IMG/VR virus record: IMGVR_UViG_3300017713_002817
Coordinates: 1 to 31,314 of that record
Source: a virus
Strand: one strand, 5' to 3'
DNA: 31,314 bases
A program made the position numbers and the translations under genes. Position 1 is the first letter of the stretch. The number at the start of each line of letters is the position of its first letter. Below, piece by piece: positions 1-31,314 of the stretch. The notes beneath the pieces were generated by a model. The model made no database searches, had not been told where the DNA came from, and saw only the letters and a list, made by a program, of their open reading frames with translations.

Positions 1-1070
1 AGAAACGTACCAACGTTTCCAAGTTTATTTAAACTATTTATAAGTTTTAATTTCGCTAGAACGATATTTTGTTGCAATTCAAAAATCATTTCTAGGTTTG
101 TTTTATTTTCTTTTGAAAAGAATGTGAGGATGTCATCAAGCTTTTTCTGTTGAGTTGCTTTACCTTGTGGTGTTCCTCTTTTATCTATCTCTTTCTTAAA
201 CCGGTTCTCGATCCAATAGATCAAGTTAGTAACTCTCTTACGTGGATCAGGCGGTAATTGTCCAGCCCGAACAAAAGAGTTGGCATGTGTTTCAATGAGT
301 TTTGTTAATTCTGTATTTGCTTCTAATTGACGAAGAGCTCCACCAGCAATCTTATTAAAAGTTCTACCAGCATTTGACAATAGCTTATTCACTTCGTCAG
401 TTTCTTTCTTTGACATAGTCATGTTTGTCAAGTCACGTAGATTTGCATCTTGTGACCAAACATTCCTAGAATTTCTCAGTTTACTCGCATCAAAGTTAAA
501 AGATGCCTTCATCGTTTCGAACGAGTTTCCTGAGTAGCTCGTATGCCATACGATTCCAATCTTTGCTGTCGATACTTGCTTGGCCATTTCCGTGCCAGCC
601 GGTACTGCATAAACAATTGTATTGGGGTGAAACGTAATATACTGCTGTCCTTTGATTCGAGCTTTCTTAATATCACCCGGGCCATAGAGAAAATCACCTT
701 GAATAACTCCTTTTATACCAAGTTCTGGTAAGTATTTAAGTGCGAGCTTAAGCTTATCAGCCAGATCGCCAGAAGTATCGTCATCAACATCTGCCGGTGT
801 CTTGTAGACTTTGGGAGATTTGTTAAAAATACCTTTCTTTGCAACGAAAAATTTACCATCACGAGGATCAGTACCAGCAAAGACAGCAGGTGCACCATCC
901 CACTTAACAGAAACAGTTCCACCTTTCACACCTCCTAGCATGTCGCGTAAAGAACGAAGAGCATTGATTGCTTGTCGTGCTCCGTCAACTCCACCATAGA
1001 CAACTTTGTCTTCGATGTGAGTCATATGAGTATTTTTATTTTCATTTATATAATTCTTAAAGTTTTCCAT
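1..1070 (-). CDS. Conserved phage protein with ligase-like KWDG motif (DUF6267-like), 3' end cut by window edge
   Basis: An open frame runs from ATG at 1070 to the left edge (about 356 codons) with no stop, so the C-terminus lies outside the window. The start overlaps the stop of the upstream gene as TAATG, which implies translational coupling. Residues 56-59 read KWDG inside SVKWDGAPAVFAG, followed by FFVAKKGIF and later GDFLYG. KxDG is motif I of nucleotidyltransferase-fold DNA/RNA ligases and capping enzymes, where the lysine is adenylylated. I cannot identify motifs III-V with confidence. From memory the protein resembles a family common in marine T4-like phages (Pfam DUF6267) with no assigned function. 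The upstream TATAAATA promoter places it among late genes. Existence as a gene is near certain; ligase function is a guess. Confidence 0.85.
   Translation of the reverse strand, partial: MENFKNYINENKNTHMTHIEDKVVYGGVDGARQAINALRSLRDMLGGVKGGTVSVKWDGAPAVFAGTDPRDGKFFVAKKGIFNKSPKVYKTPADVDDDTSGDLADKLKLALKYLPELGIKGVIQGDFLYGPGDIKKARIKGQQYITFHPNTIVYAVPAGTEMAKQVSTAKIGIVWHTSYSGNSFETMKASFNFDASKLRNSRNVWSQDANLRDLTNMTMSKKETDEVNKLLSNAGRTFNKIAGGALRQLEANTELTKLIETHANSFVRAGQLPPDPRKRVTNLIYWIENRFKKEIDKRGTPQGKATQQKKLDDILTFFSKENKTNLEMIFELQQNIVLAKLKLINSLNKLGNVGTF
35..42 (-). promoter_or_regulatory. Possible T4-type late promoter inside the DUF6267-like gene
   Basis: On the minus strand this reads TATAAATA, the exact T4 late promoter core. 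It lies inside the coding frame near the window edge and could serve a gene further left. Because the match falls in coding AT-rich sequence it may be chance. Confidence 0.3.
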
Positions 1071-2461
1071 TATTGATAGACCTTTGCATAGATGGATGAA
1101 ATATCCAACTTCGATCCAGCATAGTTGACAAGATCTGTAATCACTAAGTCAGCTTTACCATTTGCTTTATTGTCATATAGAGCACTTAATACGTATGCAG
1201 TACCAATCTTACTATGGACTTCATCAGCACGTTTTGATGTCAATCCTTCATAGAATTCTTTTTCAGATACTGATGGATGAACCTTCTTAACCATATTATA
1301 GAATACTTTTGCGTAACGAGACTTTTCACCATTTGAATTTAAGTCTTTTGCAATTCTTGTAAGTTGTTTATTGTCAGGAACATTCTTACCAATTCTCTTT
1401 TTCAAAGCTTGGTTGATTTGAGCCCAGCTAGCTCTACCACCACGAGCTGTTTTTAATATGATTTCAAAGTTGATAGTTGCAAAAGCAGCAGAAGTACGGA
1501 TATCTGCTTTACCATCATCAAACGTAATATCGCCCGATTTACTTCTCCAAAACTCAGATGCTTTACGTGCAAAAGTAGCCATCATCTTACCACCAACAAA
1601 CTTATGAACATCAGCGTTTGGTACTTCATTCTCAATTGTACATTTGATTTTGCTTTTATCAAGTACTTTTTTAAGAGAAATACCTACAAGCTTTTTTTCT
1701 TTATATAACTTTACAAGCTCTCCATTCAATTCTTGGATAGATCCGGTTGGCAATCTGCTTACAATAGCTGGATTAGCTACTGCCCAAATATCACCTGGGT
1801 TCCACTTATCATCGTTAAGCTTTGGCATACCAGAATTTTTAAGAGCTTTATTTTTTGCGTCGTAAATAGCTTTCATGACTTTATCGCCACGATGGAATGT
1901 CATATTGTTTTTGATATAACCTTTTTTAATTAATTCTTGCGCAGTCCAATATGCTGACCAGTGCCATGAACCGTCAAGGGCCATCATATCTTCAAATGAA
2001 GTTCCAGAAATTTCTGTTTTAGTTAATGCTTTTCTTATATCTGACGGCTGGATAGATTCAAATGGTGCACGTGGATTGTTTACTAAGATTTCACAATAAA
2101 CACATTGAAGACTCTCAGCATCAGCTGTTTGTTTAGTACCACCACCTGCTCCACTTTGAGCTCCACCAAAGACTGCAGATTTACCAATCTTACCAGTACT
2201 AACTTCACCTTTATCAGTTTGAAGAGTTTGGCCTTTATTTTCTTTTTCTAGACGATCAATAGCTTGTTTATTCTCGGTGTTATTCTTAATCTTAATTTCA
2301 ATTCCATCAATTGTAGGAATTGATTCGCCATTTTTCATGATGCGTCTAAGAATATCGATTCGAGGTTCTTTGGTTTGAGAATTAACCTTTGCCCATTGCG
2401 CGGCTGGCATGGCAACAAAGTTCATGGCCTTCTCCTCTAAATAGGTTTTGAATCTTAGCAT
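1070..2461 (-). CDS. Conserved late phage protein of unknown function, possible PD-(D/E)XK-like nuclease
   Basis: A 463-residue protein. I choose ATG at 2461 because CGGAG stands 6 bases upstream; a TTG one codon earlier is the alternative. It opens with MLRFKTYLEE, a start style common to marine T4-like phage proteins. Residues about 60-120 are polar and low in complexity with a Gly-rich patch, followed by QCVYC. A central block has NPGDIWAV (about residue 222) and, some 35 residues later, LVGISLKKV. This spacing of an Asp and a SxK triad resembles PD-(D/E)XK restriction-type nucleases that use SxK, but that is inference. Its stop overlaps the start of the KWDG protein. A TATAAATA late promoter sits just upstream. 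I do not recognise a specific function. Confidence 0.85.
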   Translation of the reverse strand: MLRFKTYLEEKAMNFVAMPAAQWAKVNSQTKEPRIDILRRIMKNGESIPTIDGIEIKIKNNTENKQAIDRLEKENKGQTLQTDKGEVSTGKIGKSAVFGGAQSGAGGGTKQTADAESLQCVYCEILVNNPRAPFESIQPSDIRKALTKTEISGTSFEDMMALDGSWHWSAYWTAQELIKKGYIKNNMTFHRGDKVMKAIYDAKNKALKNSGMPKLNDDKWNPGDIWAVANPAIVSRLPTGSIQELNGELVKLYKEKKLVGISLKKVLDKSKIKCTIENEVPNADVHKFVGGKMMATFARKASEFWRSKSGDITFDDGKADIRTSAAFATINFEIILKTARGGRASWAQINQALKKRIGKNVPDNKQLTRIAKDLNSNGEKSRYAKVFYNMVKKVHPSVSEKEFYEGLTSKRADEVHSKIGTAYVLSALYDNKANGKADLVITDLVNYAGSKLDISSIYAKVYQ

Positions 2462-2485
2462 CAAAAACTCCGCAGTTATTTAACC

Positions 2486-2493
2486 TATTTATA
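2486..2493 (-). promoter_or_regulatory. T4-type late promoter
   Basis: The minus strand reads TATAAATA about 25 bases upstream of the ATG at 2461. That is the exact T4 late consensus recognised by gp55-containing RNA polymerase. It lies between the upstream terminator hairpin and the gene, the expected position for a new transcription unit. Confidence 0.8.
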
Positions 2494-2495
2494 AT

Positions 2496-2520
2496 AAAAA
2501 AGCGCCTTACCGGCGCTTTT
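2496..2520 (-). terminator. Rho-independent terminator
   Basis: On the minus strand AAAAGCGCC, a 5-base loop and GGCGCTTTT form a 9-bp stem followed by more T residues. The stop codon of the 58-aa gene falls in the loop. It ends the early transcript begun at the 3309-3338 promoter and lies next to the late promoter. Confidence 0.85.
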
Positions 2521-2683
2521 CTTTGGAGTACTTTTCATCATGCGTTCGCCGGTTCTCGTTCGATCGTCTGATGCCCTGTTGTCGCCGCTTCTCTACTTCT
2601 TGAGGATGAAAGAATCGAGCAATATTCTCGAATCCGTTTTCACGAGCCCATTCTCCTAAGACATCTGGTTTATGTGCTTTCAT
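2507..2683 (-). CDS. Small basic phage protein (58 aa)
   Basis: ATG at 2683 overlaps the stop of the upstream exported protein as ATGA, a strong sign of a real coupled gene. The product is 58 residues, starts MKAHKPDVLGEWARENGF and becomes very rich in Arg, Lys and Glu after residue 30. No known domain is recognised. Its stop codon lies inside the loop of the terminator hairpin, so it is the last gene of its operon. The basic C-terminal half could bind nucleic acid, but nothing shows that directly. Confidence 0.75.
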   Translation of the reverse strand: MKAHKPDVLGEWARENGFENIARFFHPQEVEKRRQQGIRRSNENRRTHDEKYSKEKRR

Positions 2684-3060
2684 TTTTGGAACCTCAATGT
2701 GTATGAGCGACCTTCATGTGTAAAGGTAACTGTTGAATGTGAATAGATGTTTTGAGTCTCTTCTTCATAACGAGTTTCTGTACGACACTGTGGACTTTTA
2801 TTCCTTTCAGTATTCAATACACCACCAAGAAATGCTCCAACTGCTCCACCATTCTTTTCACCAGGGATGTTATTACCAATAGCTCCACCTATAATGGCGC
2901 CTTCAAGAAAGTTCTGAACTTCAGATTTATTGTTGCCTTGTGTACAGACTTCTACGCTATATGGCTTTTTTAAGATCACGTTTTTGTAATGATCTTGAGT
3001 GTATGTTTCAGCGAATGCCGCTGATGGTAACATTGCTAACGCAATTGCTAATTTTTTCAT
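2680..3060 (-). CDS. Exported glycine-zipper protein
   Basis: A 126-residue protein with a clear signal peptide (MKKLAIALAMLPSAAFA, cleavage near residue 17). Residues about 53-82 hold a Gly-rich stretch with GAIIGGAIGNNIPG and GGAVGAFLGGVL, typical of glycine-zipper segments that insert in or pack against membranes. Two Cys residues (in VEVCTQG and SPQCRTE) could form a disulfide in the periplasm. Such proteins are seen in marine phages and resemble bacterial 17-kDa antigen-type proteins. ATG overlaps the stop of the upstream 72-aa gene. Expression is from the early promoter at 3309-3338, so it may alter the host envelope early in infection (inference). Confidence 0.8.
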   Translation of the reverse strand: MKKLAIALAMLPSAAFAETYTQDHYKNVILKKPYSVEVCTQGNNKSEVQNFLEGAIIGGAIGNNIPGEKNGGAVGAFLGGVLNTERNKSPQCRTETRYEEETQNIYSHSTVTFTHEGRSYTLRFQK

Positions 3061-3275
3061 TCTCGTATTCCTTTCTCAACTTGGAGAACGCTGACCGAAC
3101 TTTTTAGTTTGAGTATTTCATCTTCTAACTTGAACATTCGATCTGCTCGATCTTGCCGAGAAGAATTTACCAAAGTCACAAAAACACCGACAGCAATTGT
3201 AAATGCCATTCCTAAAAATCCACCAGTGATCATTGCATCGTTAACAAGACCTTGGATTACTTCTTCATTCATCAT
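3057..3275 (-). CDS. Small membrane protein with C-terminal coiled coil
   Basis: A 72-residue protein. Start ATG at 3275 has AGGAG 6 bases upstream. One hydrophobic segment spans residues about 18-38 (GGFLGMAFTIAVGVFVTLV), followed by a charged heptad-like helix (RMFKLEDEILKLKSSVSVL). Single-TM proteins of this size with a charged tail include holins and phage membrane regulators; nothing identifies which. First gene behind the early promoter at 3309-3338, and its stop overlaps the next gene's start. Confidence 0.75.
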   Translation of the reverse strand: MMNEEVIQGLVNDAMITGGFLGMAFTIAVGVFVTLVNSSRQDRADRMFKLEDEILKLKSSVSVLQVEKGIRE

Positions 3276-3308
3276 ATAAGACTCCTAATAGTTTCGATTA
3301 TATAAGTT

Positions 3309-3338
3309 ATTATACCATACTTTTCAGGTAAAGTAAAC
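3309..3338 (-). promoter_or_regulatory. T4-type early promoter
   Basis: Minus strand GTTTAC (3338-3333), an 18-base spacer, then TATAAT (3314-3309). This matches the T4 early promoter layout read by host sigma70 polymerase and recurs unchanged at six other places in the window. The -35 box overlaps the last codons of the 42-aa gene upstream. It drives 3275 down to the terminator at 2496-2520. Confidence 0.85.
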
Positions 3339-3452
3339 AAGTTTTTTGATAATATGATATAAAAAGAAAAAGAACATGACGTTGACTGGCAAGTAAATCA
3401 ATACCAGCTCAATCAAGTCATGACTCTTAAAAAACTTCTTGATTTTATTCAT
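3324..3452 (-). CDS. Small hydrophobic membrane peptide (42 aa)
   Basis: ATG at 3452 lies within the last codons of the upstream 143-aa gene (overlap of 8 bases), with GGCGGTG just upstream. The 42-residue product starts MNKIKKFFKSHD and then is strongly hydrophobic (LIELVLIYLPVNVMFFFFLY), ending in a short basic tail. It is a probable single-pass inner-membrane peptide of unknown role. Longer readings of this frame start with rare codons and run across the upstream gene, so I reject them. Its 3' end contains the -35 box of the next early promoter. Confidence 0.6.
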   Translation of the reverse strand: MNKIKKFFKSHDLIELVLIYLPVNVMFFFFLYHIIKKLVYFT

Positions 3453-3876
3453 GTTCACCGCCGTTACCACGACCAAGACCACCAAAATATTCTGGTCTGT
3501 GCGTTGCTGCAGTAAATGTACCAACAGTAACTACGATTCCAGCAATAAACAAGATGTGTGCTACTGCACTTACTGCAAACACAGTAATACTACCAATACT
3601 CATTGAAAAGATAATACACCACATCCAAGCTAATATTTGCATGACGAGATGCCTTGTTTGAAGATCTGGAATGTGTCTTAATGGATTTTGCTTATGATCC
3701 ATAATAGCACCCCAACCATTAACGATAAATGTTCTCACGGGATAAACTCCTTTTTCATATGTTACTTTGAGTGGATAGTGAGCTTCCACTAGTTCTTTAA
3801 AATCAATAGCATCGTATCGGTCAGCAAAATATCTTACAACCTTACGATTTCTAAAATATCCTGTAATTCGATACAT
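3445..3876 (-). CDS. Two-TM membrane protein, conserved in marine myophages
   Basis: A 143-residue protein beginning MYRITGYFRNRKVVRYF. ATG at 3876 follows the upstream stop immediately, with GGGAG about 12 bases upstream. Residues 1-55 form a soluble alpha/beta-looking domain; residues about 78-98 and 100-123 are two membrane helices; the tail is Gly-rich. The block around RHIPDLQTRHLVMQILAWMW looks familiar from unnamed marine T4-like phage membrane proteins. No enzymatic motif is seen. It belongs to the early operon starting at the 5349-5378 promoter. Confidence 0.8.
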   Translation of the reverse strand: MYRITGYFRNRKVVRYFADRYDAIDFKELVEAHYPLKVTYEKGVYPVRTFIVNGWGAIMDHKQNPLRHIPDLQTRHLVMQILAWMWCIIFSMSIGSITVFAVSAVAHILFIAGIVVTVGTFTAATHRPEYFGGLGRGNGGEHE

Positions 3877-4068
3877 CTAAACTGAACTCCCTTTTCCGAT
3901 TGGTTGACTAGTAAAAGAGTCAATATAGTCACCATCGTTTGAGTATGTGCGAGTGATAGTTTCTTTTGTTAACATACCACTGCGATATCGATAAGTTTCC
4001 AAAGAGTGCTGAAACACTCCTTGGCTTGGAAGTATATCAAGGGCATCTTTAAATGGACCGTCTGACAT
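3877..4068 (-). CDS. Small phage protein of unknown function (63 aa)
   Basis: ATG at 4068 overlaps the DUF932 gene's stop (TAATG) and has GGAGG upstream. The product is a 63-residue polar protein (starting MSDGPFKDALDILPSQGV) with no membrane segment or cysteines. It resembles no family I know. It lies between the DUF932 protein and a two-TM protein with no gaps, so it is cotranscribed with both. Confidence 0.75.
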   Translation of the reverse strand: MSDGPFKDALDILPSQGVFQHSLETYRYRSGMLTKETITRTYSNDGDYIDSFTSQPIGKGSSV

Positions 4069-5024
4069 TATGATGCCTCCGCAAATTCAATGGCTGTTTG
4101 AAGTGCATTCTTCTTACGAAGTTGGTTTCCACCAAACCAAGAAGAATACAAGCGATTGTCTTCATTACGACCTTGAACATGATCAGTAATGTAAGTCACA
4201 CTGTTGAATGCCTGCCACCATGAGCCTTCAGCATACTCAGCACCTGGTTGAGTTTCCAAGACATCATAAGCCATTTTAGCATTACGTGAAAGAGTATCAA
4301 CAGTCAGTGATTTACCTTGTACACGCTTGTCAGCAGTACGTGGAAAGACTGTGTTGTAGTACTCAATCAGTGACTCAGCTGTAACACGACGCTTACCAAG
4401 ATACTCAGCTGCTTCTTTGTAATGAGCCAACTTATCGGAGGCAATACCAAGAGCTGTCTTGACTTCAGAAGCATCGAACTCAACACGGTGACCAACCTTA
4501 ACAGACTTGTCAGCCTTTTGATCAAGTGAAAGAGTCAACGTGTTGTTACATACCACACGAATTGGAGTAAAGCGAATATCAATTGCCTTACCATATTGAT
4601 GTGGATTTGAGAAGAGAAGATAAGACTCAACACGATCTCCACCGAAAAGCTCAAAGTCTGACTTGACTTTGGCCAATGCCCATACCATCTGACCGTCTTT
4701 CAACGAACCAGCAGTATGCATTTCCATATCACCTGAAAGGCAATATTCGGCAAAGAAAGCGAAGGCATCTTCGTTTTGGACTGGATTCCAGTTCTCACCA
4801 ACCGTGGTCAAGATCCGACCATCAGTTTCACGAACTAGAGCTTTTTGGCCAGTCGCCATTTTCTTGTTATTGTACTCGATGAAAGTTTCGACTTCTTGTA
4901 CACGCCAATCGACGCCAGCCTTTTCCATCATTTGAACTGGTGTTAGATCATTACTGACCGGTACACCTAAACCATGCCACGGAACTTGACCGGCATACGC
5001 CATTGTTTCTACCATATGTGCCAT
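4068..5024 (-). CDS. DUF932 (DUF945/TIGR03299-type) phage/plasmid-like protein
   Basis: A 318-residue protein. ATG at 5024 has AAGGAG 9 bases upstream. The N-terminus MAHMVETMAYAGQVPWHGLG and the blocks GENWNPVQNEDAFAF and TPIRVVCNNTLTLSL are characteristic of the DUF932 phage/plasmid-like family, which also includes YfjQ-type prophage proteins. The biochemical role is not established; phage members sit in early regions with DNA metabolism genes. The length is normal for the family. It is the second gene behind the early promoter at 5349-5378. Confidence 0.85.
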   Translation of the reverse strand: MAHMVETMAYAGQVPWHGLGVPVSNDLTPVQMMEKAGVDWRVQEVETFIEYNNKKMATGQKALVRETDGRILTTVGENWNPVQNEDAFAFFAEYCLSGDMEMHTAGSLKDGQMVWALAKVKSDFELFGGDRVESYLLFSNPHQYGKAIDIRFTPIRVVCNNTLTLSLDQKADKSVKVGHRVEFDASEVKTALGIASDKLAHYKEAAEYLGKRRVTAESLIEYYNTVFPRTADKRVQGKSLTVDTLSRNAKMAYDVLETQPGAEYAEGSWWQAFNSVTYITDHVQGRNEDNRLYSSWFGGNQLRKKNALQTAIEFAEAS

Positions 5025-5037
5025 AATATAATTCTCC

Positions 5038-5313
5038 TTAAGCAGCTTTTAATAATGATGCAGTAACGTTCCATACGCCATCTGCTTCAGTTTTAACACG
5101 AACATTCTTTTTAAGGACTTTAATAACTTTGCCTGACATGGCACCACGACGACCGGTCCATGAAACAGACTGTCCAACAGTAAAAGACCTAGCTGCACGT
5201 GCAACCTTTAGATTGCGAGCATCATTAAACATTTGAGCAATTTCGCTCATCTGCTCGTCTGATGCTTCTACAAACAGAGCTTGAAGTTTAGTCATTTCAG
5301 ATTTCGTTAGCAT
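5038..5313 (-). CDS. Small phage protein with SH3/KOW-like C-terminal half
   Basis: A 91-residue protein; ATG at 5313 is preceded by GAGGA. The first half (MLTKSEMTKLQALF...) is predicted helical; the second half has FTVGQSVSWTGRRGAMSGKV followed by VRVKTEADGVWNV, the pattern of a small beta barrel of the KOW/SH3 type that often binds nucleic acid. This is a fold guess only. First gene of the operon driven by the early promoter at 5349-5378. Confidence 0.75.
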   Translation of the reverse strand: MLTKSEMTKLQALFVEASDEQMSEIAQMFNDARNLKVARAARSFTVGQSVSWTGRRGAMSGKVIKVLKKNVRVKTEADGVWNVTASLLKAA

Positions 5314-5348
5314 AATGTAATATCCTCATGTTTTCATTTTATAAGTAT

Positions 5349-5378
5349 ATTATACACTAATTCTTCTCATGCGTAAAC
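5349..5378 (-). promoter_or_regulatory. T4-type early promoter
   Basis: Minus strand GTTTAC (5378-5373), 18-base spacer ending in GTG, then TATAAT (5354-5349). It abuts the terminator hairpin of the preceding gene directly and drives 5313 leftwards. Confidence 0.87.
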
Positions 5379-5408
5379 AAAAAAGTGAGCAGTCAGCTCA
5401 TTTTTTTT
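5373..5408. repeat. Direct repeat, copy 1 (terminator plus -35 box)
   Basis: About 35 bases identical to 11142-11177, covering the hairpin, its A/T arms and the GTTTAC promoter element. Looser copies of the T-tail plus -35 part are at 23239 and 27588 onward. Confidence 0.85.
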
Positions 5409-5409
5409 T
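5379..5409 (-). terminator. Rho-independent terminator, part of a repeated terminator-promoter unit
   Basis: On the minus strand an A-rich arm plus TGAGC, the loop TGACT, then GCTCA and a run of T residues. The GNAT gene's TGA stop is in the loop. The T tail runs straight into the GTTTAC box of the next promoter. The same sequence recurs at 11148-11178. Confidence 0.85.
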
Positions 5410-6001
5410 CATTGAGTATGTTTTCTCTAGCTTCACGCGGCAAATAAGGTAGTTGCACGTCAGCGTATACAATTTTCTCTGATACACTATCGTTCAATTC
5501 ATTTTCAGCATGCCAGTTTTCAGATCTTATCATTGTACCATTTCTGATATATGCTTCAGATTCTATCATTTCTCCGACTGGCTTAAATCCTACTGCTTCG
5601 TATGTCTTAAGAGCTTTATCTCGAGGAAACGTCCAGACTACTTCAAACTGACGTAATTGAGCGTACTGACATGTTGCTCTAAGCAAAGCTTGACCAATGC
5701 CATTACCAGCGGCTCTTGGGTGTACCCATAGTCCTCTTGATCTAAATCTATATTTTGATGTTGGGTGGCCACTGTTGACGCCAATAATCATGTTTTGATT
5801 AGCTCGTTCGTCAAAGAATGTAGCGCCAAAGAATACTGGTTCATAGAGAGCATAGATCGACTGATCAGTTTCTTCCAATACACCGGGATCTAACCCAGTC
5901 ATACTTGACATTGGCTTGATGTCGTCTCTACCCGGCCAAAGCTTTTCCCAGAACGGGTATATCTCTTCATACGTAATACGTTCAATAGTAACTTGTGTCA
6001 T
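5393..6001 (-). CDS. GNAT-family N-acetyltransferase
   Basis: A 202-residue protein. ATG at 6001 has GGAG 6 bases upstream; a TTG four codons earlier lies in the tmRNA and is unlikely. The acetyl-CoA binding core is visible as LWVHPRAAGNGIGQALLRA (Q/RxxGxG/A type, about residues 99-117), followed by TFPRDKALKTYEAVGFKPVG, the usual GNAT beta6-beta7 end. The substrate cannot be predicted. The gene follows the tmRNA coding piece by a few bases, with its ribosome binding site at the tmRNA 3' end, so it shares that transcript. Its stop lies within the terminator hairpin. Confidence 0.85.
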   Translation of the reverse strand: MTQVTIERITYEEIYPFWEKLWPGRDDIKPMSSMTGLDPGVLEETDQSIYALYEPVFFGATFFDERANQNMIIGVNSGHPTSKYRFRSRGLWVHPRAAGNGIGQALLRATCQYAQLRQFEVVWTFPRDKALKTYEAVGFKPVGEMIESEAYIRNGTMIRSENWHAENELNDSVSEKIVYADVQLPYLPREARENILNEKKMS

Positions 6002-6011
6002 AATATGCTCC

Positions 6012-6188
6012 AAAAAGAAGTGCCGGATTCTGTTTCCACGCTCCGGCGGGCGCAGTAGTTTATGCCGCGATGGCGTAATCTACAGGTGCAAAGTTATCGT
6101 TTGCGTTTAGTCAAATCTTGCGTTAACCCAGCTTGCGCGGGATAGCTCCACTTTCCTATTAACCACCAGTCGATCCTGTTTCGCCCCC
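6012..6188 (-). ncRNA. ssrA: tmRNA coding piece (permuted ssrA): 5' tRNA-like end, tag reading frame
   Basis: Minus strand begins GGGGGCG at 6188, followed by AAACAGGATCGAC, the conserved 5' end of alphaproteobacterial tmRNA. The tag frame starts at the resume codon GCA (6104) and ends at TAA (6062-6060): ANDNFAPVDYAIAA, with the expected AND start and a hydrophobic AIAA degron end. After the tag a stem GCCGGA/TCCGGC with a 14-base loop is seen. GGGGGCG pairs perfectly (one G-U) with CGCCTCC of the acceptor piece, which lies upstream on the transcript, so the gene is circularly permuted and yields a two-piece tmRNA. The 3' limit is estimated from the hairpin and the following GNAT ribosome binding site. 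Confidence 0.93.
6060..6104 (-). other. tmRNA tag reading frame ANDNFAPVDYAIAA
   Basis: Fourteen codons plus TAA on the minus strand (6104 down to 6060), inside the tmRNA coding piece. The tag is translated onto stalled nascent chains during trans-translation. The ending AIAA matches the ClpXP/ClpAP-type hydrophobic terminus (LAA, VAA) of bacterial tags. Confidence 0.9.
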
Positions 6189-6189
6189 A

Positions 6190-6378
6190 TCATAAAGACA
6201 CTGAATTCACTGGTTTACAGATATATTCAACTGTATCCCAAGATCCATCAGCTGGCACTTCCGCATATTGTACAAGCATCGTTTCACACTTTGCTTTCGT
6301 TTCAAACCATTGCACATCTTGTTCTAAGCAGGTCGAGCCTGAACAAACTGTTAATAGTATATGCCAAATCATTTCCAT
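6190..6378 (-). CDS. Small Cys-containing protein encoded inside the tmRNA intervening segment
   Basis: A 62-residue protein, ATG at 6378 with AAGGA 9 bases upstream, that site beginning just past the encoded CCA of the acceptor piece. Its TGA stop (6192-6190) ends one base before the first G of the coding piece (6188), so the gene fills the intervening segment almost exactly. The N-terminus MEMIWHILLTVCSG is hydrophobic; later parts include CLEQDVQWFETKAKC and VEYICKPVNSVSL. The pattern (hydrophobic start, QDVQWFETK, IPADG-like turn, VEYxCKP) is familiar from roughly 60-aa proteins of marine phages with unknown role. Four cysteines could form disulfides if the chain is exported. Confidence 0.8.
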   Translation of the reverse strand: MEMIWHILLTVCSGSTCLEQDVQWFETKAKCETMLVQYAEVPADGSWDTVEYICKPVNSVSL

Positions 6379-6393
6379 CGTTCAATGTCCTTA

Positions 6394-6460
6394 TGGTGGA
6401 GGCGGCCGGTACTGCCCCGGCGTCCTGTCTAGCTTTCGAATTGCTTCATCACTATAATTC
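6394..6460 (-). ncRNA. ssrA: tmRNA acceptor piece (permuted ssrA): T arm, acceptor 3' strand and CCA
   Basis: Minus strand ends with CGCCTCC, discriminator A and an encoded CCA (3' A at 6394). The preceding T arm is GCCGG, the 7-base loop GGCAGTA, and CCGGC. CGCCTCC pairs with GGGGGCG at 6188-6182 in 7 bp; the third pair is G-U, the identity element for alanyl-tRNA synthetase. In the transcript this piece precedes the coding piece by about 205 bases, the permuted order known for alphaproteobacterial tmRNA. The 5' limit (about 6460) is a guess just after the stop of the 28-aa ORF. Confidence 0.9.
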
Positions 6461-6463
6461 TAT

Positions 6464-6550
6464 TTATCTACCGAGATACTTAATTCTTTTTCGTTCATCT
6501 TCTTCTACTCTACGTCGAAACCATGTAAACTTCATAAAAAAATTAAACAT
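6464..6550 (-). CDS. Leader ORF of the tmRNA transcript (28 aa)
   Basis: ATG at 6550 is preceded by a perfect AGGAGG 7 bases upstream, the best ribosome binding site in this region. The 28-residue product starts MFNFFMKFTWFRRRVEEDER and is aromatic then highly charged. It ends just before the tmRNA acceptor piece. It may be a genuine microprotein or a leader peptide whose translation affects tmRNA processing; no homologue is known to me. Confidence 0.55.
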   Translation of the reverse strand: MFNFFMKFTWFRRRVEEDERKRIKYLGR

Positions 6551-6582
6551 CTCGACCTCCTTTTTTTGCTGTAATATTATAT

Positions 6583-6612
6583 ATTATATCACAAAACTCA
6601 CTATAAGTACAC
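6583..6612 (-). promoter_or_regulatory. Early promoter for the tmRNA/GNAT transcript
   Basis: Minus strand GTGTAC (6612-6607; one mismatch to GTTTAC), 18-base spacer, TATAAT (6588-6583). The spacing is identical to the other early promoters. It is divergent from the late promoter at 6631-6638. Confidence 0.65.
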
Positions 6613-6630
6613 AACAAAGTGCGTCAGATA

Positions 6631-6638
6631 TATAAATA
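6631..6638 (+). promoter_or_regulatory. T4-type late promoter for the plus-strand operon
   Basis: Exact TATAAATA on the plus strand, 31 bases before the ATG at 6669. Transcription would start near 6645, so the ATG at 6642 would be outside the mRNA or at its very end, which settles the start of the first gene at 6669. Confidence 0.85.
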
Positions 6639-6668
6639 ACAATGTCTAATCGATTAGAGGATCTAGTA

Positions 6669-7226
6669 ATGAATAAATTACTTTTGATCGCTGCTTTTAG
6701 TATGTTATTTGTGAGCACAGCGATGGCACAAACTGTGTCAACTGTTACGACTGATTCAACATCAAACTCAAATGTTGAGACAGACGCTAATTCAAGAACT
6801 ATAGTTATATCTCCACCACCTTCGGCTATCTCGCCGGGTGTTGGTTCTTCGTCATCTGATCTTTGTTTAAGTGGAGTATCAGGCGCTGTGCAAACACAAA
6901 TTTTAGGTGTATCAACCGGTGAAATGGTTCGTGACCAAAATTGTGAAAGATTGAAAATTAGTAAAACATTATATGATATGGGAATGAAAGTGGCTGCAGT
7001 ATCAGTGCTTTGTCAAGACCGTAGAGTATATGATGCAATGGAAATGGCAGGAACTCCTTGTCCATACCTTGGTGAAATTGGTGATAAAGCATCGGATAGC
7101 TGGAAAGCTAATCCAGGGCGGATACCACCATCTGAGGTAGTGGAGACAAAGGATGACGTTCAAGAACGTAATGCAAAGATTGGCGCTGGTATCGGCGGTA
7201 TTGCTTTGCTCCTACTCTTACTCTAA
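6669..7226 (+). CDS. Exported late protein with C-terminal membrane segment
   Basis: A 185-residue protein. ATG at 6669 has AGAGGA 7 bases upstream and lies downstream of the predicted late transcription start. Signal peptide residues 1-20 (MNKLLLIAAFSMLFVSTAMA, then Q). A Ser/Thr/Asn-rich linker follows, then a conserved-looking domain with LCLSGVSGAVQTQ, RDQNCERLKISKTLYDMGMK and VLCQDRRVYDAMEMAGTPCP, containing four Cys. The C-terminus IGAGIGGIALLLLLL is a membrane segment. Very similar proteins occur in marine T4-like phages without assigned function; the late promoter and export signals suggest an envelope role (lysis, superinfection or virion). The last 74 bases are shared with the next gene in another frame. 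Confidence 0.85.
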   Translation: MNKLLLIAAFSMLFVSTAMAQTVSTVTTDSTSNSNVETDANSRTIVISPPPSAISPGVGSSSSDLCLSGVSGAVQTQILGVSTGEMVRDQNCERLKISKTLYDMGMKVAAVSVLCQDRRVYDAMEMAGTPCPYLGEIGDKASDSWKANPGRIPPSEVVETKDDVQERNAKIGAGIGGIALLLLLL

Positions 7227-8973
7227 CGCACAAGTAAGTACATCGTGTGTACAGTCGACAGACGGAACAACCAACTCGCTGAACGGCACGCAGTGTCTCG
7301 ATCCTAATAATACAACTCTAGATCTTTTAGATCAAGGTGACTTTGGTACCGGTGGTCATAACACTGGAAATTCTCATAACCAGAAATATGTGTACTCCAC
7401 ACACGATGAGTACATCCTACACTTCTCGTACACTAACGATACTTGGGTAACCAATCTGGCTATCAATCAAGCGTTAGTTGGGGCTGGATTTAATCTTGGT
7501 GGCTACACTGCGCAGTGGGAGTGGAAAAATGAAAACACTAACACTACAAATGGTATATGTAATGCGCAGACAGTAAATGGTGATTGTTTAGACGACCTTG
7601 TAATCAGTATTGACGCATATGCAAGTGGTGTTAGCATCTATAGCGAACAGTGGGATTATAGTCAGACAAAATCAAATGGCTATACACTAGAAGAAGTTTT
7701 GACTTTTTCACCTATTGCGTTAGTACCCGGTGTTACTATTGACGAGATTGAAGTCAGTATTCAAGGCATGGACAATGGCTATTGGGCTGGTATGTACGGG
7801 CCAAAGGTAAAGAACTTTCATGGCGGCGTAGTTTTGATGCCTGATCTATGCGCAACTAATCCATTGTCGGATCCATCATGTCCCGGTTATGCAAATGCTT
7901 TATATAATCAGCAGTGCGCCGCAAGTCCACTTTATGATCCCGGATGCCCAGGATACGCTGCAGCTAACTTAACTAAGCAGTGTTCTGCGAACCCATTATA
8001 TGATCCAAGCTGTTCGGGTTATTCCACAGCCTACTATAATCAACAATGTACCAATGATCCAACATCAGATCCCGGATGCCCAGATTATTACGTTGCAATG
8101 TGTGAAGCAGATCCTTTATTCGATATGGGTTGTATTGGATATGATATAGCATACTTTGAAGAGCAGTGTTCGTTTGATCCACAGTACGATACGTCATGCT
8201 CTGGTTATGTTGACTTGTCTGGTAATGATGGTGACTATACAGTTTTAGATCCATTGATCGACGACGTAGTAAATGCTGATGTCGACATTGGTGCACCAGA
8301 GTTTTACGATGTTCCAACAGAAAGTTACGTACAAGACGACTTTGTTTTCACACAAGAAACTATGGAATTAGATGATGGTTTCCAAATGGTAGAAGACGAT
8401 ATTGATTCAGAAATTGGTGAACTTGAAATGATAGACGATATCGATTCTGAACTTGCTGCATTGGAAGCAGATTCTGGTGAAGAACTAAAAGGTCCGTTAG
8501 ACTCAAGACAAAGTGGTACTACATCACAGGAGGATGACATTGAGAAAGAATTGGAAGCTCTCGAGACGGCCAACGAAGAAGAGACCGAGCCGGTGGAGCA
8601 GGAAGAAGTACAAGTCGCCAGTGGTAAAAGATCCGAGAGGCCTACCGCACTTGATCAGCAACCGGTACCCGGAGAACAAGTAGTTTCACCGGCCGACTCA
8701 AAGAGAAAAAAATTAAAATTACTTATTGCTATGAAAGCCATTGAAGCAGTCAAAGAACTTGAAACTGCAGTTACATTAGAACAGCAGATGGAGATTCAGC
8801 GTAGACTCCTCGCCTTAATATCGTTTGTACCAGACTTTAAGGACTACGCTGAAAAAGAGCAGATTAATCAAGTCAACTTCTATCCACCAAAGCCAACAGT
8901 AGATCATGCGTTTGCTAGATGGTTTTTGAACGATCCGAACTTTGGCGCAATGGAGGATTTACAATACCAATAG
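7153..8973 (+). CDS. Large exported late protein with six Cys-rich repeats and acidic C-terminal region
   Basis: A 606-residue protein. ATG at 7153 has GGAG 7 bases upstream; the region 7153-7226 codes its signal peptide (MTFKNVMQRLALVSAVLLCS, cleavage after SNA near residue 26) while coding the previous gene's membrane helix in another frame. Residues about 30-230 look like a beta-rich domain (HNTGNSHNQKYVYSTHDEY, FNLGGYTAQWEWKNENTNTT). Residues about 232-355 hold six repeats of about 22 residues, pattern C-x4-PLxDPxCPGY. Residues about 394-486 are extremely acidic, and the C-terminal 120 residues are helical. Such repeats occur in other marine myophage proteins from memory. No TM helix beyond the signal peptide is evident, so it is probably secreted to the periplasm. 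Function unknown. Confidence 0.85.
   Translation: MTFKNVMQRLALVSAVLLCSYSYSNAQVSTSCVQSTDGTTNSLNGTQCLDPNNTTLDLLDQGDFGTGGHNTGNSHNQKYVYSTHDEYILHFSYTNDTWVTNLAINQALVGAGFNLGGYTAQWEWKNENTNTTNGICNAQTVNGDCLDDLVISIDAYASGVSIYSEQWDYSQTKSNGYTLEEVLTFSPIALVPGVTIDEIEVSIQGMDNGYWAGMYGPKVKNFHGGVVLMPDLCATNPLSDPSCPGYANALYNQQCAASPLYDPGCPGYAAANLTKQCSANPLYDPSCSGYSTAYYNQQCTNDPTSDPGCPDYYVAMCEADPLFDMGCIGYDIAYFEEQCSFDPQYDTSCSGYVDLSGNDGDYTVLDPLIDDVVNADVDIGAPEFYDVPTESYVQDDFVFTQETMELDDGFQMVEDDIDSEIGELEMIDDIDSELAALEADSGEELKGPLDSRQSGTTSQEDDIEKELEALETANEEETEPVEQEEVQVASGKRSERPTALDQQPVPGEQVVSPADSKRKKLKLLIAMKAIEAVKELETAVTLEQQMEIQRRLLALISFVPDFKDYAEKEQINQVNFYPPKPTVDHAFARWFLNDPNFGAMEDLQYQ
7845..8217 (+). repeat. Six tandem cysteine repeats within the exported protein
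   Basis: Six copies of a unit of about 22 codons, each with two Cys, e.g. CAASPLYDPGCPGY and CSANPLYDPSCSGY. Copies 4-6 are diverged (CTNDPTSDPGCPDY, CEADPLFDMGCIGY). The pairing of Cys within each unit suggests one disulfide per repeat in the periplasm. Confidence 0.8.
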
Positions 8974-8982
8974 GAGAGTGGT

Positions 8983-9456
8983 ATGTTAGCAGAGGCAATG
9001 GCAGGAATATCGCTAGTTAAAGCTAGCGTGGATTTTATTAAGGGCAATATTGAAACAGCACAAGACATAAGCCAAATAGCTGGTGCTATCGATGGTCTGT
9101 TTAAAGGCCAAGAAGAAATAGAAAAGAAGAGAAGTAAAAAATCTGGATACGGTGTTGCTGACCAGTTTGGAATCAAAACAGTAGCACAAGAAATGATTGA
9201 CGCTAAGTTAGCTCAGGAAAAAATATCTGAGATGCGGCAATTGATTGATTTTCGTTTTGGACATGGGACTTGGAAATCTATTGTTGAAGAAAGAGCAAAG
9301 CGCATACAAGAAGAAAAAGATCGTATTGAAGCCGAAAGGAAAATTCGAATACGAAAACAACAGGAAACTGAAGAGCTAGTCAAAAAAGTATTAGTGGTAG
9401 CTGGCGGACTCGCATCAGTTGTTGGCGTAATCCTTGCAGTTCTAGGTTACATCTGA
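8983..9456 (+). CDS. Late coiled-coil protein with C-terminal membrane anchor
   Basis: A 157-residue protein with GGAGAG a few bases before ATG at 8983. The N-terminal part (MLAEAMAGISLVKASVDFIK) is amphipathic; residues about 95-130 are a charged coiled coil (ERAKRIQEEKDRIEAERK); residues about 134-157 (VLVVAGGLASVVGVILAVLG) form a C-terminal TM helix, giving tail-anchored topology. No recognised domain. Third gene of the late plus-strand operon, so it probably works with its exported neighbours at the inner membrane. Confidence 0.8.
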   Translation: MLAEAMAGISLVKASVDFIKGNIETAQDISQIAGAIDGLFKGQEEIEKKRSKKSGYGVADQFGIKTVAQEMIDAKLAQEKISEMRQLIDFRFGHGTWKSIVEERAKRIQEEKDRIEAERKIRIRKQQETEELVKKVLVVAGGLASVVGVILAVLGYI

Positions 9457-9698
9457 TGGAATATATTTTTGTTACTGTGTATCTTAGTGCTGTTTCAGCA
9501 ACTCATTCGTGGACTATTTGTAATAACTGTTTAGTCACAGTGTGTGAGTACCGTATGGATCCGAAGATTAACTATACAAGAAGTTGGTATCCTAAATCAT
9601 TTCATATTCCTTATGGTTCAGCTTGCCCGCCTTACATAAGAGAAAAATTAAATAAACGCTATTATAAGAAAAAAGCGAGACCATATTTATCGCGATAA
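9456..9698 (+). CDS. Small late Cys-containing protein (80 aa)
   Basis: ATG at 9456 overlaps the preceding stop as TGATG. The 80-residue product starts with a hydrophobic stretch (MEYIFVTVYLSAVSA) that may be a weak signal peptide or anchor, contains four Cys (TICNNCLVTVCEY and SACPPY), and ends basic (KRYYKKKARPYLSR). No known family. Tight coupling in the late operon supports reality. Confidence 0.7.
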   Translation: MEYIFVTVYLSAVSATHSWTICNNCLVTVCEYRMDPKINYTRSWYPKSFHIPYGSACPPYIREKLNKRYYKKKARPYLSR

Positions 9699-9709
9699 CG
9701 GAGAAAAAA

Positions 9710-10225
9710 ATGGCAGAAGTAGAATACGGTGGAATCAAAGTTGGTGGAAGTAAGTGGTTACTTATTCTACCGTTGATCGGTACACTTGGTGGTGGCCTTT
9801 GGGCTGGCTTTGAGTTCTATAAAGACTATATGAATATGAAAGAAATTATTGAGAACATTGATACAGATGCAATTGCTGCACGTAATGATGTACTTGAAAC
9901 CAAACTCGATGAGGCTCTTGAATATTCACGTGACATCAAGAACGGATTGAGAGATGATATTGTTCGTATTGAACGAATAGTAGATAAGGTTGAAGACGAC
10001 ATCAATAGTGTAGAAGATGATGTACGTACTACTATTGATGATGCTGAAGAAAGATTTGAAGTAAAGCGTCAGGATCTTTTGAACCAATATGTGGCTCAAA
10101 AAGATCTACTGGTACGTGAGAATACTTCAACTCGTGAATTGTTGGAGAATAAGATTGAAGGCCTTGAAGCTGATATGGAAAAGCAACTTCAAAGAGCCTT
10201 AGACAATCCTTTAGCTAATCGCTAG
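9710..10225 (+). CDS. Late membrane-anchored coiled-coil protein
   Basis: A 171-residue protein; ATG at 9710 has GGAG 7 bases upstream. A short N-terminus (MAEVEYGGIKVGGSK) precedes one TM helix (about residues 16-36, WLLILPLIGTLGGGLWAGF). Residues about 40-165 are a long acidic coiled coil with heptads. This looks like a marine-myophage family of unknown role. The coiled coil could span the periplasm, as in spanins, but no lipobox or second spanin subunit is seen, so that is only a suggestion. Its stop overlaps the convergent gene at 10222. Confidence 0.8.
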   Translation: MAEVEYGGIKVGGSKWLLILPLIGTLGGGLWAGFEFYKDYMNMKEIIENIDTDAIAARNDVLETKLDEALEYSRDIKNGLRDDIVRIERIVDKVEDDINSVEDDVRTTIDDAEERFEVKRQDLLNQYVAQKDLLVRENTSTRELLENKIEGLEADMEKQLQRALDNPLANR

Positions 10226-10554
10226 TCTTGGTTTTCTTCATGACCGGGTAGTGTGTCAGCGATGGCTTCATGATCATGCATTGAAAGAGCAATGATTCCA
10301 TAGTGAATAACTTTCATAAGGTCGGCTCGATTGTGGCCGGCCTTTTTGCCATACCGCTGACAATACTTTACAACATTACCAAGAGCAAAGCCCATACCAT
10401 GTCCCATATCTTCAATGATCTGAGTTGATTGATAACGATTTTGCGAATAGTGTGCACTATACGTTTTGTCGATATATTCTTTCATTTCTTCAAGTAGAGC
10501 ATCCTCGTTGAATGCGTACTCGATTTGATCATCGCGACCGAATAGATCTTTCAT
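10222..10554 (-). CDS. DUF3310-like protein
   Basis: A 110-residue protein. I pick ATG at 10554 with AGGAG 10 bases upstream; GTG at 10560 is the alternative. The C-terminal half has YQSTQIIEDMGHGMGFALGN followed by VVKYCQRYGKK and DLMKVIHYGI, the signature of DUF3310 (small phage proteins sometimes called nucleotide-kinase-like). No catalytic motif is evident. Its start lies inside the end of the upstream 65-aa gene, and its stop overlaps by 4 bases the convergent stop of the late operon. Confidence 0.75.
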   Translation of the reverse strand: MKDLFGRDDQIEYAFNEDALLEEMKEYIDKTYSAHYSQNRYQSTQIIEDMGHGMGFALGNVVKYCQRYGKKAGHNRADLMKVIHYGIIALSMHDHEAIADTLPGHEENQD

Positions 10555-10726
10555 AAACACTTAACTCCTGTTGTATAACATCGTAATGCTCGATAGCAGC
10601 ACGATGCAGTTGGTTGTTTTTCTTTGCAAAGACCCATGCCTTTGCTACAAATTCATTACGTGGAACATTGAAGTTCTCACAAGCAAAATCTTCGGCGTCC
10701 ATCAACATTGCTTTTACTTTACCCAT
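10529..10726 (-). CDS. Small phage protein of unknown function (65 aa)
   Basis: ATG at 10726 is preceded by AAGGAGATATATT. The 65-residue product starts MGKVKAMLMDAEDFACENFN and looks all-helical, with NVPRNEFVAKAWVFAKKNN. Similar small proteins occur in other marine phages from memory, without function. It overlaps the DUF3310-like gene by about 26 bases, implying coupling. Confidence 0.7.
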   Translation of the reverse strand: MGKVKAMLMDAEDFACENFNVPRNEFVAKAWVFAKKNNQLHRAAIEHYDVIQQELSVYERSIRSR

Positions 10727-10737
10727 AATATATCTCC

Positions 10738-11085
10738 TTAATCAACTATAACACCGCTAGAAAGATCTTTGAATCCAACCGTAGAAACAATATAGTGTCT
10801 ACCAGATGTGCTATCAGCAACAATGTCACCGACAGAAACTGAATGCATCTTGTTTAGACGTGTGATCTTTTCTTCTGGACCTACATTGCCAATTTGAAAA
10901 ACTTCACCTAAGCTTTTAGCCTTGATGGTACAAACTGGAGTACCATAAAGATTACGAAAATCTCTATTAGTAATTTCACCATTAGTGATTTTGAAATGCT
11001 TGTCAGCCAATTCAGGTGAAATAAAGTTACCATCTTTGATAAACTTATCCATGTTTGGCTGGTATACTGTGAACAACTTTTCCAT
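10738..11085 (-). CDS. Small phage protein with YodL-like C-terminal pattern
   Basis: A 115-residue protein. ATG at 11085 has GAGGAG 8-9 bases upstream; an in-frame start 7 codons earlier would overlap the leader. N-terminal MEKLFTVYQPNMDKF, and C-terminal KMHSVSVGDIVAD followed by GRHYIVSTVGFKDL. The SxSVGDhhhh...hhhGFxxl pattern is that of YodL-like small domains in phage and plasmid proteins; function unknown. First gene behind the early promoter at 11118-11147. Confidence 0.7.
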   Translation of the reverse strand: MEKLFTVYQPNMDKFIKDGNFISPELADKHFKITNGEITNRDFRNLYGTPVCTIKAKSLGEVFQIGNVGPEEKITRLNKMHSVSVGDIVADSTSGRHYIVSTVGFKDLSSGVIVD

Positions 11086-11117
11086 AATAGATCTCCTCAT
11101 CTCCATTTTATAGATCT

Positions 11118-11147
11118 ATTATACACCATAAAAATACTATTGTAAAC
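11118..11147 (-). promoter_or_regulatory. T4-type early promoter
   Basis: Minus strand GTTTAC (11147-11142), 18-base spacer ending GGTG, TATAAT (11123-11118). It adjoins the upstream terminator hairpin and drives 11085 to 10222. Confidence 0.87.
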
Positions 11148-11177
11148 AAAAAAGTGAGCAGTCAGCTCATTTTTTTT
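11142..11177. repeat. Direct repeat, copy 2 (terminator plus -35 box)
   Basis: About 35 bases identical to 5373-5408 although the flanking genes are unrelated. It may reflect duplication of a regulatory cassette or maintenance by recombination. Confidence 0.85.
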
Positions 11178-11178
11178 A
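11148..11178 (-). terminator. Rho-independent terminator, second copy of the terminator-promoter unit
   Basis: Same hairpin as at 5379-5409: TGAGC, loop TGACT, GCTCA, flanked by A and T runs, leading directly to GTTTAC. It ends the long early operon (stop of the PRMT-like gene is at 11176-11178). Confidence 0.85.
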
Positions 11179-12093
11179 TGATAAGAATATATTAGGATTT
11201 GGAGAGTCTTCATTACCAAGTTCATCATATTCATAATCAATCCTCAATTTAAATGATTTTTGTCTATACTCGGAGACATTGATCAATCGTTGAAAGTAAG
11301 AATGATTGCCAGTTGGTGGACGACTTGGTGTATTGGTAAACCATACGTCGCCATAGAGATTGATAATATAATAGAGCATAATGTAGTCGCCGGGTTCAGA
11401 CGCATGTGGCATATGAATATCCATAGTGTCTTTCAAGTCTGATTCTTTTACAAAGTCCATAAGAAGAACTTTATCACCCGGTGTATATCCAAAGTAGTAG
11501 TCTCGATAGTCATCACCACTTTCAAAATAAGCCACATCTAAAAAAGCATTTGGCATATACTCTTCATTTAATAAGTCAAGATGAATTCCCATTGAACTAA
11601 ACAAAGCTTTTTGTCTATCAAATTTTTCTTGTTTACGATTAATATATTGGCTATGATGATATAGCATAAAGTGAGATGGAATTTGCTTTTGAGCACCAGT
11701 TTCTTCAACTAATCGTAAAAAATCAACAACCATACTATTTTCAAAGATATGGTCACCAATACATTCTGATATGACTAGATCTGCTTCAAGTGCTGGATAA
11801 TCAGCCATAAACTCTTTAGCAGATCCAACATAGACAGTAATGTTATTGAATTCATTTCTTTCGATATTAGCAATCAGCATTTGAGCTGTAACTGGATTTC
11901 TTTCAATAGCATATACATGCATGGCTGTTTTAGCAGCCCACATCGCAAGAATACCAGTGCCACTACCAAAGTCAATTACAATGTCATCTTCGTTAACTGC
12001 TTGATCAATCGCTTCAAGATAACTATTTGTCCGATACTTGTCCTGAATCATAGTTTGGTGAGGAACAAGTTCTCCGTATTTTCCTTTAAACAT
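11176..12093 (-). CDS. SAM methyltransferase resembling protein arginine methyltransferases
   Basis: A 305-residue protein. ATG at 12093 lies inside the end of thyX (overlap 8 bases); a TTG five codons upstream is less likely. SAM-binding motif I is IDFGSGTGILAMWAA (about 40-54), with the acidic ribose ligand in AIERN (E64). Residues 109-121 read SECIGDHIFENSM, closely resembling the PRMT double-E loop (SEWMG...YESM), although the two Glu are 8 rather than 9 apart. IPSHFMLYHH resembles the PRMT beta-barrel entry. A THW motif is not evident. Possible targets are host or phage proteins; small-molecule methylation is the alternative. Last gene of the long early operon. Confidence 0.75.
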   Translation of the reverse strand: MFKGKYGELVPHQTMIQDKYRTNSYLEAIDQAVNEDDIVIDFGSGTGILAMWAAKTAMHVYAIERNPVTAQMLIANIERNEFNNITVYVGSAKEFMADYPALEADLVISECIGDHIFENSMVVDFLRLVEETGAQKQIPSHFMLYHHSQYINRKQEKFDRQKALFSSMGIHLDLLNEEYMPNAFLDVAYFESGDDYRDYYFGYTPGDKVLLMDFVKESDLKDTMDIHMPHASEPGDYIMLYYIINLYGDVWFTNTPSRPPTGNHSYFQRLINVSEYRQKSFKLRIDYEYDELGNEDSPNPNIFLS

Positions 12094-12751
12094 GTATAAA
12101 CTTTTCAATCAATGGAAAGACTGGTTTCAAAGCTATGGCACAGGCCACGGCTACTTCACGGTGTTCTTTTTGAGTTTCAATACTCGATCGAATATCAATG
12201 TAATGCATCCAAGATCGAATTGATCCATTCATATATAGACGTGATTGAGTAGTACCTTCAGGTAGAACTGCTCGAGCTTGTTCTTTGGCAATACCATTCT
12301 TAATAGCCCATTCATATGAATTCTTTGCAGCCACAGATACTTCAGATTGCTTTTTGTACCATTCTAATTTAAGTTCAACATCATCTGTATCATTACTTGC
12401 TTGACGGTTTTTTTCATCTTGAAGTCGAGCTTCTCTTAGTTCATTGATATTAAGATCTTGAGTAGGATCAGCGTATCGTTGACTAAACTCTTGGAATGAG
12501 AAAGATCTATGTCGTAGAATCTGACGAGCAATATCTCGAGTTGTTTCGATTTCTAGGCAAGCAAAAACCATCTCAAATGGTGACCAGTGGCGGTGCTTTT
12601 CGAGATAGGCAAGTAACCTTTCTGACGTTTCAGTGTTAAGTTGATTCGATGGATTGGAGACACGGGCGCAATACGCCACGAGCTCTTGCATGTTGTCACC
12701 GACATAGAGTTCCTCCGGGGGTTGGCTATAAGAAATAAGTCTTACTTTCAT
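12086..12751 (-). CDS. thyX: Flavin-dependent thymidylate synthase ThyX
   Basis: A 221-residue protein, the normal length for ThyX. It makes dTMP from dUMP using methylene-tetrahydrofolate, FAD and NADPH. The ThyX signature RHRxxSxxxxSxR is present as RHRSFSFQEFSQR (residues 80-92). A second block LPEGTTQSRLYMNGSIRSWM carries the Arg and flavin contacts at the C-terminus. The start (12751) overlaps the helicase stop by 4 bases and its stop overlaps the methyltransferase start. ThyX is common in marine phages and allows thymidylate synthesis without host dihydrofolate reductase. Confidence 0.96.
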   Translation of the reverse strand: MKVRLISYSQPPEELYVGDNMQELVAYCARVSNPSNQLNTETSERLLAYLEKHRHWSPFEMVFACLEIETTRDIARQILRHRSFSFQEFSQRYADPTQDLNINELREARLQDEKNRQASNDTDDVELKLEWYKKQSEVSVAAKNSYEWAIKNGIAKEQARAVLPEGTTQSRLYMNGSIRSWMHYIDIRSSIETQKEHREVAVACAIALKPVFPLIEKFIHV

Positions 12752-14148
12752 AGTTTAAAGTCTCCAAACTTTTCAGATGCGATACGTTCTCCAGATCTAG
12801 AATGATCAAACGGAGATTTTTCGCTATCATAATGGGGTGTATCATCAACTAATGTTTGTTGAGTTTCTTCTACGTCAAACAATCTCATCTTAGATCGATC
12901 AACACCAATCACAAATCGTTTATAGAAAGTCGGATCATTGTAACGATTCTTCAATTGTTTGACCATCATCTGTCCGTCTTTTTCAAGCTCTTCGGTTGAG
13001 ATCAAGGCAAACATTAGATCGGCTGTCGCGGGTAATCCAAAAGACTCGGACGTATCTTCAAGCCCAACATCCGAGTTACCATAACCAGAACGAGTCGTTT
13101 GCGTTGCAGAGAAGACCGGTACGTCGAACTCGACCGCAAGGCCACGTAATTCTTCAGCAATTGCTTTAATGTAAGTGTATGAATTGATAGATCCTCCCAT
13201 TCCTTTCATTCTACTTGAAGCACAGATATTGAGATAATCAATAAAGATAATATCTGGAACAAATTCTTTTTTAAGCTTCAGTTCATTCAAAAGAGCTCTA
13301 AAATGGCTAGAATGAGCAGAACCGGTTGGATATTCTTTGACCACTAAACGGCCAGTAGTCTTACGAGCTAAGTTCTTGACTTTCTCGGTAAACATATCCT
13401 TTGACATGTTTTCAAGTTGGTCAATAGGAACATTCAATAAGTTAGCATCGATACGCTCAGCGATTCTTTCTTCTGCCATTTCCATCGTAATATAAAGAAC
13501 GTTACGACCTTCTACAAGAGCACTAGCAGCAACATGACACATGAATAGAGACTTGCCAACGCCAGTACCTGCAAGGGCAATGTTAAGTGTCTTATTTGGT
13601 ATACCACCCTTTGTAATCTTGTTGAAATATTCGAGATCAAACGGGATTCGATCTTCTTCTTTATTATAGAATTCCCAACGTTCTTCTGCTTGTTCGACAT
13701 AATCATGGCCTACATTTGTATCAAACGCAACTCCCAAAGCTTTTTGTAATAACTCTGGCAAAGCATTCTTAGTAAGAGTTTCATGTTTTCCATCAATAAT
13801 ACTAATGGACTCCATGATAGAATTATAGATTGCTCGATCCTGACACCACTTTTCGGTATGATCTAGCAACCAGTCTTCGTCAATCTTTTCTTTTGAAAAG
13901 AGTTGAGGAACTATATCCATAGCCATAGTGTACTGATCTTCAGACATGTTAGTATCTTGAAGTTCAATTGCTAAAGACTCATTCGTCGGAAGCCGATTGT
14001 ATTTAGCAACGTACTTACCGGCTTCTTTAAATAACGTTTTGTAAACACCTTGGAAATAATCTGGCTTAATAAAAGGCAGAACTTTCCGCATATACTTCTC
14101 GTCTGTGAGAAGATTTCTTAAGATTGTTTGTTCAATGTTTGCTTGCAA
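12748..14148 (-). CDS. 41: Replicative DNA helicase (DnaB/T4 gp41 family)
   Basis: A 5'-3' hexameric helicase that unwinds the fork and recruits primase. Walker A ALAGTGVGKS lies near residues 190-199, Walker B is DIIFIDYLN, and the motif SATQTTRSGYGNSD corresponds to the DnaB/RecA arginine and glutamine sensor region. The N-terminal IEQTILRNLLTDEKYMRKVL and KPDYFQGVYKTLFKEA match the gp41 N-terminal domain. I choose TTG at 14148: it starts one base after the upstream stop and has GGAAAGAG 5 bases upstream. A TTG at 14205 would add 19 residues. The length of 466 is close to T4 gp41 (475). It sits in the uvsX-105aa-41 order seen in cyanophages. Confidence 0.94.
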   Translation of the reverse strand: MQANIEQTILRNLLTDEKYMRKVLPFIKPDYFQGVYKTLFKEAGKYVAKYNRLPTNESLAIELQDTNMSEDQYTMAMDIVPQLFSKEKIDEDWLLDHTEKWCQDRAIYNSIMESISIIDGKHETLTKNALPELLQKALGVAFDTNVGHDYVEQAEERWEFYNKEEDRIPFDLEYFNKITKGGIPNKTLNIALAGTGVGKSLFMCHVAASALVEGRNVLYITMEMAEERIAERIDANLLNVPIDQLENMSKDMFTEKVKNLARKTTGRLVVKEYPTGSAHSSHFRALLNELKLKKEFVPDIIFIDYLNICASSRMKGMGGSINSYTYIKAIAEELRGLAVEFDVPVFSATQTTRSGYGNSDVGLEDTSESFGLPATADLMFALISTEELEKDGQMMVKQLKNRYNDPTFYKRFVIGVDRSKMRLFDVEETQQTLVDDTPHYDSEKSPFDHSRSGERIASEKFGDFKL

Positions 14149-14149
14149 G

Positions 14150-14467
14150 TTACTCTTTCCAATACTCAATTTCTTTACCGCTTTTCCGATCAGTGACTCT
14201 CGCAAACCCTTCTTCTAAAGCAATATCAAATATGCTTTGAAGAACATCATGAGCTACTTCTTGTAAACGCTCATTCTCAGGTACTGCTTCAGGATCAGGG
14301 CTTGAGATAATACCAAAATCAAATGATAAATGACCTTCAACTTCATTTAGAGCTACAGCACCAAATTGAATAACTGTTTCAGGAAATTCACCAGTCAGGA
14401 TTCGAGCATTCCACGGATCGGATTCAGAATCTGGTTCAATTAATACGTAGTCAGTACCTTCCTTCAT
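14150..14467 (-). CDS. Conserved small protein between uvsX and gene 41
   Basis: A 105-residue acidic protein starting MKEGTDYVLIEPDSESD, with WNARILTGEFPETVIQFGAV and LSFDFGIISSPDPEA. It looks like the unnamed protein found between uvsX and the gp41 helicase in T4-like cyanophages, which suggests a replication or recombination accessory role. ATG at 14467 overlaps the uvsX stop, and the helicase starts one base after its own stop. No catalytic motif is seen. Confidence 0.8.
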   Translation of the reverse strand: MKEGTDYVLIEPDSESDPWNARILTGEFPETVIQFGAVALNEVEGHLSFDFGIISSPDPEAVPENERLQEVAHDVLQSIFDIALEEGFARVTDRKSGKEIEYWKE

Positions 14468-15504
14468 TCTTCATCCTCAATGTCAACATGAGATTTACCG
14501 CCGATCTTATAACATTCGGTTAGATATTCGGCAAAGTTGGTTTCAGCAAAGATTGGTTTCCAGAAGTCTTCTTCTAGAGTTTGGGCTTCTCGTACTTTAG
14601 ACTCAGATAATTCACCAGTCGTCTGGTCAACGCGGCAATACCAGCCTGCAGATGGCTTAGCCACATATTTACCTTGCATAGCAACGTCAAGCAGACCAGA
14701 CCACTTCTGTACTCCACCTTCCCAGCTAACACTAATGGGAATCTTAGACTTTTCTTTAACATAACGCGATTTCTCTACATTGATTACAAAATCATAGCCA
14801 GTAACTTCAGTACCTTTTTTATTCTGACGACGACCAACAATCCAGATGTTGTCAGCAGAATAATAGATACCGGTACCACCGGATACAATCGCTTTCGGGA
14901 ACAAACCAATTTCTTGGTAAGTATGGTTTACTGCAATCAATGGAATGTTTTTCATATTCAAGTATGGTGTACACATACGGAACAAACCTTTGAGTGCTTT
15001 TGCTCGAGACATATCAGCAACTGATTTTTCGTTGATAGCGTCTTCAAGTTCTTTCTTTGATGCGAGGTTACCAACTGAATCGATAACAATAATAACATTG
15101 TCTTTACGATCTAAAGATTCCATTTGACCAATAATATCAAACTTCAATTCTTCAACATTTGTAATTGGTGTATGAAGTACACGATTGGTATCAATATCGT
15201 ACATCTTAAAATATTGTTCAGGTGAACCAAACTCTGAATCATAAAATAAAAGTACAGCATCTTTGTACTTTTTCAAATAAGCACTTGCCATAATCAAAGC
15301 AAATGATGTCTTAAAGTGTTTTGATGGACCAGCAAGCACTGTGAGTCCGGGTGCCAATCCACCATCAGTAGAGCCAGATAAAGCAACGTTCATCATGGGT
15401 ACTTCGGTTGGGATCATATCTTTATCATTAAAGAATTTCGATTCAGCCAAAACTTCAGTTGTTTTAACTTTCGAATTCTTTTTCAATTTATCCATAATAC
15501 TCAA
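14464..15504 (-). CDS. uvsX: UvsX RecA-like recombinase
   Basis: A 346-residue recombinase that forms filaments on single-stranded DNA and drives strand invasion in recombination-dependent replication. Walker A is GPSKHFKTS (about residues 59-67), very like T4 UvsX GPSKSFKS. Walker B is NVIIVIDSVGNL. The ATP-binding core is followed by VSGGTGIYYSADNIWIVGRR, the loop-2 region. The start TTG at 15504 has AAGGAG with a 7-base gap; ATG at 15495 has poor spacing. The gene overlaps the 105-aa protein downstream and follows two tiny genes upstream. Confidence 0.95.
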   Translation of the reverse strand: MSIMDKLKKNSKVKTTEVLAESKFFNDKDMIPTEVPMMNVALSGSTDGGLAPGLTVLAGPSKHFKTSFALIMASAYLKKYKDAVLLFYDSEFGSPEQYFKMYDIDTNRVLHTPITNVEELKFDIIGQMESLDRKDNVIIVIDSVGNLASKKELEDAINEKSVADMSRAKALKGLFRMCTPYLNMKNIPLIAVNHTYQEIGLFPKAIVSGGTGIYYSADNIWIVGRRQNKKGTEVTGYDFVINVEKSRYVKEKSKIPISVSWEGGVQKWSGLLDVAMQGKYVAKPSAGWYCRVDQTTGELSESKVREAQTLEEDFWKPIFAETNFAEYLTECYKIGGKSHVDIEDEE

Positions 15505-15522
15505 AGCATAGTCTCCTTAGGG

Positions 15523-15693
15523 TTAGCCACTGAAATAGATTTCACCTGGTCGATACCAGTTCTTTTGATTATGAAGTCTACCCAGTAGATTAGTAATTTC
15601 TGTTATATCGATATCCGGCCTGTCTAATTCACGCAAGCCGGCTTCAATTATTTCGATATCTCGAAGTGTTAATTTAAATTCTGTATTATACAT
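15523..15693 (-). CDS. Small conserved phage protein (56 aa)
   Basis: ATG at 15693 lies two bases below the preceding stop. The 56-residue product starts MYNTEFKLTLRDIEIIEAGL and contains ITNLLGRLHNQKNWYRPGE, a pattern I recall from small proteins near uvsX in T4-like cyanophages. Predicted helix-turn-helix-like arrangement of two helices plus a short strand; function unknown. Shorter than common gene-caller limits, so easily missed. Confidence 0.75.
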   Translation of the reverse strand: MYNTEFKLTLRDIEIIEAGLRELDRPDIDITEITNLLGRLHNQKNWYRPGEIYFSG

Positions 15694-15694
15694 C

Positions 15695-15862
15695 TCATAT
15701 ATAATCTCTTACAAGTTCGCTGATCTTTTTTTCAAGATCTTCGTTGTCATTTTCTAGCCGAGTGATTTGATCACGTATACTTTCAACTTGATCTTTACGT
15801 TCTTGCATCACCTGACTTATTTCTTTTAAGACTATTTCTAGTCTTTCCTTTAGCTGATCCAT
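15695..15862 (-). CDS. Small coiled-coil protein (55 aa)
   Basis: ATG at 15862, four bases downstream of the cytosine methyltransferase stop. The 55-residue product (MDQLKERLEIVLKEISQV...) is almost wholly a heptad-repeat coiled coil rich in Lys, Glu, Leu and Ile, so it likely oligomerises or binds a partner. No family recognised. Tight packing between neighbours in the same direction supports coding. Confidence 0.65.
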   Translation of the reverse strand: MDQLKERLEIVLKEISQVMQERKDQVESIRDQITRLENDNEDLEKKISELVRDYI

Positions 15863-15865
15863 ATA

Positions 15866-17056
15866 TTATACCATAAAATCATCGAGTTGTACACTACTTT
15901 TTTCAGACCACCATGAATTATTTTTGTTATCTTGAATTAAGTAGTTTGTCTCGATGAGCCTGTTATCAGAACGACCTTCTACAAACTTGACTACTTCAGA
16001 GGCCATGTCTTCAGCAGTGGTGACAGGTACATTTTGACAAATGTGATTGAGATTTTTACGACCACCTTGGAGAATAAAATCATCTGGCATTTTCATTAGT
16101 GATAGACATTCTCTAATAGTCAAAAAGCGATCTTCATCTGGATGCGCTATTGATGTTGGTCGATGACCTACAAAAGCACCGATGTGGTCTTTTGGAATTT
16201 CAATATTGTGCCACATAATATTACCGCCTGAAGCTAACTTGTCAAACTTACGTCGGCACTTAGCGGCTTCTCTTTCATATCCATTAGCATCCATCCAATC
16301 GGCTGCTTTTAAGAATGAATCATTAGCATAGATCCATTCCATAGGATTCGTAGTTTTTTCGATACTAGCAGCAAACTTTTGATGAGTTGTATTCAACAAT
16401 TGAAGAACATACTTATAGTATGCGTTATCAGTTGGCTTTGCCTCATTGGCAAGAATGTCCATTGGATCTGCTGGATTTCTGTTGACAGATCGAATGGCAT
16501 CTTCGATTGTTTGGTGCGTACGATTTATATATTCAAATACTGGAACCTTATCACCTTTCCAGAAAAAATAAAAAGCTCTATCTCTTACTTGAGAAAGTCC
16601 ATGCAAGAGACTTTTTGTTTTAAATATTGAAAAAGTATATCCGTATTTTTGGCCAATTTGTCGTAAATCTTTGACAACTGGCTCTCCCATCTTGCTAGCA
16701 AGTCTTGGTGCGTTTTCTCCCCAAAACACTTTTGGTTTGACGCTATCGAGTATATACTCTGCAGACATACGCATCCAATCATTAGTAGCAGACTCAGAAT
16801 TACTTGAAGGACTGAGACTAGACAAGCCAGCACAAGGGCAAACAGTGTTAACAATATCAACACTATTAACATCAGGAAGCTCACCGTCTTTGATAAGATG
16901 ATAGGGAACTTCGTTTTTATAATATTCCAATAGGTGTTTATCATTACTTTCAAAACCTTCGTACGACAGAATGTACTCGGGTTTATTTCCAACGACATTC
17001 TGCATAGCAATTGTTTCACCACCAATAAGTGGTACTATACTGGCATAATTAACCAT
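15866..17056 (-). CDS. Cytosine-C5 DNA methyltransferase-like protein
   Basis: A 396-residue protein with the order of motifs of C5 DNA methyltransferases: an N-terminal SAM-motif variant (LIGGETIAMQN), the catalytic PC motif as VCPCAGLSS (Cys75), an ENV variant ENA in FWGENAPRL (114-116), QxRxR as QVRDRAFYFFW (about 155), and a motif X-like ICQNVPVTTAEDMASEVVKF. The canonical FxGxGG is altered, so SAM binding or specificity may differ. The target recognition region (about 165-330) has no recognisable sequence. Starts by overlapping the dehydrogenase stop (8 bases). It may protect DNA, act on a non-canonical substrate, or be a diverged paralogue. Confidence 0.8.
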   Translation of the reverse strand: MVNYASIVPLIGGETIAMQNVVGNKPEYILSYEGFESNDKHLLEYYKNEVPYHLIKDGELPDVNSVDIVNTVCPCAGLSSLSPSSNSESATNDWMRMSAEYILDSVKPKVFWGENAPRLASKMGEPVVKDLRQIGQKYGYTFSIFKTKSLLHGLSQVRDRAFYFFWKGDKVPVFEYINRTHQTIEDAIRSVNRNPADPMDILANEAKPTDNAYYKYVLQLLNTTHQKFAASIEKTTNPMEWIYANDSFLKAADWMDANGYEREAAKCRRKFDKLASGGNIMWHNIEIPKDHIGAFVGHRPTSIAHPDEDRFLTIRECLSLMKMPDDFILQGGRKNLNHICQNVPVTTAEDMASEVVKFVEGRSDNRLIETNYLIQDNKNNSWWSEKSSVQLDDFMV

Positions 17057-17873
17057 AATTTACTTTCTGTTCTTTTTCACGTTCATCAAGATCGTAAGAT
17101 TTTCTATATACGTTATTATGTTTGATTACTTCGTCAAGGACGCCAAAGTCTCCTTTTGAAAAGGTAGAGAAAGCGTTAGTATCTTTTGGGAAACAAGCTC
17201 CGCCAAAACCTTTACGTCCGTCTGGCCCTGGAACCTGAGTATGACTATGGCCAATACGTGGATCACTACCAATCGCATTCACAATCACATTATACTTGCC
17301 TTCCCAGTCTTCAACAATATCTTTGAATTGATTAAACCATAGAACTTTAGTAGCGAGGTAAGAGTTGATTCCGTATTTAACGAATGAAGCTTCTTTGGCT
17401 GTCATATAGAAAACTTGACATGGTTTACATTGCGAATAGTTTTCATATAGATCAAGAACACGTTCACAATACTTTCTCTTACCACCAAGTACGTGCATTG
17501 GTGGATTAATGAAATCGTCAAGAGCATTCTTTTCAGTCAAAAACTCTGGGTTGTAAACTACACGTTCGTTTTCAAGATAGAGTTCATCTACAATATCTGG
17601 AGTTGTGGTTGACTTAATAATAATCGGACAACTAAAATGTTCTAGTTGACGTACAACATCTTTTACGATTGAAGCGTCGATTTCACCGTCTGAACCAAAG
17701 GGAGTTGGTACTGCAACAAAGGCAGCATCTAATCGAACTTTACCTTTCAGTTGATCGAGTGTAGTTCCATAAAGTGGATCTACAATATACTTCTCAACTT
17801 GACTTGTGGAAAAGCCGTGGTCAACAGCTTTACCTACGTAACCATGACCAATGATTGCGATATTAATTGACAT
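17049..17873 (-). CDS. ugd: UDP-glucose/nucleotide-sugar 6-dehydrogenase, short form
   Basis: A 274-residue protein; ATG at 17873 has AAGGAA 9 bases upstream. NAD-binding GHGYVG is at residues 8-13, the central domain has KYGINSYLATKVLWFNQF, and the catalytic Cys motif GFGGACFPKDTNAF has Cys near 227. These enzymes oxidise UDP-glucose twice to UDP-glucuronate. The protein stops about 47 residues after the Cys, so the C-terminal UDP-binding domain (about 130 residues) of typical Ugd is missing. The next gene starts at once, so this is a compact form rather than a frameshift. It adjoins the UDP-glucuronate 4-epimerase. Confidence 0.85.
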   Translation of the reverse strand: MSINIAIIGHGYVGKAVDHGFSTSQVEKYIVDPLYGTTLDQLKGKVRLDAAFVAVPTPFGSDGEIDASIVKDVVRQLEHFSCPIIIKSTTTPDIVDELYLENERVVYNPEFLTEKNALDDFINPPMHVLGGKRKYCERVLDLYENYSQCKPCQVFYMTAKEASFVKYGINSYLATKVLWFNQFKDIVEDWEGKYNVIVNAIGSDPRIGHSHTQVPGPDGRKGFGGACFPKDTNAFSTFSKGDFGVLDEVIKHNNVYRKSYDLDEREKEQKVNYG

Positions 17874-18819
17874 TATAATATTCCTTGTACCATTCAATAA
17901 ATTTAGCTACACCTTCCGCAATATTTGTAGTTGGCTTGTAACCGAGTGCTTGTAACTTAGTCGTATCAGACCATGTTGCTTGAGTGTCGGCAGGATGCAT
18001 TTCAACTAATTCACGAATAGCTGTACGATCTAAGTTCTTCTCAATATGTTCTACAAAATCAACCAGCTGAATTTGATCACCAAAACCAATATTATAGATT
18101 TCGTTAATGTCTTGATTATCTAAAAGACGATTGATAATAATTACGATGCCTTGAACAATATCTTCGACGTACGTAAAATCACGAACCATATCACCATAGT
18201 TGAAAAGTTGGATTGGATTGCCGGCAACAATGTTTTTAGTAAAGTCAAACAGCGCCATATCAGGCCGGCCCCAAGGACCATACACTGTAAAGAAACGTAA
18301 GCCAATAGTTGAATCAATTTTAGAAGAGATCATCTGTGCTTCATTGGTAGCTTTAGAATAACCGTATGGATTCTTAGCTACTCCAATCTTTTCGTCTTCA
18401 TTCCATGGGAGAGGATTATCAGCCATTACACACGAGGTTGAGGCATATGTGATTTTAGTTATACGAGCATCATTACACGCTTCGATAAGATTATGTGTAC
18501 CGACAATATTGTTTGAAATATAGTCATCCGGATAATCAAGCGAATGACGTACTCCGGCATATGCTGCTAAATGCATTACAACATCTGGACTATTTGTTTT
18601 CATCCACTGAGTAAGCTTCTTGCGATCCAATAGATCTACGTTTTCCATGATAACGCCGAATCGATCGTGAAGAATATTTGCTCGAGTATGTTTTAGCCCT
18701 GGATCGTAATAATCGTTGTAATTATCAAAGCCAACAACTTCGTGACCTAGTTCTATTAGTTTATGTGTGAGATGGAATGCAATAAAGCCTGCTCCACCGG
18801 TGATACAAATTTTAGCCAT
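17863..18819 (-). CDS. UDP-glucuronate 4-epimerase-like SDR
   Basis: A 318-residue extended short-chain dehydrogenase. NAD-binding ICITGGAGFIAFHL is at the N-terminus, the catalytic Tyr/Lys pair is in NPYGYSKATNE, and RFFTVYGPWGRPDMALF and RDFTYVEDIVQGI are typical of UDP-glucuronate 4-epimerases (CapI type), as is GFDNYNDYYDP near residue 30. Expected reaction: UDP-glucuronate to UDP-galacturonate. UDP-glucuronate decarboxylase is less likely, since that family lacks the NDYYD block. The gene starts inside the end of the glycosyltransferase-like gene and overlaps the dehydrogenase. Confidence 0.85.
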   Translation of the reverse strand: MAKICITGGAGFIAFHLTHKLIELGHEVVGFDNYNDYYDPGLKHTRANILHDRFGVIMENVDLLDRKKLTQWMKTNSPDVVMHLAAYAGVRHSLDYPDDYISNNIVGTHNLIEACNDARITKITYASTSCVMADNPLPWNEDEKIGVAKNPYGYSKATNEAQMISSKIDSTIGLRFFTVYGPWGRPDMALFDFTKNIVAGNPIQLFNYGDMVRDFTYVEDIVQGIVIIINRLLDNQDINEIYNIGFGDQIQLVDFVEHIEKNLDRTAIRELVEMHPADTQATWSDTTKLQALGYKPTTNIAEGVAKFIEWYKEYYNVN

Positions 18820-19903
18820 TTAAGACCTCCATAATTTCTTGTTTGGTGACATCCTTATTTAGTGGGTGATTATCTAGGAAGTTTTCACGCTGTGCGTTTG
18901 CTTTCTTCCATAGCTGACTATCATCCATTGCTTCAACTTCGGCTGGAGTAATAAGGAACTCTTCACCATAAACTTTACCTTCAACAGGATCACAAATAGT
19001 AATTGATCGAGCTTCAGCGCATTGTAATACTCGTGTTCTCCACCAGCCAGATCCTGAATGATCGTATCCCGGCATCAGGTTACCCCAAGTAGTTTCGTAT
19101 TCTTGTACCATTTTATCTTCGGTCAGGCGTTCGGTTTTGAATGCTCCGCGTTGAGCACCGTAGATACGTACATCCCAATTCAATTCTTGTTTGTCTAACC
19201 ACTTACGTGTTTTAGTTTGTACCAATGAACTAAAGATCCACGCTTTTGATTTCTTCTCTGGAGACGGAGCTTCAGGTCCACCAAAGAAATCGTCTAGACC
19301 ACCAGCTTCCATTCCATAATTATTTTCATGAGAACGATTTAAGTGGTATGGATTAGGGTTGAAACTATAAACCAGTTCTTGTGGATAATCCATCAACTTA
19401 CTGAGATCACCACCAGCAAAAGCACACATCAAAACTTTATTCTTCTTTTCAGCAACCATATCGATTGCGTCAATGTAAGCTTGGTGATACTTCTTTACCT
19501 GATCTACATCTTTGACTGTATGATATTGATCAAGGATATGACCACGATAAGCAGACTCAGGACGTTCCTTCAGAGCTTTACCATAACCAATTACACCATT
19601 GAAAATATCTTTGACTTGCCAATCGTCAAAAGCTAGAATAGCATCCGGTCTTTGGTTGAGTGCCCATAGCCCGTCAAAGATACGTTGACAAAAACCATTA
19701 GGACTGTGTAGATATACAATCACATGATCGTATTCAGAAAGATCTTCACCGGGTTGAGTATGTTTTTGAGTTACTTCGAAGTCCATATCTTCAAGACAAC
19801 GAATAAGACCGTAATGGCAAAGGATCACTCCAATGCGTTTTGAGAGATAACCATCATAGCGTGTTTGCTCGTGGTTCATCCCAGTTACTAAGATTTTTTT
19901 CAT
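18812..19903 (-). CDS. Putative glycosyltransferase (GT-B-like)
   Basis: A 363-residue protein starting MKKILVTGMNHEQTRYDG; ATG at 19903 has GAGGAA 12 bases upstream. The first half has alternating strands and helices (DHVIVYLHSPNGF, PDAILAFDDWQVKDIF). The second half has WIFSSLVQTKTRKWL, WDVRIYGAQRGAF and WWRTRVLQCAEARSITICDP, the layout of a GT-B C-terminal donor-binding domain. This identification rests on pattern and context only; I see no EX7E motif. It is first in an operon with the UDP-glucuronate enzymes and near the dCMP hydroxymethylase, so glycosylation of modified DNA bases is a reasonable hypothesis. Confidence 0.55.
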   Translation of the reverse strand: MKKILVTGMNHEQTRYDGYLSKRIGVILCHYGLIRCLEDMDFEVTQKHTQPGEDLSEYDHVIVYLHSPNGFCQRIFDGLWALNQRPDAILAFDDWQVKDIFNGVIGYGKALKERPESAYRGHILDQYHTVKDVDQVKKYHQAYIDAIDMVAEKKNKVLMCAFAGGDLSKLMDYPQELVYSFNPNPYHLNRSHENNYGMEAGGLDDFFGGPEAPSPEKKSKAWIFSSLVQTKTRKWLDKQELNWDVRIYGAQRGAFKTERLTEDKMVQEYETTWGNLMPGYDHSGSGWWRTRVLQCAEARSITICDPVEGKVYGEEFLITPAEVEAMDDSQLWKKANAQRENFLDNHPLNKDVTKQEIMEVLNG

Positions 19904-19930
19904 AATATACTATTCCTCAATTGTGTTTAT

Positions 19931-19960
19931 ATTATACCATATGTATGAAGCTTTGTAAAC
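19931..19960 (-). promoter_or_regulatory. T4-type early promoter
   Basis: Minus strand GTTTAC (19960-19955), 18-base spacer ending ATGG, TATAAT (19936-19931). It overlaps the 3' end of the UDG-like gene and drives the long operon from 19903 to the terminator at 11148. Confidence 0.87.
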
Positions 19961-20303
19961 CTTTAATTACGTCTTCTTCGTACTTTTTATCGTTGAGATT
20001 ACGGTTTAGCGGACTTGGATGCGGAAGCTCATAAAAATCGTAGCCCATTTTATTAGTATATTGTTTCACTTCTTTACCTAAAGTTATTACTTTAGTATAA
20101 TTCTTAAAGATATCGTGAAACATAGTATCACATATTTCAGCCTTTTTGAGAGAACCGGCGCTCGAGTGAGCAAGATTCGTGAAGCTGTATATTCTTACAT
20201 CACATGCATCGAGCCACCGGTTTAGCCGGTTTAATGTAGGATTGCCCTTCCTCTTGGTAGAAGAAGGGCTTGGGCTGTGTCCAATAACTAATACGTGTGT
20301 CAT
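19932..20303 (-). CDS. Uracil-DNA-glycosylase-superfamily-like protein
   Basis: A 123-residue protein with GHSPSPSS at residues 8-15, NPTLNRLNRWLDAC, VITLGKEVKQYTNKMGY, and HPSPLNR near residues 94-100. The HPSP motif and the N-terminal GxxPxP loop resemble UDG superfamily motifs, and similar short proteins are common in marine phages. The canonical catalytic Asp (GQDPYH) is not obvious, so activity is doubtful. ATG at 20303 overlaps the preceding stop. Confidence 0.55.
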   Translation of the reverse strand: MTHVLVIGHSPSPSSTKRKGNPTLNRLNRWLDACDVRIYSFTNLAHSSAGSLKKAEICDTMFHDIFKNYTKVITLGKEVKQYTNKMGYDFYELPHPSPLNRNLNDKKYEEDVIKGLQSFIHMV

Positions 20304-20509
20304 GTTTTCAAATCGTATATTCGTTGTTCTTCTGGACTAGTAGCAAATGGTTTTGTTTGATATGCCATATCAGTTTCAAGTTGTTTAATTCTAGCTTTTA
20401 ATTCTTCAACTTCTTTAGTCAATCGTAAATTACTATGTTGAATAGTAATACCTGCCTTTTCGTCTTCTTCTCTAAGACGCTTCACCATATAAGCTTCATA
20501 TGAACTCAT
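20300..20509 (-). CDS. Small coiled-coil protein (69 aa)
   Basis: ATG at 20509 lies within the dCMP deaminase C-terminus; GGAGTCGACT upstream. The 69-residue product (MSSYEAYMVKRLREEDEKAG) has a clear coiled coil (LTKEVEELKARIKQLETDM) and a short C-terminal tail. No family recognised. Overlaps both neighbours in the early operon. Confidence 0.65.
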   Translation of the reverse strand: MSSYEAYMVKRLREEDEKAGITIQHSNLRLTKEVEELKARIKQLETDMAYQTKPFATSPEEQRIYDLKT

Positions 20510-20957
20510 AGTCGACTCCTGCTTCGTTAAACATTTCTTCTGTTTTAGTCCATGATTGTTGCCAGAGATCTGGTATCTCTTGGTCTTTCATGACCACTCG
20601 TTTTATGCCAACTTGAATAATCCCTTTGGCACAATCGGAACAAACTGGTAGCCCGTGCACGTATAATGTAGCACCGTCAAGAGAGACACCATTATAAGTC
20701 GCATTATAAATTACATTCATTTCTGCGTGGACTACCAGTTCGTATTTTCTCGTGCGATCTTCATAACGATTAGGTGAATCACTAATCCCACGAGGAAACC
20801 CGTTGAACCCTTGAGCAAGAACACTGCCCTTTGATCCAACTGCCACGGCTCCGATCTTCCGTGACGGGTCTTTAGACCAGCCAGCAACACCTGCGGCTAA
20901 GTCTAAATATCTTTCATCCCATTTATTTGACAAGGTGGAAATGCCTTTCATAGACAT
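20496..20957 (-). CDS. cd: dCMP deaminase
   Basis: A zinc-dependent deaminase converting dCMP to dUMP, the substrate of ThyX. The Zn motifs are HAE (H77, E79 in VVHAEMNVI) and PVCSDC (C106, C109), as in all CDA-fold dCMP deaminases. The length, 153, fits short phage forms (T4 Cd is 193). Start is uncertain: ATG at 20957 or 20951, or TTG at 20933, which would reduce the overlap with the hydroxymethylase. Genes for hydroxymethylase, deaminase and ThyX form one nucleotide-metabolism set. Confidence 0.94.
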   Translation of the reverse strand: MSMKGISTLSNKWDERYLDLAAGVAGWSKDPSRKIGAVAVGSKGSVLAQGFNGFPRGISDSPNRYEDRTRKYELVVHAEMNVIYNATYNGVSLDGATLYVHGLPVCSDCAKGIIQVGIKRVVMKDQEIPDLWQQSWTKTEEMFNEAGVDYEFI

Positions 20958-21603
20958 GTAAATTTTGTACTTGCCAGATTAAGTTGCCCGGTTTGAGTGT
21001 ATCTCTACCACCACCAAGATCTTGGCAAATTAATCCCATTACATAACGCTGCCAAGCATAATCATTCTTGTATCCGAACACGACATCGTTGGATCGCATC
21101 TGGACAACAGCTTGGAGTTCACCATTGCGAATGTAATAAGTGACAGCATTAGTACAAATAAAATCGTTTTTACTACCATCTTGGTACTCTGCCCAGATGC
21201 TTGGTCGGTTGTAAACCATTGTAGCACGTCTTGTAGTATCATTGGTATCTGCCAATTCGCAAAGAACGTTTTCGTACTGCCTATAATATATATCGTCGAA
21301 AATCAGTCGACCATAGTTAGAATTGATTTCTCCATGTTTATTGGCAGCATATTTCCATGCTTCAGGAGGTTCGCGCTCATCACCATAAATGTCATTGATA
21401 TTAGTACTACCACTGCAATACCAATCGATTTCTCGATCAATGTACTCTTGGTTGGGAGTACCAAAAATGGCTGGTTCGTCTGCAAGAAATGAAGCGCCAA
21501 GCAGTTCAATTGTCTTTTGTCCAGTTTTGTCGGTGGTGTATGATTCATCATTTAGTTCTCCAATAAAAAATTTACGAATATCACTTACGGTTAGCTGTCG
21601 CAT
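20923..21603 (-). CDS. 42: dCMP hydroxymethylase (T4 gp42 family)
   Basis: A 226-residue member of the thymidylate-synthase fold. FICTNAVTYYIRNGELQAVV carries the catalytic Cys (C150). MRSNDVVFGYKNDYAWQ follows, and IWQVQNLHVYERHFH is at the C-terminus. In the GYKND block the residue matching the TS Asn that recognises dUMP is Asp (D181). T4 gp42 uses C148 and D179 with the same spacing, so dCMP is the predicted substrate and hydroxymethyl-dCMP the product. Overlaps the nucleotidyltransferase gene upstream and the deaminase downstream. T4 gp42 is 246 residues, so this form is slightly short. Confidence 0.88.
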   Translation of the reverse strand: MRQLTVSDIRKFFIGELNDESYTTDKTGQKTIELLGASFLADEPAIFGTPNQEYIDREIDWYCSGSTNINDIYGDEREPPEAWKYAANKHGEINSNYGRLIFDDIYYRQYENVLCELADTNDTTRRATMVYNRPSIWAEYQDGSKNDFICTNAVTYYIRNGELQAVVQMRSNDVVFGYKNDYAWQRYVMGLICQDLGGGRDTLKPGNLIWQVQNLHVYERHFHLVK

Positions 21604-22003
21604 CTTTTACTCTTTCTCTCAAATCACTAGACGAGAACCGGTGGTCTCGTTTATTAAAGTATAATTCGATTCCACGGTTACGACATTCGTCTTTACCAGT
21701 AAAATCTTTTTGACGATACTCTTCGCCAAGTATCCGCACATTAATTGGATACATGTTTATTATATCAAGTAAATCAGCTTCTGTACAATAAATAATGACT
21801 TCATCGACATATTTAATTGCAGCCAATTGAGCTTGCCTTTCGACAATACTTTGTACTGGAGCATTCTTTGTAGCTCTATCAAAAGTCGGATCTACCTGAA
21901 GAGCACAGATCAAGTAGTCACATTGAGATTTTGCTTCTCTCAACATGGCTACATGACCTGCGTGGAGGAGATCAAACGTTGATGCAGTTAATCCTATTTT
22001 CAT
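21581..22003 (-). CDS. Cytidylyltransferase-like nucleotidyltransferase
   Basis: A 140-residue protein. ATG at 22003 overlaps the previous stop as ATGA. HxGH is HAGH at residues 14-17 (TFDLLHAGHVAML) and the second motif is RFSSSDLRER, similar to the ISSTxLR motif of glycerol-3-phosphate cytidylyltransferase (TagD) and related enzymes. It could activate a sugar or alcohol phosphate with CTP or ATP. The substrate is unknown, but a nucleotide-sugar context makes a role in modification or surface chemistry plausible. Confidence 0.8.
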   Translation of the reverse strand: MKIGLTASTFDLLHAGHVAMLREAKSQCDYLICALQVDPTFDRATKNAPVQSIVERQAQLAAIKYVDEVIIYCTEADLLDIINMYPINVRILGEEYRQKDFTGKDECRNRGIELYFNKRDHRFSSSDLRERVKDATANRK

Positions 22004-22206
22004 ACGATCCATTCCCTTTGATCTTCAATTGCATGTTGACTACACTGTATATAGTCACGATCTTCTTCAGATAAAATAGACCAAAATTTACTTACTGATT
22101 CAATATGACTTGAAACTACTTCTGGTCGTTTTAAGTGATAATTTTTCTCCATCCAATTTTGGAGAATATCCATTCGTTGATTAATTTTTTCTTTGAGTTC
22201 AGACAT
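22000..22206 (-). CDS. Small phage protein of unknown function (68 aa)
   Basis: ATG at 22206 coupled to the cupin gene's stop. The 68-residue product (MSELKEKINQRMDILQNWME) is helical and charged, with KFWSILSEEDRDYIQCSQHA. Similar small proteins in marine T4-like phages come to mind, with no function. Both ends overlap neighbouring genes. Confidence 0.7.
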   Translation of the reverse strand: MSELKEKINQRMDILQNWMEKNYHLKRPEVVSSHIESVSKFWSILSEEDRDYIQCSQHAIEDQREWIV

Positions 22207-22547
22207 TAGTGACTGCGCTTTCCGTCAAAGACACAAACAAAGTAACAACCATGTGGACCAGCATGAACTCGGTGAAACCAACCATCTGGAATCAAAACAA
22301 CATCGCCTTCTTTTACAACTTGGTCGTGGTGTTTTCCATTCAAGTCAATCATTTCCATCTTACCAGAACCTTTGACAAAATTGTAAACTTCTTCTTGACC
22401 AACGTGAGCATGGCCACTAGTAGCCTTAAAAGCGTATAAGTCAGTACTACTTACTACAAGATTGTTTAGTGTCTTATTGTCAACTACTTTATAACGATCG
22501 TCTTCTTTGACGACTTCACCACCAATATCATTAATATTAATTTTCAT
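22206..22547 (-). CDS. Cupin-domain protein
   Basis: A 113-residue single-domain cupin. Motif 1 is visible as TSGHAHVGQEEVYNFVKGSG (metal-binding His pair and Glu), motif 2 as DVVLIPDGWFHRVHAGPHG (His). The fold can be a sugar isomerase, dioxygenase or binding protein; nothing decides. It lies between a nucleotidyltransferase-containing block and a DUF1599-like gene, so a small-molecule or sugar role is reasonable. Start ATG at 22547 overlaps the end of the upstream gene. Confidence 0.85.
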   Translation of the reverse strand: MKININDIGGEVVKEDDRYKVVDNKTLNNLVVSSTDLYAFKATSGHAHVGQEEVYNFVKGSGKMEMIDLNGKHHDQVVKEGDVVLIPDGWFHRVHAGPHGCYFVCVFDGKRSH

Positions 22548-22884
22548 CTGTAGTATTCCTAGGACGATTTAAAAAATCACGATCAGGCTTTTGACCTTCC
22601 ATTTCACCAGCAAGATATGAGGCAAAGAAAGAAGCATAGTTGATCAGATCGATACATGAATCTTCGAGCGATTCAAAGTTTTGACCATAGTTTGGATCAG
22701 ATTCCATAGCTTCCATAACAGACTGCATACGAAGAACTTTGGCATGCATAGTGTCAAGGATAGTGGAACAACCACGACAATAGTAGTCTGCTTGTTTGAT
22801 CCGTGAGTTTGGATTCTGATAATCAGAAGATTTTTTAGTTTGAATTTCTGCAGCTTTTTGCAGAACTTTGAGTGAGTATTTCAT
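22537..22884 (-). CDS. DUF1599-like protein (nucleotide modification associated)
   Basis: A 115-residue protein; ATG at 22884 overlaps the upstream stop as TAATG. The pattern KSSDYQNPNS, HAKVLRMQSVM and FESLEDSCIDLINYASFFAS matches, from memory, the DUF1599 family (nucleotide modification associated domain 1), found in phages and proposed to act in base modification. A pair of Cys (YYCRGCST) could bind metal. Its presence near the dCMP hydroxymethylase fits that idea. Confidence 0.65.
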   Translation of the reverse strand: MKYSLKVLQKAAEIQTKKSSDYQNPNSRIKQADYYCRGCSTILDTMHAKVLRMQSVMEAMESDPNYGQNFESLEDSCIDLINYASFFASYLAGEMEGQKPDRDFLNRPRNTTDEN

Positions 22885-23189
22885 TACGCACACATCCTTT
22901 CGATATGGGCCTCGATCTTTTCATCGGACCACGCTTCAAAATCAAGAGTCCGAGCATAAGACTTACTTGTCTTATCTGCGGTAATGTAGTAAGCTGTTTC
23001 TTCTAGCTCAATACGCTTGTACTCAATAAGAGTACCAGTAGGAACACGCTGCGACCAATACTTGGTCTCAGACGGATGAGGCATCATCCCCATGAAGCAC
23101 CCAGGTTGCTTGCTGAATTCTTCAGCTTCTCTACGCTGCTTCATGATATGATCATAAAGAGCACCTGACATAATATAATCTTCTTGCAT
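22884..23189 (-). CDS. Phage protein of unknown function (101 aa)
   Basis: ATG at 23189 has GAGGAG 7 bases upstream; a second ATG 6 codons in is possible. The product has YDHIMKQRREAEEFSK at the start, then PSETKYWSQRVPTGTLIEYK, and ends with IEAHIERMCA. No known domain. First gene behind the early promoter at 23215-23244. Confidence 0.7.
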   Translation of the reverse strand: MQEDYIMSGALYDHIMKQRREAEEFSKQPGCFMGMMPHPSETKYWSQRVPTGTLIEYKRIELEETAYYITADKTSKSYARTLDFEAWSDEKIEAHIERMCA

Positions 23190-23214
23190 AACATTCTCCT
23201 CAATTATTAGATAT

Positions 23215-23244
23215 ATTATACACTATTTTTTCTCATTCGTAAAC
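23215..23244 (-). promoter_or_regulatory. T4-type early promoter
   Basis: Minus strand GTTTAC (23244-23239), 18-base spacer ending AGTG, TATAAT (23220-23215). It drives 23189 towards 19932. A weak 10-base palindrome (AGCATATGCT) and a T tail lie just upstream, a relic of the terminator-promoter unit. Confidence 0.85.
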
Positions 23245-23261
23245 AAAATAATGAGCATATG

Positions 23262-23684
23262 CTAAACTTTTTTGAATTTTTTTCCATTCCAAACGTAGGT
23301 TCCTTCATGGATATATTCTTTAGATTTTCGATCATTAATAAAAATATAGACAATGTCTGGATAATTTCTCCATGTTTCAAGCTTGGCAGTTTGACAACGA
23401 GCTAGAACAAATGGAACATTGCCTAGATGTTCAGTAACTTTGATTTCTACTGGATCGCCTTGAGGATCGATAACATCTTTAAATTTTCTTTCGTCATCTT
23501 CCCAACCAGTTTCAATCAGATATTGTTCTGCGGCATGGCCATACAAACATGCTTCATATATTTGATTAAACGTTCTACCACGAGCAGTTGATGGCTTACT
23601 ATGAATTTGTGTTGCTTCGTATGAAGCTCTTTCAGACCATTCGCCTTTATCTTGAATATCGTCAATATTAAAAGACATATCCAT
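23262..23684 (-). CDS. PD-(D/E)XK-superfamily nuclease-like protein
   Basis: A 140-residue protein. I start at ATG 23684 (MDMSFNIDDIQDKGEWSERA), with MSFN at 23678 as alternative. A longer reading to 24035 runs through the primase-like gene in another frame and is rejected. FKDVIDPQGDPVEIKVTEH gives the D...ExK triad of PD-(D/E)XK enzymes, flanked by the helix ATQIHSKPSTARGRTFNQIY. I recall similar small proteins in many marine myophages. Likely a DNA-cleaving or resolving activity, but no partner is known. Confidence 0.7.
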   Translation of the reverse strand: MDMSFNIDDIQDKGEWSERASYEATQIHSKPSTARGRTFNQIYEACLYGHAAEQYLIETGWEDDERKFKDVIDPQGDPVEIKVTEHLGNVPFVLARCQTAKLETWRNYPDIVYIFINDRKSKEYIHEGTYVWNGKKFKKV

Positions 23685-23694
23685 ATTAAAAACA

Positions 23695-24636
23695 TCAGAG
23701 ATTTTTGTAGACGTATTCGAGAGCACGATCTGCCTCCTTATCAAGTGGACGGTTCTTATACCAGTTACCAGTGTCTTCGTCAAACTGCCGGCAAAGTTGA
23801 GAGATCTCATTAGCAGTAATTGGATATTTCTTACGTACTGCGTTACCAGCAACTGCAACCATAATAGCATACATCTTAGCATACCAACCAGTCTTTGAGA
23901 TTGTTTGGTATTCAGCAGCAATTTGTTTTGGCCAAAATGGACAATCATGATACGAAGACCATTCAAAGTTTTGGTCAAGTTGATCTTTACGATATTGTAC
24001 AATTTGTTCTTGTAAAGCATCAGGTAGACGATCAAAGAAGTTATTTAGATTCGTCTTTTCAGGCATTGGGTGTTTAAAGATTAACTCAGAAGGATCAATA
24101 CTAGCCCCGTCATGATGGCTGAATATAAAGTTAAAAGCGTTATCATAGTTTCCTGGGATGTAATACATACGAGATAAATCTTTAGTTTGTCTGTCTCCGA
24201 GATCTCCGAGTTCGGATTGTAATGCGTACCAAAAACGTTTGATTGCATCTTTTCCAACTGGTCTTCTAAGAGGAAAGACGAGACGGAATTTAGGTTGCTC
24301 AATCTTCGAGCTCGCAGTGCTATAACACACAAAACGATAGGTAGCAAAGCGTTTAACCAAATCATCTTCTAGATCTCCTTTTGGTTCGTAATCATCGACA
24401 TCAACCGCACACCAACCAGCCCATTCAACAACATTATCATTCTTACGTGTAGTGTTTTTCTCATAGATAGCCGGCGACATTAACATCGCTTCTTCTTTAC
24501 TTTCAAAAGGCTTTTTTGAAAGATCATATAACACGCGTTCAAACGCATCAAAATTTGGAGCATCGATGCGTTTGTTTGTTTTGTTATCGAATATATTTTT
24601 AAAGAGCGTGAGGGAAATGCCCGGTGTTGTCGTCAT
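23695..24636 (-). CDS. Primase-like protein (archaeo-eukaryotic primase superfamily candidate)
   Basis: A 313-residue protein. EWAGWCAVDVDDYEP carries a DxD (D79, D81), followed by the Ser/Thr loop CYSTASSK and KFRLVFPLRRPVG, then TKDLSRMYYIPG. This order (hDhD, S-x-S loop, D...R...PG) resembles AEP-type primases such as D5-N and BT4734-like domains. The C-terminal 90 residues are helical, resembling PriCT. T4 uses a DnaG-type gp61 primase instead, not in this window. The start (24636) overlaps the MazG-like gene by 38 bases. Confidence 0.5.
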   Translation of the reverse strand: MTTTPGISLTLFKNIFDNKTNKRIDAPNFDAFERVLYDLSKKPFESKEEAMLMSPAIYEKNTTRKNDNVVEWAGWCAVDVDDYEPKGDLEDDLVKRFATYRFVCYSTASSKIEQPKFRLVFPLRRPVGKDAIKRFWYALQSELGDLGDRQTKDLSRMYYIPGNYDNAFNFIFSHHDGASIDPSELIFKHPMPEKTNLNNFFDRLPDALQEQIVQYRKDQLDQNFEWSSYHDCPFWPKQIAAEYQTISKTGWYAKMYAIMVAVAGNAVRKKYPITANEISQLCRQFDEDTGNWYKNRPLDKEADRALEYVYKNL

Positions 24637-25012
24637 GTTCAGGTCCAGTCCATCCTTCAGGTTTAATCAAATCTGGTAGACCAAGTGGATTCGGACGTGT
24701 TTCTTTTACACCCGGATTCTTGGCCATATTTGCGTTGTGAACTTGATCCCAAGCTACTTGAGCATCTACGCCAAAAGCATCAAGAGTACCGATTGCCACA
24801 ACACATAAGTCGATGAGGCCATCAACAATTTCTTGTGGATCTTTATTCTCTACAGCGTTCTTTGTTTCAGTAAGCTCTTCATCAAGAAACTTCATTCTAA
24901 ATTCTAGAAACTTTGACATCTTTTCTTTGTCGTCAATGTTTTCCATAATCCACTGGTGTACACCAAACTTGTAGTGCATGTCCCAGATATCTTCGTGCCA
25001 TTTTTTATTCAT
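24599..25012 (-). CDS. MazG-like nucleotide pyrophosphohydrolase
   Basis: A 137-residue all-alpha NTP pyrophosphatase-type protein. LDEELTETK (E45, E46, E49) and EIVDGLIDLCVVAIGTL (E61, D64, D68) form the EExxE...ExxD metal motif. Such enzymes hydrolyse (d)NTPs or clear non-canonical nucleotides; in cyanophages MazG was proposed to lower ppGpp, which later work disputes. The C-terminal RPNPLGLPDLIKPEGW is typical of phage MazG-like forms. ATG at 25012 coincides with the expected transcription start of the promoter at 25018-25047, so the mRNA may be leaderless. Confidence 0.85.
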   Translation of the reverse strand: MNKKWHEDIWDMHYKFGVHQWIMENIDDKEKMSKFLEFRMKFLDEELTETKNAVENKDPQEIVDGLIDLCVVAIGTLDAFGVDAQVAWDQVHNANMAKNPGVKETRPNPLGLPDLIKPEGWTGPEHDDNTGHFPHAL

Positions 25013-25017
25013 AGTAT

Positions 25018-25047
25018 ATTATATCCTATTTTGCTGTAAAAGTAAAC
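25018..25047 (-). promoter_or_regulatory. T4-type early promoter
   Basis: Minus strand GTTTAC (25047-25042), 18-base spacer, TATAAT (25023-25018). The ATG of the MazG-like gene begins only 5 bases after the -10 box. Confidence 0.82.
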
Positions 25048-25051
25048 CATT

Positions 25052-27541
25052 TTATGCGAAAAATTCATCTAAACTTGCGACTGGTTCTGGATTCCAACCA
25101 ATCGCGTCAAGAATAAGTTTGAGTGGTTCAACGAAAGTTTTATCAAACTGTAAATCATAATCTATATAGTGATCGAGTTTCAATTCAGGCGGAAGTACTT
25201 CTGGAAAAGCTACAACATTCTCATGAATTGGATTTGGCATCTTCATGTAGCAGAATTTGATTCGATTCGCATTTTGAATCAGCTCATACTTCTTTGTAAG
25301 TTTGTTGTCCTTACATAACTTGTTGTAGAGAAGGCTACCTCGAACGTGAATAGGAGATCCTTTTTTGTATATAGACTTTCGATCTGACCAGTCAGTAATA
25401 TTCGAGACCGACCTAGGGAACGCGACCTTTTCTGCAGGGAGCGATTTAAACTCTTGTTTGAAGTTTTTGATATAAGCCTGAGCGTCATCTTCAGATCCAG
25501 ATATTAGGATCTTGAAGATCTCTTTGAACTTATCGCGGCAAACTTCCGGAGTAGAACTCTTGATGGCTTCAATACCCATGATTTTGAGTTTTGGTTCAGC
25601 GTACTGTACTCCTTCAGAGTTGTGTACATTTAATATGTATCGTTTCTTTGCGGTCCATATACCACGATCAGCAATTACTTCACGACCCATTTCCATACGT
25701 GGTTTGTAACAACTCATATTATGAAAGAGTTTTTCATAGCATTTACCGATTTCAGTTTCAAACTTTGTCTTACAAACCATGTCAAGGAATTTGACTGGAT
25801 TTTCTGGTTTGAACTTTTCAACCATTGGACCAAAGTTAACATAAAGCGAATCAGTATCGATAGCGATAACATAGTCAATATCGGTTGTCTCAAGTATTTC
25901 ATTCATATACTTATTGACATTGCGTTCAGCCCATTGAATAGCCAATTGACCGGTAAGAGTAACGCCCTCGGCAAGTCGGAGGTCGAAGTATTTGAAGTAT
26001 TGATTGCCGAGAGCGCCATAAAGAGAATTCATCAGAATCTTAATTGCCATTTGCTGGTTATTAAGCTTATTGATTTCTTTCTCAAGTTGAGTTGTTTTTT
26101 CTTCTTGATATTGAGATTCTGCTGCCAACATCATTTTCTTAATTGACTTACGATCATCATAGTAGTCAACAATGATAGAGGGAATCACACCATCGATATT
26201 CTTTCGATAGGTAGAACCATTTGCAGCAAGAGCACCTTCACCGGTGTATGGATCAGAATTCATGTAATATTCAACACCAGATATTTCAGCTTGATTGATA
26301 AGAGTCTCAGGACTCATATTCCACTGAACAATAATGTTAGGATAAAGTGAATTCAAATCAAACGATACTACCCAGTCATGAGCGCCAACATGCGGTTCTT
26401 TGACGTAACCGCCAGCAAACTTAGACTTGCCAAAATCAGGAGTCCATACCGGTGGTACACGTTTTTCAGAATTGAGTTTACGATAGATGATCGATTCCCA
26501 AATATTCGTTACACCAAACGTATCAGAATAGTTCACACCACCCTTATACGCCATAGTCATAGCCAAAGTAATCAAACCCATCTTGTCTTCGATGCGTTCA
26601 ACCAACTCAACGTCTTTCATGTTATAGTCAATGTACTTTTGAAAGTCTTGTTTGTAGAGATTTTTCAAAGAGCCGGCTTCTTCGTATGATAACTTCTTTT
26701 CACCAAGAACGACGTAGGCAATATGATTCAAAGCATATGATTCTTGAGCGCCATAGGAATATCCAAACTTTTGGAAGAGTTCCATATAATCAAGCTGTTC
26801 GATACCTTTAATATCATAAGCGATTTCTGTCCGACCACGGCGAGTTATTTCTCGATGATCAACCATTCTCCAAGGAGAGAACGCTTTACAAGAGTCGATA
26901 CTAAGAATTTTAGCAGTACGATTAATAAGGTATGGAACATCAAAGAAACGAATATTCCAACCAGTAATTACGTCTGGAGTCTTATCAGGATCGGACCAGA
27001 AGTCAAGGAACTTACCGAGGAGACTTGCTTCGTCTCGGCACCGATAATAGCGAACAGGTTGAATAAGACTCTTCTCAGTATCGAAATCGCCATAACCCCA
27101 GACGTGATATAGTTTTGACTTACTAGACTTGTAAGTAATTGAAAGAATTCTTTGAGATGCTTCAGCTGGATGCGGAAATCCATCGTCATATTCTGTTTCA
27201 ATATCGAAGGTACCAACATCAATACATTCACGCTTGAATTCAATATCGCGTGGAAAACGTTGAGTGACGTATTGTTGAAGATACTTTGCGTTGCCATAGA
27301 TCTTACGACCAGCAACATCACGGTTTGATTCTAGCCATTCTTTCGCATCACGCATGCTGGCCATTTCAATAGGCGCAATACGCTTACCGTCTAGTGACGT
27401 CCATTCAGTAAGAGTTTTTGTTTCTGTAAAGAAAACTGGTTTAAATTCTGTATCGCGTTTATAGATGCGCTTACCGTGTTGATTGTAACCACGGTACAGA
27501 ATAGTGTTGCCATAACGGCAGATGTTAGTATAAAACGACAT
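25052..27541 (-). CDS. 43: DNA polymerase, family B (T4 gp43)
   Basis: An 829-residue replicative polymerase with proofreading. Exonuclease motifs: TFDIETEYDDG (Exo I, about 111-121), VITGWNIRFFDVPYL (Exo II), YNMKDVELVE (Exo III). Polymerase motifs: DLNSLYPNI (A, about 396), KILMNSLYGALGN (B, about 500), AIDTDSLYVNF (C, about 562), and KKRY in TAKKRYILNV. It is a little shorter than T4 gp43 (898) as in other marine T4-like phages. GGAGG stands 5 bases before ATG at 27541. Expressed from its own early promoter. Confidence 0.97.
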   Translation of the reverse strand: MSFYTNICRYGNTILYRGYNQHGKRIYKRDTEFKPVFFTETKTLTEWTSLDGKRIAPIEMASMRDAKEWLESNRDVAGRKIYGNAKYLQQYVTQRFPRDIEFKRECIDVGTFDIETEYDDGFPHPAEASQRILSITYKSSKSKLYHVWGYGDFDTEKSLIQPVRYYRCRDEASLLGKFLDFWSDPDKTPDVITGWNIRFFDVPYLINRTAKILSIDSCKAFSPWRMVDHREITRRGRTEIAYDIKGIEQLDYMELFQKFGYSYGAQESYALNHIAYVVLGEKKLSYEEAGSLKNLYKQDFQKYIDYNMKDVELVERIEDKMGLITLAMTMAYKGGVNYSDTFGVTNIWESIIYRKLNSEKRVPPVWTPDFGKSKFAGGYVKEPHVGAHDWVVSFDLNSLYPNIIVQWNMSPETLINQAEISGVEYYMNSDPYTGEGALAANGSTYRKNIDGVIPSIIVDYYDDRKSIKKMMLAAESQYQEEKTTQLEKEINKLNNQQMAIKILMNSLYGALGNQYFKYFDLRLAEGVTLTGQLAIQWAERNVNKYMNEILETTDIDYVIAIDTDSLYVNFGPMVEKFKPENPVKFLDMVCKTKFETEIGKCYEKLFHNMSCYKPRMEMGREVIADRGIWTAKKRYILNVHNSEGVQYAEPKLKIMGIEAIKSSTPEVCRDKFKEIFKILISGSEDDAQAYIKNFKQEFKSLPAEKVAFPRSVSNITDWSDRKSIYKKGSPIHVRGSLLYNKLCKDNKLTKKYELIQNANRIKFCYMKMPNPIHENVVAFPEVLPPELKLDHYIDYDLQFDKTFVEPLKLILDAIGWNPEPVASLDEFFA

Positions 27542-27563
27542 ATTACCTCCAAATACATGAACT

Positions 27564-27593
27564 ATTATACACTATTTGGGAGGAGTTGTAAAC
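27564..27593 (-). promoter_or_regulatory. T4-type early promoter of gene 43
   Basis: Minus strand GTTTAC (27593-27588), 18-base spacer ending AGTG, TATAAT (27569-27564). Transcription would start near 27557, leaving a short leader of about 16 bases that carries GGAGG. Confidence 0.87.
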
Positions 27594-27604
27594 AAAATAA
27601 TGAG

Positions 27605-27886
27605 CTAGACAGCAAAAGATTCTCCACAACCACAGGACGCAGTTGCATTCGGATTAATTACTTTGAGATATGATCCACCTAGTTCAGTGACATAGTCAAC
27701 TGTACAACCAATAACAAACATTTCAGCCATATCATCGATCACTAGGTTTCCAACAGTAGGTGTCTTATCAGTCACATCCCAGACATAAGTAAAGCCAGAA
27801 CAACCGCCACCTTTTACACTCAGGTAGACATTTGGTTGTCCTACTTTACTCATATATTCTTGGGCTGCTTCCGTTAAATTAATCAA
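27605..27886 (-). CDS. A-type iron-sulfur carrier (HesB/IscA family)
   Basis: A 93-residue A-type carrier that holds and delivers Fe-S clusters. The three cluster Cys are C29 (GGGCSGFTY), C85 and C87 (SCGCGES). The start is TTG at 27886, overlapping the lysozyme stop, with GAGAG 5 bases upstream; the next Met, in YMSKVG, would truncate the conserved domain. HesB/IscA genes are known in marine phages and are viewed as auxiliary genes, perhaps maturing ribonucleotide reductase or other host Fe-S proteins. Confidence 0.92.
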   Translation of the reverse strand: MINLTEAAQEYMSKVGQPNVYLSVKGGGCSGFTYVWDVTDKTPTVGNLVIDDMAEMFVIGCTVDYVTELGGSYLKVINPNATASCGCGESFAV

Positions 27887-28322
27887 CGGCTCTCATCCGA
27901 TCTACTAATCTTTGAGCTCTATTAGTTACTTGACGATACCAACGAGAATCAACCATTTCGTCAGCAGCGCTGTTCCAATCACGAGCATCGACTCCACGTT
28001 TCATTCCTTTAAATTGAGATAAACGAGGCCGGCCCATATTAAACATCATATTAGCAATGATTAGTTGGACTTCTTCGGGCAATTCGTTATAGTCTGGATA
28101 GAGGGTTTCGCAGTCAGACAATACGATTGCGACGTCTTTGTCGAAGCACTCGTTGACTCTGTCTTCTGAAACTTCTGTTCCGACTGGCTCACCGTGTTCC
28201 GGATCTGAATCGATGACCAAGTGACCAATACCAAAAGTAGGCAGACCCAAATGGTCCAAGTAGATCTCATATTTTACTCCTTCGTCTTCGGCAATTTCTT
28301 CTCTAAGTTGTTCTAAGTTCAC
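27879..28322 (-). CDS. e: T4-type lysozyme (GH24 endolysin)
   Basis: A 147-residue muramidase cutting the peptidoglycan glycan chain. The T4 catalytic triad spacing E11-D20-T26 is kept as E14-D23-T29 (AEDEGVKYEIYLDHLGLPTF then GIGH). The C-terminal NMMFNMGRPRLSQFKGM and SRWYRQVTNRAQRLVDRMR match T4 lysozyme. I choose GTG at 28322: GGGAG lies 6 bases upstream and the start overlaps the oxygenase stop as GTGA. No signal peptide, so a holin must release it. T4 e is 164 residues. Confidence 0.92.
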   Translation of the reverse strand: MNLEQLREEIAEDEGVKYEIYLDHLGLPTFGIGHLVIDSDPEHGEPVGTEVSEDRVNECFDKDVAIVLSDCETLYPDYNELPEEVQLIIANMMFNMGRPRLSQFKGMKRGVDARDWNSAADEMVDSRWYRQVTNRAQRLVDRMRAVD

Positions 28323-29293
28323 GTGAATCTCCCACAAGTAAATGCTATTGTTAATCTCCTACGAATTTCATCCATTTGAAATTTTTCGGTAAATGGTCTA
28401 GTTTTATGAAATTTTGTAGTGTCCCAGCTGTACATTGTGCCGGGAGTATCAAATGTAAGAATTTGTTCTAAGCTTAATCCATATCCAGCTTCGATTGGCC
28501 AAACGCTTTCATCAATACAATTTTCCATAATATAATCATGATCGTCTTGATCAAATTCTTTATGAGTAAACTTTGCTATTTCAGTGCCATAGCGTTCTAT
28601 GCTATCGCCTTTAGCAAATTTTAGTTTTGGTTTTTGTTTTTTAAGAACTGGAAATTCTTCCATATCTTTTGAAAAATCGACATACATTGAGTATGGAAAA
28701 CTTTGATCGAAAATACAAGTACCATCATGGCTATCATGGACATCTAAATTAATCAATCCTTGTCGAGTATATTGAATGTTATCTTCGTGATGCCAATCTT
28801 CGTATTTTAAATCGTCCCAATTGTCTGGTCTAGGATCTCTTTTACGTTTCACATCGCGACCATCACAATGTAATTCAAAATTATAAGGGATGTCATAAAG
28901 AGCACACCAATATAATTCACCATGATCTGAAACAACTTCTGAAATTTTTGAATTAAGTAAGTCAAAAAGATGATTGTGAAAATCTTCTACATTTAATTGG
29001 GGTTTTATGTCTTGCAAAAATTGTAGAAACTCTGGTTTCTTATCTGGCATAATCCAGTCATCATCTATTTTATATTCGGTATGAACTTTATCCCATTCAA
29101 ACTTTGGAGATCGATCTAGATCTAAATCATCAAGGAACCAGAATCCAGATGTTTGAAACTGCACTAAGTGTACATGTTTATCTGTTTTGATATATTCTTC
29201 TTTCAAAAGTTTATTATATAAAACATGTGCAGAAACGATTTCGTCTACTTCCGATTTTGATAAAAAATCGTTAATGTGTTTTGTTTCAAGCAT
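28319..29293 (-). CDS. 2-oxoglutarate/Fe(II) oxygenase-like protein
   Basis: A 324-residue protein. ATG at 29293 has GGAG 6 bases upstream; an ATG four codons earlier lies across the ribosome site. Fe(II) ligand motif HxD is H142-C-D144 (NFELHCDGRD), the distal His is H296 in TTKFHKTRPF, and an Arg near 315 (RRRLTIAF) would hold the 2-oxoglutarate carboxylate. Oxygenases of this kind are frequent in marine myophages; substrate unknown (nucleic acid, protein or metabolite). Its stop overlaps the lysozyme start, so the two are coupled. Confidence 0.72.
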   Translation of the reverse strand: MLETKHINDFLSKSEVDEIVSAHVLYNKLLKEEYIKTDKHVHLVQFQTSGFWFLDDLDLDRSPKFEWDKVHTEYKIDDDWIMPDKKPEFLQFLQDIKPQLNVEDFHNHLFDLLNSKISEVVSDHGELYWCALYDIPYNFELHCDGRDVKRKRDPRPDNWDDLKYEDWHHEDNIQYTRQGLINLDVHDSHDGTCIFDQSFPYSMYVDFSKDMEEFPVLKKQKPKLKFAKGDSIERYGTEIAKFTHKEFDQDDHDYIMENCIDESVWPIEAGYGLSLEQILTFDTPGTMYSWDTTKFHKTRPFTEKFQMDEIRRRLTIAFTCGRFT

Positions 29294-29317
29294 GGGTATC
29301 TCCATAAAGACAAAAAT

Positions 29318-29347
29318 TATAAAAGGGCAATTGCTCGCCCCTTTATT
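29318..29347 (-). terminator. Rho-independent terminator
   Basis: Minus strand AAAGGGGC, an 8-base loop, GCCCTTTT with A/T-rich tail (one G-U pair). It separates the group 29350-30187 from the downstream oxygenase-lysozyme group. Confidence 0.75.
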
Positions 29348-29349
29348 TA

Positions 29350-29391
29350 TTAGTTTAAAAACTTAGATTCTTCTTCGGTATACGGCCACAT
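29350..29391 (-). CDS. Candidate microprotein MWPYTEEESKFLN
   Basis: A 13-codon frame whose ATG overlaps the stop of the DUF3563-like gene (TAATG). The sequence MWPYTEEESKFLN resembles short MWPxTxxE peptides I recall near the ends of small-gene clusters in marine phages and bacteria. It ends just before the terminator. Too short for certainty. Confidence 0.45.
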   Translation of the reverse strand: MWPYTEEESKFLN

Positions 29392-29528
29392 TAGAATAAG
29401 TTTGCCTTTCCACGTTGAAGTGCTTGTAATCTATACTCAAGATCGTACCTATCAGTAGCTTGAGCGAGATATCTTTCACTTGGAGACATACTTAATTGTT
29501 TTACCCAACCCTTAAACCATTTAGTCAA
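29391..29528 (-). CDS. DUF3563-like small protein (45 aa)
   Basis: Start is TTG at 29528 with AAGGAA 8 bases upstream. The 45-residue product reads MTKWFKGWVKQLSMSPSERY followed by LAQATDRYDLEYRLQALQ, the pattern (YLAxAxDxYDLExRxxxL) of the DUF3563 family of short helical proteins. Function unknown. It overlaps the 80-aa gene upstream and the 13-codon frame downstream. Confidence 0.72.
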   Translation of the reverse strand: MTKWFKGWVKQLSMSPSERYLAQATDRYDLEYRLQALQRGKANLF

Positions 29529-29763
29529 TGTTATATTCCTTTCTAATTCTTTGAAGAGATTTAACATTCAGTTCATGTGTTAAAGATTCGACTGTGTGAC
29601 CTTCTTCTCTATATTCATGAATTATCAAACGAGCAATATGAGAATTTGCTTGAGTCTGACGAGCCATGATATAGCCAATCAACACACCTTGAAAAGTTTT
29701 CTTTGTTGCAGAAACAATCCAATTAAGGAGATTCTGCGAGTAGTTCAGCGCTATGGTTGCCAT
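29521..29763 (-). CDS. Small conserved phage protein (80 aa)
   Basis: ATG at 29763 lies within the last codons of the sHSP gene; GAGGTAAAAA is upstream. The 80-residue product has NLLNWIVSATKKTFQGVLIG then YIMARQTQANSHIA, and a C-terminal HELNVKSLQRIRKEY. It matches my memory of a small family in marine T4-like phages and phage-like islands, often next to DUF3563. No membrane segment or catalytic motif is obvious. Confidence 0.7.
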   Translation of the reverse strand: MATIALNYSQNLLNWIVSATKKTFQGVLIGYIMARQTQANSHIARLIIHEYREEGHTVESLTHELNVKSLQRIRKEYNID

Positions 29764-30187
29764 TTTTTACCTCGTTTTTTCCGATTGAAATTTTACGAGG
29801 CAGCTTCTCATCAGGAAGGACGACTTCAAGATTGACAGTCAAGATTCCATCCGTTAGATCTGCTCCAGTTACTTCGGTATATTCCGACAGTCTAAATGAC
29901 TTTTTCCAGTTACGAGCACTAATACCTTTATGAACATATTTTGTTTGTTCTCGACGAGCAGGTCGATCACCCTTGATAGACAAGATGTGGTCTTTTACTT
30001 CAATGTCAATATGTTCTTGTTTAAATCCAGCCACAGCCATTTCGAGAGTATATTTTAACTCTTCTTCTTTGACTACGTTATGTGGTGGATAGGTATCCTT
30101 CGCATGGCTATGAATATTATCTAGCTGATCGAAGATGTGGTCGAAACCAAGAAATGCGTTTCGCGGAAATGCGAATGTTCCAGTCAT
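29723..30187 (-). CDS. Small heat shock protein (Hsp20/alpha-crystallin)
   Basis: A 154-residue chaperone; ATG at 30187 has AGGAGG 6 bases upstream. The alpha-crystallin domain is clear: PPHNVVKEEELKYTLEMAVA, ILSIKGDRPARRE, HKGISARNWKKSFRLSEYTE and GILTVNLEVVLPDEKLPRKI. sHSP genes are a hallmark of T4-like cyanophages and marine relatives, where they may guard capsid assembly or host proteins. A TATAAATA late promoter and a leader hairpin precede it, so it appears late-expressed. Its end overlaps the next gene. Confidence 0.95.
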   Translation of the reverse strand: MTGTFAFPRNAFLGFDHIFDQLDNIHSHAKDTYPPHNVVKEEELKYTLEMAVAGFKQEHIDIEVKDHILSIKGDRPARREQTKYVHKGISARNWKKSFRLSEYTEVTGADLTDGILTVNLEVVLPDEKLPRKISIGKNEVKNGNHSAELLAESP

Positions 30188-30207
30188 ATTTGCCTCCTGT
30201 TAAGCAA

Positions 30208-30243
30208 GGTTATGTAGTGGACCCGATTATTCGGCATCCACTA
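30208..30243 (-). promoter_or_regulatory. Leader hairpin upstream of the sHSP gene
   Basis: Minus strand TAGTGGA pairs with TCCACTA (7 bp), with an inner CCGA/TCGG stem and an ATAA loop. It lies between the late promoter and AGGAGG, right at the predicted transcript 5' end, so it may stabilise the mRNA. It has no T tail and is not a terminator in this direction. Confidence 0.6.
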
Positions 30244-30244
30244 C

Positions 30245-30252
30245 TATTTATA
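30245..30252 (-). promoter_or_regulatory. T4-type late promoter of the sHSP gene
   Basis: Exact TATAAATA on the minus strand, 58 bases upstream of the ATG at 30187 and just after the regA stop. Confidence 0.8.
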
Positions 30253-30627
30253 TTAAGACTTGTTACCAATATTATATTTTGGTTGTAAAGTCCAATTGTT
30301 TTTTTCTTTGAAAGGAATAATTTTAATTTGACGCATTGGCGCTAATGGTTTAGCCGTCGCTGTGTCATCAATTGATACCAATCCCCAATCGCTCATAAGT
30401 GTCGCGATTGTGTTACGACGAGCAACGTCGTTTTCTTCTAAGTTGGACTTTTTCCCATCAAGCAAAAAGAGTTCTTTGAAATGGACGATGAAATACCGTC
30501 CTTGTTTATGGAGAATATGGCAAGATTGAAAGAGTGTATTTTCTTTTCTTGATGCCACGCCAATCCGAGTCAACGTTTCTCGTACTTTGAGAAAATCGTC
30601 TGGCTCGTTCAAAGTCACCTCTAGCAT
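30253..30627 (-). CDS. regA: RegA translational repressor
   Basis: RegA binds near start codons of early mRNAs and blocks translation. The protein MLEVTLNEPDDFLKVRETLT, with LFQSCHILHKQGRYFIVHFK, aligns along its length with T4 RegA (MIEITLKKPEDFLKVKETLT...). ATG at 30627 gives 124 residues, like T4 RegA (122); a GTG at 30666 would add 13 residues. The ribosome binding site is weak, as expected for a self-regulated gene. It follows gene 62 as in T4 (44-62-regA-43). Confidence 0.95.
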   Translation of the reverse strand: MLEVTLNEPDDFLKVRETLTRIGVASRKENTLFQSCHILHKQGRYFIVHFKELFLLDGKKSNLEENDVARRNTIATLMSDWGLVSIDDTATAKPLAPMRQIKIIPFKEKNNWTLQPKYNIGNKS

Positions 30628-30652
30628 AGAGGCGGGAGTCCACTCTACTATA

Positions 30653-31030
30653 TTATTTTTTTCCACCTCGATAAACCTTCTTTTTCAAATCGTTAATTCG
30701 TTCAGACGATAGAAGGCTGAGGACTTGGCGGGCTTTTTCATTACTATAGCCATAATATTCCTTGATCACTTCAACGTCATCATTCTTTTGAGCTTTTGCC
30801 CATTTGGAGAATCTTCTTTTCTTCCGTACTATATTTATAAGAAAATCGAATTGAAGGCGATTATCCAAATGCGCGTTGAGATTCATCTCATTTGCTATAA
30901 GAACCGTGTCATTAAAATAAGATAGTTGCCGATTTACCATAAACGCGTTATAAGATTTTTCGGCGATATCATCAACCATAATATTAGATTTACCATAGTT
31001 GATGTCATTACAATACTCGAATGGGTTCAT
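30653..31030 (-). CDS. 62: Clamp-loader small subunit (T4 gp62)
   Basis: A 125-residue protein that with gp44 loads the gp45 clamp. The sequence NPFEYCNDINYGKSNIM, VNRQLSYFNDTVLIANEMN and RFSKWAKAQKNDDVEVIKEY matches the short gp62 form of cyanophages. ATG at 31030 overlaps the glutaredoxin stop. T4 gp62 is longer (187 residues). Placement before regA is as in T4. Gene 44 is outside the window. Confidence 0.92.
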   Translation of the reverse strand: MNPFEYCNDINYGKSNIMVDDIAEKSYNAFMVNRQLSYFNDTVLIANEMNLNAHLDNRLQFDFLINIVRKKRRFSKWAKAQKNDDVEVIKEYYGYSNEKARQVLSLLSSERINDLKKKVYRGGKK

Positions 31031-31314
31031 TGAAAGTTCTCCACGCCACCAACGTAATCATCAAAATTGAGTTCTGCTTCAAGTATTTCTTCTGTCAATT
31101 CTTGAGTATTAACTTTGTTTAAGTGTTTGGTGTTCCAATATAGTTGCGGCACAGTTCTATGATTGTTTGAACGTAACCATTCACGTCCACTTATATCTTC
31201 GCTGACGTTTATAACATTATATGAGTATCCCCAATCATCCAGCTTTGCTTTCATGATTTCACAGAATACGCAATTAACTTGTGTGTATAGTGTAAGTCTA
31301 ACTGAATTTGACAT
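31027..31314 (-). CDS. Glutaredoxin (NrdC-like), at window edge
   Basis: A 95-residue thioredoxin-fold protein starting at the last window base; ATG at 31314 gives a natural N-terminus, but an earlier start outside the window cannot be excluded. Active site CVFC (C15, C18), cis-Pro region HRTVPQLYWN. It reduces ribonucleotide reductase or other thiols using glutathione. The stop overlaps the gp62 start. Confidence 0.92.
   Translation of the reverse strand: MSNSVRLTLYTQVNCVFCEIMKAKLDDWGYSYNVINVSEDISGREWLRSNNHRTVPQLYWNTKHLNKVNTQELTEEILEAELNFDDYVGGVENFQ

Follow-up and report, generated by a model that had tools for sequence, protein, structure and literature searches.

A predicted small protein gene nested in the intervening segment of a permuted phage tmRNA

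What, if anything, does a phage keep between the two pieces of its tmRNA? The intervening segment (IVS) between the two pieces of a permuted tmRNA is normally discarded on maturation, and this spacer has hitherto been treated as empty. The question is raised by a virus record of 31,314 bases, here called the window, in which a permuted tmRNA gene lies on the minus strand at 6456-6019 and has a 205-nt IVS. The gene was matched by Rfam model RF04321 (tmRNA_permuted) at 6456-6060 (-) with 94.5 bits (E 2.4e-17; full-length match, 1-213; curated cut-off, 47 bits) and by RF01849 (alpha_tmRNA) at 6505-6019 (-) with 78.3 bits (E 7.4e-20; curated cut-off, 50 bits), the RF01849 alignment reaching the 3' end. 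Both covariance models thus score above their curated thresholds and bear out the initial annotation, which had read a phage-encoded, circularly permuted two-piece tmRNA here and had named a search with the alpha_tmRNA model as one way to check it. The interval that it gave, 6012-6460, was correct to within a few bases; the minus strand, the 205-nt spacer, and the ORF nested there on the same strand had escaped it. The tmRNA of the window was not detected by ARAGORN.

The order of the pieces is permuted, with the acceptor piece encoded first, then the IVS, and the coding piece last (Table 1). As had been noticed from the letters, the acceptor piece carries the T arm and CCA, and the coding piece begins with GGGGGCG; the two strands form a seven-pair acceptor stem (G-C, G-C, G-U, G-C, G-C, C-G, and G-C) in which G3-U70 is present. 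The tag frame, ANDNFAPVDYAIAA, also reads as first proposed. It is an AA-ending degradation signal with the tag resume region present, and it was identical to no bacterial tag in the sample. The initial annotation suggested that the RNA may replace or compete with host ssrA. In piece order, G3-U70 stem, T arm, CCA, resume region, and AA-ending tag, the window resembles the permuted tmRNAs of RF04321 and RF01849; it differs from them in having an IVS of 205 nt with a conserved protein gene, whereas bacterial IVSs are mostly 81 nt or shorter. A gene for a GNAT acetyltransferase lies about 17 bases past the end of the tmRNA on the same strand.

Table 1. Features of the tmRNA locus in the window (positions are those of the whole window)
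Feature	Position	Strand	Basis
tmRNA acceptor piece	6394..6456	-	T arm; 5' end approximate, from covariance model (RF04321 starts at 6456)
Acceptor 3' strand CGCCTCC	6398-6404	-	within acceptor piece
ACCA	6394-6397	-	end of acceptor piece; CCA read directly, ends at 6394
IVS, 205 nt (predicted loss during maturation)	6189..6393	-	bounded by CCA and GGGGGCG; insertion in RF04321 alignment
IVS terminal helix, 5' strand CAUAAGGACAUUGAA, includes Shine-Dalgarno sequence	6381..6395	-	MFE fold, z -3.47; covariation across phage IVSs
Shine-Dalgarno sequence AAGGA of nested ORF	6388..6392	-	read directly; starts 1 nt past CCA
Nested ORF MEMIWHILLTVCSGSTCLEQDVQWFETKAKCETMLVQYAEVPADGSWDTVEYICKPVNSVSL, 62 aa	6190..6378	-	homologues, dN/dS, invariant Cys, predicted fold
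IVS terminal helix, 3' strand UUCAGUGUCUUUAUG, encodes last nested codons and start of stop	6191..6205	-	MFE fold, covariation
Stop codon TGA of nested ORF	6190-6192	-	inside conserved TGAT leader
tmRNA coding piece: putative pseudoknot region, tag, 3' hairpin	6019..6188	-	RF01849, and RF04321 to 6060; 3' end approximate
Acceptor 5' strand GGGGGCG	6182-6188	-	coding piece begins at 6188
Tag frame ANDNFAPVDYAIAA and UAA stop	6060..6104	-	direct reading and script
GNAT acetyltransferase, next gene downstream, tmRNA neighbour	5393..6001	-	Pfam PF13508 2.1e-8, PF00583 5.9e-8

The DNA polymerase encoded in the window is 53% identical to that of phage C48C1 and 47-48% identical to those of T4-like cyanophages, and this identity of 47-53% to T4-like marine phages places the window phage among the T4-like phages. 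The initial annotation was right on that point, but its view that a permuted tmRNA is unusual in such a phage is not supported. The T4-like methylophage Melnitz has a two-piece permuted tmRNA, which recurs in 17 of 47 related contigs, and the same study reports 53 tmRNAs of the two-piece form from phage genomes, 50 of them from marine or aquatic samples (PMC9004378). Since marine myophages with permuted tmRNAs have been described before, the headline reading of the locus is not new (PMC9004378). The latest tmRNA database paper mentions 79 phage tmRNA sequences; for the IVSs of permuted tmRNAs it records one with a tRNA gene and one with a repeat, and it records protein genes in group I introns only (PMC11915505). 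We found no report in the open-access literature of protein genes in the IVS of a permuted tmRNA, and a nested, exchangeable gene at this place appears to be new.

The window IVS has the layout TAAGGACATTGAACG-ATG...TTA-TGA-T-GGGGGCG, in which 62 codons are followed by a stop that ends 1 nt short of the coding piece. In viral contigs, 49 loci had a homologue of this ORF, and one is present in all four Melnitz isolates (4/4). The family lies inside the IVS at 19 parsed loci, where its position is nearly constant; the other copies are mostly ordinary genes that share the strand of the tmRNA and lie 100-590 nt upstream of it, with a few downstream or elsewhere, and some phages that have such a gene beside the tmRNA hold a different ORF in the IVS. 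Among the nested copies, the median dN/dS was 0.158 (range, 0.077-0.248; 50 pairs, counting-based), and four cysteines are invariant together with much other sequence. AlphaFold predicted a strand-strand-helix-strand arrangement for the 62-aa protein with a pLDDT of 89.5. Purifying selection, the Shine-Dalgarno (SD) sequence, and the homologues elsewhere together indicate that the nested ORF is a protein-coding gene. It matched no Pfam or PHROG family, and Foldseek gave no match to the protein below E 1e-3. An anti-CRISPR role is not proposed, as the highest-ranking solved structure, a small chain taken from work on type I-C CRISPR-Cas3, was not a significant match.

Three known arrangements can be set beside this one. 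The Melnitz ssrA (MZ577095-MZ577098) also belongs to a T4-like marine phage, is a permuted alpha-type tmRNA, and has the window ORF family, as gene 85. However, its gene 85 homologue lies just upstream of the tmRNA, whereas in the window that homologue lies within the IVS, and the IVS of Melnitz holds a different ORF, MFKWLSKTRLVVITRDYF..., which is unannotated beneath 'SsrA'. In tmRNA genes with group I introns, some of which have LAGLIDADG genes, a protein gene likewise lies within a tmRNA gene, but those genes are in self-splicing T-loop introns and the window gene occupies the spacer inherent in a permuted tmRNA (PMC11915505). A group I intron or homing endonuclease was rejected for the window locus, which had no Rfam intron family at the gathering threshold and no Pfam endonuclease. 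The third case is a nominally archaeal metagenome-assembled genome (MAG) in which a permuted tmRNA has tRNA-Ala in its IVS, so that a second gene sits there as in the window; this is an RNA gene and a single case, whereas the phage IVSs described here have protein genes of many families (PMC11915505). No tRNA genes were found in the phage IVSs by ARAGORN.

The comparison set, drawn from pattern scans of viral contigs and an ORF search, comprised at least 189 phage loci in which both pieces were parsed by simple rules on fragmentary metagenomic contigs; the loci listed contain 143 distinct IVSs of 9-266 nt. We call an ORF spanning if a single frame runs from just past CCA up to the coding piece. 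Among the distinct IVSs of the loci listed, such an ORF was present in 26 of 28 with lengths of 170-300 nt (0.45, at most 3, in dinucleotide shuffles), in 14 of 17 with lengths of 130-170 nt (1.6 in shuffles), and in 27 of 27 with lengths of 90-130 nt (5.7 in shuffles), the shortest class being one that may include chance frames. When the count was limited to listed loci found by pattern rather than via the ORF, 55 of 151, or about one-third, had a spanning ORF. The 67 distinct nested ORFs of the loci listed fall into roughly 28 unrelated families (phmmer E<1e-3); 61 of them start with ATG, and 52 have an SD-like tetramer, against an expectation of 18%. Nine other family sets with enough divergence gave median dN/dS values of 0.05-0.37 (counting-based), indicating purifying selection, and 2 of 31 representatives had a Pfam match (DUF6356 and DUF2061); no function was recognised for the nested proteins. 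Of the listed ORFs, 21 have their stop codon 1 base before the coding piece, 25 have it within that piece, and the other 21 stop earlier; the tmRNA leader or coding piece supplies the stop in 46 of 67. Unrelated nested proteins share the C-terminal residues VSL, GAK, GAN, and GLK because their last codons are tmRNA sequence. Nesting helps to explain why annotation misses these small genes: the Melnitz ORF is one example, and ARAGORN detected 15 of 35 loci with long IVSs, compared with 63 of 84 with short IVSs.

Close comparisons between loci show how the nested genes move. Between the window and L004-L013, the IVS is 90-96% identical, whereas the acceptor and coding pieces are just 45-69% identical. 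The reverse case is that of L160 and L212, which come from different metagenomes and match each other at 99.9% over 2,639 bp and at 99.1% over 534 bp. Their acceptor and coding pieces are identical, yet the ORFs nested between these identical flanks are unrelated; across 3.2 kb at >99% identity they differ almost solely in the nested ORF. L077 and L120 repeat this arrangement of unrelated ORFs in matching flanks, and in the pairs L043/L044 and L141/L171 a nested ORF in one member corresponds to no ORF in the other. Some nested genes, such as those of L069, L071, and L129, have homologues in other phages that are ordinary genes close to the tmRNA. At the sequence level, these cases demonstrate that nested genes are exchanged as cassettes. 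The IVS would then be a defined hot spot for the swapping of small proteins among marine phages and a new place to seek host-takeover genes.

Bacterial loci parsed by the same pattern look different. Among the 97 listed, the IVS was 81 nt or shorter in 94, with a median of about 29 nt. In 129 genomes of the SAR11 order, the permuted tmRNA matches listed span 181-191 nt, and the loci retrieved have IVSs of 5-12 nt where these could be parsed and short tags. It is unlikely, given these short IVSs, tags, and spans, that the window tmRNA is a simple copy of a SAR11 ssrA. In L267, a bacterial MAG contig (Rhodobiaceae MED766), a membrane-type ORF of 49 codons lies in an IVS of 184 nt, with bacterial housekeeping genes around the locus, and nesting is therefore not strictly confined to phages. 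Next to this tmRNA, which lies near 6560 of L267, an ORF at 5519-6022 presumably encodes a protein resembling SspB. L306, a nominally archaeal MAG contig, has a nested ORF of the L094 family and looks like a misbinned phage. The 201-nt spacer of the bacterial genome G114 contained no clear nested gene.

The ends of the window IVS form a 15-bp helix, CAUAAGGACAUUGAA/UUCAGUGUCUUUAUG, in the predicted fold (z -3.47), and in phage IVSs generally this end-to-end pairing prolongs the acceptor stem. Among the loci listed, helix pairs 4, 5, 7, and 8 were standard in 81-98% of distinct phage IVSs versus 49-74% when partners were re-dealt; in IVSs of at least 90 nt the helix pairs were standard in 85-99% versus 41-68%, and in IVSs with nested ORFs positions 5, 7, and 8 were paired at 0.94-0.99 versus 0.41-0.68, a control that leaves relatedness in, yet several pair types occur at each helix position. 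In the predicted folds, the window SD is unpaired with a probability of 0.61 when a nascent fragment is folded and of 0.00 when the full precursor is. The corresponding medians for 52 loci were 0.55 and 0.23; the value was lower in the full fold at 33 loci and higher at 7, and L094 is among the loci where the SD is equally open in both folds. Upstream of the acceptor piece the window has no clear sigma-70 promoter; among the distinct loci listed, the upstream motif TATAAATA was found at 110 of 161 and TTGAC..TATAA at 94 of 161.

We consider it likely that the window locus, from a marine T4-like phage, is a functional permuted tmRNA of the alphaproteobacterial type whose IVS is a docking site for small protein genes. 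Anatomy, conservation, coding selection, cassette exchange, and helix covariation are established by sequence comparison, and upon them a mechanism can be modelled. Transcription would begin near the acceptor piece and proceed through the nested ORF into the coding piece. Both tmRNA pieces would then be released by RNase P and a 3'-end nuclease, a processing scheme modelled on known two-piece tmRNAs (PMC3985003). Once paired into the tRNA-like domain, the excised pieces would act together with SmpB and ribosomes of the host to rescue stalled ribosomes, appending ANDNFAPVDYAIAA. Translation of the nested ORF from its own SD would give a 62-aa four-cysteine protein. Because the closed helix pairs the SD with the last codons, ribosomes would load mainly on nascent RNA, before the 3' strand of the helix is made; closure of the helix would end loading and commit the RNA to tmRNA processing. 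As the helix buries both the SD and the stop in the window, we infer a competition between translation of the nested ORF and maturation of the tmRNA, to which we give somewhat less than an even chance. Since the SD is open in the full fold at some loci, such as L094, this competition may fit part of the set only. With similar reserve, we suggest that the phage IVS may be a dedicated, exchangeable docking site where an RNA can either have its cargo translated or mature into tmRNA, but not both, so that the gene for a rescue RNA doubles as a one-shot expression cassette. The nested proteins are probably diverse small accessory or takeover proteins. If they are translated, a stable RNA and a protein gene would share one transcript and a common fate, and ribosome rescue would be linked to phage gene expression.

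Among the alternatives, the most probable has the nested genes hitch-hiking passively: the IVS would be a neutral insertion site tolerated behind a promoter in a compact genome, with no regulatory coupling of translation to maturation. The presence of many unrelated families and the movement of genes near the tmRNA into and out of the IVS would be expected under this explanation, and the SD is not sequestered at all loci. Covariation of the terminal helix is also seen in short IVSs that lack ORFs and, in part, in bacteria, so that the helix serves processing in any case. Yet the SD or the stop falls inside the helix in the window family and several others, and the 46 of 67 ORFs that take their stop from the tmRNA leader or coding piece tie the two functions together. 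We regard hitch-hiking as a serious possibility that falls a little short of even.

A second alternative, which we think unlikely, makes the nested product self-limiting, with late translation of the excised message being tagged by the same tmRNA. With the stop offset by +1 in 21 ORFs and within the coding piece in 25, cleavage at the 5' end of the coding piece would leave many messages with a terminal stop, as in the window, or, where the ORF ends inside the coding piece, with none. Self-tagging is nevertheless a pure deduction, and the T that supplies the TAG stop occurs at equal frequency with and without nested ORFs and shows no sign of selection. It is less likely still that the tmRNA has decayed and is retained just as a vehicle for the small gene. 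The RF04321 score of 94.5 bits compares with mostly 113-162 bits in the bacteria searched, and the coding piece is shortened in some relatives; that of L004 is so short that not every such tmRNA need be active. However, among the phage loci listed, G3-U70 was found in 187 of 187 and a complete 7-bp acceptor stem in 186 of 187, the tags are intact and end in AA, and the tag resume region is conserved. Finally, the locus could be nothing more than a permuted phage tmRNA whose long spacer has no function and contains a chance frame, the tmRNA itself being ordinary, permuted phage tmRNAs being known, and some of the shortest ORFs perhaps being accidental (5.7 spanning frames in shuffles of the 27 IVSs of 90-130 nt), but this is highly improbable in view of the 26 of 28 long IVSs with spanning ORFs against 0.45, the dN/dS of 0.158, the SD enrichment, the confident predicted fold, and the homologues that are ordinary genes outside the IVS, and for the window a chance ORF is refuted by homologues, shuffles, and selection.

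Several smaller observations were made in the phage set. In L159 and L164 the IVS is long and contains remnants of an L129-type ORF that form no clean frame; these may be nested genes in decay. Some IVSs of 78-85 nt that lack a clear ORF have internal sequence conserved within each of three groups (L055/L089/L123/L199, L101/L161, and L081/L184) and may encode small structured RNAs. The coding pieces of L004, L005, and L050 are shortened between the acceptor strand and the tag, where the usual upstream pseudoknot region is apparently missing. Tags of 29 residues, which is unusually long, occur in the phage tmRNAs of L074, L125, and L163 (for example, ANDNALSNVTFVDFSAPVTAVNEDFALAA). A glutamine riboswitch (RF01739) was found at 4602-4650 of L051 (Melnitz) and 3106-3154 of L044; it starts just past the coding piece of the tmRNA (end at 4594 in L051) and ahead of the next gene, which in Melnitz is a late-transcription coactivator. 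It has been described as located in the 3' domain of ssrA and as controlling ssrA (PMC9004378); by its position it could rather control the downstream gene.
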